In this document: positions 1 to 64,000 of the stretch, in pieces | How positions within the stretch are numbered: the stretch's first letter is position 1 | Layout of the letters: each line of letters begins with the position of its first letter | DNA from: an uncultured Selenomonadaceae bacterium | Lineage (GTDB): Bacteria; Bacillota; Negativicutes; Selenomonadales; Selenomonadaceae | DNA length: 64,000 nt | NCBI GenBank assembly: GCA_905235685.1 | Contig: CAJOMO010000003.1 | Location: 1-64,000 of the forward strand | Reading direction: 5' to 3' | Position numbers and translations under genes: made by a program | Notes under the pieces: generated by a model | Databases searched by the model: none | Told to the model about the DNA's origin: nothing | What the model saw: the letters and a program-made list of their open reading frames with translations, nothing else

Positions 1-99
1 GACGTGGACACGCCGGTAAGAATAAGGGCATTTGCCAAACTTCTTAAATGGAGACTTCGGTTTCCTAGAAGCCCGCGACTTTAGTCGTGGGTGGTTCAC
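1..99 (+). mobile_element. Right end of an IS200/IS605-type element with TnpB C-terminus (partial)
   Basis: Frame 1 is open from the window edge to a TAG at 82-84 and reads as a short TnpB-like tail (starting DVDTPVR, ending RSPRL). It runs into a hairpin at 71-91 (GCCCGCGAC, loop TTTA, then GTCGTGGG) followed by TGGTTCAC. A CTAGAAGCCC lead-in, a GTCG-type hairpin and a terminal GGTTCAC are typical of right ends of IS605-family TnpB elements. In that family the same region forms the 3' part of the omega (guide) RNA. The body of tnpB lies outside the window, so completeness and activity cannot be judged. The family call rests on the end sequence and is moderately sure. Confidence 0.6.
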
Positions 100-105
100 T
101 TTTAC

Positions 106-138
106 AAAAAAAGCCGGTCGGAACAAATCCAATCGGCG
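106..138 (-). terminator. Terminator of pfkA
   Basis: Read on the minus strand, a stem GCCGATTGGA pairs with TCCGACCGGC across a short loop and is followed by a run of seven T. It lies about 30 bp after the pfkA stop codon. Confidence 0.8.
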
Positions 139-165
139 ATTTTGTTTATTTGTGTGAGAAAAAAT

Positions 166-1128
166 TTACGCAAGAACTTTCGCAAGGCGCATCAGTTGCG
201 GGTCAAGAGTTTTCTTATTGTTAACAGCGTCGTGCAGGTTGATTGAAACGACGTGCCCGCGGTTGAAACCGAAAACGATATCGGACAAGCCGGAAATTAT
301 CGCAAGCGCCGCATGTTCGCCGAGGCGGCTGGCGTTAACGCGGTCGATAACCGACGGCGAGCCGCCGCGCTGAATATGCCCCAATTTGGAAATGCGGGTA
401 TCTATTCCGGTTTTTTCGGCGATAATCGGTCCAATATCGCTGGCTTTGCCCGCGCCCTCGGCAACCACCATCAAAATGTAGCGTTTGCCTTTTTCGTATT
501 CGGCCTTCATATTTTCGCAAATTTCTTCGAGGTCAAAGGGTTCTTCCGGAACAAGAATATATTCCGCGCCGCCCGAAATACCGGCGACCATTGCCAACCA
601 GCCGCTATTGCGCCCCATAACTTCCAAAACAATAATTCTGCGGTGAGCCGAAGCGGTATCGCGCAGTTTATTCATTGCGTCAATAATCGTGTTCGCCGCG
701 GTATCGCAGCCGATAGTGTATTCAGAGCCCCAAACGTCATTGTCAATCGTGCCAGGCAAACCGACAATCGGCAAACCGGTTTCTTGACTGAGCGTAGACG
801 CGCCGCGCAATGAGCCGTCGCCACCGACAACTACCAAACCTTGAATGCCGCGGTCGACTAAATTTTTGTAGCCGAGCATGCGACCTTCCGGCGTCGTGAA
901 ACGTCTGCAACGCGCTGTTCCCAAAAATGTACCGCCGCGCTGAATGATATCGCCAACGTCTTTGGACTGCATTTCAAACATATCTTCGTCGAGCATACCG
1001 TGATAGCCGCCGCGAATACCCCAAACTTTGACACCTTGATGAAGAGCAGTTCTAGTTACGGCACGCACCGCCGCATTCATTCCCGGGCTATCGCCGCCGG
1101 ACGTCATAACTGCTATACTTTTGAGCAT
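166..1128 (-). CDS. pfkA: ATP-dependent 6-phosphofructokinase
   Basis: The 320-residue protein phosphorylates fructose 6-phosphate to fructose 1,6-bisphosphate in cytosolic glycolysis. The N-terminal ATP loop TSGGDSPGMNAAVR (residues 9-22), GGDGS (102-106) and the catalytic TIDND (127-131) match bacterial group I PfkA, as does the length. I chose the ATG at 1128 because AGGGAGG lies just upstream. A longer reading frame would add 18 residues without family similarity. The gene is monocistronic, with its own promoter (1171-1198) and terminator (106-138). In Firmicutes pfkA is often followed by pyk, but here a TnpB element end follows instead. Confidence 0.96.
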   Translation of the reverse strand: MLKSIAVMTSGGDSPGMNAAVRAVTRTALHQGVKVWGIRGGYHGMLDEDMFEMQSKDVGDIIQRGGTFLGTARCRRFTTPEGRMLGYKNLVDRGIQGLVVVGGDGSLRGASTLSQETGLPIVGLPGTIDNDVWGSEYTIGCDTAANTIIDAMNKLRDTASAHRRIIVLEVMGRNSGWLAMVAGISGGAEYILVPEEPFDLEEICENMKAEYEKGKRYILMVVAEGAGKASDIGPIIAEKTGIDTRISKLGHIQRGGSPSVIDRVNASRLGEHAALAIISGLSDIVFGFNRGHVVSINLHDAVNNKKTLDPQLMRLAKVLA

Positions 1129-1170
1129 ACATAATCCTCCCTTGCCGAAAATACTAACAACTTTTTCCGT

Positions 1171-1198
1171 ATGATAACACAATTTCGCCGTTTTGCAA
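1171..1198 (-). promoter_or_regulatory. Promoter of pfkA
   Basis: On the minus strand, TTGCAA (-35) and TATCAT (-10) are separated by 16 bp, about 40 bp upstream of the pfkA start. Confidence 0.6.
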
Positions 1199-1234
1199 AC
1201 AAATATTTATCAACGAATTTCTTTTTTTAAGAGT

Positions 1235-1355
1235 GATCAACTTTCTTTTGGCGCAAAAGAAAGTTGCAAAGAAAACAGCCGCTCAGATAGTCGACTTCCG
1301 GTCGACTAATTCGCGGCGGGGTTCGCGCCGCCATCCGTGGCGGCGGCTTTTTTTT
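1235..1355 (+). repeat. Tri-hairpin intergenic element, copy 1
   Basis: Three hairpins follow each other. A is CAACTTTCTTTT pairing with AAAAGAAAGTTG (1238-1266). B is TAGTCGAC/GTCGACTA inside a GC-rich outer stem (about 1279-1316). C is CGCCGCCA/TGGCGGCG (1326-1345) followed by eight T, an intrinsic terminator. Related copies lie at 10241, 12131, 26946, 48958, 56987, 58115 and 63590. No coding gene runs into this copy from the left on the plus strand, so the terminator either ends a small transcript or insulates the next promoter. Confidence 0.8.
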
Positions 1356-1357
1356 AT

Positions 1358-1385
1358 TTGAAGATTTTGGCGGCTGTGTTATAAT
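1358..1385 (+). promoter_or_regulatory. Promoter for the 1.4-6.9 kb gene run
   Basis: TTGAAG and a perfect TATAAT are 16 bp apart, directly downstream of the element's terminator. The predicted transcript starts about 23 bases before the ATG at 1415. Confidence 0.7.
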
Positions 1386-1414
1386 TGAAAAAAAATTTTT
1401 GGGAGAGTCTTTAT

Positions 1415-2773
1415 ATGTTAATTTATCCGGAAACGAAAATTTATGTGCTGTGCCCAGGCAACAACCGCAGCGAAACTGCCGAACGTTGCCACCAATTGGC
1501 GTCTCAGCTTCTCAGATTGAATATCGAAACCTACATGATTTATTTGCCCAGCGTCGAAGATTTTAACGCCGAAAATCCGGTTGACGCGGCTTATGAAAAA
1601 TATAACATTCCCTACGACAGCGGCGCCGAAGACGACGAGCAAAATATTTTAATCGTGCCGGAAGTTGCCGCGACTTACCTTTACTTGACGAAAAAGGCGC
1701 GCCGCGTGCTGTGGTGGGTTGATGTCAATGCATTTCTGCGCGATATTGCGATTAAAGCGGCTGATTTAATGGAAAATATTTTGGCTGAACCCATGCCGCG
1801 GTTTTTCAGTTTCAATCGATTTGACGCTGACATCGAACATTGGGCGCAGAGCGAATACGCGCGACAATTTTTGAAAGTTAATGGCGTTCCCGAAGAAAAA
1901 ATTTACAGCGTCGGCGACCACTTAACGCAGAATTTTATTGACGCGGCGCAAAATTCCAAACTCACCGGCAAAAGAAATCTCGTGGCTTATCGCAAAACCG
2001 GCGGCAAGGATTTTACCGAGGTTGTCAAAGATTTGTCCGAAACTGAATGGCTGCCGGTTGAAGACGCGCGCCCCGAAATTGTCCAGAAACTTTTTAATCG
2101 GGCGAAAGTTTATGTTGATTTTGGCGAATTGGCGTCGAAGGATCAACTCCTGCGCGAGGCGGCGCTGTCAAATTGCGTGATTATCACCGGCAAGCGCGGC
2201 GTAATGGCTAATGACATTGACGTGGATATTCCCGCCGAATTTAAATTCGAAGAGACGATTGAATCAGCGCCCGACGTTGCCATTAAAATTCAAGACGCGA
2301 TTAAAAATTTCAAGGCGGAACTTGCCAAACAACAAGATTTTCGCGATAAAATTCTGCGCGAAAAAACCGATATGCTCAAAGAATTGCAGACTGCGCTTGA
2401 AATTTCGCCCGCAGAAAAAATTCCCGCCGGTATCATTTACGGTATGAGCGATATTGGCAGGGCTATTGCTGAGATTCTTTTTCAGCAGGACGGCGAGATT
2501 TTGCCCAAATTTGTTATCGACGATACCGCCAATTTGGGCAGCGCTGACGTTTCGCACGAACAACGCCGCCATTATCTGAATTTGAATAATCACCGCCTGC
2601 AAATTATTTCCGGCGAAGTGGCGAAATTCCTGTACAACGAAGGGCGCATTCAAAAATTTATCGTGCCGACGGACGAGGCGGCTCATATCGATTTGGTTAA
2701 GCGTGCGATTAATCCGGCGGACGAAGACATTATCGCTTTGAAATTCGAGGACGGCGACAATGGACAAAATTAA
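1415..2773 (+). CDS. Glycosyltransferase-like protein of unknown function
   Basis: 452 residues, no signal peptide or clear membrane segment. The first ~300 residues have a two-lobe GT-B-like look: an N-terminal Rossmann-type start (KIYVLCPGNN) and a C-terminal lobe with a segment DQLLREAALSNCVIITGKRG, as in nucleotide-sugar-binding halves. The last ~110 residues (after a helical stretch) start another Rossmann-like unit, IIYGMSDIGRAIAEIL. I do not recognise a named family. The ATG at 1415 has GGGAG upstream, whereas an upstream TTG in frame (1385) lies in the -10 region. It overlaps the next gene by 14 bases and heads a run with glycan-type genes, so a role in surface glycan assembly is an inference only. 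Confidence 0.7.
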   Translation: MLIYPETKIYVLCPGNNRSETAERCHQLASQLLRLNIETYMIYLPSVEDFNAENPVDAAYEKYNIPYDSGAEDDEQNILIVPEVAATYLYLTKKARRVLWWVDVNAFLRDIAIKAADLMENILAEPMPRFFSFNRFDADIEHWAQSEYARQFLKVNGVPEEKIYSVGDHLTQNFIDAAQNSKLTGKRNLVAYRKTGGKDFTEVVKDLSETEWLPVEDARPEIVQKLFNRAKVYVDFGELASKDQLLREAALSNCVIITGKRGVMANDIDVDIPAEFKFEETIESAPDVAIKIQDAIKNFKAELAKQQDFRDKILREKTDMLKELQTALEISPAEKIPAGIIYGMSDIGRAIAEILFQQDGEILPKFVIDDTANLGSADVSHEQRRHYLNLNNHRLQIISGEVAKFLYNEGRIQKFIVPTDEAAHIDLVKRAINPADEDIIALKFEDGDNGQN

Positions 2774-3500
2774 AAAGTTGGCGAAAATTTTATCCGAAAG
2801 TACTCGCGCAGTATTTTTCGGCGGTGCGGGAATGTCAACTGAATCCGGAATACCGGATTTTCGCAGCGCCAACGGGATTTACAATCAGCGGCTGAATCAG
2901 AAATTTCGCCCCGAAGAAATTGTGACGCATACTTTTTTTATGAATTGCCCCGCGGATTTTTACGAATTTTATCGGACGCGCATTGTCTACCTTGACGCGA
3001 AACCCAACGCCGGTCATATCGCGCTGGCTGAACTTGAACGCAGAAATATTTTATCGGCGGTTGTCACTCAAAATATTGACGGGTTGCATCAAGCCGCCGG
3101 CTCAAAAACTGTGTACGAATTGCACGGCTCGGTGCGCAGAAGTTTTTGTGTTAAATGCGGCGAAAATTACGATATCCATTATATTGTCGAAAATAAACCT
3201 ATTCCGTATTGCGCGAAATGCGGCGGGCTGGTGCGCCCCGACGTTGTGCTGTATGAAGAATCGCTTGACGAACAAGTTTTGAAGGCGGCGATAAAGGCGA
3301 TTAGCGCGGCTGATACGCTGATTGTTGGCGGCACGAGCCTTGTGGTTTATCCGGCGGCGGGGCTTGTCGATTATTTCAACGGCGAATATCTGATTATCAT
3401 TAACAAGAGCGAGACACACGCCGACAGGGAAGCGGAGCTGATTATCCGCGAAAATATTGGCGAAACTTTGAGCAAGGCGGTTGAATTGATTGGACGATAA
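2760..3500 (+). CDS. cobB: Sir2-family NAD-dependent protein deacylase
   Basis: A 246-residue sirtuin that removes acyl groups from lysines using NAD. Visible motifs are GGAGMSTESGIPDFR (NAD pocket), TQNIDGLH with the catalytic region, HGS, and a four-cysteine zinc site CVKCG...CAKCGG. GTSLVVYPAA closes the Rossmann fold. Length and motif order are standard for bacterial CobB/SrtN. It is translationally coupled: its ATG overlaps the preceding gene by 14 bases and its end overlaps the next start by 11. Why a deacylase sits between two glycan-type genes is not clear from the sequence. Confidence 0.93.
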   Translation: MDKIKKLAKILSESTRAVFFGGAGMSTESGIPDFRSANGIYNQRLNQKFRPEEIVTHTFFMNCPADFYEFYRTRIVYLDAKPNAGHIALAELERRNILSAVVTQNIDGLHQAAGSKTVYELHGSVRRSFCVKCGENYDIHYIVENKPIPYCAKCGGLVRPDVVLYEESLDEQVLKAAIKAISAADTLIVGGTSLVVYPAAGLVDYFNGEYLIIINKSETHADREAELIIRENIGETLSKAVELIGR

Positions 3501-4170
3501 AAAAGTTGCCTTTATAACCTGCGTCAACAGCGATTATTGGTATTCGGAATGCGTTTTGTACTTGAAACATTTGAAAATTCCCGACGGTATGAGCGTTGAA
3601 ATTATTCCCGTGCGCGGCGCAAAATCTATGACGGCGGGCTACAATTCGGCTATGAAAATTTCTGACGCGAAATACAAAATTTACCTGCACCAAGATACTT
3701 TTGTTGTGAATAAAAATCTTATCGCCGACCTGCTGAAAATTTTTGCCGATAAAAGTATCGGCGCGGTTGGAATGATAGGCTGTCTGCATTTGCCGATAAC
3801 CGGCGTTTGGTGGGACGGTATGCGGACTTTTGGGCGCGTTTTGCATGCGTGCGAGCCGGAGAGCGTGGTTGATTCCGAATGCGACGAACCGGCGGGCGCT
3901 TATCAGGAAGTTGAATCAGTCGACGGCTTATTTTTGGCGACGCAATATGATTTGCCCTGGCGCGAAGATTTATTTGACGGCTGGCATTTGTACGACACTT
4001 CGCAGTGCAAAGAAATGAGCCGCGCTGGTTACAAAGTTGTTGTGCCGAATCAGTCTGCAGATTTTTGGTGTATTCATTGCCCGAAGGAAAAGCCGCTTGA
4101 CCCGAAATATCGGCGGTATCAGAAAATTTTTCTGCGCGAATACGGCGACGAATTGAATCCGGAGGTTTAG
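3490..4170 (+). CDS. StrF-type glycosyltransferase (family 2-like)
   Basis: 226 residues resembling the StrF-domain glycosyltransferases (Glyco_tranf_2_5). The start KVAFITCVNSDYWYSECVLYL and the central KIYLHQDTFV, where the acidic residues normally bind metal and nucleotide sugar, support this. A later DLPWREDLFDGWHLYD matches the acceptor-side motif of the family. It begins with TTG inside the sir2 end. Its last 63 codons plus the following intergenic bases are repeated in the chimeric ORF at 4172. The sugar and acceptor cannot be read from the sequence. Confidence 0.75.
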   Translation: MDDKKVAFITCVNSDYWYSECVLYLKHLKIPDGMSVEIIPVRGAKSMTAGYNSAMKISDAKYKIYLHQDTFVVNKNLIADLLKIFADKSIGAVGMIGCLHLPITGVWWDGMRTFGRVLHACEPESVVDSECDEPAGAYQEVESVDGLFLATQYDLPWREDLFDGWHLYDTSQCKEMSRAGYKVVVPNQSADFWCIHCPKEKPLDPKYRRYQKIFLREYGDELNPEV

Positions 4171-4437
4171 CGTGAACGATATTAAACCCAGCTTGACGAA
4201 TTTTCTTGACGGCTGGCATTTGTACGACACTTCGCAGTGCAAAGAAATGAGCCGCGCTGGTTACAAAGTTGTCGTGCCGAATCAGTCTGCAGATTTTTGG
4301 TGTATTCATTGCCCGAAGGAAAAGCCGCTTGACCCGAAATATCGCCGGTATCAGAAAATTTTTCTGCGCGAATACGGCGACGAATTGAATCCGGAGGTTT
4401 AGCGTGAACGATATTAAACCCAGTTTGACGAATTTTC
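3974..4437 (+). repeat. 232-bp tandem duplication spanning a gene junction
   Basis: The unit 3974-4205 is repeated at 4206-4437 with only about three base differences. It covers the last 63 codons of the glycosyltransferase, the GGAGG ribosome site and the first 12-13 codons of the next gene. TTGACGG occurs at 3974, 4206 and again at 4438, so a 7-bp microhomology marks the junctions. The few differences suggest a recent event. Confidence 0.95.
4172..4402 (+). pseudogene. Chimeric 76-residue ORF made by the tandem duplication
   Basis: The first ~13 residues (MNDIKPSLTNFLD) equal the start of the gene at 4404, and the remaining 63 equal the C-terminus of the glycosyltransferase at 3490. The frame stayed open across the junction, and GGAGG lies six bases before its GTG, so it is likely translated. 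The product lacks the nucleotide-sugar-binding half and should not be a working transferase. I treat it as a duplication by-product. It could still act as a decoy acceptor or partner domain, but nothing in the sequence shows that. Confidence 0.85.
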
Positions 4438-5249
4438 TTGACGGTGAAGATTTTTTCACCAAGATTTTGATTGTTGAAAGTGCTGACTACATTTCAGCTT
4501 TGCGGGCGATTTTTCCGGCAGCTGAAATTTTTTTTATTACGCCGGACGAAGATTTTGTTGACGAGCGCGTTAAAGTTATTGTGATGGATTATCGCGCAGA
4601 ACGACTGCCTTTTGAGCCGGAATTTTTTGACGCGATAATCGGCGATTTGACTTTGGAAGTGGTGACGAATCCGCAGGACATAGCGGCGGGCTTTTCGCAA
4701 TATCTGAAACAAACCGGCGTCTTCATAACCAGTTTCAGAAACATTCGCCACTGGAAGATTTTGGAAAAGTTAATGCACGGGAATTTTGGCGGCATTGTCT
4801 CAAGATTTTACACGCGCGCAGAATTTGAGCGGCTTATGTACGCGTCGTTTTATAAGCACGTGAGATTTTCGCCGCTCCGAAAAAACGCGCCGCCCGATTT
4901 TCTGAAAAAGCTGATTGACTGCGGCTTTGAAAATATCGGCGGCGATTTGGAAGTAGAATTTTGGTTAGTTCGAGCCGCGCGCTCATTGCCGGAACTTGCG
5001 CTTTTAAAATCGATGTATACGCCGGAAATTCGCGCAGAACTGGCGCGCCTTTTGCACAGAATTGAATATGACGTTGACACTTCAAACAGCGTCGAAAGTT
5101 TTTGGCGGCTGTACGATTCGGCGGGAATGTTCGAAGATTACGTTGCTGAATTTATCGCGGCAGTGGTAATTCATCGGGAAAATTTTTTTGAAAATCTGCG
5201 TAAAAATTCTGCGCGACCGGAAATTGAAAAAATGTACGAGGAGGCTTAA
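4404..5249 (+). CDS. SAM-dependent methyltransferase-like protein
   Basis: 281 residues. The segment from about 20 to 120 follows the class I methyltransferase order: TKILIVESADYISALR in place of motif I, then FFDAIIGDLTLEVVTNP and a strand ending KQTGVFITSFRN. The glycine-rich motif I (normally ExGxGxG) is degraded, so binding of S-adenosylmethionine is uncertain. The C-terminal ~90 residues are helical and unassigned. GTG start with GGAGG upstream. It sits between glycosyltransferase-type genes and smsC, whose ribosome site lies in its last codons. Confidence 0.6.
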   Translation: MNDIKPSLTNFLDGEDFFTKILIVESADYISALRAIFPAAEIFFITPDEDFVDERVKVIVMDYRAERLPFEPEFFDAIIGDLTLEVVTNPQDIAAGFSQYLKQTGVFITSFRNIRHWKILEKLMHGNFGGIVSRFYTRAEFERLMYASFYKHVRFSPLRKNAPPDFLKKLIDCGFENIGGDLEVEFWLVRAARSLPELALLKSMYTPEIRAELARLLHRIEYDVDTSNSVESFWRLYDSAGMFEDYVAEFIAAVVIHRENFFENLRKNSARPEIEKMYEEA

Positions 5250-5252
5250 ACG

Positions 5253-5972
5253 ATGCTGGAATTGCGGGATATTTTTTTCAGCGTTGACAAAAATGAAATA
5301 ATCCGCGGCGTGAATTTGACCGTGGAAAATAATAAATTCGTGGTGATAACCGGACCGAACGGCGGCGGCAAATCGACGTTGGCGCGGCTGATTATGGGCA
5401 TTGAGAAACCGACCGGCGGCAAGATTATTTTTGACGGGCAGGATATTACCGACGCCGATATTACCGAGCGCGCGCAATTCGGGATAAGTTTTGCGTTTCA
5501 ACAGCCCGTGCGTTTCAAAGGCATTGAAGTTTTCGACCTGCTGAAATTGTCGGCGGGCGGCAAGTTGCCTTTCAATAAAGCCTGCGATTATCTTTCAGCG
5601 GTTGGGCTCTGCGCGAGGGACTACATTAACCGCGAAGTTAATTCTTCGTTGTCGGGCGGCGAAGTCAAGCGCATTGAAATTGCGACGATTCTTGCGCGCA
5701 AAACAAAACTTTCGATTTTCGACGAACCCGAGGCAGGCATTGACCTTTGGAGTTTTAAACATCTGATACAGATTTTTGAAGATATGCGCAAAAATATCGA
5801 CGGCGGCTCAATTGTGATAATTTCACACCAAGAACGGATTTTGAGCATTGCCGACGAAATAATTGTATTGGCGGAAGGGCAAATTAAAAATCGCGGTGCG
5901 GCTGAAAAAATTTTACCCGAAATTATAAATACGGAATCAGTCCTGCGCGAGTGCGAAAAGCTGAAGAGGTGA
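5253..5972 (+). CDS. smsC: SufC-like Fe-S assembly ATPase (SmsC)
   Basis: A 239-residue ABC ATPase that powers iron-sulfur scaffold assembly. It has Walker A GPNGGGKST, a Q-loop in AFQQPVRFKG, signature LSGGEVKRIEIA and Walker B LSIFDEPEAGID. The FQQP and EAGID forms are typical of SufC rather than of transporter ATPases. Its only Suf-like partner is the SufB/D-like gene four bases downstream. No sufS, sufU, sufD or sufE is adjacent, which fits the minimal two-gene SMS type known from anaerobes and archaea. Cysteine desulfurase must come from elsewhere. Confidence 0.88.
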   Translation: MLELRDIFFSVDKNEIIRGVNLTVENNKFVVITGPNGGGKSTLARLIMGIEKPTGGKIIFDGQDITDADITERAQFGISFAFQQPVRFKGIEVFDLLKLSAGGKLPFNKACDYLSAVGLCARDYINREVNSSLSGGEVKRIEIATILARKTKLSIFDEPEAGIDLWSFKHLIQIFEDMRKNIDGGSIVIISHQERILSIADEIIVLAEGQIKNRGAAEKILPEIINTESVLRECEKLKR

Positions 5973-5976
5973 GATT

Positions 5977-6903
5977 ATGTTAAAACTTGACGAAATACAG
6001 CGGCGCTTAATCGCCGAAATTGCCGGACTTCACAAAGTGCCAATCGGCGCATATAATTTCCGCGCGAACAGCCAACTTGCGGGGCGCAACACCACCGCCA
6101 ATATCGATATCACTTCCAAAGACGACGGCAGCGGCATCGACATTCGCGTCAAAGACGGCACGAAAAACGAAAGCGTGCATATTCCGGTTGTGCTGAGCGC
6201 CAGCGGCATTAAGGAAACGGTTTACAACGATTTTTATATCGGCGAAAATTGCGACGTGGTGATTGTGGCGGGCTGCGGTATCGACAATTGCGGCAACCAG
6301 GATTCGGAACACGACGGCGTCCACAGATTTTTTGTCGGCAAAAATTCTAAAGTTAAGTACGTCGAAAAGCATTACGGTTCGGGCGACGGCGCAGGGCAAA
6401 AAATTCTTAACCCGCTTACGGAAGTTTCGCTGAATGACGATAGTATTATGGAAATGGAAATGGTTCAAATTAAGGGCGTCGATTCGACAAACCGCGTGAC
6501 GACCGCCGAATTGAAAACCGGCGCAAAATTAATCGTCCGCGAAAGGCTTATGACGCACGGCGCGCAAAAAGCTTACAGCACTTACAAAATAACCTTGAAC
6601 GGCGAAAATTCCGGCGCTGACGTCGTTTCGCGCGGCGTTGCTAAGGGAAAATCTTTCCAGAAATTGGATTTGTGCGTGATTGGCAATGCGCCTTGCAACG
6701 GTCATACCGAATGCGATTCAATCATTATGGACGAGGGCAAAATCTTAGCCGTGCCGTCTTTGGAGGCAAATCACGTTGACGCGATGCTGTTTCACGAGGC
6801 GGCGATTGGCAAAATTGCGGGCGAGCAGCTGATTAAATTAATGACGCTGGGCTTGACCGAGCAGGAAGCTGAAGAACAAATTATCAGCGGCTTTTTGAAA
6901 TAA
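5977..6903 (+). CDS. smsB: SufB/SufD-like Fe-S scaffold (SmsB)
   Basis: 308 residues, much shorter than SufB (~470), containing the right-handed beta-helix core and the C-terminal SufC-binding segment. The C-terminal part EANHVDAMLFHEAAIGKI is a close match to the SufB/SufD family motif in which Glu and His residues line the scaffold site. GRNTTANIDI and GCGIDNCGNQD earlier give candidate Cys ligands. GGTGA precedes the ATG. With smsC it should form an SMS-type SufBC complex. Confidence 0.88.
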   Translation: MLKLDEIQRRLIAEIAGLHKVPIGAYNFRANSQLAGRNTTANIDITSKDDGSGIDIRVKDGTKNESVHIPVVLSASGIKETVYNDFYIGENCDVVIVAGCGIDNCGNQDSEHDGVHRFFVGKNSKVKYVEKHYGSGDGAGQKILNPLTEVSLNDDSIMEMEMVQIKGVDSTNRVTTAELKTGAKLIVRERLMTHGAQKAYSTYKITLNGENSGADVVSRGVAKGKSFQKLDLCVIGNAPCNGHTECDSIIMDEGKILAVPSLEANHVDAMLFHEAAIGKIAGEQLIKLMTLGLTEQEAEEQIISGFLK

Positions 6904-6924
6904 TTTATGAAAACCGCCGCGACT

Positions 6925-6952
6925 ATCGATAAAATTTTTGTAATTAGGGGGG
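6925..6952 (+). promoter_or_regulatory. Possible flagellar-type -10 and long G-rich ribosome site of flagellin
   Basis: ATCGATAA at 6925-6932 resembles the sigma-28 -10 element (GCCGATAA), but I see no good -35 at the expected distance. Six G at 6947-6952 form an unusually strong ribosome site ahead of the ATG at 6959. The G6 run could itself change length. The sigma-28 call is weak. Confidence 0.35.
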
Positions 6953-6958
6953 ATTTTT

Positions 6959-9140
6959 ATGTCAATTTCAATAAGAAACAACGCAGGCGCTCAATTGGCG
7001 CTCCGTGAACTCATGAACAACAACAACAAAGCTACAAAGGATTTGAAAAAAATTTCCGGCGGGCAAAAAATCACTTCCGCCCAAGACGACGCCGCAGGTT
7101 ACGCAATCAGCTCAAGAATGCAAAGCCAAATCCTTAGCCTTAATCAAGACCAAGAAAATATTCAAAATGGTATTTCAATGCTAAAAATTGCGGGGGGGGG
7201 GGGCAGAAAATATTATTGATGTCATTAAAAATTTAAAAGCCCTAGCCATTGACGCGGCGACCGATACCAACACTGACGAAGACCGCGCAATTCTCCAGAA
7301 AAATCTTGACCAGGCGCTGGGAAATATAAACGACATAGCCACGACAACCAATTACAATGGCAAAAATCTTTTGGACGGCTCTTTGGCGGCGGAAATTCAA
7401 AGCGCGTCGACCGCCACGCAAACGCAAACTAAAACTGTTTATACGACCATTGAAACTACAGTAACCGTTGAAACGACAACCACCATTGAAACCACAACAA
7501 GCGTTACTGACTTTGTCGAAGTGCCGACCACAACAACAGTTTCGACTACAACCACCGTTGAAACTACAACAACTGTTGAATCGACGGTTACAACTACAGA
7601 AACTTCAACCACTCCGATTGAAATTAGTGGCAATTCTATAACGGAGGACGGCGTTTATCAGCTGGCGAGCGATTTTACCGGCACGCTGAATATTTCGGCG
7701 CAAAATGTAAAAATCGTCGGCAACGGTACGCTTAATAACGCAACAATTAACGTCACGGCGAGCAATGCTAATCTTTGGATTCAAAATTTGAATATAACCA
7801 ATTCGGGTGAGATGAACGCGATAAAATTCGGCAGCGGCACAAATACGCTGATTGTACAAGGCGAGAATAATTTAAATTGTAGTGATAATTGGCAATATGC
7901 TGTAATAAATATCGGCGGAGGCTTAAACATACTTGGCTCAGGAAAAATAGTTGCTGATAATACGACTGACGGCTCCGGCGCTGCCGGTATTGGAAATGAT
8001 GTTAATGAAAGATCGGACGCAAGCATTAATATAGGTGGCAGCGTTGTAGTTACAGCTTCGGTATCCGGATCATACGGCGCAGGAATAGGCAGCGGAGCAC
8101 AGAGCTCTATTGGCGATATTACAATTGGCGGCAGTGCCAATGTTACGGCTAGTTCGAATTATGGAGCGGGAATAGGTAGCGGCGCTTATGGCTCTGTTGG
8201 AAATATCACAATCGGTGATAGTGCCAATGTTACGGCTCGTTCAACACATGCCCTATACATAGGCTTCGGACATGATGGTTCTGGTAATTCTTGCGGAACT
8301 GTGGCGTTAGGTAATGATATTACACTTTATCCACCTGGGACTTTTTATTTACTTTCAAGGGGTGTTCTGGTTACCAATTTGACAACAAATACCATCTTAT
8401 CAACATTAACTGAGCTGGACGAGCCCACAAATACGATTACCACAACTACGACTGAAACTGTCGAAGTGCCTACCACAACAACAGTTTCGACTACAACCAC
8501 CATTGAAACTACAACAACAATTGAGACCACAACAACCATTAACACCACAACAACCGTCACTGAACTTGTCGAAGTTGAAACTACAACAACTGTTGCAGAA
8601 ACTGTAACTGAAACTGTCGAAGTGCCGGTAACCTTTTTGAAAAATGTTATGTTCCATGTTGGCGATAAATCCGGACAAGCTTTGAGTATCAGAATTGCCG
8701 ATATGCATACAAAATCTTTGAAAGCTAATGTGCCGAGCGAGGCTGACAAGGAGCGGCTGATAAATCTTAAAAATGACGCCGATAAATACAAGGCTTTTCA
8801 AGAATTGCTTGACCAAGTGCAAGAGATGACGCTGGACGATATAAATTTGCGAACGCGCGAAAGTGCCAATATTGCAATTCGCGTTATCGACAGCGCGCTG
8901 GAATATGCGACGGATCAGGCGACGAACATTGGCGCTTATCTGCAACGCCTGGAACACACGCTTGAAAACGTAACGACCACCGCAGAAAATACGCAGGCAG
9001 CCGAATCTGTTATCCGTGACGCCGATATGGCGCACGAAATGACAGAATACACCCGCGCAAATATTTTATCGCAGGCGGCGCAGGCTGTACTTGCGCAGGC
9101 TAACAAAGACAGCAGCAACGTGATTAGTTTATTAAAATGA
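6959..9140 (+). CDS. Flagellin with beta-solenoid insert, out of frame at a 12-G tract
   Basis: Residues 1-78 are a normal flagellin N-terminus (MSISIRNNAGAQLALRELMN, TSAQDDAAGYAISSRM) and the last ~90 a normal C-terminus (ESVIRDADMAHEMTEYTRAN, QAAQAVLAQANK, ending SLLK). Between them lie two Thr-rich linkers (about residues 160-218 and 492-558) around a ~270-residue domain rich in GAGIGSG and ITIGGSANVTA repeats, which looks like a right-handed beta-helix. The gene is split at 7192-7203 by twelve G: the first frame stops soon after (…GRKYY) and the second continues to 9140. Eleven G would restore one 726-residue protein. I read it as phase-variable and OFF in this copy. A sequencing error in the homopolymer is the alternative. 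ribD follows 12 bases downstream. Confidence 0.85.
7192..7203 (+). repeat. Poly-G tract (12 G) in flagellin
   Basis: Twelve consecutive G lie at codons 78-82. Loss of one G joins the frames as IAGGGAENII. The tract sits early, before the assembly domains are complete, where slippage acts as an on/off switch. Confidence 0.95.
7515..8516 (+). repeat. In-frame direct repeats flanking the flagellin insert
   Basis: About 57 bp starting GTCGAAGTGCC at 7515 recur at 8460 with two differences in the compared stretch. The offset is 945 bp, a multiple of three. Both copies encode VEVPTTTTVSTTTT followed by more Thr repeats. Recombination between them would remove or exchange the beta-solenoid without breaking the frame. 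Confidence 0.85.
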
Positions 9141-9152
9141 CGGAGAAATTTT

Positions 9153-10241
9153 ATGACGGACGAAATTTTTATGAGCGAGGCTTTGAAAATTGCCCGCAAC
9201 GCTGAAGGGCGCACTTCACCAAATCCACTGGTTGGCGCGGTGATTGTCAACGGCGGAAGGATTATCGCCGAAGGCTGGCACAGAAAAGCCGGTACACCGC
9301 ACGCTGAAATTCACGCGTTGAATATGGCGGGCGAATTGGCGAAAGGCGCTACAATGTATGTGACGCTTGAGCCGTGTTCGCATTTTGGAAGGACGCCGCC
9401 CTGCGCGAATAGGATTGTTGAATCGGGCGTTAAGCGCGTTGTCGTGGCAATGACAGATCCAAATCCGCTGGTTGCGGGGCGCGGTATCGAAATTTTGAGA
9501 GCCGCCGGAATTGCCGTTGACGTCGGCATTTTGGAAAATGACGCGCGCAGGCTCAATGAGGTTTTTATCAAGTACATCACGAAAAAAATTCCGTTTGTGA
9601 CGGCGAAATTTGCGAGTTCGTTGGACGGGAAAATTGCGACGGTTAGCGGCGAATCTCAATGGATTAGCGGCGAAAAATCGCGGGCGTTTACTCACCACCT
9701 GCGCGATATTTCGGACGGAATAATGGTCGGCGTGGGTACGGTTTTGGCTGACAATCCGAGTTTGACGACGCGCCTTGAAAATGGCAAAAATCCTGTGCGA
9801 ATAGTGATTGACAGCCGCGCACGGACGCCGCTTGACGCTAAAATTTTGACTGATAAATTGACTGAAACGATCATTGCGGTAACGGCAAATGCTCCCGCCG
9901 AAAAAATTTCTGCGCTGGAAAATGCGGGCGCGAAAATCATTGTTGCCGGTGACGGCGAACGCGTTGATTTGAAAATTTTGATGGCGGAACTTGCGAAACT
10001 GGAAATTACTTCGATATTGCTTGAGGGCGGCGGCACTTTGAATTTTTCAATGATTCGCGCAGGACTGGTTGATAAAGTTTACGCGTTTATTGCGCCGAAG
10101 ATTTTGGGCGGTAAAAATGCATTGACGCCGGTTGAGGGCGCGGGCTTTGAGAAATTATTGGACGCAGTTATTTTAACAAATTTGCAAGCAGAAAAAATTG
10201 GCGACGACATTTTAATAAGTGGCTACACATCCAACAGTTAA
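9153..10241 (+). CDS. ribD: Bifunctional riboflavin biosynthesis deaminase/reductase RibD
   Basis: 362 residues with two domains, catalysing steps two and three of riboflavin synthesis. Residues 1-~145 are the deaminase, with the zinc site HAE and PCSHFGRTPPC and the GRTSPNPLVGAV start. The rest is the NADPH-dependent reductase (KFASSLDGKIA, SRARTPLDAKIL, LLEGGGTLNFS). Length is normal. The gene stands alone, with no ribE, ribBA or ribH nearby and no room for an FMN riboswitch (12 bases after flagellin), so it may be co-transcribed with flagellin. Confidence 0.96.
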   Translation: MTDEIFMSEALKIARNAEGRTSPNPLVGAVIVNGGRIIAEGWHRKAGTPHAEIHALNMAGELAKGATMYVTLEPCSHFGRTPPCANRIVESGVKRVVVAMTDPNPLVAGRGIEILRAAGIAVDVGILENDARRLNEVFIKYITKKIPFVTAKFASSLDGKIATVSGESQWISGEKSRAFTHHLRDISDGIMVGVGTVLADNPSLTTRLENGKNPVRIVIDSRARTPLDAKILTDKLTETIIAVTANAPAEKISALENAGAKIIVAGDGERVDLKILMAELAKLEITSILLEGGGTLNFSMIRAGLVDKVYAFIAPKILGGKNALTPVEGAGFEKLLDAVILTNLQAEKIGDDILISGYTSNS

Positions 10242-10352
10242 GAGGCGCGCACGGACGCGCGCCCGAACCCCGCCGCGAATTAGTCGACCGGAAGTCGACT
10301 ATCTGAGCGGCTGTTTTCTTTGCAACTTTCTTTTGCGCAAAAGAAAGTTGAT
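10241..10352 (-). repeat. Tri-hairpin intergenic element, copy 2
   Basis: Minus-orientation copy. Hairpin A is CAACTTTCTTTTGCGCAAAAGAAAGTTG in pairing terms (10323-10350), B has the same TAGTCGAC/GTCGACTA core as copy 1, and C is GGCGCGCG/CGCGCGCC-type without a T-run. It starts two bases after the ribD stop. Confidence 0.8.
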
Positions 10353-10359
10353 ATTGTTG

Positions 10360-10387
10360 TTGCAAAGTCGGCATGATTTGATATAAT
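10360..10387 (+). promoter_or_regulatory. Promoter for the gene at 10410
   Basis: TTGCAA and TATAAT are 16 bp apart, and the ATG follows 23 bases after the -10. Confidence 0.65.
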
Positions 10388-10409
10388 TTCCGAAAAGGAA
10401 GTGTTAAAT

Positions 10410-10790
10410 ATGGCAACGATTGAGCGATTTAAGCAAGCATTAGCGCGCGGCGGCGTACCGGCGGAAGGCAAAGTTGTACCATTGACGCCGCAAATGCGCT
10501 ACGATTATTTATCCGCCGTCCACACAATGGATCAATTAACGAAATTGGCAGAGGAAATTAACAAACGCAACGAACACCGCGACAAATTAACCGAAAAAAT
10601 TTCCGCCAGCTGCAAATTGGCGCTGAAAAAAATCGTTGACAGCGACGAAATTATCACCGTGAAAATTATCGACTCGGCGATTCAAGGACTGCGGGAATGC
10701 CGTAACGAACTTTTGAAAATCGACGCCGCCAATAAGGAATCTGACAAACTTGCCGAATTTATCAGGGACGGCGTTTCGGCGGGCAGGTGA
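10410..10790 (+). CDS. Hypothetical helical protein
   Basis: 126 residues, charged and almost wholly helical in appearance, with heptad-like stretches (MDQLTKLAEEINKRNEHRDK and later IQGLRECRNELLKIDAANKE) that suggest a coiled coil. No signal peptide, membrane segment or recognised motif. The ATG at 10410 has GGAAG eight bases upstream and its own promoter, so it is very likely a real gene. It precedes the flavin-type oxidase gene by four bases and is probably in the same transcript. Confidence 0.75.
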   Translation: MATIERFKQALARGGVPAEGKVVPLTPQMRYDYLSAVHTMDQLTKLAEEINKRNEHRDKLTEKISASCKLALKKIVDSDEIITVKIIDSAIQGLRECRNELLKIDAANKESDKLAEFIRDGVSAGR

Positions 10791-10794
10791 TTTT

Positions 10795-11286
10795 ATGTTT
10801 AGGGAAATGCGCCGCGTTAAATGCGCACTGAAATTTGAAACCGCGGAAAAAATTCTGCGCGAAGGCGAATTTGGCGTATTGGCGCTCAGCGGCGACGACG
10901 GCTACAATTACGCCGTGCCGCTCAATTACGCTTTCGCCGATAACAAAATCTATTTTCACAGCGCCCTTACTGGTCACAAACTCGACGCCATTAAAAACAA
11001 CGACAAAGTTTCATTCTGCGTCGTTGCCCGCCACGAAGTTATCGCCGAAGAGTTCACCAGCTACTACGCCAGCGCCATCGCCTTTGGCAAAATTCGTATC
11101 GCTGAAGAAGTTGAAAAATTGCATGCGCTTGAACTCCTTGCCGATAAATATTCGCCCAACGTCGATAAAAATTTGCGTGACAGGGAACTCGCCCGCGTCA
11201 ACGCCGTTAAAATTATGATTCTCGAAATTGAACATTTGACCGGAAAAGCGGCGCGTGAACTCATTCGCGACGGCAAAATCAGCTAA
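10795..11286 (+). CDS. Pyridoxamine 5'-phosphate oxidase-like FMN-binding protein
   Basis: 163 residues of the PNPOx-like split-barrel fold (NimA/Pyridox_ox_2 type). The start FREMRRVKCALKFETAEKIL, then GVLALSGDDGYNYAVPLNY and IYFHSALTGHKLDAIKNN, follow that family's order, with the HSA..GHK segment contributing to FMN phosphate binding. Members reduce nitro compounds or bind flavin or haem, and the substrate cannot be assigned. The ATG at 10795 gives the usual family start. A terminator follows. Confidence 0.85.
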   Translation: MFREMRRVKCALKFETAEKILREGEFGVLALSGDDGYNYAVPLNYAFADNKIYFHSALTGHKLDAIKNNDKVSFCVVARHEVIAEEFTSYYASAIAFGKIRIAEEVEKLHALELLADKYSPNVDKNLRDRELARVNAVKIMILEIEHLTGKAARELIRDGKIS

Positions 11287-11291
11287 AAATT

Positions 11292-11328
11292 AATCGGACA
11301 GCCAAAAATTAACTGCCCGATTTTTTTT
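11292..11328 (+). terminator. Terminator between convergent PNPOx-like gene and birA
   Basis: AATCGGACAG pairs with CTGCCCGATT with one internal mismatch, followed by eight T on the plus strand. The T-run includes the birA stop codon on the other strand. Confidence 0.75.
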
Positions 11329-12109
11329 ATTTTGTGCGAATGGAAACATCGCCTGCGTAAAAAGTTCTCTGTTCGCCGCCAATATCGACAATCAGCGCGC
11401 CGTCAGCCGCAATGTCAATCGCCTTGCCCGTGAAAATCTCGCCGCTGTCCGCCTCTATCACGTCGATATTTTTGCCGAGCGTGATATTGTATTCGCGCCA
11501 AATCTTGAAAACTTCGCTGAAACTTTTTTGATTATAAAGCCTGTCAAATTCCTCAAGCACCGCGTTAAAAAATTCTGCGCGATTCAAATTGCCGCCGTTC
11601 ATTTCGGAAAGAGACGCCGCCACGTCGCGGATATTTTCCGGAAATTCGGCGCGCTCGATATTCACGTTAATGCCAATGCCGACGACAACAAAATTCACGC
11701 GGTCGACCTCGGCGCTCATTTCAGTCAAAATGCCAACCAACTTTCGCCCGCTGTACATAATATCATTTGGCCACTTTATTTCGGCGCGCAGGTTAAACCG
11801 CTCCATCGCGCAGGCAATAGCCGCCGCCGCCATCAGGGTAAATTTGGGCGCGTCATTGGGCAAACATTGTGGGCGCAGAATTATACTAAACCACAGCCCT
11901 TTATCGCGCGGTGAAAAAAATTTTCTGTCGAGTCTGCCTTTGCCGCCGGTTTGTTCCTCGGCAATAATGACAGTACCGTCAGCCGCGCCATTTTTCGCCA
12001 AAGTTTTTGCCAATTCGTTTGTAGAATCAACTACATTTTTTCGAATAATATTGACGCCGACAACTTTGCTGTTCGTAATAATACGCTTAATTTTGTCAAA
12101 GATTTGCAA
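11327..12109 (-). CDS. birA: Biotin--[acetyl-CoA-carboxylase] ligase, no repressor domain
   Basis: 260 residues that activate biotin with ATP and attach it to carrier lysines, here most likely the decarboxylase carrier encoded at 24299. Motifs: KNVVDSTNELAK, the adenylate loop GGKGRLDRKFFSP, IKWPNDIMYSGRKLVGIL and GIGINVN. The ~60-residue winged-helix domain of BirA repressors is missing, so it should not regulate biotin genes. I prefer the TTG at 12109 because AGGTG then sits at normal ribosome-site spacing. A GTG nine bases upstream overlaps that site. Confidence 0.93.
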   Translation of the reverse strand: MQIFDKIKRIITNSKVVGVNIIRKNVVDSTNELAKTLAKNGAADGTVIIAEEQTGGKGRLDRKFFSPRDKGLWFSIILRPQCLPNDAPKFTLMAAAAIACAMERFNLRAEIKWPNDIMYSGRKLVGILTEMSAEVDRVNFVVVGIGINVNIERAEFPENIRDVAASLSEMNGGNLNRAEFFNAVLEEFDRLYNQKSFSEVFKIWREYNITLGKNIDVIEADSGEIFTGKAIDIAADGALIVDIGGEQRTFYAGDVSIRTK

Positions 12110-12130
12110 ATGATTCACCTACGCAACTTA

Positions 12131-12243
12131 AGAGGCGCGCACGGACGCGCGCCCCGCCCGCGCTAGTCACGTGATGTGACTAATGCGGGCAGTTTTCTTT
12201 CTTTGCAAGCGTTTCTTTCTTTCCGAAAAGAAAGAAATGCTGA
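12131..12243 (-). repeat. Tri-hairpin intergenic element, copy 3
   Basis: Minus orientation, between asparaginase and birA. Hairpin A differs in sequence (CATTTCTTTCTTTTC pairing with GAAAGAAAGAAACG), B has a TAGTCACATCACGTGACTA core, and C is the GGCGCGCG type. Structure is retained while stem sequences differ from copies 1 and 2. Confidence 0.8.
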
Positions 12244-12250
12244 CATAAAT

Positions 12251-13246
12251 TTAAAAAACCGCTTCGATAGTACCAATAATTTCGCCGCGATGATTTTTCA
12301 AAACCGGAGGAAATTTTTTATCGAGCTGTTCAGATTCATTTTTGGTGAGCAAATCCAATTTTTTCAAAACAGCAATAACCATGGGCGTAACCGCGGCGTA
12401 ACTGCCATCTTCGATTTTGAACGCAATACCGAGATTTTCGTCCTTGACGCAAAGGCAATAAACCGCGTCCGCGCCGATTTTCGCGATAACCCTTCCGCCG
12501 GTAATTTCCGAAACAGCCAAATCAATTCTGCCCGTGCCGGAAATAACTTGCGGATAAGCGCTCATTGCGTCACGAATTTTCGTTGCGGCAAGCTCGTATT
12601 CGCCCCAATCGCCCAATTTCGGCGTCGACAGCCGCGCATACGCCAGCGCCATATTGTAAAGCGGCAAATAAAATACCGGCACGCCGCAACCGTCAATTCC
12701 AATTTCAAGTTCGGATTCCGGAACTTTCGCTGCCATTGCCACGTGCTTGAAAATGATTTTCTGCGCCTCATGCTCCGGTTTCGTGTAGCCTTCGATTGGT
12801 ACGCCCAACATCATTGCCAACGCGATTATCTGTGAATGTTTGCCCGAACAAGGATTGTGAACCGGTAAAACTTTTTCGCCTTTGGAAATTAAATCTTTGA
12901 ACGCCTTGCCACTCATCGGGCGAACTACGCCACAGTCTAATACCGATTCGTCAAGCCCCAATTTCGCCAAAATCCCGCGCACCAACGCAACATGATTTTC
13001 CTCGCCGCTGTGCGACGACACTAAAACCGCAAGTTCCTCCTGCGAAATGTTGTATTTTTCTAAGCCGCCATTTTTCACGAACGGCAAAGCTTGAAACGGT
13101 TTCGCCGCACTTCGCCAAAACATGGGCAAATGCGCATTACCAACTTCAGAAATAATTTCGCCCGCACAATTCACCGCCGCCACATCGCCACGGTGAATAT
13201 TCTCAACGTGTCCTGCGCGAGTGTACTGCAAAACAATTTCGCTCAT
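12251..13246 (-). CDS. Asparaginase II family protein (AnsA/AspG-II type)
   Basis: 331 residues matching the Asparaginase_II family (thermolabile L-asparaginase, Rhizobium type), which converts asparagine to aspartate and ammonia. Diagnostic parts are MFWRSAAKPFQALPFV, VSSHSGEENHVALV, HNPCSGKHSQIIALA and IGIDGCGVPVFYLPL. This family is unrelated to the common type I/II enzymes. Start ATG 13246 overlaps the upstream stop (ATGA) and has GGGGG seven bases before it. It is the last gene of the nucleotide-sugar operon, an odd pairing. Confidence 0.88.
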   Translation of the reverse strand: MSEIVLQYTRAGHVENIHRGDVAAVNCAGEIISEVGNAHLPMFWRSAAKPFQALPFVKNGGLEKYNISQEELAVLVSSHSGEENHVALVRGILAKLGLDESVLDCGVVRPMSGKAFKDLISKGEKVLPVHNPCSGKHSQIIALAMMLGVPIEGYTKPEHEAQKIIFKHVAMAAKVPESELEIGIDGCGVPVFYLPLYNMALAYARLSTPKLGDWGEYELAATKIRDAMSAYPQVISGTGRIDLAVSEITGGRVIAKIGADAVYCLCVKDENLGIAFKIEDGSYAAVTPMVIAVLKKLDLLTKNESEQLDKKFPPVLKNHRGEIIGTIEAVF

Positions 13247-14151
13247 ATTTTCGCCCCCAAAAATTTCTGTATGCCCGCGCGTAAATTTATTTTCGGATTC
13301 CAATCGGGCAAGGTTTGAAATTTCGTCCACGGTATCATAACTTCCCGCTGACGATACGGTCGCCCGCCCCATTCAATTGAAAGTTTTTTGCCCGCAACTT
13401 CCTCAAAAATTTTCACAACTTCGCGCAGAGATATTGGATTCAACGACGACACGCCGTAAGTGCCGCAATAATCATATTTGCCCGCGAAAAGATATTCGCC
13501 CGCCAAAACAAACGCCTCAACCACATCGTCAACGTAAACAATATCAATCAGCTGCGCGCCCGGCGACATCTTCAAAGTTTCGCCGGTAGTTGCAATTTTT
13601 TTCAGCAAACCCAAAATCTTGCCGCGCCTGTCGTCCGCGCCGTACGTGTCAAACAAATGCAGCGAGATGCACTTCAAATTTTGGGCTTCAATGTAAAATC
13701 TGAGAATGTTCTCAAAGCCTTCTTTCGTCGCCGCGTAAAAATTCACAGGGCTGTATTCAGCGTCTTCAAAATGTTGCTGCATCGTTCCGGTGTTCACGAA
13801 ATTGTAAATATTATTCGCCGTCATGGCGTCAAGAATTTCCGCGCCGAAAGTTATATTGCTTTGAATCAAATTTTTAATATCGCCGAATTTGTGAGCCGCC
13901 AAAACATTTGCCGCCAAATGATAAACCATGTCCGGCTTATTGCCTTCAGCGCAAAGATTATTCACCACGTCCAAAATCGTATTTTCGTCGCTGTAAACGC
14001 AAAATTTGACATTTTCGCGCAAATTTTTATTGAGCTCGTCAATTTTTGAAGTCGGTCTAACCAGCGCAAAAACTTCATGCCCGTCATTTACCAGCCGCGC
14101 ACCCAAATGATGCCCGATAAAGCCGGTGATACCCGTCATTAAAATTTTCAT
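13243..14151 (-). CDS. NAD(P)-dependent sugar epimerase/reductase (extended SDR)
   Basis: 302 residues, extended short-chain dehydrogenase fold. GITGFIGHHLG is the dinucleotide-binding motif, and YHLAANV and FYAATKEG (Tyr and Lys of the YxxxK catalytic pair) follow. It resembles CDP-abequose/paratose synthase-type reductases, which fits a cytidylyltransferase at the head of the operon, but substrate specificity is inferred from context. ATG at 14151 with AGGGG. It ends in a four-base overlap with asparaginase. Confidence 0.8.
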   Translation of the reverse strand: MKILMTGITGFIGHHLGARLVNDGHEVFALVRPTSKIDELNKNLRENVKFCVYSDENTILDVVNNLCAEGNKPDMVYHLAANVLAAHKFGDIKNLIQSNITFGAEILDAMTANNIYNFVNTGTMQQHFEDAEYSPVNFYAATKEGFENILRFYIEAQNLKCISLHLFDTYGADDRRGKILGLLKKIATTGETLKMSPGAQLIDIVYVDDVVEAFVLAGEYLFAGKYDYCGTYGVSSLNPISLREVVKIFEEVAGKKLSIEWGGRPYRQREVMIPWTKFQTLPDWNPKINLRAGIQKFLGAKI

Positions 14152-14163
14152 GTCAAGCCCCTC

Positions 14164-14718
14164 TTAGAACGGCGAATCAAAATCCGCAAGCGCAGGATGT
14201 TTCGTGTCGCGCTCTGACAAAATCGGCGCGGCGCATTTCCAATCAATTCCGCAGGAACTCCAGAGAACGCCTTTGTCATTTTCCGGCGAATAAACTGTAG
14301 TTGTCTTGCAAACGATAATTGCGCGCTCGCTCAAAGTCAAAAATCCGTGCGCAAAACCAACCGGCAAATAAATCGCATTGCCTTTGCCGCCAATGAGCCG
14401 ACAGCTGCAATACTTGCCGTAAGTCGCGGAATTTTTTCTCAAATCCAGCGCAACGTCCATGACTTCGCCCTCGACGCAGTAAACAAATTTATCGTGAGCC
14501 GCGGGGGGAATCTGAAAATGTAAGCCGCGCAAAACATTTTTTGTCGAAGTCGAATAGTATTCTTCTTTGAAATCGGTTGCCAAATTCAGCTCCCGAAAAG
14601 CTTCCGCGTGAAAAGTTTTTATAAACGAGCCGCGATTATCGCCGCGCACCACTGCCTGAATTTCAAAACAACCTTCAAGCGGCGTCGGTATCTTCTCAAA
14701 TAATTTAAAGCCGGTCAT
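14164..14718 (-). CDS. RfbC-like sugar 3,5-epimerase
   Basis: 184 residues of the RmlC cupin family. RGDNRGSFIKTFH, VLRGLHFQIPP (catalytic His), MDVALDLRKNSATYGKY (partner Asp), PVGFAHGFL and TTVYSPENDKGVLW (catalytic Tyr) are all present, so it should be active. Classic RfbC acts on dTDP-4-keto-6-deoxyglucose, but no rfbA or rfbB is in the operon. A CDP- or UDP-keto sugar is therefore an alternative substrate. ATG at 14718 chosen by GGAG spacing. Six C at the IPP codons are a short version of the homopolymers seen in neighbours. Confidence 0.85.
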   Translation of the reverse strand: MTGFKLFEKIPTPLEGCFEIQAVVRGDNRGSFIKTFHAEAFRELNLATDFKEEYYSTSTKNVLRGLHFQIPPAAHDKFVYCVEGEVMDVALDLRKNSATYGKYCSCRLIGGKGNAIYLPVGFAHGFLTLSERAIIVCKTTTVYSPENDKGVLWSSCGIDWKCAAPILSERDTKHPALADFDSPF

Positions 14719-14723
14719 ATCAT

Positions 14724-15974
14724 TCACTCCGTTTGCAAAATATATCTACAGTCGATTATCGGCTTATCGCCAAATTTCGGCACGCACTTAAATTCTTCCC
14801 ACGCTGTGACAATCGCAAGCACATTCGCCGCGTCATAAACTTCTCGCGCAGAATTTAAAAGCCTAATCGGAATTTCGGGATAACGTTTCGCAAATTCAGC
14901 ATTCGCCGCCGGATCGTACGCCACAATATTTTTGTAGCCCAACGACAAAATTTCTTGAATTATACGCAGCGCCGGCGTATCCCGCACGTCGTCAGAGAGC
15001 GGCTTGAAACTTAAGCCCAAAATCCCAATCGTCGAATTTGTGTTCAGATTCTTGACAATTTTTTTAGCGATAGTCGCCGGACGCTGATTATTCGTCTCGA
15101 TAACATTTTTCAAAATCTGCGGCTCAAAGCCCTTAGCCTTGCTCTGCGCGAACATCGCGTTGGTATCTTTCGGCAGACAATAGCCGCCGTAACCACAGCC
15201 AGGGTAAACGTAAGTAGTCATATTGCAATTGTTCCAGCGCTTGTCCATATGAAGAATCTTGAACGCCGCGGCAACTTCAATGTCGCCGATTGTGTCGGCA
15301 ACCTGTGCCATTTCGTTTGAATAGCTAATCAGCGTGGCAAGTAGCGTATTCGACAGATACTTGATAAATTCGCCCGTCGACGGCGTCACGCACTTAATCG
15401 GAATATTCATTGGCGCGTAAAGTTCGATAAGTTTTTCGCGCGCTTTTTCATTGTCACAGCCGATAACGATTCTGTCAGCGCCGATAAAATCTTCCCAACA
15501 ATGACCTTCGCGCAGAAATTCCGGATTATTCGCCACGGCAAAATTTTTCGAGCCGCCGGTTTTTTCGTTGACGTAAGGAATAATTTTCTCTGAAGTCGTC
15601 GAGGGCGGAATTGTCGATTTAGTAACCAGCACGCGGAATTTTTCATCAGAAACGGCGTCAATCGTCATATCGACCGCCGAAAACAAATATTTCAAATCCG
15701 CGCTGCCGTCCGCGCCGTACGGCGTCCCAACGCAATAATAAATAATTTCGCTGTCAGAAACCGCCGCCTTAATGTCGTCCGTCACGATAAAATTTTTGTT
15801 CAAATGCTCGCGCAGGACTTCATCCATTTGTTTCTCAAGGAAAGGCAAATTTCCGGCGCGAAGTGTAGCCTTGCGTTCGGCGTCAACGTCCACGCCGTAA
15901 ACTTTGTAGCCCAAATGCGCAAAGCCCAGCGCCGTCGTCAGACCCACAAATCCTAATCCAAATACAGTTATCAT
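14724..15974 (-). CDS. UDP-glucose/GDP-mannose dehydrogenase family enzyme
   Basis: 416 residues, three-domain family: N-terminal GLGFVGLTTALGFA, VTKSTIPPSTT, NPEFLREGHCWEDF, the catalytic PGCGYGGYCLPKDTNA (nucleophile Cys), and the C-terminal GLSFKPLSDDVRDTPAL. It oxidises a nucleotide hexose to its uronate, most likely UDP-glucose to UDP-glucuronate. This would feed the UXS-like decarboxylase encoded just upstream. ATG 15974 selected over a TTG two codons earlier on ribosome-site spacing. Confidence 0.93.
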   Translation of the reverse strand: MITVFGLGFVGLTTALGFAHLGYKVYGVDVDAERKATLRAGNLPFLEKQMDEVLREHLNKNFIVTDDIKAAVSDSEIIYYCVGTPYGADGSADLKYLFSAVDMTIDAVSDEKFRVLVTKSTIPPSTTSEKIIPYVNEKTGGSKNFAVANNPEFLREGHCWEDFIGADRIVIGCDNEKAREKLIELYAPMNIPIKCVTPSTGEFIKYLSNTLLATLISYSNEMAQVADTIGDIEVAAAFKILHMDKRWNNCNMTTYVYPGCGYGGYCLPKDTNAMFAQSKAKGFEPQILKNVIETNNQRPATIAKKIVKNLNTNSTIGILGLSFKPLSDDVRDTPALRIIQEILSLGYKNIVAYDPAANAEFAKRYPEIPIRLLNSAREVYDAANVLAIVTAWEEFKCVPKFGDKPIIDCRYILQTE

Positions 15975-16031
15975 TCGCAAATTCCCCTATAGCCAAATCA
16001 TTAAAAACATATCAATTACCATTCGATATTT

Positions 16032-17117
16032 TCATACCCCCCCCCGATTGAGATTTTCTTTAATGAAAGTCAAAAATCTCGTAACGCCTTCATTTACCAA
16101 AATTGTTGGATTGTAACCGAGAATTTTTTTCGCCTTGTCAATATTCGGGCAGCGGCGTTGCGGATTGTGCGTCAAATAATCTTTGTCTTCGGAAACCGCA
16201 TAGTCGATTTTTCCGCTGTAGTTGAAAATTTCGCGCCCCGCCTCACGGTAAATTTCCGCAAGTTTTACGATTGGAATTTCCGGTTTATCAATCCCGATGT
16301 TAAAATAATCGTACTTTCCGTAAAGCAAAACCTTCAGACAGCCGGCAACCGTATCGGCGATATAGCAAAAAGTCCGCGTTGGCGTGCCGCTCGACAGAAT
16401 AATTATATCTTTGCCGTCGACAATATTTTTCGCAAAATCGGCAACAACGCGCTTGTCGTTAATCTTCATTCCAGGACCATAGGCGTTGAAGAGCCGAACG
16501 ACGCCGATTGGCATTTGGTACGCCTGCGCGAAAAGCCTGCACATAGTTTCGCCAAAACGCTTGGATTCGTCATAACAGGCGCGCGGACCGGTGCAACTAA
16601 CGTTGCCGTTGTATTCTTCGCCGGTGGGAACTTCGGAAGGATCGCCGTAAATTTCGCTGGTCGAAAAAAATAAAAAGCCGCGCAGATTTTTGCCCCTGTA
16701 AAATTCGAAAAGCCGCCGCAAGCCCCAAACATTGGCGTCAAGCGTCTCAATCGGATATTGCCGGTAAAAAATCGGTGAAGCTATCGAAGCCATATGCAAA
16801 ACAAAATGGGCGTCTGCCGCCTCGGGAATATCTTCAATCCGGTCGTGAATGATATCAAATTTCCGAAAAACAATGCGCGCGTCGTCGGAAATATTTTCCT
16901 GCCATTTCGGCTGACCCATAATAAAATTGTCAAGGCAGATAACTTTTTTCAAATTCAGTTCGCTTTTAAATCTGTAAAAGAAATGCGTGAGATAAAAGCC
17001 AATCGTCCCCGCGCTTCCGGTGATTAAAATTGTACTGCCGGAAAATTTTTCGCGCTCCGTTTCCGTCAATCTGTCGAAGGTATATTTCAAATCCTGCTCA
17101 AATTGTTTGGTTATCAT
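16032..17117 (-). CDS. UDP-glucuronate decarboxylase-like SDR with 9-G tract at its end
   Basis: 361 residues. ILITGSAGTIGFYLTHFF binds NAD, and FFSTSEIYGDP plus GPRACYDESKRFGE (Tyr/Lys catalytic pair) are the UXS-type motifs. The usual product would be UDP-xylose. An extra ~28-residue N-terminal helix precedes the Rossmann start. The last codons lie in nine G at 16037-16045, giving NRGGV then stop. Eight G would give NRGGYENIEW and ten NRGGGMKISNGN, so tract length changes only the tail. ATG with GAGGT upstream, 9 bases after rfbF. Confidence 0.85.
   Translation of the reverse strand: MITKQFEQDLKYTFDRLTETEREKFSGSTILITGSAGTIGFYLTHFFYRFKSELNLKKVICLDNFIMGQPKWQENISDDARIVFRKFDIIHDRIEDIPEAADAHFVLHMASIASPIFYRQYPIETLDANVWGLRRLFEFYRGKNLRGFLFFSTSEIYGDPSEVPTGEEYNGNVSCTGPRACYDESKRFGETMCRLFAQAYQMPIGVVRLFNAYGPGMKINDKRVVADFAKNIVDGKDIIILSSGTPTRTFCYIADTVAGCLKVLLYGKYDYFNIGIDKPEIPIVKLAEIYREAGREIFNYSGKIDYAVSEDKDYLTHNPQRRCPNIDKAKKILGYNPTILVNEGVTRFLTFIKENLNRGGV
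16037..16045 (-). repeat. Poly-G tract (9 G on coding strand)
   Basis: Nine consecutive C on the plus strand span the last codons of the decarboxylase-like gene. All three frames terminate within about a dozen codons. Confidence 0.95.
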
Positions 17118-17126
17118 AATTTTACC

Positions 17127-17894
17127 TCAAGCCCAAGTTTGCCACGGCGCGCCATTTTTCCAAAGTTCCTCAAGCTTCATCTTGTCGCGCAGAGTGTCCA
17201 TACATTGCCAAAATCCCTCGTGCCGATACGCCATAACCTCGCCGTCGCCCGTCAATTTGCGCATCGGCTCTTGCTCGAACATATAATCGCCTTCGATATA
17301 ATCAAAGACTTTCGCGCTCAAAACCATATAACCCGCGTTGATATAGCCAACGTCTTCTTTGGATTTTTCGCGAAACGCCAAAACTTTGTCGCCGTCGAAA
17401 TCCAAATAGCCAAATCTGCTCTCGGGCTTAACCGCAGTTATCGTGCAAATTTTTCCGTGCGATTCGTGGAACTTCACCAGCGCCGAAATATCTACGTCAG
17501 AAACGCCGTCGCCGTACGTCAGCATAAAATTTTCTTCGGTAATGTACGGCTGAATTTTTTTCACGCGCCCGCCCGTCGTCGTGCTGTAGCCGGTATCCAC
17601 AACCGTAACTTTCCAATCCTCGGAAAAATTATTGTGGACTTTAATTCGATTCTCGCCGCGAAAATCAAAAGTTATATCGCTGTTGTGCAGGGCGTAATCG
17701 GCAAAATATTCTTTGATGATGCGCTGCTTGTAACCGGCGCAAATCACAAACTCGTTGAAACCGAAATGCGCGTATTCCTTCATAATGTGCCACAAAATAG
17801 GATGTCCGCCAATTTCAATCATCGGCTTTGGGATAAGCTGAGATTCTTCACTAATCCGCGTGCCAAATCCGCCCGCCAAAATTACAACTTTCAA
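17127..17894 (-). CDS. rfbF: Glucose-1-phosphate cytidylyltransferase
   Basis: 255 residues making CDP-glucose from CTP and glucose 1-phosphate, the entry step to CDP-3,6-dideoxyhexoses. KVVILAGGFGTRISEESQ, IPKPMIEIGG, ILWHIMKEYAHFG, LTYGDGVSDVDI, GYINAGYMV and EGFWQCMDTLRDK match RfbF/DdhA closely. TTG at 17894 is preceded by AAGGAG, while an upstream TTG would place this site inside the gene. It heads a five- to six-gene operon from the promoter at 17928. A CDP-glucose 4,6-dehydratase is expected but not identified here. Confidence 0.92.
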   Translation of the reverse strand: MKVVILAGGFGTRISEESQLIPKPMIEIGGHPILWHIMKEYAHFGFNEFVICAGYKQRIIKEYFADYALHNSDITFDFRGENRIKVHNNFSEDWKVTVVDTGYSTTTGGRVKKIQPYITEENFMLTYGDGVSDVDISALVKFHESHGKICTITAVKPESRFGYLDFDGDKVLAFREKSKEDVGYINAGYMVLSAKVFDYIEGDYMFEQEPMRKLTGDGEVMAYRHEGFWQCMDTLRDKMKLEELWKNGAPWQTWA

Positions 17895-17927
17895 GTCGAT
17901 TCTCCTTTGCAAAAAAATATCGATGAA

Positions 17928-17956
17928 ATTTTAACATTCCACCGAAAAATTATCAA
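17928..17956 (-). promoter_or_regulatory. Promoter of the nucleotide-sugar operon
   Basis: On the minus strand TTGATA and TAAAAT are exactly 17 bp apart, about 35 bases before the rfbF start. The -10 lies in an imperfect inverted repeat that could be an operator. Confidence 0.7.
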
Positions 17957-17970
17957 CAAAATAAATTTTT

Positions 17971-18096
17971 TTAAACCGGCGTCGGATTCGAATTATTTAA
18001 AATCGGCGCAGGATTTTCTTTCGCTAAAATTATTGGCTCTTCCGGAATTTTCTTTGCAAGTTCAATCCGCGAGCTGTTATTTGTGCTGAAATTCAT
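17971..18096 (-). pseudogene. Duplicated FtsH C-terminal tail ORF (41 residues)
   Basis: Encodes a peptide from MNFSTNNSSRIELAKK to NPTPV that mirrors the FtsH tail ending NPTPI. It has its own ATG by chance and a promoter copy 22 bases upstream, but no ribosome site. It keeps the frame and an almost unchanged last 25 residues, while the first ~10 have diverged. I regard it as a decaying duplication product. Translation is possible but unsupported. Confidence 0.7.
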
Positions 18097-18117
18097 TTGC
18101 AAAAAAATATCGGTGAA

Positions 18118-18146
18118 ATTTTAACATTCCACCGAAAAATTATCAA
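18118..18146 (-). promoter_or_regulatory. Second copy of the TTGATA/TAAAAT promoter
   Basis: The duplicate of the rfbF promoter lies directly after the ftsH stop with the same 17-bp spacing. It would transcribe through the tail-ORF copy toward rfbF. Confidence 0.6.
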
Positions 18147-18156
18147 CCGCAAATTT

Positions 18157-20058
18157 TTAAATCGGCGTCGGATTCGAATTGTTCAAAATCGGCGCAGGAT
18201 TTTCTTTCGCCAAAATTATTGGCTCGTCCGGAATTTTTTTAGTGAGCTCAATCATTGGGCTATCGACTGTGCCGAAAACAATTTCTTTGAGCTCCGCCGC
18301 CGTCAAAGTTTCTTTGTCAATCAACATCTGCGCGATTCTGTCAAGTTTATCGCGATTCTCATTGATAATCGTCCGGCAAGATTCGTAAGCCTCTTCCATA
18401 TATTTGTGAACTTCCTTGTCAATTTCGCCGGCAACTTCCTCTGAATAATTGCGCTGATTTTGCCCGAAATACATTTGCGTTTGGTCGCTGCCGTAAGCCA
18501 CAGGACCGAGAACGTCGCTCATACCGTATTGCATAATCATTGAGCGGACAATCCGGCTCGCCTGCTGAATATCCTGCGAAGCGCCGGTTGAAATTTCATT
18601 CAAAACAATTTCCTCGGCAACGCGCCCGCCCATTGCCACCTTCAGCCTGTCCAAAAGTTCAGAGCGCGTGGCGTAATTCCTGTCTTCCTTCGGCAACATC
18701 AGCGTATAACCGCCAGCCCGCCCGCGCGGAATGATCGTAACTTTGTGAACGGGGTCGGCGTGTTTCAACATCATACCAACCAGCGCGTGCCCGCCTTCGT
18801 GATAAGCCGTCAATTTCTTTTCGTCGTCGCTCATAACTTTGGATTTGCGCTCCGGTCCCGCCATGACGCGCTCAATCGATTCTTCAAGCTCAAGCATATT
18901 AATTTCGTGCTTATTGCGCCGCGCCGCCAAAAGTGCCGCTTCATTAACCAAATTAGCCAAATCTGCGCCCGTGAAGCCAGGCGTCCGCCGCGCTAACACG
19001 TCTAAATCAACGTCTTTGCCAATCGGCTTGCCTTTGGAATGAACTTTCAAAATCGCAATTCTGCCGGTGATATCGGGCTTGTCAACGACAATCTGTCTGT
19101 CAAATCTGCCTGGTCTTAAAAGCGCCTGGTCAAGGATATCGGGGCGATTCGTGGCGGCGATTATGATTATGCCTTCGTTCGCCGCAAAGCCGTCCATTTC
19201 AACCAAAAGCTGATTCAAAGTCTGTTCGCGTTCGTCGTGCCCGCCGCTGAAACCCGCGCCGCGTTGCCTGCCGACTGCGTCAATTTCGTCAATGAAGATT
19301 ATACACGGCGAATTTTTCTTAGCCTGCGCGAATAAATCACGAACACGCGACGCACCCACGCCTACGAACATTTCAACGAAATCTGAGCCGCTGATTGAGA
19401 AAAATGCTACGCCCGCTTCGCCCGCAACAGCCTTTGCCAATAAAGTTTTGCCCGTGCCTGGAGGACCGAAAAGCAAAACGCCCTTAGGAATGCGCGCGCC
19501 CAAATCGTTAAACTTTTTCGGGTGCTTGAGAAATTCGACAACCTCCTGGAGTTCTTCCTTAGCTTCGTCCGCGCCCGCCACGTCGTTGAAAGTGACTTTG
19601 ACTTTGTCGCCGCTTGCCATTTTCGCCCGACTTTTGCCGAATGACATTACCTTACTGCCCGTGCCGTGCGTCTGATTCATTATGAAAAACCACACGCCGA
19701 CTAAAATTAAAATTGGCAAAAATGACGAAAGGAGCGTCACCCACCACGGCGGCTCTTTGGGATTTTGTGCAATTATTTCGACGCCGGCAGTTTCCAATTT
19801 CGTTACAAGCGCATCGTCGCCTATCGGGAAATCCGGCGCTGTCGTGTTAAATTCTGTGCCGTCTTTGCGCGTGGCTTTGATTGCATTTCTGGTTAAGACG
19901 ACCTTTGAAACTTCGCCCGATTCTACGCGTTGCAAAAATTGTGAATAGCTCAATTCTTCGATTGTCACCTGCGGCTTCACTGAAAAATAATCATACGCCG
20001 TTATCGCAACGAATATCACCAACAAATAAAAGCCGACGTTGCGTAAAAAATTATTCAA
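18157..20058 (-). CDS. ftsH: ATP-dependent zinc metalloprotease FtsH
   Basis: 633-residue membrane AAA+ protease. Two N-terminal membrane segments (about residues 7-25 and 107-127) flank a periplasmic domain. Walker A GPPGTGKT, pore motif region [17 protein letters not shown], Walker [12 protein letters not shown], second region of homology [20 protein letters not shown] and zinc site HEGGH follow. TTG start with GGAG upstream. It ends the ftsB-S1-tilS-hpt-ftsH order known from Firmicutes. Its 3' end is duplicated just downstream. Confidence 0.97.
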
Positions 20059-20081
20059 TAGAAAACGCTCCTTTAACCAAA

Positions 20082-20648
20082 TTATTTACCGGAATAAACG
20101 CTGCGTTTCAAAATTCCGAGATACGGCAAATTCCGGTAGTGCTGTGCGAAATCCAATCCGTAACCGACAATAAATTCGTCGGGAACTTCAAAGCCGGTAT
20201 AATCAACGTTGACGTCGACTTTGCGGCGCGAAGGCTTATCCAACAGCGCGCAAACTTTAACGCTGTTAGCGCCCTTGTCCTTGAAATAATTCACCAGATA
20301 ATTCATCGTCGTGCCGGAGTCAATAATATCTTCAATCAGCAGAATATCGCGCCCGCGCGGGTCGTTGTCCAGATTTTTCAAAATGTTAACCTTGCCGCTC
20401 GTGTGAGTATTCGCGTCGTAGCTTGAGGCGATCATAAAATCGAAATGCACAGGAATTGACAGGCGGCGTACCAAATCTGTATAAAAAATAACCGCGCCGT
20501 TCAAAATCCCGACCGTCAACAGCGGCTTTGAAATATCTTTGTAATCGGCGCTGATTTTGTCGCTGAGCTCTTTGCAGCGCGCCGCAATTTCCTCCTCGCT
20601 GTACAGTACCTTTTCGATATAATCTTCTTTAGTTTTCAATTTAACCAT
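20082..20648 (-). CDS. hpt: Hypoxanthine phosphoribosyltransferase
   Basis: 188 residues salvaging hypoxanthine/guanine with PRPP to IMP/GMP. The PRPP loop is [26 protein letters not shown], the flexible loop near [11 protein letters not shown], and the C-terminal [19 protein letters not shown] are standard. It sits between tilS and ftsH as in Bacillus, seven bases after tilS. Confidence 0.96.
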
Positions 20649-20654
20649 CCCTCT

Positions 20655-21626
20655 CTAAAAATTTTGCGTGATTGTTAATTTGCCGCGCCTCAAATCTGCG
20701 CGAAGGTTTTTGGGAAGTTCGACGCCGGATAAATTATTTGCCAAAACTTTTCTCAGCGCCTCGAAATGCACAAAGCCCAAATCCTTGACGCCGCCGCAAC
20801 TTTCAGCAACAAATTTTTTGATAACGCCGCGCTGAAGTGTCACGTGCAATTTCAAAAATTCGTCGCGCAGGACTGATTTATTTTGGACGACGGCAGGGTA
20901 AATTTTTTCAATTTCTGCCTTAATAAAGTCTGAATCAGCGGCGGCAGTTTCGCCAAATCTGCAAAGCGTTTCGACAATCGCCGGATTAAAATTTTCAAGC
21001 GCGGGTAAAAGTTCCAGTCGAATTTTATTGCGCGTGGCGATTGCGTCAAAATTCGTGGCGTCGACGCGCGGGATTAAATTTCTTTCGCGGCAGTAATTTT
21101 CAAGTTCAGATTTTTTGAAACGAAGTAGCGGGCGAATCAGCAAACCGTAGGGCGAACTCGCGCAGAATTTCATTGCCGAAAGTCCGTCCAAAGTCGAGCC
21201 GCGCATTAGCCGCATTAAAATCGTTTCCGCTTGATCGTTGGCGTGGTGAGCTAAGGCTATTGCGTCGAAATTTAATTGTCGCCGAATTTCCGATAAAAAT
21301 TCATAGCGCAATTTACGCGCCGCCGTCTCGACAGAAATTTTATTTTCCGCCGCAAAATTAGCCACTTCGCCGCTTTTACAAAAAAATTCAACGCCCAAAT
21401 CCTTAGCAAAACTTTCAACAAAATTGGCGTCGTCAAGCGAATCTTGCCCGCGTAAGCCGTGTTCGTAATGCGCAATGCAAATTTCCAGTTTGAAACGTTG
21501 CCGCGCCCGATTAATTAAATCCGCCAACGCAAGTGAATCTGCGCCGCCCGATACTGCCACGACGATTTTTTTCACAGGAAAAATTTTTTCAGCCTGGCAG
21601 GTGTCAATGAATTTTCCTATCAACAA
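20655..21626 (-). CDS. tilS: tRNA(Ile)-lysidine synthase
   Basis: 323 residues that convert C34 of the AUA-reading tRNA(Ile) to lysidine. The PP-loop is VAVSGGADSLALADL. IAHYEHGLRGQDSLDDANFV, ETAARKLRYEFL and LAHHANDQAETILMRLMRGS are the family core, and the shorter C-terminal part fits small TilS forms. TTG start after GGGGGTG. A telomere-like repeat (21641-21723) separates it from the S1 gene. Confidence 0.95.
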   Translation of the reverse strand: MLIGKFIDTCQAEKIFPVKKIVVAVSGGADSLALADLINRARQRFKLEICIAHYEHGLRGQDSLDDANFVESFAKDLGVEFFCKSGEVANFAAENKISVETAARKLRYEFLSEIRRQLNFDAIALAHHANDQAETILMRLMRGSTLDGLSAMKFCASSPYGLLIRPLLRFKKSELENYCRERNLIPRVDATNFDAIATRNKIRLELLPALENFNPAIVETLCRFGETAAADSDFIKAEIEKIYPAVVQNKSVLRDEFLKLHVTLQRGVIKKFVAESCGGVKDLGFVHFEALRKVLANNLSGVELPKNLRADLRRGKLTITQNF

Positions 21627-21640
21627 AAAGCACCCCCTGA

Positions 21641-21723
21641 TTAGGGTTTAGGGGTTAGGGGATAGGGGTTAGGGAAGTTGCGCTAATCCCTATATCCTAT
21701 TTCCTAAATCCTTATTCCTAAAA
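21641..21723. repeat. Telomere-like TTAGGG inverted repeat
   Basis: The left arm has five G-tracts (GGG, GGGG, GGGG, GGGG, GGG) spaced by TTTA, TTA, ATA and TTA. After a short loop the right arm (CTAATCCC, TATCC, TTCC, AATCC, TTCC) is broadly complementary. The G-rich plus strand could form a G-quadruplex. Related copies lie at 26416, 27686, 43436 and 53412, with single arms at 36403 and 39229. Confidence 0.85.
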
Positions 21724-21733
21724 CAAGGGGCGG

Positions 21734-22174
21734 CTAGTCCGAACGTCTCGAGCCGCGACCGCCGCGCTTTGAGTCCGTTTTGCGTTTTAAATCTGTCAGT
21801 CTTTCGTCGCTGTCTTTCAGGAATTTGGATAATTTGTCTTCGAATGAGGCTGACATTTGCCGGTTGTTCGGTCTGTGTTCACCGCGCCCCGCAGGTTTGC
21901 CCTTTGAGCCGCGAAAGCCCCTGTCCGCGTCTTGACTTTGCGGCTTCATTTTTTTTATCGACAGCGCAATTTTGCCGTTTTGGTCAATTGTGATAACCTT
22001 TGCTTGAACGGTGTCGCCTTCTTTGAGAAAATCGCTCACGGAATTAACGTATTCGTCGGCAACTTCGGAAATGTGAATAAGTCCGACTTTGCCGTCCCCC
22101 AAATCAACGAAAGCACCAAAATTCATAATGCGCGTAACTTTACCTTCAACTACGCTGCCCAATTCTATTGCCAA
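21734..22174 (-). CDS. S1-domain RNA-binding protein (YabR-like)
   Basis: 146 residues. The first ~72 form one S1 domain (EGKVTRIMNFGAFVDLGDGK, GLIHISEVADEYV, VKVITIDQNGKIALS in order), and the rest is a charged disordered tail rich in Arg, Gly and Lys ending in SKRGGRGSRRSD. Same position as yabR in Bacillus, between the divIC-type gene and tilS. It probably binds RNA. TTG start with GGAGG. Basic tail suggests ribosome or nucleic acid contact. Confidence 0.88.
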   Translation of the reverse strand: MAIELGSVVEGKVTRIMNFGAFVDLGDGKVGLIHISEVADEYVNSVSDFLKEGDTVQAKVITIDQNGKIALSIKKMKPQSQDADRGFRGSKGKPAGRGEHRPNNRQMSASFEDKLSKFLKDSDERLTDLKRKTDSKRGGRGSRRSD

Positions 22175-22204
22175 AATACCGTCCTCCCCGAAATTTTTTA
22201 TAAA

Positions 22205-22480
22205 TTAATGCGCAACTTGATACGGGAGTTCGCCGTCTCTGGCGAGCCCAAGATCTTCGCGCGCAATTTTTTCAATGTTATCCAGATTTTGAAGTTCCTC
22301 GTATTCTTTGCGCAATTTGTCATTTTCAGCCTGCGCCGCCGCCAATTTTTTATCGGCGATTCGCTGACTTTCGCTAACCTGCGATAAATGCAGCTGCTGC
22401 GAAATTAACACCGTGCCGAAATATGCGAATACCACCAGCATTAAAACCGTGAACCAGCTGAAACCTCTTCGCCTTTCCAT
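22205..22480 (-). CDS. Septum formation initiator (FtsB/DivIC-like)
   Basis: 91 residues: basic N-terminus, one membrane segment (about 8-25, FSWFTVLMLVVFAYFGTVLI), then a periplasmic coiled coil (QRIADKKLAAAQAENDKL) ending with IAREDLGLARDGEL, the family signature. It acts in the divisome with FtsL and FtsQ. ATG 22480 has GGAGGGG at ideal distance. Confidence 0.9.
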   Translation of the reverse strand: MERRRGFSWFTVLMLVVFAYFGTVLISQQLHLSQVSESQRIADKKLAAAQAENDKLRKEYEELQNLDNIEKIAREDLGLARDGELPYQVAH

Positions 22481-22538
22481 AAATCGCCCCTCCAGCAATT
22501 TTTTTAATCATACCAGCTTAAGCGAAATTTCGCAAGTT

Positions 22539-23649
22539 TTAATAATTTTCCGCGTAAACAATGCCTTTGCGTAAATCCGCCGTTTCCCAAATTTTGTTGT
22601 CAAATAAAAAAATCATATAACCCTCACTCGTCCAAGTTTTATAACCATATCTTTGAAAAATAGATTTAATCTGCAGCGCGTCATTAAAATTGTGATAACT
22701 GCACACCGAAGCTTTAACCTTGCAGCTTGATAAAATCTTCCGCGCGCCGCGAAGTGCAGCGGGTTCAGCGCCTTCAATTTCCATCTTTAGAAAAACATTT
22801 TTGTTATTTGGAATATTAATTGCTTCATCTAATGTTATACTGCCCCCCCGTTTGGTCAGAAACAGCTTTAGGAATTAATTTTACTTTATCCCAACAATCT
22901 TTAAACGAAAAATACAGCGGCGTAAACCAATTTTGATCCATTTCAAAAAGATAGACTTGTGAACAGATATCAACGTAGCGCAACGCAAAATTTCCTTCAC
23001 AAACTCCGGCGTCAATCAAAACGTCGCCTTCGTTGATTTTATGCTCTCCCTTGATATATAAATGTGGTGAAGTTGGAACTTGCTCGCGCAGAACGTCAGT
23101 TGCGTAACTTTTACCATCGGGAGATTTAAGAAAATTTTTATTTGCAGGGAAATACATTCGCCGCGTTTTATCTTCGATAGTTTTAAAATTTATGTACGGC
23201 AAGCCGCAAGTTTCATCCAAAAAAACTTCATCAAGGGTATGTGGAACATTTGCCAAATATTGATTAAAAATGGAAAGTTCGCGCGGCGTCCGCCAATACG
23301 ACAAAATCTCTTGAATGGCGGGGTCGTTAATATCTTCGTATTTTTTAATCATAATTTGTTGTAGCAGCCAATAAATGGTTCTGGATTTATGAGGAGGGAT
23401 ATTTAATTTAATCAACGTACTTACTATCATTTGAGCGATATCTTCATTAGCGTCAATCAAGGCGAGGTCATAATCTAAAAAATTAATATAATCAACGGGA
23501 TAAATTGTGTAGTCTTCAATTTTTTCAAAAAGTCTTTTATAGTCAAGGGAAACAAAGCCAACCAAATTGCAATCTAATTTTTTTATCGCATTAAAAGCGA
23601 AATCATAATTTTTAGCTTGTTCGGTATAAGCCAGAATAATTAAATTCAA
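22539..23649 (-). CDS. FkbM-family methyltransferase, split at a 7-G tract
   Basis: Two frames make one protein. The first (22825-23649) runs to GDVLIDAGVCEGNFALRYVD, the SAM-binding motif I, and stops at QYNIR just after the tract. The second contains LKMEIEGAEPAALRGARKIL, the FkbM motif, and ends IVYAENY. The tract at 22843-22849 has seven G on the coding strand. Six G would give SDQTGGSITLDEA followed by the FkbM motif and a 369-residue enzyme, so this copy is one base out of frame. Residues 1-~190 are an unrecognised nucleotide-sugar- or acceptor-type domain. FkbM enzymes O-methylate sugars of surface glycans. TTG start 23649 has a distant GGAG and is less certain. Confidence 0.82.
22843..22849 (-). 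repeat. Poly-G tract (7 G on coding strand)
   Basis: Seven C on the plus strand at about codon 267 of the FkbM gene. Deleting one restores the frame into the FkbM motif. Confidence 0.9.
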
Positions 23650-23664
23650 AATTTTTTCACGCTC

Positions 23665-24135
23665 CTATTTTTCAGACCACTGGAAATAATCCGTGCCGGC
23701 GATTTTTCTGAAAACGGATTTGCAGTACGGGCAGACGAAATGATCCATCGTATTTGAAAAATCCGGTTTGCCGTTGACGATTTGCACAGGACCTGCCTCA
23801 ACAAAATCCATTCTGTCGCCGCAGCGCGGGCAAGGGCATTTACCGTCAGCTTCGCGTTTCAAAACTGTTGGCGGAATATCGCCCGTGGAAATGACGCGCT
23901 CGTGAGCCTGTCTTTCTTCCGGCGGCAAATCGAAAACGTTATAGTAGCCGGATTTTAAGAGTTCACGATAGAAAACGCCGCAGTGGTCGCAAATTTGGCG
24001 CGGCAAAGTGGCGTCCATATCGATTTTGCCGTCAACAATTCTGACGGGACCGCCTTCAGCTTTGCGTAAGTCGTTTTTACACGTTGGACAGACTAATTTT
24101 TTGTTGCCGCCCATTTCCAATTTTACCAATCCCAT
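23665..24135 (-). CDS. Double zinc-ribbon protein of unknown function
   Basis: 156 residues with two related halves. Each half has CPxC...C(D/P)xC pairs: CPTC with CDHC, then CPRC with CPYC. Each also carries the phrase GPVRIVDGK or GPVQIVNGK followed by a short acidic stretch, so the domain was internally duplicated. No enzyme motif. It could be a rubredoxin-like or nucleic-acid-binding scaffold. ATG with GGTGA. Stands downstream of the propionate genes but is separated from them by a terminator. Confidence 0.8.
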   Translation of the reverse strand: MGLVKLEMGGNKKLVCPTCKNDLRKAEGGPVRIVDGKIDMDATLPRQICDHCGVFYRELLKSGYYNVFDLPPEERQAHERVISTGDIPPTVLKREADGKCPCPRCGDRMDFVEAGPVQIVNGKPDFSNTMDHFVCPYCKSVFRKIAGTDYFQWSEK

Positions 24136-24240
24136 ATTTCATCACCAAAACATTCTTAATTAGTAAACAAACACCTAAACTTTGCTGGTTATTTCAACAA
24201 GGATTAATACATTTCCTGCCGCGCGCCGAATTTTTTGGGA

Positions 24241-24276
24241 AATTAAAAGAGCCGCCGATAATTTCACCGACGACTC
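24241..24276 (-). terminator. Terminator of the methylmalonyl-CoA decarboxylase genes
   Basis: On the minus strand GAGTCGTCG pairs with CGGCGGCTC (G-T wobbles included), followed by TTTTAATTT, 23 bases after the biotin carrier stop. Confidence 0.8.
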
Positions 24277-24298
24277 CGCGGATTTTTGGAAAATTATA

Positions 24299-24697
24299 TT
24301 AGCCGAGAATTACAAGCGATTCGTGAGCTTTGACGCTTTGCCCCGCCGCAACGTTGAACTTTTTGACGACGCCGTCAGCGTCCGCGGTAATTTCGTTTTG
24401 CATTTTCATAGCTTCAAGAATCAACAAAACTTCGCCGGCTTTGACGGACGCGCCTTCGCTTGCAACAAGCTTGACGACTTTGCCAGGCATCGGTGAATCG
24501 ATTGAATGTTCGCCCGCGCCCGCAGAAACTTTCGCCGGAGCAGGAGCTGCCGCCGGAGCCGGAGCTGCTGCGGGTTTTGGCGCAGGAGCAGGGGCAGGTT
24601 TCGCAACGGGCGCACTGCCGCCGGAAGATTTAACTTCTTCGACTTCGACTTCGTACGTCGTGCCGTTCACCGTGACATTAAATTTTTTCGTTGCCAT
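24299..24697 (-). CDS. mmdC: Biotin carrier subunit of methylmalonyl-CoA decarboxylase
   Basis: 132 residues: an N-terminal [17 protein letters not shown] module, a flexible Ala/Pro linker (~residues 30-60, [11 protein letters not shown]-type) and a biotinyl domain with the biotin-accepting Lys in EAMKMQNEI. It carries CO2 between the carboxyltransferase and the membrane subunit. ATG 24697 is eight bases after GGAGG. Last gene of the cluster, followed by a terminator. Confidence 0.93.
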
Positions 24698-24712
24698 TAA
24701 CATTACCTCCGA

Positions 24713-24847
24713 TTATTTGACGCGATTAGCCAGCGTCCAAATTTCGTTGCGTTTGACTTTGACGGCGACGACTCTGCCGCCTTGAGAAATTTGCTGTATT
24801 GCCGCAATTATAGCCGCGACAATTTCCGGTTTAATATTTTCAGCCAT
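24713..24847 (-). CDS. mmdE: Small epsilon-like subunit (MmdE/OadG C-terminus type)
   Basis: 44 residues, MAENIKPEIVAAIIAAIQQI then a basic strand VVAVKVKRNEIWTLANRVK. This is the pattern of the C-terminal part of OadG/MmdD delta subunits, which exists as a separate epsilon peptide in Veillonella. There is no membrane segment. It lies between mmdA and mmdC with GGAG nine bases before the chosen ATG. An ATG nine bases earlier touches that site. Longer frames overlap mmdA and are unlikely. Confidence 0.75.
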   Translation of the reverse strand: MAENIKPEIVAAIIAAIQQISQGGRVVAVKVKRNEIWTLANRVK

Positions 24848-24863
24848 CGCTGCCATCTCCTTT

Positions 24864-26393
24864 TTAGAGCGGAATATTGCCGTGCTTTTTGGTCGGTGCA
24901 GATTCGCGCTTACTTGCAAGAGCATTTAAAGCCGTGATAATCAGCGGACGCGTTTCTTTCGGCTCAATAATCATATCAGCGTAACCGCGCTCAGCCGCCT
25001 TGTACGGCGTTGCAAATTCTTCGACGTATTCAGCAGTTTTCTGATCTTTATCGGGGTCTTTGCGGAAAATGATATTCGCCGCGCCCGCCGGTCCCATAAC
25101 CGCAATTTCAGCGCTCGGCCACGCCATAACTTGATCCGCGCCCAATTCGCGGCAGCACATCGCAATATACGAGCCGCCGTAAGCCTTGCGCGTAATAACC
25201 GTAACTTTCGGAACAGTCGCCTCGCTGTAAGCATAAAGCATTTTCGCGCCGTGCCGAATTATGCCGTTATATTCTTGGTCAACGCCTGGCAAAAATCCTG
25301 GAACGTCGACAAGGTTAACCAGCGGAATATTGAAGGCGTCGCAGAAACGAATGAATCGCGCAGATTTATCGGAGGCGTTGACGTCAAGGCAGCCCGCCAT
25401 AACCGCAGGCTGATTCGCAATGATACCAACCGTCCGCCCGTCAAAGCGCGCAAAACACGTAATTATATTCGTGGCAAAATATTGGTGGACTTCGTAAAAT
25501 TCGCCGTTATCGACAATGCCGCGGATAACTTCCTTCATATCGTACGGCGCATTTGGATTATCGGGAATAATCGTGTTGAGAAAATCTTCCTGCCGGTCGG
25601 GGTCGTCGCCGGTGTCAACAATCGGTGCTTCTTCCAAATTATTGCTCGGCAAGAAACTTAACAAATATCTAATCTGATTAATACAATCCTGTTCATCTTC
25701 CGCCGCGAAATGCGCCACGCCCGAACGGCTGTTGTGCGTCATAGCGCCGCCGAGTTCTTCAGCAGTAACTTCTTCCGCCGTAACGGATTTGATAACCGCC
25801 GGACCGGTGATAAACATTTGGCTGGTATTTTTAACCATGTAAATAAAATCGGTAATGGCAGGGGAATAAACCGCGCCGCCCGCGCAGGGACCCATTATGA
25901 CGGAAATTTGCGGAATGACGCCGGACGCCGCCGTGTTGCGGAAGAAAATTCCCGCGTAGCCCGACAAAGCGTCAACAGCCTCTTGAATACGCGCGCCGCC
26001 GGAGTCGTTAATGCCGATAAGTGGCGCACCCATTTTCATAGCCAAATCCATAACTTTCCAGATTTTGTGAGCGTGCTTTTCGCCGAGTGAGCCGCCTTCG
26101 ACGGTGAAGTCCTGCGCGAACGCATAAACAAGCCGCCCGTCAACAGTGCCGTAGCCGGTAACAACGCCTTCGCCTGGCAAGTCCTTTTTCTCTTGCCCGA
26201 AATTTGTGCAACGATGCTTAACGAACATGTCAAGCTCAATAAAAGTGCCTTCGTCGAAGAACATTTCAATTCTCTCGCGGGCGGTAAGTTTGCCCTTGCT
26301 GTGTTGGGCGTCAATGCGTTTTTGCCCGCCGCCCTGCTGAATTACCTGTTTCTTCGCGTGCATTAAGTCAATTTTTTCTTGAACAGTCGCCAT
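24864..26393 (-). CDS. mmdA: Methylmalonyl-CoA decarboxylase alpha (carboxyltransferase)
   Basis: 509 residues of the acyl-CoA carboxyltransferase family. It moves CO2 from (S)-methylmalonyl-CoA to biotin, giving propionyl-CoA. Motifs: [50 protein letters not shown], a C-terminal [15 protein letters not shown]. Length and the small subunits downstream favour the Na+-pumping decarboxylase over propionyl-CoA carboxylase. ATG with AAAGGAG. The beta membrane subunit (mmdB) is not in the window. Confidence 0.92.
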
Positions 26394-26415
26394 GAAAAAG
26401 CTCCTTTCAGTCGCT

Positions 26416-26490
26416 TTTTAGGATTTAGGATATAGGATTTAAGATTTAGGGATTTTCCCTATTCACTAATTCCTAACTCCTAATTCCTAA
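26416..26490. repeat. TAGGATTTAGG inverted repeat, copy 2
   Basis: Between mmdA and mce. The left arm is TTTAGGATTTAGGATATAGG-like with TTTAGGG, the right arm CCCTATTCAC then TAATTCC, TAACTCC, TAATTCC. It ends directly at the mce stop codon. Confidence 0.8.
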
Positions 26491-26910
26491 TCAACCACGC
26501 TGGCAGAGTTCCAAAAGTACGCCGTGAGTAGCTTTCGGGTGAATGAACGCGATTTGCGCGCCGCCCGCACCTTTGCGCGGTTTTTCGTCGATAAGTTTAA
26601 CGCCTTTTTCTTTGAGGTCGGCAAGCGCCGCTTCGAGGTTGTCAACGCGCAATGCGATATGCTGAATGCCGCCGCGTCCGCCGTTTTTCTCGATAAATTT
26701 TTCAATCGGGCTGCCGGCTTCGCTCGCTACGAGAAGTTCAATTTCGCCGTGCTGCTTATCTTCGGTGGTCGGATAAAACGCGGTGGTAACTTTTTGTTCG
26801 GCAACGGTTTCCTCGCCGGTGCATTGCAAGCCGAGAGTTTTCCAAAAATCGCCGTCCGCCAAATCAGTTGAGGCAATGCCAATGTGATCGATACCCAAAA
26901 CTTTAAACAT
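26491..26910 (-). CDS. mce: Methylmalonyl-CoA epimerase
   Basis: 139 residues interconverting (R)- and (S)-methylmalonyl-CoA. Vicinal-oxygen-chelate fold: metal ligands in KVLGIDHIGIAS (His), GGIQHIALRV (His) and HGVLLELCQ (Glu), with EKNGGRGGI in the middle. The order mce-mmdA is the usual one in propionate producers. ATG with AAGGAG. Confidence 0.95.
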   Translation of the reverse strand: MFKVLGIDHIGIASTDLADGDFWKTLGLQCTGEETVAEQKVTTAFYPTTEDKQHGEIELLVASEAGSPIEKFIEKNGGRGGIQHIALRVDNLEAALADLKEKGVKLIDEKPRKGAGGAQIAFIHPKATHGVLLELCQRG

Positions 26911-26945
26911 TCGTCAAACACTCCTTACTAAAAAAATCGAATCCC

Positions 26946-27057
26946 GAGGCGCGCACGGATGCGCGCCCGAACCCGCCCGCCGCTAATGAGCGTGAAGCGA
27001 ATTATCCGGCGGGCTGCTTTCTTTGCCAGCGTTTCTTTCTAGAAAGAAATGCTGATA
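26946..27057 (-). repeat. Tri-hairpin intergenic element, copy 4
   Basis: Minus orientation between the nitroreductase and mce. Hairpin A is GCATTTCTTTC/GAAAGAAACGC with a very short loop. B has a different core (TAATTCGCTTCACGCTCATTA) inside CCCGCC/GGCGGG. C is GGGCGCGC/GCGCGCC type. Confidence 0.75.
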
Positions 27058-27061
27058 TTAA

Positions 27062-27658
27062 TCATCTAAAGACTTTAACGCGCTCTGACACGGGAACTTT
27101 TTCAATCGCGCCCGCCGGTTGTAATTTTTCGCCGAAAACCATTTCTGCAGCGAGTTCCCAATTATCCGGAATATTGAACGCCCGTATAATGTCAACGTTG
27201 ATAAGCGGGTTGTAATGCTGAATATTCACGCCCAAACCCATATTCTCAAGTTCCGTCCAAATTGCAAATTGGAGCATACCATTAGCCTGCGCCGCCCAAA
27301 TCGGAAAATGATCCGCATAGGTAGGGAATTTCTTTTGCATACCGTGAACAATATCAATTTCTTCAAAAAATAAAATCGTACCGTAAGCGGCTTTGAAGGT
27401 TTCAAGTTTCTGTTCAGTTTTGGCAAAAGCTTCTTCAGTCAAAATTTCCTTCATCTTGGAAATCGTGATATCCCAAACATTTTCGTGGTATTCGTCCATT
27501 GCTACGACAACACGCTGACTCTGAATATTGAAAGGCGAAGGAACTTCCTTAGTCATACGCTCGACAACCGCGATAATTTCAGATTCAAGCACCGGAATAT
27601 TTTTGCCCAGTGCGTAAATCGAACGGCGGTTAATGACAGCATTTGTAAAACAACTCAT
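27062..27658 (-). CDS. Nitroreductase-family oxidoreductase
   Basis: 198 residues, FMN-dependent nitroreductase fold. AVINRRSIYALGK is the FMN phosphate-binding start, SPFNIQSQRVVVAM the second contact, and NMGLGVNIQHYNPLI the C-terminal FMN loop. Substrate unknown. Relatives act on nitroaromatics or as NAD(P)H oxidases. Located between the CoA-transferase and mce, with a repeat on each side. ATG after AAAGGAAG. Confidence 0.87.
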   Translation of the reverse strand: MSCFTNAVINRRSIYALGKNIPVLESEIIAVVERMTKEVPSPFNIQSQRVVVAMDEYHENVWDITISKMKEILTEEAFAKTEQKLETFKAAYGTILFFEEIDIVHGMQKKFPTYADHFPIWAAQANGMLQFAIWTELENMGLGVNIQHYNPLINVDIIRAFNIPDNWELAAEMVFGEKLQPAGAIEKVPVSERVKVFR

Positions 27659-27685
27659 TAAAAAAACTTCCTTTCAGTCAGTTTT

Positions 27686-27757
27686 TTTAGGATTTAGGAG
27701 TTAGGGGTTAGGGTTTAGGGATTTTCCCCTATTTGCTAATTCCTAGCTCCTATTTCC
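27686..27757. repeat. TTAGGG inverted repeat, copy 3
   Basis: Left arm TTTAGGAGTTAGGGGTTAGGG-like, right arm CCCCTATTTGC then TAATTCC, TAGCTCC, TATTTCC. The right arm reaches the stop codon of the CoA-transferase gene. Confidence 0.8.
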
Positions 27758-29259
27758 TATTTACGCATATCGCCGGTTTTGAGGAAACGCGAATGAAAAC
27801 TCAACGCCTCGTCAATCAAATGCGGCGTATTAGCTTTTTTAGTTTCGACAAGAGCGCGCTCATAATAATCAAGAAGCATCGGCTTATAATCGGGGTGAGC
27901 GCATTTGTTAATAATTTCCAACGCACGGGAACGCGGCTCAAGCCCGCGCAAATCGGCAATTCCCTGCTCAGTGATAATGACGTCAACATCGTGCTCGGTA
28001 TGGTCAATGTGCGAACACATCGGCACAACCGAACTAATTTTGCCGCCCTTAGCTGTACTCGGCGTATAAAAAATCGTCAAATAAGCATTGCGCGCAAAAT
28101 CGCCGCTGCCGCCAATGCCATTCATCATTTTCGTGCCGCAAACGTGCGTAGAATTGATATTGCCGTAAATGTCGACTTCCAGCGCCGTATTCATCGCTAC
28201 GACGCCCAATCTGTGAACAACTTCCGGCGAATTGGAAATTTCTTCCGGACGAAGCAAAATGTACTTGCGGTACTTGTCAACGTCCTTGTAAAATCTGTTC
28301 ATACCGGCAGGCGACGGCGAAAAAGCAGTTCCCGAAGCAATGCGCAATTTCCCCGCGTCAATCAAATCAAGCATTGCGTCTTGAATAACTTCAGTGTACA
28401 CAACTAAATCGTGCATATCCGAATCGACAAAGCCCGCCAAAACCGCATTAGCCACATTGCCAACGCCGCTCTGCAACGGCAAAAGATTTTTCGGCATACG
28501 CCCCGCCGCAATTTCCTTGTGCAAAAATTCAAGCGTAAATTTCGCCATCTGCTTAGAATTTTCGTCAATCGGCGAAAGGTCGCGCGTGTGGTCTTTAATA
28601 TCGCACGGAACGATAAATTTAATCTTGTCGGGCGTGCAGGGAATGTAAGTCGTACCAATCCGGTCGTCAGCTTTTACCAACGGTATCGGCAAACGATTCG
28701 GCGGGTCAAGCGGAATATAAACGTCGTGAATACCTTCAAGCGCCAAAGGCTGAGTCGTGTTAATTTCGACAATAACAATATCCGCGCTTTGAACGTAACT
28801 TGCCGCGTTGCCCAATGAAGTTGTCGGAATAATATTGCCTTCCTCGGTTATCGCGCAGGCCTCGACAATCGCCGCGTCAATTTTTCCCAAATAGCCAACC
28901 CTAGATAACTGCGCGGATTCGGACAAATGCAAATCCAAATAATTCACAGTGCCGTCGTTAATTTCCGGACGAAGTTTCGCGTCAGTTTGATACGGCAGGC
29001 GCTGTTTGATGCCTTTGACTTCAGCCAATGCGCCGTCCATTTCCGGACCGGTTGACGCGCCCGTCCAAATGTTAACTGTGAAAGGATCTTTTTTCATGCG
29101 CTCCGCCAACGCAAGCGGAACTGCCTTAGGATACGCGGACGCCGTAAAGCCACTGCACGCTAAAGTCATGCCTGGCTTAATCCATTTCGCAACTTCCTCC
29201 GCGGTAACGATTTTGCTTTGCAAATCCTTATTCCGCACGCGGTCGCTAATGTCAATCAT
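27757..29259 (-). CDS. Succinate/propionate CoA-transferase (acetyl-CoA hydrolase family)
   Basis: 500 residues of the Cat1/ScpC-type family, moving CoA between propionyl-CoA or acetyl-CoA and succinate. AKWIKPGMTLACSGFTASAYP, PLQSGVGNVANAVLAGF, the active-site Glu in LVVYTEVIQDAML, NGIGGSGDFARNAY and the late TEQGIADLRGL match. With mce and mmdA it would close the succinate-to-propionate cycle by regenerating succinyl-CoA. The mutase is not in the window. ATG with AGGAG. Confidence 0.93.
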   Translation of the reverse strand: MIDISDRVRNKDLQSKIVTAEEVAKWIKPGMTLACSGFTASAYPKAVPLALAERMKKDPFTVNIWTGASTGPEMDGALAEVKGIKQRLPYQTDAKLRPEINDGTVNYLDLHLSESAQLSRVGYLGKIDAAIVEACAITEEGNIIPTTSLGNAASYVQSADIVIVEINTTQPLALEGIHDVYIPLDPPNRLPIPLVKADDRIGTTYIPCTPDKIKFIVPCDIKDHTRDLSPIDENSKQMAKFTLEFLHKEIAAGRMPKNLLPLQSGVGNVANAVLAGFVDSDMHDLVVYTEVIQDAMLDLIDAGKLRIASGTAFSPSPAGMNRFYKDVDKYRKYILLRPEEISNSPEVVHRLGVVAMNTALEVDIYGNINSTHVCGTKMMNGIGGSGDFARNAYLTIFYTPSTAKGGKISSVVPMCSHIDHTEHDVDVIITEQGIADLRGLEPRSRALEIINKCAHPDYKPMLLDYYERALVETKKANTPHLIDEALSFHSRFLKTGDMRK

Positions 29260-29299
29260 AAATTAATCACTCTCCTAAATCGATGCCCAAATTTTATAA

Positions 29300-29328
29300 A
29301 TCTTAACACGTTGAAATTTTTCAGTCAA
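29300..29328 (-). promoter_or_regulatory. Promoter of the CoA-transferase gene
   Basis: TTGACT and TAAGAT with 17 bp spacing on the minus strand, about 40 bases before the start codon. Confidence 0.7.
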
Positions 29329-29363
29329 CTGCACAGCCAGCTTTATTTTAGCCGAATTTGTGA

Positions 29364-29369
29364 TATAAT
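29364..29369 (+). promoter_or_regulatory. -10 element of the EamA transporter gene
   Basis: Perfect TATAAT preceded by TG-A, 26 bases before the ATG. The -35 (TTTATT region) is weak. Confidence 0.55.
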
Positions 29370-29395
29370 TGATAAAATTTTTGGGGAGGCTTTTT

Positions 29396-30274
29396 ATGCA
29401 AATACGCGGGGCGCTGATGTTATTGGGCGCGTCATTTTTTTGGGGAACAACTTTTGTCGCGCAGATGTCGGGAATGGACGGGCTCGGACCATTTTCGTAC
29501 ATGGCGGCAAGATTTTTCATAGGATTTTTATCGCTGCTGGCAATTTTGATTTACACGGCGAAATTTCGAGCGAAAGAACGTCGCGCAGGCAAATATTCAC
29601 GCGGCTTTTTAATCGGATTAATCGCGGGAATATTTTTATTCGTGGCAAGTTCAATGCAACAAGTTTCAATGCTGTACACCACCGCGGGCAAAGCGGCTTT
29701 CATAACCTGCCTGTACATAATGCTCGTCCCGTTGGGCGCGGTATTTTTGGGCAAAAAAATTCTGCGCGAAAATTGGATAGGCGCGGCGCTGGCGTTAATC
29801 GGCTTATATTTTTTGGCGATAAATGAAGAAATTTCAATAAACCGCGGCGACGTGATATTATTTTTCAGCGCGTTTATGTGGGCGGCGCAAATTTTATTCG
29901 TCGACAGATTTGCAAACAAAGTTGACGTAATGGAACTGGCGACGGCGCAAATTTTCACGGTAATGGTATTCAGTTTCTGCGCAATGGAAATTTTTGAAAC
30001 GCCGACAATTTCAGCAATGGCAAACGCGGCAATTCCGATTTTATATGGCGGCGTTATGAGTTCAGGCGCGGCATTCACTTTGCAGATTTACGGGCAAAAA
30101 TACGCCGAACCTTCAACGGCGGCAATTTTAATGAGCTTTGAATCAATTTTCGGCGCGGTTTCAAGTTGGCTGATTTTGGGCGAAGCTATGACTGCGCGAG
30201 AAATTTTTGGTTGCGCGCTGATGTTGGCGGGGATTTTCGCCACCCAATGGCGCGTTATCACCGGTAAACATTGA
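29396..30274 (+). CDS. EamA/DMT-family membrane transporter
   Basis: 292 residues with about ten membrane segments in two homologous halves. The first starts MLLGASFFWGTTFVAQ, the typical EamA opening, and the second begins near LFFSAFMWAAQILFVDRF. The end IFGAVSSWLILGEAMTAREIFGCALMLAG is the family signature. It exports metabolites or amino acids, substrate unknown. ATG 29396 lies seven bases after GGGGAGG. Confidence 0.9.
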   Translation: MQIRGALMLLGASFFWGTTFVAQMSGMDGLGPFSYMAARFFIGFLSLLAILIYTAKFRAKERRAGKYSRGFLIGLIAGIFLFVASSMQQVSMLYTTAGKAAFITCLYIMLVPLGAVFLGKKILRENWIGAALALIGLYFLAINEEISINRGDVILFFSAFMWAAQILFVDRFANKVDVMELATAQIFTVMVFSFCAMEIFETPTISAMANAAIPILYGGVMSSGAAFTLQIYGQKYAEPSTAAILMSFESIFGAVSSWLILGEAMTAREIFGCALMLAGIFATQWRVITGKH

Positions 30275-30302
30275 AGGAAATTTTTAAAAGGGCGTCGAAA
30301 TT

Positions 30303-31475
30303 ATGAATGATATTGTAAATTTTGAAGAGGACGGTACTATGGACGCGAACGAAATTCTGATAGGCGATTTAATCGAAAGTAAAGCCCCGTTGGCGCGTAC
30401 CGTTGTTAAGATAAAAGTTTTTGGCGTGGGCGGCGGCGGCGGCAGCGTTTTGAAACGGCTGGCTGAAAATGATTTTAATGATGTTGAATTGGTTGCCGTG
30501 AATACCGACGCGCGCGCGTTGAATCTTTTCGTGGATACGCCGATTAAAACTGTGCAGATTGGCGATAATCTGACGCGCGGTCACGGTACGGGCGGGAAAA
30601 TCGAACTCGGCGAAGAGGCGGCTAAACGCGACGCCGAAACTTTGAAACGAATGATGACGGGCGCGGATATGATTTTTATCACGGCGACAATGGGCGGCGG
30701 TGCCGGAACGGGCGCTGCGCCGATTATTGCGAAAATCGCTAAGAGCCTCGGAATTTTAACCGTGGGCGTTGTGACTGTGCCGTTCACTTTCGAAGGCAAT
30801 AAAAAAACCCGCATTGCCAACGAAGGAATTATCAAAATGCAGTCGAGTATGGACGCGCTTGTCATTGTCAAAAACGATAATCTGATGAAACTTTTGGACA
30901 ATAAGCGGCTGTCGGTTGTCGACGCCTTCAAAGCGGCTGATACAGTGCTCCGGCAGGCGATTCGCTGTATTGCCGAACTCATTTTGAATACCGGATTTAT
31001 CAATGTAGATTTTGCCGACGTTACGACGATTTTTCAGCAAAGCAGTTCGAGCGACGCGATTTTGGGAATGGGGCAGAGCAATATCAATGCGGTTAAAGCG
31101 GTGCAACAGGCGCTTGAAAGTCCGCTGATTGATCGCTCCTTGAAAGGCGCGCGCGGAATTATTTTGAATGTTACCGGCGACGAAAATTTGAGCCTGCACG
31201 AAGTCAACGACGCCGCCGAATACATTTACAGCCAAACAGAGGGCGAAGTCAACATTATCTTCGGTGTGGTTATTGACGAAAAAATGAACGGAATTATCCA
31301 GGCAATGATTATCGCCACGGATTTTGAAGACAGTATCGCGCTAAAATCGCCGCAAATGTCAATGCCGCGCTCGAAAATTAATATTCCCGCGCCGCAATTT
31401 CCCAGTAAAAGTCCTGCCGCGAAAAATCCCGCTGTGATTCCGCTGTTCGATTTCAAACGTGATAAACATGATTGA
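30303..31475 (+). CDS. ftsZ: Divergent FtsZ-family tubulin-like GTPase
   Basis: 390 residues. KIKVFGVGGGGGSVLKRL, VAVNTDARAL, the tubulin loop GGGAGTGAAP (usual FtsZ: GGGTGTG), VTVPFTFEGNKK and the synergy loop FINVDFADVTTIF are present. The Ala in the tubulin loop and the tail IPLFDFKRDKHD (usual IPxFLR) are atypical. No ftsA, ftsQ or mur genes adjoin, so this may be a second FtsZ or a relocated one. The start at 30303 is plausible; an ATG 12 codons later has GAGGACGG upstream. Confidence 0.88.
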   Translation: MNDIVNFEEDGTMDANEILIGDLIESKAPLARTVVKIKVFGVGGGGGSVLKRLAENDFNDVELVAVNTDARALNLFVDTPIKTVQIGDNLTRGHGTGGKIELGEEAAKRDAETLKRMMTGADMIFITATMGGGAGTGAAPIIAKIAKSLGILTVGVVTVPFTFEGNKKTRIANEGIIKMQSSMDALVIVKNDNLMKLLDNKRLSVVDAFKAADTVLRQAIRCIAELILNTGFINVDFADVTTIFQQSSSSDAILGMGQSNINAVKAVQQALESPLIDRSLKGARGIILNVTGDENLSLHEVNDAAEYIYSQTEGEVNIIFGVVIDEKMNGIIQAMIIATDFEDSIALKSPQMSMPRSKINIPAPQFPSKSPAAKNPAVIPLFDFKRDKHD

Positions 31476-32166
31476 CGAAAGATTTCAGCGGACGCGGCTG
31501 CTTTTGGGCGAAGAAAATTTTTCAAAGTTGCGGGCGGCGACTGTGGCGATATTTGGAATTGGCGGCGTAGGTTCATTTACAGCCGAGGCTTTGGCGCGCT
31601 CCGGAATCGGGCATTTGATTTTAATCGACAAAGACGCGGTTGACGTGACGAATATTAACCGGCAAATTCACGCGCTCACTTCGACGATTGGCAAGCCGAA
31701 GGTTGAAGTCCTGCGCGATAGAATTTTTGAGATAAATCCGGCGGCGAAGGTTGACGCCATCCAGAAATTTTATCTTCCCGACGAGAGCGCCGAGAATTTT
31801 TTTATTTGCCAATACGATTATGTTGTTGACGCAATCGACACAATAACCGCGAAAATTTCTCTTGCCGTGGAATGTCAGCGCCGCAAAATTCCGCTCGTAA
31901 GTTCAATGGGCGCTGGCAACAAATTGAATCCGGCGCTTTTCAAAGTTTCGGATATTTATAAAACTTCGGTAGATCCTGTTGCAAAAGTTATGCGGAAAAA
32001 ACTTCGGGAGCGCGGCGTCGAAAGTTTGAAAGTCGTTTACTCTGAAGAAGTTCCCAAAAAATTTGGCGCGGAAAAAATAATCGGAAGCGTGGCGTTCGTG
32101 CCGAGTGTGGCGGGCTTGATATTGGCGGCGGAAGTCGTACGCGATTTGATTGGAGGATTTAAATAA
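31468..32166 (+). CDS. tcdA: tRNA threonylcarbamoyladenosine dehydratase-like E1 enzyme
   Basis: 232 residues of the ThiF/HesA adenylating family. ERFQRTRLLLGEENFSKL, IFGIGGVGSFTAEALARSG (ATP loop), LIDKDAVDVTNINRQ and IDTITAKISLAVECQ match TcdA (CsdL), which cyclises t6A37 of tRNA. The late GSVAFVPSVAGLILAAEV is also typical. The ATG overlaps the ftsZ stop by eight bases. Confidence 0.9.
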   Translation: MIDERFQRTRLLLGEENFSKLRAATVAIFGIGGVGSFTAEALARSGIGHLILIDKDAVDVTNINRQIHALTSTIGKPKVEVLRDRIFEINPAAKVDAIQKFYLPDESAENFFICQYDYVVDAIDTITAKISLAVECQRRKIPLVSSMGAGNKLNPALFKVSDIYKTSVDPVAKVMRKKLRERGVESLKVVYSEEVPKKFGAEKIIGSVAFVPSVAGLILAAEVVRDLIGGFK

Positions 32167-32225
32167 AAAAATCTTTTCAAAACAAAAATAAATTATTAAA
32201 AAATTTCTTTGATTGGAGGGTTTAA

Positions 32226-33191
32226 ATGAAAATCAGTATAATTGGCTGCGGGCGCTGGGGCAGTTTTCACGCGTGGTATTCCAGCAAAATTGGGCACGAC
32301 GTGATTTTGTACGGGCGCGCGGGCTCTAAAAATTTTCAACGTTTGAAGGAAACCGGCGGCAATGAATATCTCGAACTGCCGGAAAATGTTACCTTGACTG
32401 AAAATCTTGCCGAGACGATTAATTTTGCCAACGTCATAATAATTTCAATCGGCACTCAGAATTTCCGCGGCTTGCTCGAAGAAATTAAGGCGCTGAATCT
32501 TAATCTTGACAAAAAAATTTTCGTGCTGTGTATGAAAGGTTTGGAGCGCGGCACCGGCAAGCGCTTGTCAACGATTTTTCAAGAAATTTTGAGCGGAGCG
32601 AAAGTGGCGGTTTGGGTTGGTCCTGGTCACGTTCAAGATTTGGTCGCGCGTTATCCGAATTGTATGCTGATAGCGGCGGCGGACGAAAATTTGACTCACG
32701 AACTTGTTGAAATTTTTAAAAGTCCGCTGATTCGTTTTTACTACGGCAAAGATTTGATTGGTATAGAAATTGGCGCGGCGGCTAAAAATGTTGTGGGAAT
32801 TGCAGCGGGAATGTTGGACGGCCTGGATTGCACCAGCTTGAAGGGCGCATTGATGGCGCGCGGGACGGCTGAACTTTCGCGGCTGATTGAGGCGCTCGGC
32901 GGCGATAAAATGACTGTTTACGGGCTAAGCCATTTGGGCGATTATGAGGCAACGCTTTTCTCGAAACACAGCCGCAACCGGAAATTCGGCGAAGAATTTG
33001 TTAAGCACCAGAAATTTGACAAACTTGCCGAGGGCGTTGACACGGTCGAGGCGCTAATGGAATTGTCGAAAATGACGGGCATTGAATTGCCGATAAGCCG
33101 CGCGGTTTATAAAATTTTGTACGAGCAGGACGAGCCGGAAGAGCAACTAATGGCGCTGTTTATTCGGGCGACGAAGTCCGAATGGCTGTGA
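32226..33191 (+). CDS. gpsA: Glycerol-3-phosphate dehydrogenase-like (GpsA)
   Basis: 321 residues, NAD(P)-dependent, makes glycerol 3-phosphate for phospholipids. ISIIGCGRWGSFHAWY binds NAD (usual GAGxWG), MKGLERGTGKRLS, VGPGHVQDL, GIEIGAAAKNVVGIAAGM with the catalytic Lys, and GLSHLGDYEATLFSKHSRNR are the family blocks. The sequence is diverged from common GpsA (GPGHV rather than SGPS), so a related sugar-phosphate substrate cannot be excluded. GGAGG precedes the ATG. Confidence 0.82.
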   Translation: MKISIIGCGRWGSFHAWYSSKIGHDVILYGRAGSKNFQRLKETGGNEYLELPENVTLTENLAETINFANVIIISIGTQNFRGLLEEIKALNLNLDKKIFVLCMKGLERGTGKRLSTIFQEILSGAKVAVWVGPGHVQDLVARYPNCMLIAAADENLTHELVEIFKSPLIRFYYGKDLIGIEIGAAAKNVVGIAAGMLDGLDCTSLKGALMARGTAELSRLIEALGGDKMTVYGLSHLGDYEATLFSKHSRNRKFGEEFVKHQKFDKLAEGVDTVEALMELSKMTGIELPISRAVYKILYEQDEPEEQLMALFIRATKSEWL

Positions 33192-33214
33192 AAAAATTTA
33201 GGGGGTGGCGTAAG

Positions 33215-33727
33215 TTGAAAATTGGAGACAGAGTTGTTTATCCTATGCACGGCGCGGGAGAGGTTGTCGGCGTTGAGGAGAATGAGGTTGGCGGCGTCAC
33301 GAGTTCGTATTATATCTTGAGTTTGTCGATGGGAAATTTGAAACTGATGCTGCCCGTTGACAAAATCGAGGAAATTGGACTGCGCGATATAATTGACAAA
33401 TCGCAGATACCGGCGGTTGCGGAAGTTTTGAGCGGGCGCGCCGAGCGAATGTTGGGCAGCTGGAATAAACGCTATCATGCCACTGTCGACCGAATGAAAA
33501 CCGGCGATATTTTGCAAGTGGCGGCGGTTGCGCGTAATCTTTCACGGCAACACAAAAAGCGCAAAATTTCCAGCGGCGAACGGCGATTGATGGAATTGGC
33601 GCGGCAAATTTTAATCAGTGAATTGGTTTACGTTTTCGCCAAACCGCCCGAGGAGGTTATAACCTGGGTTGACAATTGCATTGACAAGAAACTTGACGAA
33701 GAAGACGAGATTATTCTGGAAGACTGA
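33215..33727 (+). CDS. carD: CarD/CdnL-family RNA polymerase-binding regulator
   Basis: 170 residues. The N-terminal KIGDRVVYPMHGAGEVVGVE through NLKLMLPVDKIEEIGLR is the Tudor-like RNA polymerase beta-binding domain. The rest is the helical DNA-contact domain (RYHATVDRMKTGDILQVAAV, KKRKISSGERRLMELARQIL). It stabilises open promoter complexes. I chose the TTG at 33215 because AGGGGGTGG lies six bases upstream and the family starts there. An ATG at 33182 inside gpsA gives an extra 11 residues. Confidence 0.9.
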   Translation: MKIGDRVVYPMHGAGEVVGVEENEVGGVTSSYYILSLSMGNLKLMLPVDKIEEIGLRDIIDKSQIPAVAEVLSGRAERMLGSWNKRYHATVDRMKTGDILQVAAVARNLSRQHKKRKISSGERRLMELARQILISELVYVFAKPPEEVITWVDNCIDKKLDEEDEIILED

Positions 33728-33739
33728 CGGTATTTTTAA

Positions 33740-33879
33740 AATCAATATTCAAATCGTGCGTGAAGATAATCAGCGTGCGATTTTTTTTTGTACAATCGGC
33801 TTGAATTGCGGCGATTAAATTTTCAGCGCAAATTTTATCGAGATTGGCTGTCGGTTCGTCCAAAATCAAAATATCCGGA
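33740..33879 (-). pseudogene. Duplicated 3' fragment of the CydC-like gene
   Basis: This stretch repeats 33934-34073 (offset 194 bp) and encodes a copy of the ATPase end: ILILDEPTANLDKICAE then TKKNRTLIIFTHDLNIDF. About one base in ten differs. It lacks everything upstream of Walker B and cannot function. It lies downstream of the intact gene on the same strand, overlapping nothing. Confidence 0.88.
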
Positions 33880-33898
33880 CGATGAGCCGATGGATTTT

Positions 33899-35317
33899 TT
33901 AATTATTGAAATTCGACAGGTTAATTTTTGGAAAATCTAAATTCAAATCGTGCGTGAAAATAATCAGCGTGCGATTTTTTTGTGTACAATCGGCGGTAAT
34001 TGCGGCGATTAATTTTTCAGCGCAAATTTTATCGAGACCGGCTGTCGGTTCGTCCAAAATCAAAATATCCGGATTTTTGGCAAGGGCAAGGGCAATTTGC
34101 AGACGTCCGCGTTCGCCGCCCGAAAGATTCGCGCCGTCTTCACCGATAAATTTATCCGCGTCGAAATCTTCAAGCTGGCAAATTTTCAGCGCGGCGGAAA
34201 TATTTTCGTCGGTGGCGTAGATTTTGAAATTGGCGCGTATCGATTCGGCAAAAATATAATTCGTGGCAGTGGCGGCGGCGATTTTCCCGTTGACAGCCAC
34301 AACGCCGTTTTTCGGCTCAAGAATTTTCGCCATCAGATAAAGCAAAGTGGTTTTGCCCGCACCGCTCTCTCCGGTTATCGCCCAATGTTCCCCGCGCCCG
34401 ATTTGCAGATTGAAATTTTTAAAAATCGGCGAATTGTAGCCAAAATCCACGCCGCGAAATTCCACGGCAAGATCAGTTTTAAATTCCTGCGCGAAATTAA
34501 TTTTTTCGTCAAGCGCGGGAATTTTTTTATAGCTGCGGACGGCGCGCGGTACGGCTGAATAAATTTCCAGCGCGGCAATCAAAATCAGCGCCCAAACTGT
34601 AAGCTCAATTTTCCCAACGTTCGCGCAGAGTTCAAACAAAATCGCGCAGATACCAATCACCGCCAAAATATTTATCAGCGTATCGTGATTGATTTTCTGC
34701 GCTTGAATTTTAATTTTCGCGTCGCCGAAATTTTTTGCCGCCTTGTTAAGTTGATTAATCGCCGGAGCCGTGCCGTAAATTTTAAATTCGTCGCGGGCGT
34801 CGTTGAAGTCCAAAATTTTTCCGCGGTAAAGCGAATCGTCCACTTCGGCAAATTTTTTCGGCATTAATCCAATAAAAAAAATCGCTGGTAAAATCAGCGC
34901 CCAAATTTTTATTCGCAAAAACAAAAAATACGTCAGCAAAATCGTTAAAAGCGCCGCCGTCGATATCGGCAAAACTACGCGCGGTAAAAAATCTTTCAGC
35001 AAATCCGCCGTGATTGTAAGCTCGTGCAAAGCCTCGCCCTCGCGCAGTGCAACTTTCGCCGCCGCCCGTCTGAAAAGTTTTTCGCGCAGGTCGTCAAGCA
35101 CTTTGAAAATTATTTTGTGCGTCAAAAATCTGTCGAAGTATCGCAAAACCGCCCGCGAAATTCCCGCCGTTCGAACTAAAGTTATTCCGATTGACAACGC
35201 GCTGATTGGCGGGTGCAACGCCGCGGACGCAATGAGCCACGCCGCCGACGCCATTAATAAAATTTCCGAGAGCGCCGCTGACACATTCGCCAAAATCGCC
35301 GGTAAAAATTTTCTCAC
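33899..35317 (-). CDS. cydC: CydC-like ABC exporter subunit
   Basis: 472 residues, a half-transporter: five to six membrane segments (~1-270) opening with SAAWLIASAALHPPI and VRTAGISRAVLRYFDRFLTH, which is the CydC signature. The ATPase follows with Walker A GESGAGKTT, LSGGERGRLQIALAL and Walker B ILILDEPTAGLD. CydDC exports cysteine/glutathione and supports cytochrome bd. It is ~90 residues short of common CydC, and no cydD is adjacent. GTG start overlaps the preceding permease stop. Its 3' end is duplicated at 33740. Confidence 0.85.
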   Translation of the reverse strand: MRKFLPAILANVSAALSEILLMASAAWLIASAALHPPISALSIGITLVRTAGISRAVLRYFDRFLTHKIIFKVLDDLREKLFRRAAAKVALREGEALHELTITADLLKDFLPRVVLPISTAALLTILLTYFLFLRIKIWALILPAIFFIGLMPKKFAEVDDSLYRGKILDFNDARDEFKIYGTAPAINQLNKAAKNFGDAKIKIQAQKINHDTLINILAVIGICAILFELCANVGKIELTVWALILIAALEIYSAVPRAVRSYKKIPALDEKINFAQEFKTDLAVEFRGVDFGYNSPIFKNFNLQIGRGEHWAITGESGAGKTTLLYLMAKILEPKNGVVAVNGKIAAATATNYIFAESIRANFKIYATDENISAALKICQLEDFDADKFIGEDGANLSGGERGRLQIALALAKNPDILILDEPTAGLDKICAEKLIAAITADCTQKNRTLIIFTHDLNLDFPKINLSNFNN

Positions 35318-36432
35318 GATAATTTATTCCTAAAAAGCCACGCCGCCACCGGCAAAGTTACCGCCGCTACCGCTATCATCGGCACGAAATTAAATGCTAT
35401 GTCCGAAAATCCGCAGCCTTCAAGGTACACTCGCCGCAAAGAATCCAGCGCGAATCTTAGCGGGTTGGCGTAAGTTGCTATTTGTAAAATTTCCGGCATC
35501 GTGGCTATCGGCGTTGCGAAGCCCGACAGCAAAACCATTGGCAACAGCAGGAAAAAGCAGTAAACCATAACCTGTTGCATTGAATTTGATATCGCCGAAA
35601 TCGACAGCCCTATTCCCGTACAGCTAAGCGTGAAGACAAGCAGCGTCAGCAGGATTAGTAAAAAATTTCCCGCAAACGGTATCCCGAAAAAATATCTGCA
35701 GACTAAAAAAATCATTATCGCCTGCAAAATTCCAATCGCGGTCGGCGCTATCATTTTTCCGATTAAAATTTCGAACGGCGACAGCGGCGTCACCAACAGT
35801 TGGTCGAACGTGCCTTGTTCCCTTTCGCGTGCAACCGATAAGCCCGATAAAATCATGACTTGAATTAGGCTCAGCATTCCCATTAGTCCAGGCAAAAAGT
35901 CCCAGCGCGTTATTAAGTTTGGATTGTACCAGGCAATGACGCTGAGGTCGATAACGCCGCGCGGGTTGAAATCGTCGACAATCCTGCCGATATAACCGAG
36001 CGCCACGCCGCCCGTCATAGAATTTTTACCGTCGGTTATGACTTGAATTTTGCCTGCGCGATTTTGCAAAAGTTCACGCTCAAAATCCGGTGCAATGGTA
36101 ATAACAAGCAACGCCGCGCCCGAATCAATCGCCTCGGCAATTTCAGTTGTGCTTGCAAGATTTTTGACGCGCTGAAAGACACTGCCGCCGTCCAGTTTCG
36201 CCAAAAAGTTATTCGAACTTTCGCTGTGGCTCAAATCCAACAGTGCATATGGCACGCGCTCAAGATTGAAAGTCGCCGCGTAGCCGAACAACAGACTTTG
36301 AACGATAACCGGCATAACTAAAATCATTCGCGTTTTGGGGTCTTTGACTGTCGACAAAATTTCTTTGCGAATCATACAGCGCACGCAATTAAAAACACTT
36401 ACCACTCTCCACTGCCCACTAACCACTATCAT
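35314..36432 (-). CDS. ABC-2 type exporter permease (YbhR-like)
   Basis: 372 residues: one N-terminal membrane helix (RMILVMPVIVQSLLFGYAAT), a large extracytoplasmic domain, then about five helices. The block LSVAREREQGTFDQLLVTPLSPFEIL is the ABC-2 signature, and YANPLRFALDSLRRVYLEG ends the core. ATG 36432 forms ATGA with the upstream stop and has GGGTGG before it. Its first ~16 codons (IVVSGQWRVVSV) are encoded by a telomere-like repeat arm. The ancestral start may be MIRKEIL at 36375. Confidence 0.87.
   Translation of the reverse strand: MIVVSGQWRVVSVFNCVRCMIRKEILSTVKDPKTRMILVMPVIVQSLLFGYAATFNLERVPYALLDLSHSESSNNFLAKLDGGSVFQRVKNLASTTEIAEAIDSGAALLVITIAPDFERELLQNRAGKIQVITDGKNSMTGGVALGYIGRIVDDFNPRGVIDLSVIAWYNPNLITRWDFLPGLMGMLSLIQVMILSGLSVAREREQGTFDQLLVTPLSPFEILIGKMIAPTAIGILQAIMIFLVCRYFFGIPFAGNFLLILLTLLVFTLSCTGIGLSISAISNSMQQVMVYCFFLLLPMVLLSGFATPIATMPEILQIATYANPLRFALDSLRRVYLEGCGFSDIAFNFVPMIAVAAVTLPVAAWLFRNKLS
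36403..36431. repeat. Single repeat arm inside the 5' end of a permease gene
   Basis: CCACTCTCCACTGCCCACT then AACCACT, the C-rich arm of the same family as at 43436, sits at the junction of two overlapping permease genes and is translated. Confidence 0.7.
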
Positions 36433-37514
36433 TCCACCCGCTTTTTGGTTATTCGCAACGCCAGCCCCAAAAAAAATATTGCGTACAAGGTCAGCACCGC
36501 GCAGTTTTTGATTATCAAGTTCCAATTATTTCCGGATAAAAACAGCGATTTTAAAAGTTCAAGGTAAAAAGTTGGCGGCAGGATATTTCCGATTTTGTTT
36601 ACTACTTCCGGCACGCAGCGCAAATCATATAAAAATCCTGTCAACATCAAAGACGGCATAAAGCTGACGGTTAAGGACATTTGCGCGGCTAAAAATTGGC
36701 TCTTCGTCACCGAGGAAATTACTAAGCCGATACCCAGCGCCACGAATAAATATAAAATCGACGCCAGCAAAATTAGCGCGAAAGAGCCTTGCATTGGAAC
36801 TGCATATAAAAAACGCGCCGCCGCCAGGCACAGGAAAAATCCGACCATTGCCACGCAAAAATACGGGATCATTTTTGACAGCAAAATTTCAATCAAATGT
36901 ACCGGCGTCACGAACAGCGATTCGAGCGTGCCGCGTTCCCATTCGCGCGCCATAACCAGCGCCGTTAAAAATACGCCAACGATTGTCAAAATTATCATCA
37001 TCAAGCCTGGAACGAGATACCACGTGCTTGAATTTATGTCGTTAAACCACATGCGGCTTTCGATTGTTACGTTGCCGGTTGTCGCCGATAATAAATTTAT
37101 TTGCCGGACGCTGCCTTCAAGGTAAGTTTGGATTGTCGAGGCGGTTGCCGAAATTCCGCCGTACAAAATCAGCTGAAGTTTCGCGTCGCCCTGCATTAGG
37201 GTTGCTGAAAAATTCGGCGGCACGCGCAAAATTGCGTCGACTTCGCGGCGGCTCATTAAAATTTCCGCGTCGTGCATTGAAGTTACATATCGCGGTGAAT
37301 AATATTCCGAGCCGTTTAAAAAATTCAGCGTCTGTCGCGCAGTCGGCGAATTGTCTTCCAAAACTACAGCGATTGGGACGTTTTTTATGTCAAGTGAAAA
37401 TCCGTAGCCGATTAGCAAAATTAAAATTATCGGCAAAACCGCGCCGATTAAAATTGAGCTGTTGTCACGGATTAGCTGTAAAAATTCTTTGTGAATTAAA
37501 GCCGCCAATCTCAT
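36429..37514 (-). CDS. ABC-2 type exporter permease (YbhS-like)
   Basis: 361 residues. N-terminal helix (SSILIGAVLPIILILLIGYG), a periplasmic domain with VRQINLLSATTGNVTIESR, then helices around ALVMAREWERGTLESLFVTP, the ABC-2 signature. Last helix near ALRITKKRVE. Overlaps its neighbours on both sides by four bases, so the ATPase, two permeases and CydC-like gene are translationally coupled. Confidence 0.88.
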   Translation of the reverse strand: MRLAALIHKEFLQLIRDNSSILIGAVLPIILILLIGYGFSLDIKNVPIAVVLEDNSPTARQTLNFLNGSEYYSPRYVTSMHDAEILMSRREVDAILRVPPNFSATLMQGDAKLQLILYGGISATASTIQTYLEGSVRQINLLSATTGNVTIESRMWFNDINSSTWYLVPGLMMIILTIVGVFLTALVMAREWERGTLESLFVTPVHLIEILLSKMIPYFCVAMVGFFLCLAAARFLYAVPMQGSFALILLASILYLFVALGIGLVISSVTKSQFLAAQMSLTVSFMPSLMLTGFLYDLRCVPEVVNKIGNILPPTFYLELLKSLFLSGNNWNLIIKNCAVLTLYAIFFLGLALRITKKRVE

Positions 37515-39238
37515 TTAGAATCACCCCGCGCGCGTTCGACAATCGAGATAAAAATTTCGTTCATAGTCGAAGTTTCATTGCCAAATTCTGCGCGAATATC
37601 CTGCGGTTTGCCAATCGCCAAAAGTTTGCCGTGATCTTGAATCATCATTCGGTCGCAATATTCGGCTTCCTCCATAAAATGAGTAGTGATAATAATGGTC
37701 GTGCCTTTCGCGGACAAATCGGTAATTTGCCGCCAAAAATTTCTGCGCGCCAAAGGGTCAATGCCGCTGGTGGGCTCGTCGAGAAACAAAATTTTCGGCT
37801 CGTGAATGAGCGCCGCCGCCATAGACAAGCGCTGTTTATAACCGCCTGGCAAATTTCCCGCCGCGTCATTTTCGTGTCCGGTCAAATTAAATTCGTCAAG
37901 CACCGCCGCAATCCTATTTTGTAAATGCGCGCCCGTCAAACCGTAAACGCCGCCGAAAAAATTTAAATTCTCCGCAACCGTCAAATTCCCGTACAGCGAA
38001 AATTTCTGCGCGACATAGCCGATATTCGCCCGCGCCTGAGTTCGCGCAGTACGCAGATTAACGCCCGCCACGCTCAAAAATCCGTCCGTCAGCGGCAACA
38101 GCCCGCAAAGCATTCGAAAAGTCGTAGTCTTGCCCGCGCCGTTCGGTCCGAGCAGTCCAAAAACTTCGCCGCGGTGAACTTGAAAGCTCGTCTTGTCAAC
38201 CGCCGTGAAATCGCCGAATTTCCGCACCAAATCTTTGACCTCAATGTCAATGTCAGTCGACGCGGTATATTTTTCGTCAAGCGAAAGTTTTTTCATATGA
38301 GCGGCGGCGGCAACGTTCGGGTTGTCATTGTGCAGAAGAATCATCATTCCGTCTTCCAATCGCGCAGGAGCATTTTCAATCGACAGAGGAAAATTTTTCG
38401 CGTCAAAATTCTCCGCGCCGATAAATCGCACAAAATTTCCTTCCGGCACAGAATCAACCACGTTAGCCTTGTCGTCAAGCAAAATACTCTGCAAAATGCG
38501 CGTGGGAATATTCGGCGGCGTCTTGATTTTGAAACAGCGCCCCTGCGCGACGGATTTAATTTCGGCGGGACTGCCGCTTTTCAGAATGCGCCCGCGATTA
38601 ATGACATAAACTTTTTCGCAAAGTTCCGCCTCGTCCATGTAAGCCGTGTTGACAAGCACGCTCAAATTTTCTTCGGCTATGAGTTGTTGAATAATTTCCC
38701 AAAGTTCCCGCCGCGATAACGGGTCGACGCCGACAGTCGGTTCGTCGAGCAGCAATAATTTCGGCGAACGAACGAGCGTACACGCTAAGCCCAATTTTTG
38801 TTTCATGCCGCCGGATAATTTCCCCGCCAATCGCGCAGTGAATTTCGTTAAGCCCGTCATTTCCAAAAGGTGAGCAAATCTTTTTTGACGCAAATTTTTT
38901 TTGACGCCGTGCAAATCCGCGTAGAGATTCATATTTTCCGCCACGCTCAAATCTTCGTACAAGCCGAATTTCTGCGGCATATAACTGATAAAGGATTGAA
39001 TTTCCTGCTCGTTGCCGCGAATATTTTTCCCGAAAACTTCAAGCGTGCCGTCGGTGGGCGTCATTAAGCCGGTAACCAGCCGCATAAAAGTCGTTTTGCC
39101 CGCGCCGTCCGGTCCGATCATTGCGGTTAAATTTCCCGCCGCCATTTCGAAATTCAGTTTATCCAACGCCACGACGCCTTTAAAAGTTTTCGTCAAATTT
39201 TCCGCTGAAATAATTTCGCCGCTTATATCACTAGCCAC
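37511..39238 (-). CDS. Fused tandem ABC ATPase (YbhF-like)
   Basis: 575 residues with two complete ATPase domains. First: Walker A GPDGAGKTT, LSGGMKQKLGLACTL, LLLLDEPTVGVD. Second: GPNGAGKTT, LPGGYKQRLSMAAALI, ILFLDEPTSGID. In the second signature Ser is replaced by Pro (LPGG). Fusion and gene order (HlyD, fused ATPase, two permeases) match the YbhGFSR multidrug exporter. GTG start is within a short TAGTGGC repeat with only AGGGG as ribosome site. Confidence 0.9.
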   Translation of the reverse strand: MASDISGEIISAENLTKTFKGVVALDKLNFEMAAGNLTAMIGPDGAGKTTFMRLVTGLMTPTDGTLEVFGKNIRGNEQEIQSFISYMPQKFGLYEDLSVAENMNLYADLHGVKKNLRQKRFAHLLEMTGLTKFTARLAGKLSGGMKQKLGLACTLVRSPKLLLLDEPTVGVDPLSRRELWEIIQQLIAEENLSVLVNTAYMDEAELCEKVYVINRGRILKSGSPAEIKSVAQGRCFKIKTPPNIPTRILQSILLDDKANVVDSVPEGNFVRFIGAENFDAKNFPLSIENAPARLEDGMMILLHNDNPNVAAAAHMKKLSLDEKYTASTDIDIEVKDLVRKFGDFTAVDKTSFQVHRGEVFGLLGPNGAGKTTTFRMLCGLLPLTDGFLSVAGVNLRTARTQARANIGYVAQKFSLYGNLTVAENLNFFGGVYGLTGAHLQNRIAAVLDEFNLTGHENDAAGNLPGGYKQRLSMAAALIHEPKILFLDEPTSGIDPLARRNFWRQITDLSAKGTTIIITTHFMEEAEYCDRMMIQDHGKLLAIGKPQDIRAEFGNETSTMNEIFISIVERARGDSK

Positions 39239-39261
39239 TAGCCACTAGCCCCTATTCCCTA
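39229..39261. repeat. CTAGCCA repeat arm at the hlyD-ATPase junction
   Basis: CTAGCCA repeated three times then CCCTATTCCCTAA. It contains the stop codon of the HlyD gene (39252-39254) and the GTG start of the ATPase gene. Confidence 0.7.
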
Positions 39262-40247
39262 ATAATAACCGTTGCGGGCATTCCGAGGCGCAAAATATTT
39301 TTTTCGTCGGTGACAAAAACGCGAATCTCATAAACCAGCGAAGTTCGAAGTTCCTCGGTTTGCACGGTTTTAGGCGTAAATTCCGCCGTCGAAGAAATGT
39401 AGCCGATTTGCCCGCTGAGCGGCTCATTTGGGAAACTGTCAATGAAAATCTGCGCGTCTTTGCCCTCGAAAATTTTGCCCAAATCGCTCTCCTTGACGTA
39501 AGCGCGAATCCATTTTTTGCTGTTCAAGGAAATTTTGAAAATCGGCGCGGAGGGTGAAGCCATATCGCCGACTTCCAAAAGCCGCGAACGGATAACGCCG
39601 TCAGCCGGCGAAGTCAATTCGTACTGTGTCAATAAAAATTCTTGCCGCGCCAATTCGTCCTTCAAAGTTTGCAATTCGCCTTCGGAGGCGGCAATATCTT
39701 CGTAGCGCGTGCCGGCAACCGCCAAATTGTAAGCCTGCCGCGCCTCTTCCAAAACCGCCAATTTGCCCGTGTAATTCAAGCGCGCGGTTTCCAATTCGTC
39801 GCGGGTTATGGCGCTGCCCTGCGTATCGTCATAAACTTTGCGGATTTTGTCGTAATGCTGAAAGGCGTTGTCTGTGTCCGCCTGCGCCGCTCGAACTTTC
39901 GATTCGTACTGCGCGATGTCTTCGGGGCGTGTGCCGTTTTTCAGCTTGAGCAAAACCGCCTCTTGAGTTTGAATTTGCGATTTGATTTTGTTTATCGCCA
40001 ATTTCAATTCGCGATTGTCCAGCCGCGCCAAAATTTGTCCGACGGTAACAGCGTCGCCTTCCTCAACGAAAATTTCTGAAATTCTGTCGCTCTGCCGAAA
40101 AGCTAAAGTCACTTCCCTCACGTCGACATTTCCCGATAAGCGCAATTCGCCCGCCTGTTCCGCCGCCGATTTTTCCTGCTGCGAATAAAAATACGCGCCG
40201 CCCGCCAACAAAATTATCAAGACTACCGCCGCAAATTTTTTAGCCAT
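39252..40247 (-). CDS. HlyD-family membrane fusion protein (YbhG-like)
   Basis: 331 residues. One N-terminal membrane helix (AAVVLIILLAGGAYFYS), then a barrel/lipoyl domain (GNVDVREVTLAFRQSDRI, VEEGDAVTVGQILARLDNREL), a long coiled coil (~70-170) and the second lipoyl half ELTSPADGVIRSRLLEVGD. It links the inner-membrane ABC exporter to an outer-membrane channel, implying a diderm envelope. ATG 40247 has GGGAGCG upstream. Confidence 0.92.
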   Translation of the reverse strand: MAKKFAAVVLIILLAGGAYFYSQQEKSAAEQAGELRLSGNVDVREVTLAFRQSDRISEIFVEEGDAVTVGQILARLDNRELKLAINKIKSQIQTQEAVLLKLKNGTRPEDIAQYESKVRAAQADTDNAFQHYDKIRKVYDDTQGSAITRDELETARLNYTGKLAVLEEARQAYNLAVAGTRYEDIAASEGELQTLKDELARQEFLLTQYELTSPADGVIRSRLLEVGDMASPSAPIFKISLNSKKWIRAYVKESDLGKIFEGKDAQIFIDSFPNEPLSGQIGYISSTAEFTPKTVQTEELRTSLVYEIRVFVTDEKNILRLGMPATVIIRE

Positions 40248-40278
40248 TTGAAACGCTCCCAATAAAAAAACTACGCAA

Positions 40279-40307
40279 AGTTTAAAAAATCATAGCGCCG
40301 CTGTCAA
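40279..40307 (-). promoter_or_regulatory. Promoter of the exporter operon
   Basis: Perfect TTGACA and TAAACT, 17 bp apart on the minus strand, about 30 bases before the HlyD start. Confidence 0.75.
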
Positions 40308-40322
40308 TATCAAAAATTTTCG

Positions 40323-40352
40323 TAGACAAATTCGGCGCGCAGGTAGTACAAT
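40323..40352 (+). promoter_or_regulatory. Promoter for the gene at 40375
   Basis: TAGACA and TACAAT separated by 18 bp, 23 bases before the TTG start. Confidence 0.5.
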
Positions 40353-40374
40353 GATTTGAAAGGGGCTGATTAAA

Positions 40375-40749
40375 TTGGCAGACGAAGAAATTAAAACTGA
40401 TAAAAATTCCGGCGAGCCGCGCCTTTCGCTGGAAGAAATTAAAGACGATAAAGGCGGCGGATTTTTCCATATGCAAACCAAAACTAAATGGGTTGCGGGA
40501 ATTTCCACGATAATGCTTTTTCTGACGGCGATTTTGATTTACGCAACGGTCGAGGGCGGATTCGGTGCGGAAATGTGGCAGGTAGCAGTTTGGGGCTTAT
40601 GCGGGCTGTTGGCGCTGTATTCGATTTTCAAAAAATCCTTAGCCGCATTGCTGTTCAATTTCCTGTTATTTTTCGGCGTGTCCATGCTGCCGGTATGGAT
40701 TTTGGCGTACAAAACATTTCGCCCTGCCATTGAAAATTTAATCAAATAG
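40375..40749 (+). CDS. Hypothetical small membrane protein
   Basis: 124 residues. A charged N-terminus (EIKTDKNSGEPRLSLEEIKDDK) is followed by three membrane segments (about 43-62, 68-84 and 88-112). No recognised family. TTG start after AAAGGGG. The next small gene follows 11 bases later, likely in the same transcript. Confidence 0.7.
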   Translation: MADEEIKTDKNSGEPRLSLEEIKDDKGGGFFHMQTKTKWVAGISTIMLFLTAILIYATVEGGFGAEMWQVAVWGLCGLLALYSIFKKSLAALLFNFLLFFGVSMLPVWILAYKTFRPAIENLIK

Positions 40750-40760
40750 GAGCTGATAAA

Positions 40761-40991
40761 ATGTACGAAGGAATTTTGATTCTGCATGAAAATCATATCA
40801 CGGTTCGACATTTCAAAGACGGCGAGGTTGTCTTTTCGAAATTGCGCGCCGGACAGGAAATTGAGATTTATCAAAACGGCTATTGGCACAAAGTCAAAGT
40901 TCATTCACCGACCGACGAGCCGTACATTGCGGATTGGGAATACGGCGATTGCATTGGTTGCGACGTCAAAATGAGCGACGGCACAGCTTGA
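40761..40991 (+). CDS. Hypothetical 76-residue protein
   Basis: Beta-rich: MYEGILILHENHITVRHF, GQEIEIYQNGYWHKVKVHS and ending GDCIGCDVKMSDGTA. Aromatic and charged residues suggest a small SH3-like barrel, similar to DUF5348-type proteins, but I am not sure of the family. GGAG before the ATG. Its last 26 bases overlap the 3' end of holA on the other strand. Confidence 0.6.
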   Translation: MYEGILILHENHITVRHFKDGEVVFSKLRAGQEIEIYQNGYWHKVKVHSPTDEPYIADWEYGDCIGCDVKMSDGTA

Positions 40992-41964
40992 TTACGATTC
41001 GCTCAAGAATTTCTTCACCTGCGCGACCGGTTTTCAAATAAAAATCGGCGTCGGCTAATTCCAAATAAATCTTTTCCAAAAAATTCTCCGGATAAGTGGC
41101 AACGGTTTTTTCAAATTTCTGCGCGATGTACGGGTGCATTTCCAACTTTTTGGCAAACTCATTGCCGCGAATCCCGCACTTCAAAAAATATTTGCCGCGA
41201 ATTAATTTCCGCACGTGATTAATCAGCACGGCTAATGCTATCATAAAAGTTTTATCGCCGCGAATCTGCGTCCGAAGAATTTTCACAGCGGCTTTGGGGC
41301 GTTTGGCGTCGATGGCGTCAGTCACCGCGAAATTCGAAACTTCGGGCGGCTCAAGCAAATTTTTCTGCAAATCGGCAACTTTAATTTCCTTGCCCGCCAC
41401 ATTCAGCGCAATTTTATCGAACTCATTTTCAAGATACCACAGCGAAATTTCCGGCAGAATCGCCACGCGCTCCGAAAAATACCGCCGCGCCTCGGTGTAC
41501 ATATTTTTTCCAATGGACTTCAATTTGTCGTTGAGCCAATCGTCAATCTGCCACGGACGCAGCGGCTCTGCCTCCAAAACCGCGCCGCTCTTTTCAACGA
41601 TTTTGTAAAGTTTCTTGCGCTTGTCGACGGATTTTGCCACGAAGATAACGTAATTTGTTTCAAGCATATTTTGAAGAATCGGCTCAAGCCGCTCAGCCTT
41701 GCCGTCCGCGCTGAAATACGGCGCATTTTTCACCAACACAACATTTTGGGGCGTAAAAAACGGCGCAGTGTCAATCGTGCTGATAACGTCGGCGATCGGA
41801 ATTTTTTCAGAGCAATCAATCATAGTCAAATCTTCGCGCGTGACCTGCAATTTGGACAAAATTTTTTCGCGCGCCTTGTCAGTATAAAAAGTTTCTTCGC
41901 CGCTCAAAAGGTACACGTGCTTAAGCGCGCCGTCGAGCGCCTTCATAAATTCTTTGAATTTCAA
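40966..41964 (-). CDS. holA: DNA polymerase III subunit delta
   Basis: 332 residues that open the sliding clamp in the clamp loader. ALKHVYLLSGEETFYTDKAREKIL, MIDCSEKIPIADVISTIDTAPFFTPQNVVLVKNA, DWLNDKLKSIGK and LLEPPEVSNFAVTDAIDAKRPKAAVKIL follow the HolA order. TTG 41964 has GGCGGTGAT before it. An ATG at 41946 would shorten it by six residues. Longer frames run into alr. Confidence 0.92.
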   Translation of the reverse strand: MKFKEFMKALDGALKHVYLLSGEETFYTDKAREKILSKLQVTREDLTMIDCSEKIPIADVISTIDTAPFFTPQNVVLVKNAPYFSADGKAERLEPILQNMLETNYVIFVAKSVDKRKKLYKIVEKSGAVLEAEPLRPWQIDDWLNDKLKSIGKNMYTEARRYFSERVAILPEISLWYLENEFDKIALNVAGKEIKVADLQKNLLEPPEVSNFAVTDAIDAKRPKAAVKILRTQIRGDKTFMIALAVLINHVRKLIRGKYFLKCGIRGNEFAKKLEMHPYIAQKFEKTVATYPENFLEKIYLELADADFYLKTGRAGEEILERIVIKLCRRSF

Positions 41965-41994
41965 ATTATCACCGCCTAAAGGAGATTTTTTAAA

Positions 41995-43086
41995 ATGAAT
42001 TACCGCGATGTTTGCGCCGAAATTAATTTGAGCGCCGTCCGCCACAATCTTACCGAGATTCGCCGCCACATTGAGCCCGCCGCGAAACTTTGTGCCGTCG
42101 TCAAGGCTAATGCTTACGGGCACGGCGCGCCGGAAGTTTCAAAGGTTGCCGTGGAATGCGGCGCGGATTTTTTAGCCGTCGCCACCGTTGCTGAAGGGCT
42201 TGAACTTCGTCGCGCAGGTTTCGATTTGCCGATTTTGATTTTGGGGCTGATTCCCTATGACGCCGCCGAGGTTGTTGTTGAAAATAATTTGACGGCGGCG
42301 GTAGTGGATTTGGAGATGGCAAAAAAAATTTCTGCCGTTGCGGTTAAATTCGACGCGCGGGCGAAAATCCATTTAAAAATTGAGACGGGAATGGGCAGGA
42401 TTGGAATTTTTCCGGACGAGGCGGTTGTTTTGGCGAAAAAAATTTCCGCGTTGCCGAATATCGAACTTGAAGGCGTGTTCAGCCATTTTGCGGACGCCGA
42501 TTCTGCCGACAAAACTTTTACGCTGAAACAGCTGGAGATTTTTAAAAATGTCACGGCGAAAATTGGCGCGAAGATTAATCACATTGCCGAGAGCGCCGCG
42601 ATTTTGGAAATTCCGGCGGCTCATTTGAACATGGTTCGCGCAGGCGTCATAACTTACGGGATGTATCCTTCGGCGGAAGTCGAACACACGATTGAACTTC
42701 AGCCGGTTATGACTTTGAAGGCGCGCGTGGTTTTCGTGAAAAAAATTCCTGCCGGTACTTCGATTGGTTACGGGCGCGAATTTATTGCTGCGCGAGATTC
42801 TGTAATTGCCACGCTGCCGCTCGGTTACGCGGACGGTTACATTCGTGCTTATAAAAATTTTCACGTGGAGATTCGCGGGCAACTTGCGCCGATAGCGGGG
42901 CGCGTTTGTATGGATCAAGTTATGGTTGACGTGACGGATATTGACGGCGTGAAGGTCGGCGACGAAGTGATTTTGTTTGGCTCGGAAAAAATTTCTGTGG
43001 ACGACGCCGCGCGCCATTTGAACACGATTAATTATGAAGTTACCTGCCTGGTTTCTGAACGTGTGCCGCGGATTTTTAAAAATTAA
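41995..43086 (+). CDS. alr: Alanine racemase
   Basis: 363 residues, PLP enzyme making D-alanine for peptidoglycan. The PLP lysine lies in AVVKANAYGHGA (residues ~36-47). METGMGRIGI-type (here IETGMGRIGIFPDE), VFSHFADADS and the catalytic Tyr in GYGREFIA plus GRVCMDQVMVDVT are present. ATG after AAAGGAG. Only 30 bases separate it from divergent holA. Confidence 0.96.
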   Translation: MNYRDVCAEINLSAVRHNLTEIRRHIEPAAKLCAVVKANAYGHGAPEVSKVAVECGADFLAVATVAEGLELRRAGFDLPILILGLIPYDAAEVVVENNLTAAVVDLEMAKKISAVAVKFDARAKIHLKIETGMGRIGIFPDEAVVLAKKISALPNIELEGVFSHFADADSADKTFTLKQLEIFKNVTAKIGAKINHIAESAAILEIPAAHLNMVRAGVITYGMYPSAEVEHTIELQPVMTLKARVVFVKKIPAGTSIGYGREFIAARDSVIATLPLGYADGYIRAYKNFHVEIRGQLAPIAGRVCMDQVMVDVTDIDGVKVGDEVILFGSEKISVDDAARHLNTINYEVTCLVSERVPRIFKN

Positions 43087-43099
43087 AGGAGCTGTCTTT

Positions 43100-43420
43100 T
43101 TGGCGAAAGGATATTTATTGTTATTGCTGTCAATTTTGTGCGAAGTTTTTTCAACGCAAATGATGAAGTTGTCCGCCGGATTCGCGAAACCTTTGCCGAC
43201 GATTTTATTCGCGGCGGGAATGGCGGCTTGTTTCTACGTCTTTTCAAAAACGCTGACGATGTTGCCGCTGGGCGTGGCGTATGCGATTTGGGCGGGGCTG
43301 GGGACGGCATTAACAGCGATTTTAGCCGTTTTTTTATGGAAAGAAGCGATGTCGTTGCAAATGATTTTAGGAATTGTGCTGATAATCTTTGGCACGGCGT
43401 TGTTGAATTTGAAGGGCTGA
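43100..43420 (+). CDS. Small multidrug resistance (SMR) transporter
   Basis: 106 residues with four membrane helices. The essential Glu is in LLSILCEVFSTQMMKLS (helix 1), and PLGVAYAIWAGLGTALTAIL in helix 3 and IFGTALLNL in helix 4 are EmrE/SugE-like. TTG 43100 has AAAGGAG upstream. Could export quaternary amines or guanidinium. The G in CEVF context does not settle it. Confidence 0.9.
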   Translation: MAKGYLLLLLSILCEVFSTQMMKLSAGFAKPLPTILFAAGMAACFYVFSKTLTMLPLGVAYAIWAGLGTALTAILAVFLWKEAMSLQMILGIVLIIFGTALLNLKG

Positions 43421-43435
43421 TTGGAGGAATTTTTA

Positions 43436-43514
43436 TGGGAAATAGGGGCAAGTGTAAAGGGAATAGGGACTAGTTAAAAATCACTAATCCCTAGCCACTT
43501 TCCACTAGTCCCTA
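43436..43514. repeat. TAGGGAATAGGGACTAG inverted repeat, copy 4
   Basis: The left arm GGGAAATAGGGGCAAGTG, AAAGGGAATAGGGACTAG pairs loosely with the right arm CTAATCCCTAGCCACTTTCC, ACTAGTCCCTAA. It fills the space between the convergent ends of the SMR gene and an SDR gene. Confidence 0.85.
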
Positions 43515-43515
43515 A

Positions 43516-44241
43516 TCACGCAGTGATTCCGCCGTCGACGCTCAAAATTGCGCCGGTAATGAAACTTGCCTTTTCGCTTGCCAAAAAATAAATCGCCGAG
43601 GCAACTTCCGCCGCCGCGCCGATTCTTTGCATAGGATAAATTTTCGCCAAATCTCCGACGGTTTCGCCGGAGTTTTTTAATTGCGCCAAAGTCAGCGGCG
43701 TCAAAATATCGCCAGGCGCAACGCAATTCACCCGCACAGGGAAATTCGCCAGCTCCAACGCCAAAGATTTTGTAAAAGCCACAACCGCGCCCTTTGAAGC
43801 CGAATACGCCGCGCAAAAATAATTCCCGCGAATGCCCGCGTCACTCGCCACGTTGACGATAGCGCCGCGGCTTTTAATCAGTTCGTCAACCGCCGCCTTG
43901 CTCATAAAAAAAGTTCCCTTAACGTTCGTTGAAAAAATTTCGTCAAAAGTTTTCTCGTCGACAAAATTAATCGCGCCGTCCGCGTAAATCCCCGCGCTGT
44001 TCACCAAAACATTCACGCCGCCGAAAATTTCAACCGCGCGCCGAATAACCTTTTCGCAATCGGCAACTTTGCTGACATCCGCCGAAATAAATTCATATCG
44101 CCCGCTAAGTTCCGCCTTGATTTTCTCAAATCGCGCAGGACTGCGCCCGACCAACACGCAATTATAATTCTCCGCCAAAAAAATTTTCGCCGCCGCCAAC
44201 CCGATACCCGAAGTGCCGCCCGTTATAATCGCCGTCTTCAA
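43516..44241 (-). CDS. Short-chain dehydrogenase/reductase (FabG-like)
   Basis: 241 residues, classic SDR: TGGTSGIGLAAA binds NAD(P), NSAGIY, catalytic Ser in NVASDAG, Tyr and Lys in YSASKGAVV, and SVDGGITA at the end. Could be a 3-oxoacyl-ACP reductase or sugar/alcohol dehydrogenase. The isolated context does not decide. TTG start overlaps the alkD stop by four bases. Confidence 0.9.
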   Translation of the reverse strand: MKTAIITGGTSGIGLAAAKIFLAENYNCVLVGRSPARFEKIKAELSGRYEFISADVSKVADCEKVIRRAVEIFGGVNVLVNSAGIYADGAINFVDEKTFDEIFSTNVKGTFFMSKAAVDELIKSRGAIVNVASDAGIRGNYFCAAYSASKGAVVAFTKSLALELANFPVRVNCVAPGDILTPLTLAQLKNSGETVGDLAKIYPMQRIGAAAEVASAIYFLASEKASFITGAILSVDGGITA

Positions 44242-44924
44242 AATTTCAGCCCCCGCAAATATTTTTTCTGCTCGTCCGAAATGCGGTAGCTGTCCTGCGC
44301 CTTGCGAATCGTTTTCCGGTGAATAAACTTCGGCAGCCGCCGCTTTTCCAGATAAATCACCGCGTCGTCATAATGCTTTGCCAGCGCCGTCGCGAAATAC
44401 CACGCTGCCATCATTTGCGCATAATATTTGTCCGAACGAATTTCCGCCGCCCATTTCAGATATTTTGCGTCAAAATTTTCATCAAGATAAAATTTCAGCA
44501 GCATCGACAAGCCAAACCGATTAAAATATTCGCCGTCGCAATTCAGCCAATTAAAAATTTCCGGCTCAAGTTCAGTCAAATGTTGCCTGAAAATTTGCGG
44601 GCTGAAAGTATCGCAGACGCCCCAATCGTTGACGTACGGCAGAAATTTTTTCACCGCGGCGAGACATTCGGCGTAATTATCCATTTCGGAAATCAAAATC
44701 GCCTGCAATAAATTTTCTTCGTGAAATTTGTGCGGCAAATCTTTTAGAAATTCTTCAACGTTTTTGTCGGCGAAATATTTTTTAGCGAATTTGCGAAGTT
44801 GCGGGACTGTGACGCCGATAATCAAAGTTTCGTCGACCGTGGGCAAAAGTTGTGCGCTGAAATTTTTGTAAGAATCCTCGCGCAGTGCCAGTAAATTTTT
44901 TTGTAAATCGTTTAAATTATTCAT
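44238..44924 (-). CDS. DNA alkylation repair protein (AlkD-like)
   Basis: 228 residues of HEAT-like helical repeats. IGVTVPQLRKFAKKYF, HKFHEENLLQAILI, VNDWGVCDTFSP (catalytic Asp/Trp region) and YYAQMMAAWYFATALAK match AlkD-type glycosylases for alkylated purines. No ribosome site is visible: the ATG follows the T-run of the HU terminator by five bases. Confidence 0.88.
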   Translation of the reverse strand: MNNLNDLQKNLLALREDSYKNFSAQLLPTVDETLIIGVTVPQLRKFAKKYFADKNVEEFLKDLPHKFHEENLLQAILISEMDNYAECLAAVKKFLPYVNDWGVCDTFSPQIFRQHLTELEPEIFNWLNCDGEYFNRFGLSMLLKFYLDENFDAKYLKWAAEIRSDKYYAQMMAAWYFATALAKHYDDAVIYLEKRRLPKFIHRKTIRKAQDSYRISDEQKKYLRGLKF

Positions 44925-44929
44925 GTCAT

Positions 44930-44965
44930 AAAAAAAACAGAGCCGAATTTTTTTGCGCGGCTCTG
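44930..44965 (-). terminator. Terminator of the HU gene
   Basis: CAGAGCCG pairs perfectly with CGGCTCTG around an A-rich loop and is followed by eight T on the minus strand. Confidence 0.9.
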
Positions 44966-44978
44966 CGGGAATTTCAGA

Positions 44979-45254
44979 TTAAAATTTTACAGCTTCTTTA
45001 AGAGCTTTGCCCGCCTTGAAGGACGGAAGTTTGGATTTCGGGATGTCAATTTCTTCGCCGGTACGCGGATTGCGACCTTTGCGGGCGCTGCGTTCGCGAT
45101 TTTCGAAAGTGCCGAAACCGATGATTTGAACTTTGTCGCCTTCAACCAGCGCGCGTTTAATGGCGTCGAACACGGCGCTAACTGCTTTGTCCGCCTTTTT
45201 GCGGTCAATTCCGGTCGCGTCGGCAACCGATACGATTAATTCTGCTTTCGTCAT
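44979..45254 (-). CDS. hup: HU-family DNA-binding protein
   Basis: 91 residues, dimeric nucleoid protein. [46 protein letters not shown] (DNA-binding arm) and [16 protein letters not shown] are canonical. ATG 45254 after AGGAAGG. Own promoter at 45287-45315 and terminator, so probably strongly expressed alone. Confidence 0.97.
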
Positions 45255-45286
45255 AGAAAACACCTTCCTGTTAGAATTACCGGCAA

Positions 45287-45315
45287 AATGTAGCAGAAAC
45301 TTCGCCAAAATGCAA
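45287..45315 (-). promoter_or_regulatory. Promoter of hup
   Basis: TTGCAT and TACATT separated by 17 bp on the minus strand, about 33 bases before the ATG. Confidence 0.65.
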
Positions 45316-45322
45316 GTACTTT

Positions 45323-45502
45323 TTAAGCCAGCACGTCGATATTTTGTCCGCGCACCGGATCTAAATTTTCTACCGCCTGCAAAGCTTCCTCTGCCAGTTC
45401 TGAATCAGTTTCCATTGCCATTTTCATTACGGCAATTCCAAAATCCTGCTGTGTTTGCGCCAAATGCAAGTCTACCGACATTGCCGCAATACTCATATCC
45501 AT
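45323..45502 (-). CDS. YjfB-like putative motility protein
   Basis: 59 residues. The start [25 protein letters not shown] and following [17 protein letters not shown] match the small YjfB_motility family seen in flagellated Firmicutes. Function unknown. ATG 45502 is preceded by AAGGAG. It is one of two flagellum-linked genes in the window, far from flagellin. Confidence 0.8.
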
Positions 45503-45552
45503 AATCAGCAACTCCTTCCCTAGTCGCGCGTATATTAACATACGCCGCGCCG

Positions 45553-46707
45553 CTATGCAACAGTTGAGATAAATTTTTCTGATAATTTTCGAGCCGCCGC
45601 ATCTTCCGTCAACAAAATTTCAAACGACGGATTTTTGACAACTGCGCGAGAGTTCATTGCATTTTCGATGACGTCATAGATTTGCAAGAAATTAATTTTG
45701 CCGCTCAAAAAAGCCGCAACCGCAACTTCATTTGCCGCATTGAAAACGCAGGGCATAGTTCCGCCGATTTTGCCCGCCTCGTACGCGAATTTTAAGCCGC
45801 GAAAATTTTCTGTGTCCGGCTGTTCGAATGTCAGATTTTTTATTTGCCAAAAGTCCAATTTTTTAATCGGCGAAGGTAAACGTTTCGGATAAGTCAGCGC
45901 GTATTGAATCGGCAGGCGCATATCCGGCGCGGCGAGCTGCGCGATTATCGAGCCGTCGACAAATTCAACCATTGAATGAACTATGCTCTGCGGGTGAACA
46001 ACGACTTGGATTTGCGAATAATCCACGCCGTATAAAAATTTCGCCTCGATAACCTCTAAGCCTTTGTTAACCAGCGACGCCGAATCCACGGTAATTTTTT
46101 TGCCCATATTCCAGGTCGGGTGCGATAAAACTTCCTTGACGGTTGCGTTTGCCAAATCTGCGCGAGTTTTGCCGCGAAATGGACCGCCCGACGCCGTCAG
46201 CAAAAGTTTCGAAATGGATTTATAATCTTCGCCCTGCAAACATTGAAAAAAAGCGCCGTGTTCGCTGTCCACCGGCAGAATCTTAACGCCGAATTTTTTT
46301 GCCAAATCGATAATCAATTCGCCCGCCACAACCAGCGTTTCCTTATTCGCCAGCGCGACATTTTTTTTGTGCTGAATGGCGTTAATCGTCGGTTCAAGCC
46401 CCGCAAAGCCGCTCATCGACGTTAAAACAATTTCGACGCCCGAAAATCCCGCCGCGTCAATGAAAGCTTGCCGCCCGCCCGCAATTTCCGTGCCGCTGAA
46501 ATTTTTTCCCCGCAAAATCTTATACGCCGATTCGTCCGCCAATACCGCCAATTCCGGCTGAAATTCTTCGACTTGCCGCGAAAATAATTCCACGTTCGAA
46601 TTTGCCGCCAACACCGCAACTTTAAATTCGTCCGGCAAATTTCTCACAACGTCCAGCGCTTGAGTGCCGATTGAGCCCGTTGAGCCAAGTATCGCAATTT
46701 TTTTCAT
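45553..46707 (-). CDS. dxr: 1-deoxy-D-xylulose 5-phosphate reductoisomerase
   Basis: 384 residues, second step of the MEP isoprenoid pathway. ILGSTGSIGTQALDVV binds NADPH, ALANKETLVVAGELI, PVDSEHGAFFQCLQG (metal site), LTASGGPFRG, HPTWNMGKKITVDSASLVNKGLEVIEA are canonical. Its ATG forms ATGA with the stop of the upstream gene. No ispC neighbours such as cdsA or rseP are adjacent on this side. Confidence 0.97.
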   Translation of the reverse strand: MKKIAILGSTGSIGTQALDVVRNLPDEFKVAVLAANSNVELFSRQVEEFQPELAVLADESAYKILRGKNFSGTEIAGGRQAFIDAAGFSGVEIVLTSMSGFAGLEPTINAIQHKKNVALANKETLVVAGELIIDLAKKFGVKILPVDSEHGAFFQCLQGEDYKSISKLLLTASGGPFRGKTRADLANATVKEVLSHPTWNMGKKITVDSASLVNKGLEVIEAKFLYGVDYSQIQVVVHPQSIVHSMVEFVDGSIIAQLAAPDMRLPIQYALTYPKRLPSPIKKLDFWQIKNLTFEQPDTENFRGLKFAYEAGKIGGTMPCVFNAANEVAVAAFLSGKINFLQIYDVIENAMNSRAVVKNPSFEILLTEDAAARKLSEKFISTVA

Positions 46708-47327
46708 AAATCAATCCTCGCACAAATAATTTCGCCGTTAAAATCCGCCACGCCAAAAATAATCTTATCGCCGGTATGCACGCCAAAATCCTGCTGAAGT
46801 TCGTGCAAAAGTTCACCGGCAATTAAATTTTCCTTAGCCTCGCGGCAGCGCACCCACGCCATTTCCGGCTCGAAATTTTCACCGTGAAAATAAACCGCCA
46901 CGTCGTCCGGAAAATTTGGATGGCGCAGGTTGTCAATCGTTTTAATGAGGCGCGTATTTTCTTTGGCGGCGTCGAAGGCAAAAGTATCGTCAAGCACCTT
47001 GATTTTATCGCGGAAGGCGGCGGAAAAATTTTCGGGCAGAATTTTAATCTCGGCGTCCTCAATTTCTGCGCGACGAATGGATTTGCCGCATTTGTAGGTG
47101 CAGGGAAAAACTTTGATCTTATCGCCGTCGAGAAGCGCGCCCGCCAATATTTTAAAATTGAAACCGGTTTTTTCGTCAATGTAGCCGTACGTCAAGTAGC
47201 CGTCAAGTTTTTCTTCGGGCGGATAATCAAAAATTTCGCGCAGATTTATTTTATCGAGAAGTTCAGAATCGCTCAGCAGGCAAATTTTTTTGTAAACCGC
47301 ACGAAAATTCGTCTCAAAAACTTTCAA
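46704..47327 (-). CDS. Hypothetical protein upstream of dxr
   Basis: 207 residues with no signal peptide. Segments such as DGYLTYGYIDEKTGFNFKIL, FPCTYKCGKSIRRAEIED and a late DFNGEIICARIDL are beta-rich, with an Asp-rich middle. I do not recognise a family. TTG 47327 follows GGGGGCG at normal spacing. Longer upstream frames cross the engB promoter and lack support. Coupled to dxr by an ATGA overlap. Confidence 0.65.
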   Translation of the reverse strand: MKVFETNFRAVYKKICLLSDSELLDKINLREIFDYPPEEKLDGYLTYGYIDEKTGFNFKILAGALLDGDKIKVFPCTYKCGKSIRRAEIEDAEIKILPENFSAAFRDKIKVLDDTFAFDAAKENTRLIKTIDNLRHPNFPDDVAVYFHGENFEPEMAWVRCREAKENLIAGELLHELQQDFGVHTGDKIIFGVADFNGEIICARIDL

Positions 47328-47381
47328 AGCGTCGCCCCCAAAAATTTTTTTCAAATTGTACCACAGCCGCGCAAAAAATGA

Positions 47382-47387
47382 TATAAT
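47382..47387 (+). promoter_or_regulatory. -10 element of engB, giving an almost leaderless message
   Basis: Perfect TATAAT ends ten bases before the engB ATG, so transcription would start about two to four bases ahead of it. The -35 candidate TTGTAC (47356-47361) is at 20 bp, longer than ideal. Confidence 0.5.
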
Positions 47388-47396
47388 CGCCGCGCT

Positions 47397-48023
47397 ATGG
47401 AAAATAAAATTTACAGAATCACGAAAAGCGAATACATTGCGTCCGCCGTGAAAAGTTCGCAATATCCCGCTGAAAAATTGCCGGAAATTGTTTTTATCGG
47501 GCGCTCGAATGTTGGTAAGTCCTCGCTGATTAATTCTTTGACCAACAGAAAAAATTTGGCGCACACTTCGCAAACGCCAGGCAAGACGCAGACGATTAAT
47601 TTTTACCGCGTCACTTTAAAAGCCGATGAACCGCACGATTTTTATTTGGTGGATTTGCCAGGTTACGGCTACGCGAAAGTCAGCAAGGACAGCCGCCGCG
47701 TTTGGGCAAAATTTATCGAAGAATATTTGTTGACGAGCCGCGAAATAAAATTTGTGTGCCAACTGGTTGACCTGCGCCATCCGCCAATGGATTCGGATTT
47801 GAAAATGCTTCAATGGCTGGTTGAAAAAAATTTGCCGGTGCTAATCGTGGCGACGAAATCAGACAAACTCAGCAAAACCGAGCGCGCGAAAAATTTAGCC
47901 GTCATAAAAAAATCTTTCGGCATTGAGGAACTGCCGATACTTCCCTATTCGTCAAAAAATAATGACGGGCATTCAGAATTGCTTGACGTAATTGCCGAAT
48001 CTCTGCTAGAATTGCAAAAGTGA
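47397..48023 (+). CDS. engB: Ribosome biogenesis GTP-binding protein EngB (YsxC)
   Basis: 208 residues. G1 GRSNVGKSS, G2 region TSQTPGKTQTINFY, G3 DLPGYG, G4 ATKSDK and G5 SSKN are complete. It assists 50S subunit assembly. The ATG at 47397 gives the family start (RITKSEYIASAV) but has no ribosome site. The promoter position suggests leaderless translation. Confidence 0.95.
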   Translation: MENKIYRITKSEYIASAVKSSQYPAEKLPEIVFIGRSNVGKSSLINSLTNRKNLAHTSQTPGKTQTINFYRVTLKADEPHDFYLVDLPGYGYAKVSKDSRRVWAKFIEEYLLTSREIKFVCQLVDLRHPPMDSDLKMLQWLVEKNLPVLIVATKSDKLSKTERAKNLAVIKKSFGIEELPILPYSSKNNDGHSELLDVIAESLLELQK

Positions 48024-48050
48024 ATACGTTTCATAAAGGGGAGCTTGACG

Positions 48051-48506
48051 ATGGAACTTTCGCTTTTCGACAAAAAATTGCTGAATTATTTGCAGGGGAG
48101 CATACCGATATGCAGCCGACCGTTCGCGAAAATGGCGGCGGATTTGGGCGCGGACGAGGGCGCGGTAATTTCCAGGATACGCGAATTAAAGGCGGCGGGA
48201 TATTTGCGGCGCATTGGAACTTTTTTCAATTCAAATAATTTGGGCTACGTTGGTACGCTGATTGCGTTGAAGGTTGAGCCGACGGAAATTGTACCGGTTG
48301 CGGAGGCGGTTAATAAGTATCCGGAGGCTACGCACAATTATGAGCGCGAAGGCGTTTATAATTTGTGGTTTACGCTTTTGACGAAAAACACTGCGCGCGA
48401 ATCCGATATTCTCAACGAAATTAAAAATCTGCGCGGCGTTGAGGATATGCTTAAATTGAAGTCGAACAAGAAGTACAAAGTCAATGTGCAATTCAAACTT
48501 AACTGA
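48051..48506 (+). CDS. ahbA: Siroheme decarboxylase subunit (AhbA-like)
   Basis: 151 residues, Lrp/AsnC-type fold. LFDKKLLNYLQGSIPICSRPFAKMAADLG and ISRIRELKAAGYLRRIGTFFNS form the winged helix, then LIALKVEPTEIVPVAEAVNKYPEATHNYEREGVYNLWFTLL, with the NYxR and YNLWFTL segments typical of Ahb proteins. With the next gene it would decarboxylate siroheme to didecarboxysiroheme in the alternative haem route. ATG 48051 after GGGGAG. Subunit A/B assignment is by order. Confidence 0.85.
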   Translation: MELSLFDKKLLNYLQGSIPICSRPFAKMAADLGADEGAVISRIRELKAAGYLRRIGTFFNSNNLGYVGTLIALKVEPTEIVPVAEAVNKYPEATHNYEREGVYNLWFTLLTKNTARESDILNEIKNLRGVEDMLKLKSNKKYKVNVQFKLN

Positions 48507-48960
48507 GCAGGACGCGGCGATAATCAAGGCGCTGCAGGAAGATTTTCCGCTTTGTGAAGAACCGTATAAAATTTTGGCGGCTCGCGCAGGTGTCAGCGAA
48601 GAAGAATTTTTGCGGCGCGTCCAAGATTTTGTTGACGATAAGAAAATCCGGAAATTGGGCGCAGTTCTCCGCCACCGTGAAGTGGGTTTCAAATTCAATG
48701 CGCTGTGTGCCTGGGAAGTTCCGGCTGAAAATCTCGATGAAGTTGCCAAAATTATGAGCGCTCACCCCGCCGTTTCTCATTGCTACGACAGAAATACCGC
48801 GCCGAATTGGAATTATAATTTGTACACGATGATTCACGCCAAAACCCGCGAAGAATGCGACGCGATTATTGCCGAACTTTCGCGGCTTACCGGTGTTGAA
48901 AATTTTCAGGCGCTCTATTCCAAACGCGAATGGAAAAAAACCGGTATGAAGTATTTTTGA
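48484..48960 (+). CDS. ahbB: Siroheme decarboxylase subunit (AhbB-like)
   Basis: 158 residues, paralogous to its neighbour and overlapping it by 23 bases. TEQDAAIIKALQEDFPLCEEPYKIL, IRKLGAVLRHREVGF, CAWEVPAENLDEVAKIMSAHPAVSHCYDRNT and WNYNLYTMIHAKTREEC are family blocks with the candidate catalytic His and Tyr. A lone hairpin A of the intergenic element begins at the stop codon. The later enzymes ahbC and ahbD are not in the window. Confidence 0.87.
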   Translation: MCNSNLTEQDAAIIKALQEDFPLCEEPYKILAARAGVSEEEFLRRVQDFVDDKKIRKLGAVLRHREVGFKFNALCAWEVPAENLDEVAKIMSAHPAVSHCYDRNTAPNWNYNLYTMIHAKTREECDAIIAELSRLTGVENFQALYSKREWKKTGMKYF

Positions 48961-48990
48961 TCAACTTTCTTTTGGCGCAAAAGAAAGTTG
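48958..48990 (+). repeat. Solo hairpin A of the intergenic element, copy 5
   Basis: CAACTTTCTTTT, GGCGC loop, AAAAGAAAGTTG begins one base after the ahbB stop. Hairpins B and C are absent. Confidence 0.8.
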
Positions 48991-49027
48991 AGTTGATAAT
49001 TTTTTTGTAGAGTGCAGGAGATTTATC

Positions 49028-50236
49028 TTGATTAAAAAATTTCCGTTTCATTACGGTTACGTCGTCGCTGCGTGCTGCACGTTGGTGACTATGTTCAATA
49101 TCGGGCTGGTGCTCAGCTGCGCCGGTATTTTTTTTGTACCAATCAGCGCTGAACTCAATGAATCTATCGGTAACGTGGCGCTGATGTTGTCGTTCAATTT
49201 AATTTTTTCGTCGATAATGCTGTCGTTTTCCGGCAAAATCTTAGAAATTTTCGGCGCGCGCTTAATGATGACGCTCTCGTCAATCGTTATGGGCATTTGC
49301 CTAATCGCTATGTCGAAATTTGACGCGCTCTGGCAATTTTACGCGGCGGGCGCAATTTTGGGCGTGACGTTCACGTTTTTAATGTACCTAAGTTTCCCGA
49401 CGATAATTCCGCGTTGGTTCAAAAAAAATGTTGGGCTGATGATTGGAATTGCGGCGGCGGGCTCGTCGATTGGCGGCGCAATTTTCAATCCGATTTGCGG
49501 CTGGCTGATAACCAATTACGGCTGGCGAATGACCTACGTAATTTTCGGGCTGATAATTTTGCTGATAATCTCGCCGATTTTGGGAATATTTTTGCGAAAC
49601 AAACCGGCTGACGTGGGCTTGAAACCATTTGGCGAAAATTCGACTTCTGCGCGAAAAATTTTAAACGACGGATACGAATATCGCGCGGTGCTGAAAATGC
49701 CGATGTTTTACGGGCTGTTTATGTTCGCGTTTTTAATGAGCGCGACGGCAAGCGTATTTCATTTCATACCGAAATATGCGGCTACGCTGAATTTTTCGCT
49801 GGAACAGGCAAGTTTGGCGGCGTCGGCGGCAATGATAGGCTCGACAATCGGCAAAGTCGGTTTGGGGCTGATAAATGATCGGAGCATAAAATTGGGCGTA
49901 TTGGCAACGGTCGGCTTAGGAATTTTGGGGCTCGCGTCAATGTTTTTCGCACAATCCGAATTGACAATGTTAATCGGCGGCGGCTTTTTATTTGGCTGGG
50001 CGTATGCGGGCGTGTTCGTACAAACGCCGCTTTTGGTGCGGGCGGTATTCGGCGGCAAAAGTTATTCGCAAATCTATTCGAACATTTCAATCGGGCTGAC
50101 GGTTTCGGCGGCGCTGGCTATGGCGGCGTGGGGATTTTTGGCTGAAAATGTCGGCTACGGCGCGGTATTTATTTTGGGAATAATTTTATTGGGAATTTGC
50201 GGCGCGATTGGATTTTCGGCGCTCAAGAAAGATTAA
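49028..50236 (+). CDS. MFS transporter, oxalate/formate antiporter-like
   Basis: 402 residues with twelve membrane segments. FPFHYGYVVAACCTLVTMFNIG, FSGKILEIFGARLMM (MFS loop motif), RWFKKNVGLMIGIAAAGSSIGG and NYGWRMTYVIFG fit the OFA (oxalate:formate antiporter) group of MFS. Substrate likely a small carboxylate, uncertain. TTG start with CAGGAG. A response regulator follows after a terminator. Confidence 0.9.
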   Translation: MIKKFPFHYGYVVAACCTLVTMFNIGLVLSCAGIFFVPISAELNESIGNVALMLSFNLIFSSIMLSFSGKILEIFGARLMMTLSSIVMGICLIAMSKFDALWQFYAAGAILGVTFTFLMYLSFPTIIPRWFKKNVGLMIGIAAAGSSIGGAIFNPICGWLITNYGWRMTYVIFGLIILLIISPILGIFLRNKPADVGLKPFGENSTSARKILNDGYEYRAVLKMPMFYGLFMFAFLMSATASVFHFIPKYAATLNFSLEQASLAASAAMIGSTIGKVGLGLINDRSIKLGVLATVGLGILGLASMFFAQSELTMLIGGGFLFGWAYAGVFVQTPLLVRAVFGGKSYSQIYSNISIGLTVSAALAMAAWGFLAENVGYGAVFILGIILLGICGAIGFSALKKD

Positions 50237-50246
50237 AGATTTTCAC

Positions 50247-50269
50247 AGCAGGGCGACCTGCTTTTTTTT
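50247..50269 (+). terminator. Terminator of the MFS gene
   Basis: AGCAGG, GCGA loop, CCTGCT, then eight T. Confidence 0.9.
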
Positions 50270-50279
50270 ATTGCTAAAA

Positions 50280-50308
50280 TAGACAGGGCGCGGCAACTTT
50301 GATAAAAT
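50280..50308 (+). promoter_or_regulatory. Promoter of the response regulator gene
   Basis: TAGACA and TAAAAT with 17 bp spacing, 27 bases before the ATG. Confidence 0.65.
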
Positions 50309-50335
50309 CTTTGAAAAGAACCGAGGTGACGACGA

Positions 50336-51025
50336 ATGTTGAAGTTGGTAATAGTTGAAGACGATTTGATGGTGGCGGCGATAAATCGGGAATTTGCGCT
50401 GAAAACGCCGGAATTAAATATCGTGGCAACATTTTACAACGGCAAAGAGGCGCTTGAATTTTTAATCACAAATCCGATAGACCTGTTGCTGTTGGATATT
50501 TATATGTCGGAATACACGGGCTTAGATTTGCTGTCGGATTTGCGGCGGCAAGGCAAAATGATAGACGCAATTGTAATTTCGGCGGCGAATGACGCGGAGC
50601 ACGTTGAAGAGGCGTTTCATTTGGGAATAGTGGATTATTTGATAAAGCCGTTCACGTACGACCGATTTCAAGAAGCGGTGCAGAAATTTTTGCTGCGGCG
50701 CTCCTTGCAGCTGAAGGGCGAATACACGCAGGCTGACATTGACAGGATCGTTGCCTCATTGCAATATTCGTCGGCAAATTCTTACTGCGCGCTGAAAAAA
50801 GGTTTGCAACAGCAGACGCTTGATATTATCGTGGAATGTTTGACCAACGAAAAAAATTGCGGGCGATTTATGACGAGCGAGCAAATTTCCGAGGAAACCA
50901 AATTTTCCAAAATGACGATTCGGCGCTATATGAATTATCTGATTGAGACGAAGGCAGCGGTTAGTCGCGTGAATTATTTTACGGGCGGGCGACCTTCGAT
51001 TGAATATGCTGTTCACAAAAATTAA
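50336..51025 (+). CDS. CitT/DcuR-type response regulator
   Basis: 229 residues. Receiver domain 1-~120: acidic EDD at 9-11, phosphoacceptor Asp in LLLLDIYMSEYTG (~54), Thr/Ser position in VISAAND, Lys in LIKPF. The C-terminal MTSEQISEETKFSKMTIRRYMNYL is the DcuR/CitB-type helix-turn-helix. Such regulators control dicarboxylate or citrate uptake. No sensor kinase is adjacent, but a carboxylate-type transporter precedes it. ATG after GAGGTG. Confidence 0.92.
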   Translation: MLKLVIVEDDLMVAAINREFALKTPELNIVATFYNGKEALEFLITNPIDLLLLDIYMSEYTGLDLLSDLRRQGKMIDAIVISAANDAEHVEEAFHLGIVDYLIKPFTYDRFQEAVQKFLLRRSLQLKGEYTQADIDRIVASLQYSSANSYCALKKGLQQQTLDIIVECLTNEKNCGRFMTSEQISEETKFSKMTIRRYMNYLIETKAAVSRVNYFTGGRPSIEYAVHKN

Positions 51026-51056
51026 AAATTCTGTGGCAAAATGGCGGCAACTGTGA

Positions 51057-51062
51057 TATCAT
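51057..51062 (+). promoter_or_regulatory. -10 element of thrS
   Basis: TATCAT with a weak TGGCAA -35 region 17 bp upstream. The leader is about 20 bases, too short for a T-box. Confidence 0.4.
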
Positions 51063-51087
51063 TTCCCGCAGGAGGGATTTTTTTATT

Positions 51088-52857
51088 ATGGAAAAAATTA
51101 TTACGAAAGACGGCAGTATAGCGGAAGTTGACGGCGCGGAGGCTCTGTATTCGCTGCGTCATACCGCTTCACATATTCTCGCGCAGGCGATTAAGCATTT
51201 GTACAAAGACGTACAACTGGCGATTGGTCCTGCGATTGACACCGGCTTTTACTACGATATTGATATGGACAAAAAGCTCACCGACGAAGATTTATCTGAC
51301 ATCGAAGCCGAGATGAAAAAAATCGTCAAGCAAAATCTTAAACTCGAACGCAGCGTAATTAGTCGTGCAGAGGCGCTGAAAAAATTTGGCGATATGGGCG
51401 AAAATTACAAAGTCGAACTGATAACGGCATTGCCCGAAGGCGCGGAAATTTCGCTTTTTACGCAGGGCGATTTTACCGATTTATGCGCAGGTCCGCACGT
51501 ACTTTCTACCGGCAAAGTCAAAGCGTTCAAGCTTATGTCGATAGCGGGCGCTTATTGGCGCGGCGACGAACATAATAAAATGTTGCAGAGAATTTACGGT
51601 ACGGCGTTTTATTCCAAAGACGAATTGCAGGAATATCTGCACATGCTTGAAGAGGCGGCGCGGCGCGACCACCGGAAATTGGGCAAGGAACTTGACATTT
51701 TCAGTCTGCAGGAAGAAGGCCCCGGTTTTCCGTTTTTCCACCCGAACGGCATGATTATTCAAAACGAGCTGATAAATTATTGGCGGGAAGTTCACCGGCG
51801 CTATGGTTACCAGGAAATTAAGACGCCGATTATTTTAAACCGCAGACTTTGGGAAACTTCGGGGCATTGGGATCACTACAAGGAAAATATGTACTTCACG
51901 AAAATTGACGAGGAAGATTACGCGGTTAAGCCGATGAATTGTCCTGGCGGGATGTTGGTTTACAAAACTCACCCGCACAGTTACCGCGAATTGCCGCTTC
52001 GATTGGGCGAATTGGGCTTAGTTCACCGCCACGAACTTTCGGGCGCATTGCACGGGCTTTTTAGGGTTCGCAACTTCACGCAAGACGACGCGCATATTTT
52101 TATGACGCCGGAGCAAGTTGAGCCGGAAATTCAGAAAACGATTGACCTTTTCGACGAAGTTTATAAAACATTTGGCTTGACGTACAAGGCGGAACTTTCG
52201 ACGCGTCCGGAAAATTCCATGGGCAGCGACGAAGTTTGGGAATTGGCGACGGCGGCTTTGAAAAAGGCTCTGGACAATCGCGGGCTTGAATACGTGATTA
52301 ATGAAGGCGACGGCGCTTTTTACGGACCGAAGATTGATTTTCACCTGCGCGATTCTATTGGGCGGACGTGGCAATGCGGCACGATTCAGCTTGATATGAT
52401 GTTGCCGGAAAAATTCGATTTAACGTACACCGGCGAAGACGGCGAAAAGCATCGCCCGATTATGGTTCACCGCGTGGTTTATGGCAGCATTGAGCGTTTC
52501 ATTGGAATTTTGATTGAAAATTACGCGGGCGCATTTCCGGTTTGGCTTACGCCCGTACAAATTAAAATTCTGCCCATTACCGACAATCACCTGGAATATT
52601 CGCAGCGGCTTTGCAAGAAATTTTTTGATTTAGGTTTTCGCGCAGAAGTCGACGACCGCAGCGAAAAAACCGGCAAGAAAATTCGTGACGCGCAGGTTAA
52701 AAAAATTCCCTATATGATTGTCATTGGCGACAAAGAAATTGAGACGGGCGTTTTGCCGATTCGCAAATACAATTCCAAAGACAGCGTTGAAATGAGCGTG
52801 GACGATTTTATTTCGTACGTGCAGCAGAAAATTTCTACGCGCGATTCGGAGTATTGA
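51088..52857 (+). CDS. thrS: Threonyl-tRNA synthetase lacking the TGS domain
   Basis: 589 residues. Editing domain: RHTASHILAQAIKHLY (HxxxH) with GDFTDLCAGPHV. Catalytic class II core: FPFFHPNGMIIQNELINYWRE, MNCPGGMLVYKTHPHSYRELPLR, RVRNFTQDDAHIF. C-terminal anticodon domain: ILPITDNHLEYSQRL, VDDRSEKTGKKIRDAQVKKIPYM. Common ThrRS has ~60 more N-terminal residues (TGS); here only a ~17-residue remnant MEKIITKDGSIAEVDGA precedes the editing domain. GGAGG lies before the ATG, so the start is not in doubt. Confidence 0.96.
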   Translation: MEKIITKDGSIAEVDGAEALYSLRHTASHILAQAIKHLYKDVQLAIGPAIDTGFYYDIDMDKKLTDEDLSDIEAEMKKIVKQNLKLERSVISRAEALKKFGDMGENYKVELITALPEGAEISLFTQGDFTDLCAGPHVLSTGKVKAFKLMSIAGAYWRGDEHNKMLQRIYGTAFYSKDELQEYLHMLEEAARRDHRKLGKELDIFSLQEEGPGFPFFHPNGMIIQNELINYWREVHRRYGYQEIKTPIILNRRLWETSGHWDHYKENMYFTKIDEEDYAVKPMNCPGGMLVYKTHPHSYRELPLRLGELGLVHRHELSGALHGLFRVRNFTQDDAHIFMTPEQVEPEIQKTIDLFDEVYKTFGLTYKAELSTRPENSMGSDEVWELATAALKKALDNRGLEYVINEGDGAFYGPKIDFHLRDSIGRTWQCGTIQLDMMLPEKFDLTYTGEDGEKHRPIMVHRVVYGSIERFIGILIENYAGAFPVWLTPVQIKILPITDNHLEYSQRLCKKFFDLGFRAEVDDRSEKTGKKIRDAQVKKIPYMIVIGDKEIETGVLPIRKYNSKDSVEMSVDDFISYVQQKISTRDSEY

Positions 52858-52858
52858 A

Positions 52859-53422
52859 ATGGTGATATTGGCTTCGGGTTCGCCGCGGCGACAGGAACTT
52901 TTGAAGAAACTTTGCGCGGATTTCAAAATCGAAGTTTGCAACGCCGCCGAAATTGAAACTTCCGACAATCCAAAAAATTTGGCAATAAAAAATGCGCGGC
53001 TCAAAGCTGAGACTGTCGCGCAGAATTTTTCTAACGATATTGTGATTGGCGCGGATACCATTGTTGTTTTAAATAATAAAATTTTTGGCAAGCCGCACGG
53101 GGCGCAAGGCGCGTTCGAAATGCTGAAAACTTTATCGGGCAAAAAGCACGAAGTTATCACCGGTTTAGCGCTCGTCGCGCAGGGCAAAACTTTCACGGAT
53201 TTTGATTTAACTGAAGTTTATTTTGGCGAAATGACGGACGAAGAAATTTCGGCGTATGTGGCAACCGGTGAGCCGCTCGACAAATCCGGCAGTTACGCTT
53301 TGCAGGGCGGCGCGGCTAAGTTCATTGAGAAAATTCACGGCGATTGGTCAAATGTAGTTGGCTTGCCGCTTTACAGGTTAAGACTTTTAGCAAAAAGCGC
53401 CGGTGTTAGTTTTAGGGAATAG
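52859..53422 (+). CDS. maf: Maf-family nucleotide pyrophosphatase
   Basis: 187 residues. ILASGSPRRQELLKKL, the signature start, GADTIVVLNNKIFGKP and SGSYALQGGAAKFIEKIHGDWSNVVGLPL are Maf motifs. It hydrolyses dTTP/UTP or modified nucleotides, preventing their incorporation. ATG one base after thrS. The stop codon TAG lies in a telomere-like repeat. Confidence 0.95.
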   Translation: MVILASGSPRRQELLKKLCADFKIEVCNAAEIETSDNPKNLAIKNARLKAETVAQNFSNDIVIGADTIVVLNNKIFGKPHGAQGAFEMLKTLSGKKHEVITGLALVAQGKTFTDFDLTEVYFGEMTDEEISAYVATGEPLDKSGSYALQGGAAKFIEKIHGDWSNVVGLPLYRLRLLAKSAGVSFRE

Positions 53423-53485
53423 GGGCAAGGGGTTAGAGCCTAGTGTTAAAATTACTATTCCCTTTTCCCTCTCCACCAGTCCCTA
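53412..53485. repeat. TAGGGAATAGGGG inverted repeat, copy 5
   Basis: Left arm TTTAGGGAATAGGGGCAAGG, GGTTAGAGCCTAGTG; right arm CTATTCCCTTTTCCCTC, CACCAGTCCCTAA. It holds the maf stop on one strand and the last codons plus stop of the AsmA-like gene on the other. Confidence 0.85.
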
Positions 53486-54894
53486 ACGTAAGTTCCAACA
53501 AGTTCGCCGTTTTCGTCAGTGATTTTTATCGGGCTGAGCGTCAATTTTCCGTCCACAATGCTAAGGGCGTCCGTGGCAATTTTGTAGCCGCTCAAATTAA
53601 TTTCCACGTCGTAAAAATTTATATTCTGATATTCGGTGTCAAATTTTCCGGACAAACTATCGAAAAACAAAAAGCTATAACGCCCTTTGCCGGAAATAAA
53701 TTCGCCGCCGGTTACGGTCTCGCGCGCGTTTCCCTTAGAATTTATCGACAAATCCAAATCTACGCTGCAATGCAAATGCGAATTGGGCAGAGCGGCGTAG
53801 GTTTTTAATTTTTCGCCGTGCCCGTAAATGTTGTAATAGCGCGTGTCGATATTGTAATCGCCGTAAGCCGCCAATTTTCCGCCGTAAACCTCGGCAGTGA
53901 CATTTTTAAAATTCAGCGCGGCGTCCTCGTAATGAATTTCGCCTTCGACATTTTCAAAATCAATGCCTGGAATATGCAGTTCGTCAAGTTGAACAGTACC
54001 TTTGCCGACCGGCTGATTAACAGCGCCGATGAAACGCGCGCGCAAAGTCATTTCGTCGTGAATATTCAAGCCGAAACCCAGCGACGAAGGATCTACATCA
54101 TTCAGAGCAAGAGTCAAATCACATTGCGGCACGGGCTCAGCTTTGAAGTCGATTTTGCCGCGCATATCCATTCCGCTGCCAATCATCGTCCCGCCGAAAG
54201 TTCCCGTGTGAATTTTAAAAGTCATTTCGTCGGCGGTGTTTATGTGAGTATCGCACTGTAAAATCCGGAAAAGATAATGCCGCTCACGATAAAAAACTTC
54301 GATTTGGCAGTGTTCCAGCTGCAGATTCAAATGGATTTTGCGCCCTGCAAGATTAAAATTTTTCCAGCCGGTTTCAAATTTGGAGCGTTGAAGTCTGCGC
54401 CTGCGTTCGCCAATTTCTTTAAGTTCGTCTTCAGTTTTATTGACGCGGCTAACTTTTTCTGCCCAATCGCCGCTGTCGTGCTGCATATCCTGACTGACTT
54501 TTAGAAAATCGGGCGAGTGGCGTATGAAGTCGACGCTCATATTTTCGTCCAAATTCACCGAGATATTCGCGTTTTTCAAATATAATTTTTGAATGGTCGT
54601 GGATTTAAAATTTTTCGTGAGAATGTCGTAAAGCCGGACTGTGAAGCCGCCTTCGGGAATTTCAAGAATCGTGCCGCCGCGCGGGTCTTTCCACAACAAA
54701 TTATTGAAAGTCACTTCGCCCCAAAGATTTGCCGTCAACTTTTCGACGGTGATTGTACCGTTGAGCAAAGTTTGTTCCTGCATAGCTTTGTTGAAAATGG
54801 CGGCGGCGCTGCGGCTCATAGTTTCCAGCGTGACCAACAAAATCGCAAGGATTATCGGCAAGGCGATTAAAAAATATTTGGCAGATTTTTTCAT
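53455..54894 (-). CDS. AsmA/TamB-like envelope protein
   Basis: 479 residues. One N-terminal membrane helix (YFLIALPIILAILLVTLE), then long periplasmic beta-strand repeats: ITVEKLTANLWGEVTFNNLLW, LKNANISVNLDENMSVDFIRH, and a C-terminal half in the form of repeated beta-strands (VEGEIHYEDAALNFKNVTAEVYG). The pattern fits AsmA/DUF748-type lipid-transport or outer-membrane assembly proteins and supports a diderm cell. The last residues DWWRGKRE lie in repeat DNA. ATG follows the rlmH stop by one base, giving coupled translation. Confidence 0.78.
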   Translation of the reverse strand: MKKSAKYFLIALPIILAILLVTLETMSRSAAAIFNKAMQEQTLLNGTITVEKLTANLWGEVTFNNLLWKDPRGGTILEIPEGGFTVRLYDILTKNFKSTTIQKLYLKNANISVNLDENMSVDFIRHSPDFLKVSQDMQHDSGDWAEKVSRVNKTEDELKEIGERRRRLQRSKFETGWKNFNLAGRKIHLNLQLEHCQIEVFYRERHYLFRILQCDTHINTADEMTFKIHTGTFGGTMIGSGMDMRGKIDFKAEPVPQCDLTLALNDVDPSSLGFGLNIHDEMTLRARFIGAVNQPVGKGTVQLDELHIPGIDFENVEGEIHYEDAALNFKNVTAEVYGGKLAAYGDYNIDTRYYNIYGHGEKLKTYAALPNSHLHCSVDLDLSINSKGNARETVTGGEFISGKGRYSFLFFDSLSGKFDTEYQNINFYDVEINLSGYKIATDALSIVDGKLTLSPIKITDENGELVGTYVRDWWRGKRE

Positions 54895-54895
54895 A

Positions 54896-55339
54896 TCAGT
54901 AATGGTAGGGTTCGCCGCGGTTGATTTTGAAGGCGCGGTAAATTTGTTCAAGCAGAATCAGCCGCGCGAATTGGTGAGTGAAAGTCATTTGCGACAAACT
55001 CAAGCGAAAATCGGCGGCGCGTTTGACTTTTTCGCTCAAGCCGAATGCTCCGCCGATTATGAAAGTGATATCGCTTACGCCGTGCAAATTGAGCTCGGCG
55101 ATTTTTTTTGCAAAGTTCTCGGAAGAAATTTCGACGCCGCCGACGTCCAAAACTATTACAAAACTTTCGCGCAGGATTTGAGCCAAAAGTTTCTGCCCTT
55201 CTTCGTCGACAGATTTACATTCGGGAATTTCGGCAATATTGATTTTGGCGAAAGGACTAATGCGCTTAAGGTATTCATTGACGCCGTCGATTAAAAATTT
55301 TTCTTTGAGTTTGCCGATAGCCACAATTTTAATTTTCAT
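54896..55339 (-). CDS. rlmH: 23S rRNA pseudouridine1915 N3-methyltransferase
   Basis: 147 residues, SPOUT methyltransferase. KIVAIGKLKEKFLIDGVNEYLKR, the knot region ITFIIGGAFGLSEKVKRAAD and ending LSQMTFTHQFARLILLEQIYRAFKINRGEPYH are near-universal RlmH. Immediately downstream of htrA, as in other Firmicutes. Confidence 0.97.
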   Translation of the reverse strand: MKIKIVAIGKLKEKFLIDGVNEYLKRISPFAKINIAEIPECKSVDEEGQKLLAQILRESFVIVLDVGGVEISSENFAKKIAELNLHGVSDITFIIGGAFGLSEKVKRAADFRLSLSQMTFTHQFARLILLEQIYRAFKINRGEPYHY

Positions 55340-56478
55340 CAGTTATTGGGTTGCGGCATTTCTTGCAATACGACCGAAAGAGTTTGCTGAGAGCCGTCAC
55401 GATCGAAAACGATTTTAACGGTATCGCCGACTTTGCGGGCGGCAATATCCGCGCGAATTTCATTGACGGAATTAACGGGCTTATCGTCGAGGCTCAAGAT
55501 GATATCGCCGCGTTGAATACCTGCGCGACCGGCTGGCGAATTTAGAGAAACCTGGAAAACGTAAACGCCGCGGCTGATATTCAGCTGATAACCGTAGCGG
55601 GCGGCGGTGGGTTTGTCGAAAATCGTAACGCCGAGGTACGGGCGGGCGACGTAGCCTTTTTCCATTAGCTCGTTGATAACATACTGCACGGTATTAATCG
55701 GAATGGCAAACGCCATGCCTTCGACGCCGCTTCTGGCAAGTTTGGCGCTGTTAATTCCGATAATTTCGCCGTCATAATTAACAAGCGCGCCGCCGGAATT
55801 GCCAGGGCTGATAGCCGCGTCCGTCTGAATAAGTTTAAAGCGCTTGTCGTCAAGTTCGAGGGTGCGATTTAGCGCGCTTATGACGCCGACGGTCACGCTG
55901 CCTTGAAATTCCAAACCCATAGGATTGCCGATAGCCACGACCGGCTCGCCAACCATAATTTCATCGGAATTGCCGAAATGCGCAGTTGGCAAATCCTTCA
56001 TATCGATTTTGACAACGGCAATATCCGTCATTTCGTCCGCGCCGACCAAAGTTCCAGGGACACTGTTACCGTCCGCCAATGAAACAATCAGCTCTCTGGA
56101 ATTAGCCACGACGTGATTATTGGTAACAATGTAGCCGTCATTTCTGAAAATCACGCCGGAACCGACGCCTTCGGTTTCAACTTGATTGTTGAAAAAATCG
56201 AGCGCCACGGCTTTATTGGTTATGCCAACGACGGTGGGACCAACATTTTTAGCCACTTGCACAACGGGCGTATTTCGAACGTTAGTGGTAATGGCGGGCG
56301 CATTTTGGGCGGCGGTGGGAATGATAGTCTTTTCGGCAACCGCGGCGGGTTTATTTTCTTCGCTTGCGGCAACGGGCGCTTGAGAATCTTCTTCAGCGAT
56401 TTGACTGCAGCCGCCGAACAGCAAAGATGCAGACGCCACTGCCGCGCAAAGCAATTTCGTAAATTTCTTGTTAGTCAT
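55339..56478 (-). CDS. htrA: HtrA/DegP-family serine protease (lipoprotein)
   Basis: 379 residues. Signal sequence with lipobox LLFGGC (Cys ~24), a low-complexity linker, then a trypsin-like domain: His in TNNHVV, Asp in MTDIAVVKI, Ser in [10 protein letters not shown]. One PDZ domain closes with [19 protein letters not shown]. It degrades or refolds envelope proteins. ATG 56478 is eight bases after GGAGG. Shares one base with rlmH. Confidence 0.95.
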
Positions 56479-56497
56479 TTTCAATACCTCCTTGTTA

Positions 56498-56526
56498 ATT
56501 TTACTTTGTTGCCGCCGAAATTACAA
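56498..56526 (-). promoter_or_regulatory. Promoter of htrA
   Basis: TTGTAA and TAAAAT, 17 bp apart on the minus strand, 20 bases before the start. Confidence 0.6.
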
Positions 56527-56540
56527 GTGCATAATTTTCG

Positions 56541-56569
56541 TTGACAATTTTTGTGCGAATGTGTTAAAC
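56541..56569 (+). promoter_or_regulatory. Promoter of rplS
   Basis: Perfect TTGACA, 17 bp, TTAAAC. The ~65-base leader holds GCGTTC and GAACGC as a possible hairpin (56586-56616), ending just before AGGGAGG. Confidence 0.65.
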
Positions 56570-56638
56570 TTGTGCATTGTAACAGGCGTTCCGCTGAACA
56601 GTTTTGTCAAGAACGCTGCAAGGGAGGAATTTTTTCTA

Positions 56639-56986
56639 ATGAATATTATTGAGATTCTCGAAAAGGAACAGCTTAAAAAAGACGTGCCGCAATTCGGTCC
56701 TGGCGATACGGTTAAAGTCCACGCAAAAATCGTTGAAGGCAACCGCGAACGTATCCAGATTTTTGAAGGCGTCGTTATCGGCAGACAGGGTACTGGTATT
56801 CGCGAAATGTTTACCGTGCGTCGTATTTCGTACGGCGTAGGCGTCGAAAGAATGTTCCCCGTACATTCGCCGCGTGTTGATAAAATTGAAGTTGTCCGTC
56901 GCGGCGCTGTTCGTCGTGCGAAACTCTATTATCTGCGTAAACTCACCGGTAAAGCCGCTCGTATCAAAGAAAAAAAATCTAGTTAA
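56639..56986 (+). CDS. rplS: Ribosomal protein L19
   Basis: 115 residues of the 50S subunit at the 30S interface. [64 protein letters not shown] and [17 protein letters not shown] are canonical. ATG 56639 with AGGGAGG. A longer upstream frame starts before the promoter and is not used. Transcribed alone and ended by an intergenic element. The usual trmD-rimM neighbours are absent. Confidence 0.98.
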
Positions 56987-57094
56987 TCAACTTTCTTTTA
57001 TCGTAAAAGAAAGTTGCAAAGAAAAGCGTGGCGCGGATTGTCACATCACGTGACAAGCGCGCCACAGAGCCGCCCGTCCTTGGGCGGCTTTTTT
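56987..57094 (+). repeat. Tri-hairpin intergenic element, copy 6, with terminator
   Basis: Starts right after the rplS stop. Hairpin A is CAACTTTCTTTT/AAAAGAAAGTTG with an ATCGT loop. B is GTGGCGC/GCGCCAC (57028-57065) enclosing TGTCACATCACGTGACA. C is GCCGCCC/GGGCGGC (57069-57088) followed by six T, serving as the rplS terminator. Confidence 0.85.
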
Positions 57095-57098
57095 CGGT

Positions 57099-57809
57099 TT
57101 ATAGGATATTTATTTGGCGATGCGTTTGCGGAATAACCCGAACATTTTTTATCTTGCGCAAAGCCCGCCCCTGCAATTCTAAAATCCGTCGCGCAGATAT
57201 CGCTTTAACATTTTTTACCGGAGTTACCGGCTGCAATATCAATAAAATTTCCGGCGATATCAATTCAACTGCCGCGTCAAATTCAGCTTGTGAAGTTTCC
57301 GCCGAAATAACAATTTTCACGTACAAATCTTTGGCGCGCGCCACCTTCAAAAATTCGCGGTGTCTTTCAAAATTATTCCCCGCCACGCTCGGCAATTTTA
57401 TATCCATGCTGATTATATCGACCGCGTCAATAATTTTCGCCAGCTCATTAAAAAGCGTGCCGTTCGTCTCCAAAAAAATCTTCGCATCAATCAGTTTCGC
57501 CACGTCGCGAATAAATTGCCAATGCAATAAAGGTTCGCCGCCGGTAAAGCTGACTGAATGCGTCGGTACTTCAGCGGAAAATTTTTTGACAATGGCGGCA
57601 ACGGTTTCGGCGTCAACAGGATTTTTTATTTGCGAAAAAGTCATAGAGCCGGCAAAAGTTTCGACGTTGCAAAAATCGGCGCGCGCAGATTCCGTATCGC
57701 AATAGGCGCAATTCAAATTACAATCCGCCGTGCGAATAAAAATCTGGCGGCAGCCTACGTATTTGCCCTCGCCCTGCAATGACGAAAAAATTTCTATCAC
57801 GTTGCTCAT
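57099..57809 (-). CDS. queE: 7-carboxy-7-deazaguanine synthase
   Basis: 236 residues, radical SAM enzyme of queuosine synthesis. EIFSSLQGEGKYVGCRQIFIRTADCNLNCAYCD holds the Cx3Cx2C cluster site; VSFTGGEPLLH and FLETNGTLF follow. Length is typical. The other queuosine genes (queC, queD) are not adjacent. ATG with CAGGTG. Confidence 0.94.
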   Translation of the reverse strand: MSNVIEIFSSLQGEGKYVGCRQIFIRTADCNLNCAYCDTESARADFCNVETFAGSMTFSQIKNPVDAETVAAIVKKFSAEVPTHSVSFTGGEPLLHWQFIRDVAKLIDAKIFLETNGTLFNELAKIIDAVDIISMDIKLPSVAGNNFERHREFLKVARAKDLYVKIVISAETSQAEFDAAVELISPEILLILQPVTPVKNVKAISARRILELQGRALRKIKNVRVIPQTHRQINIL

Positions 57810-57839
57810 AATTTCACCTGCCTAATGATTGTCAAGGGC

Positions 57840-57868
57840 TTGTCATTGAAAATTTTTTGTGGTATCAT
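57840..57868 (+). promoter_or_regulatory. Promoter of the 6S-like RNA
   Basis: TTGTCA and TATCAT with exactly 17 bp spacing. Transcription should begin near 57875. Confidence 0.75.
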
Positions 57869-57874
57869 AATTTC

Positions 57875-58066
57875 AAAGAAGGAACGGTCTGGAATGCGCG
57901 AGGACTTTGGTAATGTCTAACCTACATTAATTTTAGGGAATCTGATTTTGTGTCGGCGGATGTAGAGTCGTATTTTCTCAGCGAATAACAGAACCCGAGC
58001 TTAGGATACCCACCTGCTCTGCGCAGGTTTAGGCATTTGGGGAATACGGCATTTTGGACTCCTTTT
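57875..58066 (+). ncRNA. ssrS: Probable 6S RNA
   Basis: No open frame fits here. GGTCTGGAATGC (57886-57897) pairs with GCATTTTGGACT (58049-58060), twelve pairs with wobbles, closing a ~175-base structure. Inside it are GCGAGGAC, a TAATGTCTAACCTACATTA hairpin-like stretch, an asymmetric central region, and ACCTGCTCTGCGCAGGT as an inner stem. TACGGCAT next to the 3' closing strand resembles GCGGCAT in E. coli 6S. Size, closing stem and central bubble fit 6S RNA, which binds and inhibits housekeeping RNA polymerase. It has its own promoter and terminator. SRP RNA and tmRNA are less fitting: no tag frame or CCA end is seen. Confidence 0.7.
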
Positions 58067-58069
58067 TTG

Positions 58070-58106
58070 AAAAGGAATTGCTGGCGTTTGTCGGCAGTTC
58101 CTTTTT
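58070..58106 (+). terminator. Terminator of the 6S-like RNA
   Basis: AAAAGGAATTGCTG pairs over 14 positions with CGGCAGTTCCTTTT, followed by T. Confidence 0.9.
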
Positions 58107-58114
58107 GCGTTGCG

Positions 58115-58220
58115 ATCAACTTTCTTTTGGCGCAAAAGAAAGTTGCAAAGAAAACAGCCGCTCAGATAGTCGACTTCCGGTCGACTAATTCGCGGCGGGG
58201 TTCGGGCGCGCGTCCTCTTA
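58115..58220 (+). repeat. Tri-hairpin intergenic element, copy 7 (C hairpin truncated)
   Basis: Hairpins A (58117-58145) and B (58167-58187 core) are identical in sequence to copy 1. The C hairpin keeps only its first arm GGGCGCGCGTCC and goes straight to TCTTA, lacking the GTGCGCGCC arm of copy 2. Confidence 0.8.
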
Positions 58221-58225
58221 TTTCG

Positions 58226-60394
58226 TTAATTTGTTATCAGCGGGTCAAAATCTATTTGGACGTCGGGCGATTTGTGCAAACCATAGAAACGTAAAAATCC
58301 CCGCACAATTTCCAAATCCAAAGTTTTTATCAACACCGCAAACCTAAATTCGCCGCGCAATTTCCCAACCGCCGCAGGTATCGGTCCAAAAATTTCTGCG
58401 CGAATGTCTTTAACTTCCTGCGCAAATGTGGCGACAATTCGCTCGGCAAAATCTTGAACTTTAGCCGCATTTTTACCGGTGAAAATTAATTTGACAAGGC
58501 GGCTGTACGGCGGGAAAAATCCAAATTCGCGCTTGAAAAGTTCGGTTTCCGCAAAAGTTTTGTAATCCTGCTCGCACGCCAATTTGATAATTTCGGCGTC
58601 GGCGTTGTAAGCCTGCACGATAACTTTACCAGGAAAATCAGCGCGTCCTGCACGACCGGCGGCTTGAACAATCAAATCAAAGCATTGCTCCGCCGAGCGA
58701 AAATCCGGAAAAAACAAAATCGAATCCGCATTCAAAATCCCAACCGCTGTCACGGTTTGCACATCGTGACCTTTCGCCACCATTTGAGTACCAAATAAAA
58801 TATCAAAATTGCCTCGCTTAAACGCCGCTAAAATTTTTTCGTGCGCAAATTTTTTAGCCGTGGTATCCCTGTCCATTCGCAAAATTCGCGCCGCCGGTAA
58901 TTCTTCGCGCAGAGCCTGTTCAAGTTTTTCAGTGCCCGCACCCAAATATTTAATTTTGTCGCTGCCGCATTTCGGACAAATTTTCGGCGGCTCAATCTCA
59001 ATTTCGCAAGTGTGGCATTTCAAAGTTCCGTCGGCGTGATACGTCATAGTTTTGCCGCACTCCGGGCATTGAATCACCGCGCCGCATTTCCGGCAAAGTA
59101 CAAAAGTTGAATAGCCGCGCCTGTTCAAAAGTATAATCGCCTGCTGATGATTCGTCAAAGTTTCAGTCAGCAGATTTTTCAACGCGCCGCTCAAAACGCT
59201 TTTATTGCCGGAAGTCAATTCAGCGCGCATATCGACAATTTCAATTTCGGGCAAAGGCTGATTTGAAATTCGGTGCGGCATTTCCATATATTTCAATTCG
59301 CCGATTTTCGCGCGATAATAATTTTCAAGGCTGGGCGTGGCGCTGCCAAAAACAATCGCGGCGTTGTGAAATTTGGCAAACTCTTCAGCCACAATCCGCG
59401 CGTGATAATGCGGCGGGCTGTCCTGCTTGTAAGAATTATCCTGCTCTTCGTCAACGACAATCAGCCCGACATTTTCAATCGGCGTGAAAAGTGCGGAGCG
59501 CGCGCCAATGACGATACCGGCGTCGCCATTTCGGATTTTGTAAAAAATATCGCTGCGTTCGGCAATACTGAGCTTGCTGTGAAGGACAAGCACGTCCGAA
59601 AAATGCGCCTTGAAATTTTGAACAATCTGCCCCGTCAGCGCAATTTCCGGAACTAAAATAACCGCACGCCGCCCGATTTGTCGAACAAATTTTGTCAGCT
59701 CGATATAAACTTGAGTTTTGCCGGAATCGGTAACGCCGTGCAATAAAAATCCTTGAAAAGTTTTCAGCGTCAAGGCAAACTTCACGGTTTCCACGGCTAA
59801 ATTTTGTTCGGGCGTCAAGGTAATTTCCTTCGCGGCGGCTTTGACATTTGCGTAGCTGTCGCGCAGGATTCGGCGATTTTCCACAGCGATTAAATTTTTT
59901 TCAGCCAAAGTTTTTACCGCGGCTGAATTTTTTATTTTTGAAGCAGAAATTTCGCCACTTTCGCGCAGGATTTTTAAAATTTGTAATTGCGCCGGTGAAC
60001 GTTTAAAATCTTTTTCGTCGAAGTTGCCGATTAATTTTACGACGCGCTCGAATTTCGGCTGAATTTTTTTACTGCGCGAGCCGGGCATAAAAAGCGCCAT
60101 CGATTGGGACAGCGGACACAAATAAAAATCGGAAAGCCACTGCGCCAGCAAAATCATTTCGGGAGTAAACCACGGCTCGGCGTCGACAACATCAGCAATT
60201 TCTTTCAAAGTAAAATCAAAAATTTCTTCGGTGTCGCGCACGCTCATAACGAAGCCGTCAATTTTCTGCCGCCCGAACGGCACAATGACGCGCCAGCCCA
60301 TTTGCAAAAAATTAAATTTCTCCGGCACGGCGTAAGTGTACGTTTCGTTGATATTTTTCGCCGCGATATTCGCGCAGATTTCCGCAACCAACAT
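58226..60394 (-). CDS. priA: Primosomal replication restart helicase PriA
   Basis: 722 residues. N-terminal 3'-DNA-binding domain (VPEKFNFLQMGWRVIVPFGRQK), helicase motif I GVTDSGKTQVY, motif II VVDEEQ (most PriA have DEEH), zinc-binding insert with CRKCG, CPECG, CHTC, CPKCG (eight Cys), and late motifs TQMVAKGHD and VQAAGRAGRAD. It reloads the replisome at stalled forks. ATG 60394 with GAGGTG; the GTG in that site is not the start. Confidence 0.95.
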   Translation of the reverse strand: MLVAEICANIAAKNINETYTYAVPEKFNFLQMGWRVIVPFGRQKIDGFVMSVRDTEEIFDFTLKEIADVVDAEPWFTPEMILLAQWLSDFYLCPLSQSMALFMPGSRSKKIQPKFERVVKLIGNFDEKDFKRSPAQLQILKILRESGEISASKIKNSAAVKTLAEKNLIAVENRRILRDSYANVKAAAKEITLTPEQNLAVETVKFALTLKTFQGFLLHGVTDSGKTQVYIELTKFVRQIGRRAVILVPEIALTGQIVQNFKAHFSDVLVLHSKLSIAERSDIFYKIRNGDAGIVIGARSALFTPIENVGLIVVDEEQDNSYKQDSPPHYHARIVAEEFAKFHNAAIVFGSATPSLENYYRAKIGELKYMEMPHRISNQPLPEIEIVDMRAELTSGNKSVLSGALKNLLTETLTNHQQAIILLNRRGYSTFVLCRKCGAVIQCPECGKTMTYHADGTLKCHTCEIEIEPPKICPKCGSDKIKYLGAGTEKLEQALREELPAARILRMDRDTTAKKFAHEKILAAFKRGNFDILFGTQMVAKGHDVQTVTAVGILNADSILFFPDFRSAEQCFDLIVQAAGRAGRADFPGKVIVQAYNADAEIIKLACEQDYKTFAETELFKREFGFFPPYSRLVKLIFTGKNAAKVQDFAERIVATFAQEVKDIRAEIFGPIPAAVGKLRGEFRFAVLIKTLDLEIVRGFLRFYGLHKSPDVQIDFDPLITN

Positions 60395-60415
60395 TTGATT
60401 CACCTCGAGCGCTGA

Positions 60416-60444
60416 ATTTTAACATTTGCCGCCGATTGTAGCAA
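60416..60444 (-). promoter_or_regulatory. Promoter of priA
   Basis: TTGCTA and TAAAAT, 17 bp apart on the minus strand. It overlaps the divergent promoter at 60436-60464. Confidence 0.65.
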
Positions 60445-60464
60445 CGGTTTTTTTGTTGTATAAT
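60436..60464 (+). promoter_or_regulatory. Promoter of the glycosyltransferase gene
   Basis: TTGTAG and a perfect TATAAT with 17 bp spacing, 19 bases before the TTG start. Confidence 0.7.
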
Positions 60465-60482
60465 GACGCGGGGGTGAGGATT

Positions 60483-61796
60483 TTGGCAGAAAAAATCGTA
60501 CCGGATGTAGAATTTTTCGCGCAGGAAATTTTATCGGAATCGCAGCTGGATTTGCCGACGCAACGCTTGAAATTGGTTGAGCGGCTGATGAATTTTCCGG
60601 TCGACAAAATATCCGAAGTGCCGTTCGAGGAGTGGTACAGAAACTATTGGAAATTCGTAAGTTTCGCGCCGCACATAGTTGATTCGCCGGAAAAAGTTGA
60701 AAGCGTTTGCCAACAAATTTTAAATTTCACCAAACGCATAAATAATCCGCTGAAAGATCAATTCGCCGCATTGGCGCTGCTTTTATTTGGGAAAATTCCG
60801 GAGGCGCAGGCGCTTATCAAACCGGCGCTATTGTCAAATAAATTACGCGAAGATTTATCGACATTTTTAAATTTTCACCGATTAATGAACGTGAGCAACG
60901 ATTTAAACCACCGCGCCGGAATTGCCCGAAACCAATTCATTAAGCGATTTTTGGAAAATAAATACACGCGCCTCATAAAAAAATATCAGCAGTTCGAGGT
61001 AAACGATAAAACTTGCCCGCCCGTCGCGCAGGAAGATTATAAAATTTATTATTGTTGGTTACAGGGCGAGGAAAATTTAATTCCGCTCGCGCGCTGTTGC
61101 TACGACAGTTTGAAAATGAATTGCGGCGGGTACAAAATTTGTTTTATCGACGAAAATAATTATTCTGATTATGTTGATATTCCTGAACATATAATTAAAA
61201 AATTCCTAGGGGGGGGTATAAGTCGAACTCACTTTTCAGATATTTTACGTGTGAATCTTTTGGAGCGGTACGGCGGGCTGTGGATTGACGCAACTGTTCT
61301 TGTGACGGATTCGCTGGATAATCATAAAAATTTTTGGCAGATGCCATATTTCACGCAGAAACATTTTGCCGAACGGAGTAATGAGGATTTTTGGAGCATA
61401 AACATTTCTCACGGAATTTGGTCTGATTTTTTGCAAGGAACGGCGATTTTGCACAATCCGCTTTTTGCTTTTATCAAAGATTTATTTTTTGAGTATCTAT
61501 TGGAATATGACGAATTTCTTGACTATTTTCTGATGGATTTTGCTATGAACCTTGCCTATGATAATATTCCGTTCGTCCGGCAGGAAATTGACGCCGTGCC
61601 GCTGAACAATCCAAATATTATTGCTTTGCTTTACAAATTAAATGAGCCATACGCGCAGTTTCCGTACGATAAAATTTTGGCTGATACATTTTTTTACAAA
61701 TTAGTTTATAAATTACCGCTGGATTTGCAGAAGCCGGATACAGTTTTCCGCGAAATTCAGCGGCGGTATTCGCCCGAAACGATTGGGCAATTTTAG
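60483..61796 (+). CDS. Capsular-polysaccharide-type glycosyltransferase with 8-G tract
   Basis: 437 residues. The C-terminal ~260 match the Caps_synth/DXD sugar-transferase type: [66 protein letters not shown] and [16 protein letters not shown]. The N-terminal ~190 residues are helical and unassigned. Eight G at 61209-61216 (codons 243-245, KKFLGGGIS) lie just before the catalytic block and keep the frame here. Any non-triplet change would remove it. TTG 60483 after GTGAGGA; upstream frames precede the promoter. Confidence 0.85.
61209..61216 (+). repeat. Poly-G tract (8 G)
   Basis: Eight G inside the glycosyltransferase, upstream of its catalytic motif. The gene is in frame at this length. 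Confidence 0.95.
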
Positions 61797-61809
61797 GGGA
61801 GTGATAACT

Positions 61810-63069
61810 TTGGGCATGACTATGAGCGAAAAAATCCTCGCGCGTCACGCGGGCTTAGAATCGGTTGAAGCGGGGCAGCTGGTGATTTGCAATTTGGATT
61901 TGGTTATGGCAAATGACGTAACCGGTCCGCCGTCAATCAAGGAATTTGAGAAAATCGGCAAACCGGTTTTTGACGCGAATAAAATTGCGCTGATACCGGA
62001 TCATTTTCAACCGGCGAAGGACATTAAGAGCGCGGATTTGGCGAAAACTATGCGCGAATTTGCGAAGAAAAATAAAATCAAGCATTATTACGAGGCGGGG
62101 CGCGTTGGAATTGAACACGTGATTTTGCCGGAATTTGGAATTGTCGCGCCAGGCATGCTGATAATCGGCGCGGATTCTCATACTTGCACGTACGGCGCAG
62201 TCAACGCTTTTTCAACGGGCGTCGGCACAACTGATTTAGCTGTCGGATTGGCGACGGGGCAGGCTTGGTTCAAAGTTCCCGAATCTATCAACGTTAAACT
62301 TACCGGCAAAAAACCGAAAAATATTGGCGGCAAAGACGTTATCTTGACGCTGATTGGGAAAATTGGCGTGGACGGCGCGCTTTATAAGTCGTTGGAATTT
62401 AGCGGCGACGGTGTCCGTGAGCTTTCAATGACGGACAGGCTGACTATTTCGAATATGGCGATAGAGGCGGGCGGCAAAGCCGGAATTTTCCCGTTCGACG
62501 AAATTACCAAATTTTACGTGGGCTGCCGCGTTGATTATGAATATTTCCCAGTGGTGGCGGACGAAGATGCTAAGTACTGCGCGACGATTGAAATTAATTT
62601 GAGCGAATTGAAACCGGTGGTAGCGTTGCCGCATTTGCCGGAAAATGTTAAGCCGGTTGACGAACTCGGCGAAATTAAAATTAATCAAGTGGTTATCGGC
62701 TCGTGTACAAATGGGCGGCTTGAAGATTTGAATATAGCGGCAGGAATTTTGAAAGGGCGCAAAGTTCACCCCGACGTTCGCTGTATAATTATTCCTGGCA
62801 GTCAAGAAATTTACAAAGAGGCGATTCGTTGCAAATGGATTGACATTTTTATTGACGCGGGCTGTGTGGTGAGCTGTCCGACTTGTGGACCGTGCCTTGG
62901 CGGCTATATGGGGATTTTGAGCGCGGGCGAGCGTTGCGTGTCGACGACGAATAGAAATTTCCGCGGGCGAATGGGGCACGTTGACAGCGAAGTTTATTTA
63001 GCAGGTCCGCACGTGGCGGCGGCTTCAGCGATTTTGGGCAAAATTGCGACTCCTGACGAGGTGATTTAA
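61810..63069 (+). CDS. leuC: 3-isopropylmalate dehydratase large subunit
   Basis: 419 residues, aconitase-family enzyme of leucine synthesis with a 4Fe-4S cluster. [30 protein letters not shown] and [11 protein letters not shown] carry the three cluster Cys. The length marks the short (LeuC2/HacA-like) group, so homoaconitase-type activity is an alternative. TTG 61810 after GGGGAG. leuD follows immediately. Confidence 0.94.
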
Positions 63070-63570
63070 ATGAAGATTGAGGGCAAAGTTTGGCGTTACG
63101 GCGACAATATCGATACCGACGTGATAATACCGGCGCGCTATTTGAATACGTTTGACCCCGCGGAATTGGCTAAGCATTGTATGGTTGATATTGATGAAAC
63201 TTTCGCGCAGAATGTGAAGGCGGGCGATATAATTGTTGGCGGCAAAAATTTTGGCTGCGGTTCGAGCCGTGAACATGCGCCGGTGGCGATTAAGGCTTCG
63301 GGCGTTCCTGTGGTAATTGCGGCGAGTTTTGCGCGGATTTTTTATCGCAACGGAATTAATATTGGGCTGCCGCTGTTGGAAATTGGCGATGAAGTTGAAA
63401 AAATTTCTGCCGATGACATTTTGAAAATTGACACCGACACCGGCACTATAGAAAATTTAACAACGGGCGATATTTTTTACGCGCACCCGTTGCCGCCATT
63501 TGTACAGGGTATCGCGCAGGCGGGTGGCTTGATAAACTATATCAAAGAACATGGAACTTTAAGTGCATAA
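63070..63570 (+). CDS. leuD: 3-isopropylmalate dehydratase small subunit
   Basis: 166 residues, swivel domain partner of Leu[33 protein letters not shown] (substrate loop) and [19 protein letters not shown] are canonical. Its ATG directly abuts the leuC stop. leuA and leuB are not in the window. Confidence 0.96.
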
Positions 63571-63589
63571 ACAATAAAACCGAAACTAC

Positions 63590-63761
63590 GGGCGCGCACG
63601 GACGCGCGCCAACCCCGCGCCTAGTCACGTGATGTGACTAATGCGCGGCTTGTTATCGGTTGCTTAAGCGTTTGCGGAGGAGCTTACACGATCAGTTTTC
63701 CACTGTTTTTCTTTCTTTGCAAGGCGTTTCTTGCTTTTTACAAAAAGAAAGAAATGCCGAT
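63590..63761 (-). repeat. Tri-hairpin intergenic element, copy 8 (interrupted)
   Basis: Minus orientation after leuD. C is the GGCGCGCG type (63591-63610), B has the TAGTCACATCACGTGACTA core, and A is a longer CATTTCTTTCTTTTTG/CAAGAAACGCC-like stem at 63719-63759. About 50 bases not found in other copies separate A from B. Confidence 0.75.
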
Positions 63762-63800
63762 AAAAACCATAAATTTTCTTAAAGGAGCGGATTATTTACT

Positions 63801-64000
63801 ATGGAGATGAACTTTGACCTTCAGCGATTTGATGTCAGTTGGAAAGGCGCAACCGAAATTACGAGCGGCACAAGCCAATCTGAACAAACTTACACTTCGA
63901 CGAGCGCGGACGAAAATGCTTTGCTGATTAATACCGGTGACGGCGTTTACATTCAAAACGCTACTGTTGAAAAGTCCGGCGATTCGGACGGCGGCGATAA
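63801..64000 (+). CDS. Surface protein N-terminus, Cthe_2159-like (partial)
   Basis: First 66 residues only; the gene leaves the window. It starts MEMNFDLQRFDVSWKG, a short N-terminal signature without a classic signal peptide. It continues with DENALLINTGDGVYIQNATV and EKSGDSDGGD, which match the carbohydrate-binding beta-helix (Cthe_2159-type) family. AAAGGAG lies upstream of the ATG. Probably a secreted or cell-bound adhesin. The NFDLQRFD export role is unknown. Confidence 0.75.
   Translation, partial: MEMNFDLQRFDVSWKGATEITSGTSQSEQTYTSTSADENALLINTGDGVYIQNATVEKSGDSDGGD

Follow-up and report, generated by a model that had tools for sequence, protein, structure and literature searches.

The window, a stretch of 64,000 nucleotides, comes from the genome of an uncultured rumen bacterium of the Selenomonadaceae, whose genus we take to be the Quinella group, with Quinella sp. 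1Q7 among its genus-mates. At positions 6959-9140 it contains two open reading frames in different frames, 6959-7219 and 7188/7209-9140, which meet exactly at a run of 12 guanines, and the second frame can be read from 7209 through to 9140 (Table 1). A sequence-only reading had described this region as a flagellin with a large insert. That architecture stands, but the single open frame does not, as the gene is split at the G12 tract and the joined product of 726 residues requires another tract length. The flagellin ends around the insert are normal: Flagellin_N is matched both before and after the tract and Flagellin_C near the 3' end, against Pfam cut-offs of 26.6 and 23 bits, respectively. 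The two Thr-rich linkers are also present, and the repeat-rich insert between them contains 83-nt repeats that code for GAGIGSG...ITIGGSANVTA. Besides the G12 tract, no further lesion was found in this copy of the gene.

Table 1. Coordinates of the split flagellin gene, its parts and its neighbors in the window.
Feature	Position	Strand	Basis or remark
SufC and SufBD-core protein, upstream neighbors outside the feature	5253..6903	+	Pfam
Shine-Dalgarno-like AGGGGGG	6946..6952	+	shortly 5' of the start codon; conserved in the ortholog of G041 (AAGGAGGGG)
Flagellin D0/D1 N-terminal part, frame 1 (ORF 6959-7219)	6959..7191	+	Pfam Flagellin_N, 52 bits; dN/dS 0.075 to the ortholog in G041
G12 tract in the D1 helix (KIA-GG.. 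site)	7192..7203	+	gene out of frame 3' of the tract; no poly-G in the host genome is longer
Remaining flagellin D1 N-terminal part, frame 2	7209..7400	+	Pfam Flagellin_N positions 81-137, 43.7 bits
Thr-rich linker 1	7401..7625	+	75 aa, 49% Thr
Direct repeat copy 1, 74 nt, in linker 1	7506..7579	+	91% identity to 8451-8524
Beta-solenoid insert	7626..8396	+	AlphaFold2, confident to about 8280; alignment with 12 relatives
Thr-rich linker 2	8397..8627	+	77 aa, 49% Thr
Direct repeat copy 2, in linker 2	8451..8524	+	exactly 945 nt (315 codons) from copy 1
Flagellin D1/D0 C-terminal part	8628..9137	+	Pfam Flagellin_C, 78.6 bits; dN/dS 0.117
RibD, downstream neighbor outside the feature	9153..10241	+	Pfam

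The gene lies apart from the flagellar cluster, as had been proposed, in that its neighbors code for SufC, SufD and RibD while FliD and FlgL are located on another contig (C21). The host genome also codes for four large flagellins, with lengths of 856-965 aa, and for a further one of 297 aa. Farther upstream in the window, a 76-aa open reading frame (4172-4402) duplicates the terminal part of a glycosyltransferase-like gene (3490-4170), and the same MNDIKPSLTNFLDG start also precedes the next gene (4404-5249), indicating a local tandem duplication.

A syntenic ortholog of the flagellin gene was identified in genome G041 (contig CAJOIB010000005.1, from red deer). Between the two orthologs, dN/dS is low in both flagellin ends (Table 1) and 0.658 in the insert, with values of 0.06-0.12 for the neighboring SufC, SufD and RibD genes. 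The flagellin ends are under purifying selection, and their low values imply that they retained their function for most of the time since the split from G041, while the insert changes fast. The direct repeats in the two linkers could provide a second switch, since an exchange between the copies would delete the solenoid in frame.

Predicted structure and relatives of the insert domain

The insert domain spans about 235 residues and is predicted by AlphaFold2, with 13 aligned solenoid segments as input, to consist entirely of strands (pLDDT 88.3, pTM 0.89). The model is confident to about residue 220 of 259, and the last 23 residues or so are disordered. The beta-solenoid anticipated from the repeats is thus what structure prediction returns. 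In a full-length model of an intact relative (L046), both the flagellin coils and the solenoid were recovered, albeit with a pLDDT of only 68 and with disordered linkers. Taken together, the domain calls, the structure prediction and the intact relatives support a solenoid at the surface-exposed position of the flagellin, in agreement with the sequence-only reading.

The identity of the domain was searched for in several ways. The insert had no match in Pfam, NCBIfam or the PDB sequences, and a Pfam scan of 13 solenoid members gave matches at chance level only. A solenoid profile had one marginal match in the PDB, to a phage tail-fiber (E 0.015), and a viral fold library gave weak matches only. 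Foldseek with the insert model returned no significant match (all E > 0.4), those listed being mostly parallel beta-helices; the weak matches include an adhesin domain of the L. reuteri SRRP (TM 0.52) and the polysaccharide-lyase-like Cthe_2159 (4peu, TM 0.44). Neither Pfam nor the fold search thus assigns the insert to the pectate-lyase-like beta-helices or to Cthe_2159. The Thr arms may be glycosylated, as the sequence-only reading suggested; in this respect, the Pfam model PF01973 has no match in the host genome, although among the control genomes it matched in archaea only. The solenoid might bind carbohydrate or the host; on its stalks an adhesin would be the likeliest use, and antigen variation would fit the fast-evolving insert equally well.

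The same cassette was found, intact, in flagellins of 420-920 aa from related species. In the Quinella group these are L043 (731 aa), L044 (723 aa), L046 (650 aa), L051 (919 aa) and L054, and elsewhere in the Selenomonadaceae they occur in Selenomonas ruminantium RUG13114, UBA2897 and RGIG9201. Since these genes are unsplit and have the same architecture, we reject the possibility that two genes were fused in assembly to yield the insert.

Different species have retained both the fold of the solenoid and its core motifs, and the fold is also present in giant non-flagellin proteins. The solenoid in the window is closest (55%) to modules of two giant tandem-solenoid proteins of genome G054 (L048 and L049), and in the tree it is nested among the giant non-flagellin solenoids with a support of 99/98. 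A single clade of flagellin solenoids was not rejected (AU p 0.40), for which reason we do not claim that the solenoid in the window was captured independently. The giant tandem beta-solenoid proteins (L048, L049, L053, L306) have lengths of 1.0-2.0 kaa, with open frames of up to 3.5 kaa at other loci, and one of them, L048, is split by a G11 tract.

Poly-G tracts in solenoid flagellins and in the host genome

At the position of the tract, relatives read KIA-xGG-xxxI, as in KIADGGINSIVEEL in L051 and KIAEGGINSIVEEL in L055. To match them codon for codon, with the reading KIA-GGG-AENIIDVI, the gene in the window would have to carry 11 Gs, and the assembly has 12. The G041 ortholog has GCT followed by G7, which is one codon shorter and in frame there, and a solenoid flagellin in genome G006 has an off-frame G7. 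Thus, a poly-G tract of at least eight bases sets the frame in the window, and at the same codons its length differs between homologs (G12, G7 and G7).

We also surveyed the flagellin genes gathered in this analysis, a non-exhaustive set from which one duplicate was dropped (L051 = L200, which turned 7/27 into 6/26). Of the 26 solenoid flagellin genes, 6 had a poly-G/C tract of at least eight bases, whether in codons, leader or promoter, compared with none of 101 other flagellins (p = 4.5e-5, with genes counted as independent despite their kinship; p = 2.2e-4 without the gene in the window), and the remaining 20 solenoid flagellins have no tract. The six tracts are located in codons in the window (G12), in L230 of RGIG9201 (G10) and in G052 (C9), between the -35 (TTGACA) and -10 boxes in G027 (G10), and in a short leader ORF ahead of the flagellin in G019 (G14) and in L272 of RUG13114 (C10). 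The L230 gene, from another Selenomonadaceae MAG, is broken only by its G10 tract in D1 and is open on either side. Another G10 upstream of a flagellin (L217) is situated at a contig end and could not be classed.

In the host genome, G-runs of 7, 8, 9, 10 and 12 bases were observed 2, 5, 16, 4 and 1 times, against 84, 19, 4.5, 1.05 and 0.06 expected under independent bases. The peak at nine, with few G7 and G8 runs, points to a putative poly-G phasome. One G9 tract is located in the window (16037-16045), and several G9 tracts in the host genome are placed exactly between -35 and -10 boxes (L065, L066, L079). In a glycosyltransferase-like gene of the host genome, two overlapping frames join at a G10 tract (L071, C10:68542-68551), an arrangement that resembles phase variation. 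Some MAG contigs, such as G014:C30 and C31, have runs of 20-21 Gs at their ends, which are probably sequencing artefacts, and tract counts ought to exclude terminal runs of this kind.

Similar tracts are known from the phasome of Campylobacter, where poly-G/C tract lengths peak at 9 (53%) and 10 (26%) and the majority are within ORFs (PMC6321876). The host genome shares with it the poly-G tracts and a length peak of 9-10. The tract in the flagellin gene has a length at which such tracts are known elsewhere to be hypermutable. The Campylobacter tracts mostly concern surface functions and affect the flagellum there too, but the largest groups are genes for the modification of flagellin glycans (PMC6321876), whereas the tract in the window lies in the flagellin structural gene itself.

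Proposed slippage control and display on the filament

We favor the hypothesis, with a probability of roughly 0.6, that the gene codes for a slippage-controlled flagellin that displays a variable beta-solenoid as a minor subunit of the filament and is OFF in the assembled consensus. In its favor are the two frames that meet at the tract, the variation in tract length among lineages, the enrichment of tracts in solenoid flagellins, the excess of 9-10 G runs in the host genome and the constraint on both flagellin ends; against it stand the 20 solenoid flagellins that lack a tract, the decay of both relatives with G7 and the lack of a close match to the solenoid among solved structures. The solenoid between its two Thr-rich arms would replace the usual outer flagellin domain, and slippage of the poly-G run in the D1 helix would control production of the protein. 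With 11 Gs, the length that matches the relatives, a flagellin of about 725 aa would be made, while with 12 Gs, the assembled state, translation would end after 86 residues. The tract may switch reversibly within the population, and the protein made in the ON state may form a minor part of the filament, co-assembling with the large flagellins (856-965 aa) and the one of 297 aa. Once displayed, the solenoid might bind polysaccharide or another surface, or act as a changeable surface antigen.

A broader hypothesis, to which we give somewhat less than even odds, is that slippage specifically controls the solenoid class of flagellins in Quinella and related rumen Selenomonadaceae, having been acquired along separate routes (in codons, in the promoter spacer and in a leader ORF), so that single cells change the displayed domain, and that the solenoid in the window was derived from the giant tandem-solenoid proteins.

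The role of the solenoid could also be that of a changeable coat rather than an adhesin, with antigenic or phage-receptor variation and no binding. This is compatible with switching and in keeping with the fast change of the insert (dN/dS 0.66) and with the SufD-RibD site of genome G013, where the flagellin is present and its assembled part shows a different insert. We consider it unlikely, though far from negligible, given that fold and core motifs vary little between species and that the giant non-flagellin proteins have the fold as well.

The main alternative explanation is that the gene is a recently broken pseudogene, functional until lately, in which the poly-G frameshift represents a one-way loss. 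The G041 ortholog has a 1-base insertion near the start that shifts the N-terminal frame as well as an internal deletion, and the G006 gene is decayed with several lesions. Both relatives with G7 at the site have thus decayed, and the tract may be a mere hot spot for loss. Moreover, SufD and RibD are adjacent in the sister species G040, and the flagellin is absent from the site. However, the copy in the window has no second lesion, and dN/dS of both flagellin ends is as low as in the housekeeping neighbors. Loss alone also does not explain the enrichment of tracts in solenoid flagellins, some of them in promoter spacers and the like, and we consider this scenario unlikely, though not remote. 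A homopolymer miscount, under which the actual tract length would preserve the frame and the gene would just be on, is improbable: long homopolymers are the least reliable sites of an assembly and 12 differs from the canonical 11 by one base, but off-frame tracts occur in independent assemblies of other solenoid flagellins (G10 in L230, C9 in G052), and a hypermutable tract in a flagellin would remain in any case.

Flagellar phase variation is known to occur by DNA inversion and through glycan genes. If our interpretation is correct, toggling a displayed domain through slippage within the flagellin structural gene itself would be a new way of changing the filament surface, and an uncultured rumen lineage would possess a large poly-G phasome. 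In the literature searched, which was limited in coverage, we found no paper describing a flagellin structural gene with an internal slippage tract. Like Hin phase variation in Salmonella, switching would produce alternative flagellins, but Hin acts by inverting a DNA segment through site-specific recombination, whereas the mechanism here would be mononucleotide slippage (PMC11868660). A large outer region is shared with the giant flagellins (PMC6248924), from which the flagellin in the window is set apart by its solenoid, flanked by Thr linkers, and by the slippage tract. The genome paper on Quinella, a genus linked to low-methane sheep, describes nearly complete sets of flagellar genes, and its passages on flagella are silent on flagellin inserts (PMC9585023).

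The comparison with flagellinolysins, flagellins with an inserted protease, proved apt for the genus, which contains a true flagellinolysin (L047, scoring 214 bits for NF033876, where the cut-off is 205) and further ones in L056 and L057. The gene in the window is itself neither a flagellinolysin nor another enzyme, with 29.4 bits for NF033876 against the same cut-off and no HExxH motif in the translated insert. In both cases a whole foreign domain occupies the hypervariable region between intact D0/D1 ends, but the domain in the window is a beta-solenoid instead of a protease and its frame would be controlled by poly-G (PMC5595980). In the variable regions of flagellins, Eckhard et al. found domains of 61 families; no beta-solenoid is among the ten in their main table, and the full list of 61 may contain solenoid flagellins (PMC5595980). 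We also observed a second, unnamed insert domain, which is marked by the motif GFSI(L)CG[GTQ]CxQ(Y/F)I and is common in the genus (L041, L042, L043, L055, L058). The solenoid, the protease and this unnamed CGxC domain may constitute a set of modules for flagellar display.

Follow-up and report, generated by a model that had tools for sequence, protein, structure and literature searches.

An intergenic stretch in the genome of an uncultured member of the Selenomonadaceae contains a non-coding repeat of about 115 bases, in which three hairpins and a linker follow one another in the order C, B, linker, A. The stems of this tri-hairpin element differ between copies, and the locus raises the question of whether the two arms of a stem change together because the fold is under selection, as a sequence-only reading of this DNA had proposed. 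The element, its modules and the related copies in the window (the whole 64,000-nucleotide stretch of DNA that was analysed) are listed in Table 1. None of 200 dinucleotide shuffles folded as well as the 118-nt element, with z scores on the two strands of -6.9 and -6.7 for DNA and -7.1 and -7.9 for RNA.

Table 1. The tri-hairpin element, its flanking genes and its copies in the window
Feature	Positions	Strand	Hairpin A form	Sequence and context
Whole tri-hairpin element	12128..12245	+	GCGTTTCTTT../..AAAGAAATGC	118 nt; between birA and a minus-strand ORF
birA	11327-12118	-		flanks the element at 12128-12245
Minus-strand ORF	12251-13372	-		other flank of the element at 12128-12245
Hairpin C	12134..12153	+		GGCGCGC-ACGGAC-GCGCGCC
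Hairpin B	12156..12190	+		outer stem GCCCGC/GCGGGC, small internal loop, inner stem TAGTCAC/GTGACTA, loop GTGAT
Linker	12193..12204	+		TTTTCTTTCTTT; T/C-rich; mirrors the hairpin A pyrimidine arm, parallel to the purine arm
Hairpin A	12208..12241	+		AGCGTTTCTTTCTTT-CCGA-AAAGAAAGAAATGCT
Copy	1219..1345	-	CAACTTTCTTTT/AAAAGAAAGTTG	C stem CGCCGCC, B TAGTCGAC, A CTTTCTTTT; orthologous site in G004 empty
Copy	10238..10350	+	CAACTTTCTTTT/AAAAGAAAGTTG	B TAGTCGAC, A CTTTCTTTT; directly 3' of ribD
Copy	26942..27062	+	GCGTTTCTTT../..AAAGAAATGC	B TAAT-GA-GC-GTGAA-GC-GA-ATTA, A GTTTCTTTC
Hairpin A by itself	48960..48991	+	CAACTTTCTTTT/AAAAGAAAGTTG	begins at stop codon
Copy	56980..57095	-	CAACTTTCTTTT/AAAAGAAAGTTG	B TTGTCAC, A CTTTCTTTT; T tract after C stem on plus strand, terminator-like
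Copy	58098..58220	-	CAACTTTCTTTT/AAAAGAAAGTTG	5' arm of hairpin C lost
Copy	63585..63766	+	GCGTTTCTTT../..AAAGAAATGC	about 64 extra nt separating B from linker

The window holds seven copies of the element and one solitary hairpin A. Both of the hairpin A forms that the sequence-only reading had set against each other as a two-arm change are present, but the pairing it gave as CATTTC/GAAACG was read on the minus strand and contains one A.C mismatch, which is a G.T pair on the plus strand. Both B cores, TAGTCGAC/GTCGACTA and TAGTCAC/GTGACTA, are likewise found in the window, but the step from TAGTCGAC to TAGTCAC, which had been read as paired change, is a change in length and reflects an exchanged module. 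True double changes were identified among otherwise near-identical copies in the source genome (GTCAC/GTGAC versus GTCGC/GCGAC, and TAG/CTA versus TTG/CAA). A 6S RNA (RF00013, 59.3 bits) at window positions 57883-58064 (+) directly adjoins the copy at 58098-58220.

The source genome (G000), from the rumen, is 1.96 Mb in size and 99.8% complete. It contains at least 80 distinct copies identified by BLASTN with three query types, a lower bound obtained by locating copies by search and then extracting them as stretches. At this sensitivity, BLASTN matches were limited to members of the same genus (15 of 60 relatives). A covariance model, which scored 150 candidates per genome at most and therefore also gives lower bounds, found at least 17-148 copies per genome in 12 of the 15 congeners and at least 5 or 6 in two more. 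The window element and eight loci holding the element or a related module had no match in Rfam, and our search of the literature for the repeat sequence itself returned nothing relevant.

Among 96 distinct copies from congeners, standard pairs occupy 98.4% of the paired cells in an alignment that was fitted to the structural model and so flatters pairing. Double changes occur at 15 of the 16 tested pairs, and the covariation score is 0.599, compared with at most 0.082 for partners in a slid register. By the corrected G statistic the structural pairs rank 1-8, 10, 11 and 14 among 5671 column pairs, and partner columns have near-equal parsimony change counts (for example 16/16, 14/14 and 13/13). 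At E<0.05, 11 of the 16 pairs tested show more covariation than simulations along a FastTree phylogeny in which each column underwent as many changes as observed; a single tree is only approximate here, because the copies exchange modules. The genome-wide and the cross-species tests thus both bear out covariation, which exceeds what phylogeny would produce, and the claim that selection acts on a folded structure is supported by the tree simulation, the slid-register controls and the behaviour of three strands in hairpin A and the linker, described below. Although the sequences drift, the two arms and the third strand change in concert; hence what is retained is the folded shape. The folded single strand of the repeat is probably what evolution conserves, a grading that we give jointly to the whole REP-like reading set out below.

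The composition of the pairs bears on whether RNA or DNA is folded. With one misaligned outer pair set aside, the cells comprise 1208 Watson-Crick pairs, 4 G-U pairs and 2 A-C pairs. Ordinary structured RNA has many more G-U pairs, and their scarcity fits a DNA-level constraint, or correction alongside selection, better than a purely RNA-level constraint; as judged from sequence, it favours folding as single-stranded DNA rather than RNA. The conserved G.T pair in hairpin A and the pyrimidine character of the third strand would make the C-to-A strand the one that folds. Both features would also suit a transcript of that strand, and a C-to-A transcript folding in mRNA 3' ends, as a stabiliser or a CsrA-type binding site, could be under selection at the RNA level. 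Copies are positioned behind stop codons, with the element end often within a few bases of the stop. The stem of hairpin C is variable and its loop, CANGGAYG, is nearly invariant across copies; this loop presumably resembles the CsrA consensus, and a CsrA gene is present in the genome. However, G-U and A-C pairs are similarly scarce among the approximately 1220 cells, the copies are balanced between the strands (41 and 39 in the source genome), and they lie in either orientation with respect to the gene upstream, the complementary sense being weakly favoured (58 versus 33, p=0.011). The loop of hairpin B is GTGA or NGGA depending on type, and in about half of the copies it is GTGA. We regard a purely RNA-level element as unlikely, and a CsrA target as the sole explanation was rejected, since it is compatible with the C loop but not with the B loops or the scarcity of G-U pairs.

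The linker is a candidate third strand for hairpin A. It is closer to the reversed pyrimidine arm in 151 copies and to the direct arm in 9, with 59 ties. Its changes track those of the hairpin A arms, so that three strands covary: linker TTTTCTTT occurs with arm CTTTCTTTT, CTTTTCTTT with TTTCTTTTC, and TTTTCTCTTT with TTTCTCTTTT. Among distinct combinations the parallel run between linker and purine arm is 7.96, compared with at most 7.24 in all 1000 permutations, and within the genus alone the parallel match is 8.56, compared with at most 7.93 when permuted. This is the pattern expected of a pyrimidine-motif intrastrand triplex, which would form on the C-to-A strand. The PIT/TM class is defined by three tracts on the same strand that can form a hairpin and a third Hoogsteen strand, with stems of 6-15 nt; here the linker, pyrimidine and purine tracts are 7-12 nt long and the mirror relation holds at 151:9. 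In vivo footprints of the E. coli TM motif did not reveal a stable triplex (PMC4666352).

The third strand also bears on quasi-palindrome correction, in which template switching inside hairpins copies changes from one arm to the other with no selection on the fold. The near-perfect Watson-Crick stems, in which G-U intermediates are almost absent, are in keeping with such a process. The G.T pair of hairpin A nevertheless persists, most copies retain mismatched internal loops between the perfect stems of hairpin B, and the loops are conserved while the stems drift. The linker, moreover, follows hairpin A as a mirror and not as an inverted copy, which the mechanism cannot generate. The retained internal loops, the conserved loops with drifting stems and the mirrored linker together argue that correction is not the whole story, and we consider it quite improbable as an explanation by itself.

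Convergent gene pairs flank 31 copies in the source genome and 34 in congeners, and co-directional sites hold 43 and 48. At divergent sites there is a single copy in the source genome and only 6 in congeners. Convergent sites are over-represented relative to the gaps in the window (p=0.0009). Orientations are mixed within contigs as well as balanced overall, and a lagging-strand bias was rejected. An A-rich stretch before hairpin C, equivalent to a T tract after C on the complementary strand, is present at 51 of 60 convergent sites and 42 of 85 others (p=9e-6). A GC hairpin followed by a T tract is thus available on the complementary strand only, and no T tract after C was found in the other direction. 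The A tract at convergent sites suggests that the element may be used as a terminator from the A side. If the elements were nothing more than terminators of this organism, resembling one another as terminators generally do, their position 3' of genes and the A tract beside C at convergent sites would be accounted for, but we think this very improbable, given that termination needs no 115-nt three-module architecture with specific loops, that the T tract is absent in one direction, that about half of the co-directional copies have no A tract and that sites in a sister species are empty.

Comparison with the congener G004 showed turnover at orthologous sites: four are empty in G004 (including that of the window copy at 1219-1345), and seven are occupied by another variant in the same position. 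Recombination between copies could explain why the occupants of a site differ. The copies in the source genome are mosaics that combine 6 types of B, 4 of A and numerous C stems. A 29-mer that marks a nested mini-hairpin occurs 11 times, always inside tri-hairpin elements, and the B module carrying this insert is joined to several different C and A modules. The association of B types with several A and C types, together with the B module bearing the nested insert, indicates that modules move or are converted separately. The proposal of at least two subfamilies spreading separately is not supported by this pattern, in which all three hairpins have been exchanged among many types.

The nested repeat, GAGCATGCYTTGCTTACGCAARCCRCGCA, is a hairpin of about 30-38 nt with 11 copies in the source genome (loci L328-L338, for example L331, L334 and L336). 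Its position is either within the loop of hairpin C, immediately 5' of GGA, or within hairpin B, 3' of CACGTGA, and related forms are found between the linker and hairpin A (L019, L218 and L226). G004 also has a form of the element of about 170 nt, with CCATTTTCAGGATTGAAAATTTGCGCGG as its B module and some 60 additional nt ahead of the linker, in about a dozen copies (among them L209, L210, L211, L212, L216, L220, L221, L222 and L224).

We looked for the means by which copies might move. Mobilisation in cis by a Y1/RAYT transposase was rejected, as PF01797 has no match in the source genome and a control search matches E. coli; retro-mobilisation was rejected as well, no reverse transcriptase having been found in this 99.8% complete genome. 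The four empty G004 sites, whose flanks have diverged, show no clean target-site duplication. The element has no terminal inverted repeats, its ends being two unlike hairpins. The lack of a Y1/RAYT gene, a reverse transcriptase and a clean duplication counts against the proposed mobility in trans.

Other repeats in the window include tandem duplications of about 232 bp (3968-4431, 98% identity), 190 bp (17903-18284, 82-96%) and 194 bp (33733-34073, 92%). Degenerate ACAACAAC-type repeats at 7434-8594 lie in a 650-aa ORF (7188-9140) and would encode Thr-rich stretches. Short tracts of TTAGGG/TTTAGGAT-like repeats occur at 21638, 26415, 27684, 39223 and 53405.

Among known systems, intrastrand triplex motifs (PIT/TM_ECO) are abundant in bacteria and have been linked to instability (Holder et al. 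2015, PMC4666352; also Hoyne et al., as cited there). The tri-hairpin element resembles them in combining a hairpin with a mirror-type third strand supplied by the same strand, in having many intergenic copies per genome, and in its instability between related strains. TM_ECO is G/C-rich with a fixed consensus, whereas the element is A/T-rich and its three strands covary; A/T-rich motifs are given only as bulk counts in that paper (PMC4666352). The TM_ECO consensus, CCCTCNCCC N3-6 GGGNGAGGG N3 GGGNGAGGG, does not describe the element, which has A/T-rich TTTCTTT tracts. Unlike TM_ECO, the element has two further covarying hairpins preceding the triplex module. With REP/BIME and GTAG/CGTC repeats the element shares high copy number, palindromic and modular structure, and convergent or co-directional sites downstream of coding regions (Di Nocera et al. 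2013, PMC3733652). In the broad sense it is REP-like, having many extragenic palindromic copies with only 1+6 at divergent sites. It differs from REP in its three different hairpins and linker strand and in the lack of a RAYT gene in the source genome, and an unpaired GTAG or CGTC tag at the hairpin foot is absent from the 80 copies. Bacterial MITEs and small mobile sequences (PMC2229807) are similarly short and non-coding, with about 100 copies that vary in presence between species, but the element lacks the terminal inverted repeats of MITEs and no target-site duplication was found.

The linker and hairpin A also occur as a module outside the genus. A scan of genome contigs with the 20-mer TTTCTTTGCAACTTTCTTTT gave many low-complexity coding matches, and only matches with the hairpin were kept; these came from Altibacter, rumen Bacteroidales, Selenomonadales, one Moranbacteria record and others. 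In these matches the sequence 5' of the module is unrelated to the element. In the module from other phyla, and in several congeners, the hairpin loop is complementary to the bases that precede the linker (GGTCC/GGACC, GCTAC/GTAGC, GGCAA/TTGCC, TAGCCC/GGGCTA and GCGAA/TTCGC). Among 79 distinct copies whose loop length is at least 6, 42 carry such a stem of at least 4 bp, whereas permutation gave 7.7 on average and never more than 15. Viral contigs gave three matches to a GG-spaced form, two of which have the same pairing (CGGG/CCCG and TTCGC/GCGAA). The module and its loop-pairing stem together would correspond to an H-type pseudoknot with loop 1 in the groove of stem 2; it is seen in Negativicutes, Bacteroidota and candidate phyla, with the GG-spaced form in viral contigs.

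Telomerase RNA-type pseudoknots contain a major-groove triplex in which a U-rich loop 1 runs alongside the purine strand of stem 2 in parallel orientation. The pseudoknot-bearing module has this topology, with a U/T-rich loop 1, and is not homologous. Unlike the telomerase RNA pseudoknots, most copies in the source genome lack stem 1; the pseudoknot stem was thus rejected as a general feature of that genome, being present in some congeners and in other phyla. The pseudoknot stem was not found in the 11 E. coli K-12 TM_ECO copies checked, which otherwise have the same topology. Four Altibacter loci (L127, L129, L149 and L152) carry a repeat of about 200 nt that is closed by a stem of its own, ATCCTTTTCATC..AAAAGGAT, contains nested hairpins and terminates in the same linker, hairpin and pseudoknot module. 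It is conceivable, if doubtful, that the linker and hairpin module is an ancient cross-phylum recognition end, an H-type pseudoknot with a parallel pyrimidine triplex, read in folded form (single-stranded DNA or RNA) by some machinery that copies short intergenic elements.

Overall, we favour with moderate confidence a reading of the element as a mobile, REP-like repeat in which the known PIT/TM intrastrand-triplex motifs have an A/T-rich relative. The C-B-linker-A strand would fold into two GC-rich hairpins with fixed small loops, followed by the AT-rich hairpin A. The T/C linker would line the purine arm of hairpin A in parallel, forming T.A-T and C.G-C triples in an intrastrand triplex, to which related modules elsewhere would add a pseudoknot stem. 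Copies would arise and disappear, and be rebuilt one module at a time, at gene 3' ends, where they may be tolerated, with some enzyme presumably acting in trans. Between converging genes the complementary C hairpin and its T tract would probably serve as an intrinsic terminator.

Until now, catalogues of bacterial intrastrand triplex motifs have come from pattern searches, and evidence of selection on the third strand has been scant. In this element, comparison across many copies and species shows the third strand changing in step with the two arms of the hairpin, and in related copies from other phyla the pseudoknot stem changes likewise. The element thus offers a testable fold with dozens of natural variants, which serve as ready-made mutants.
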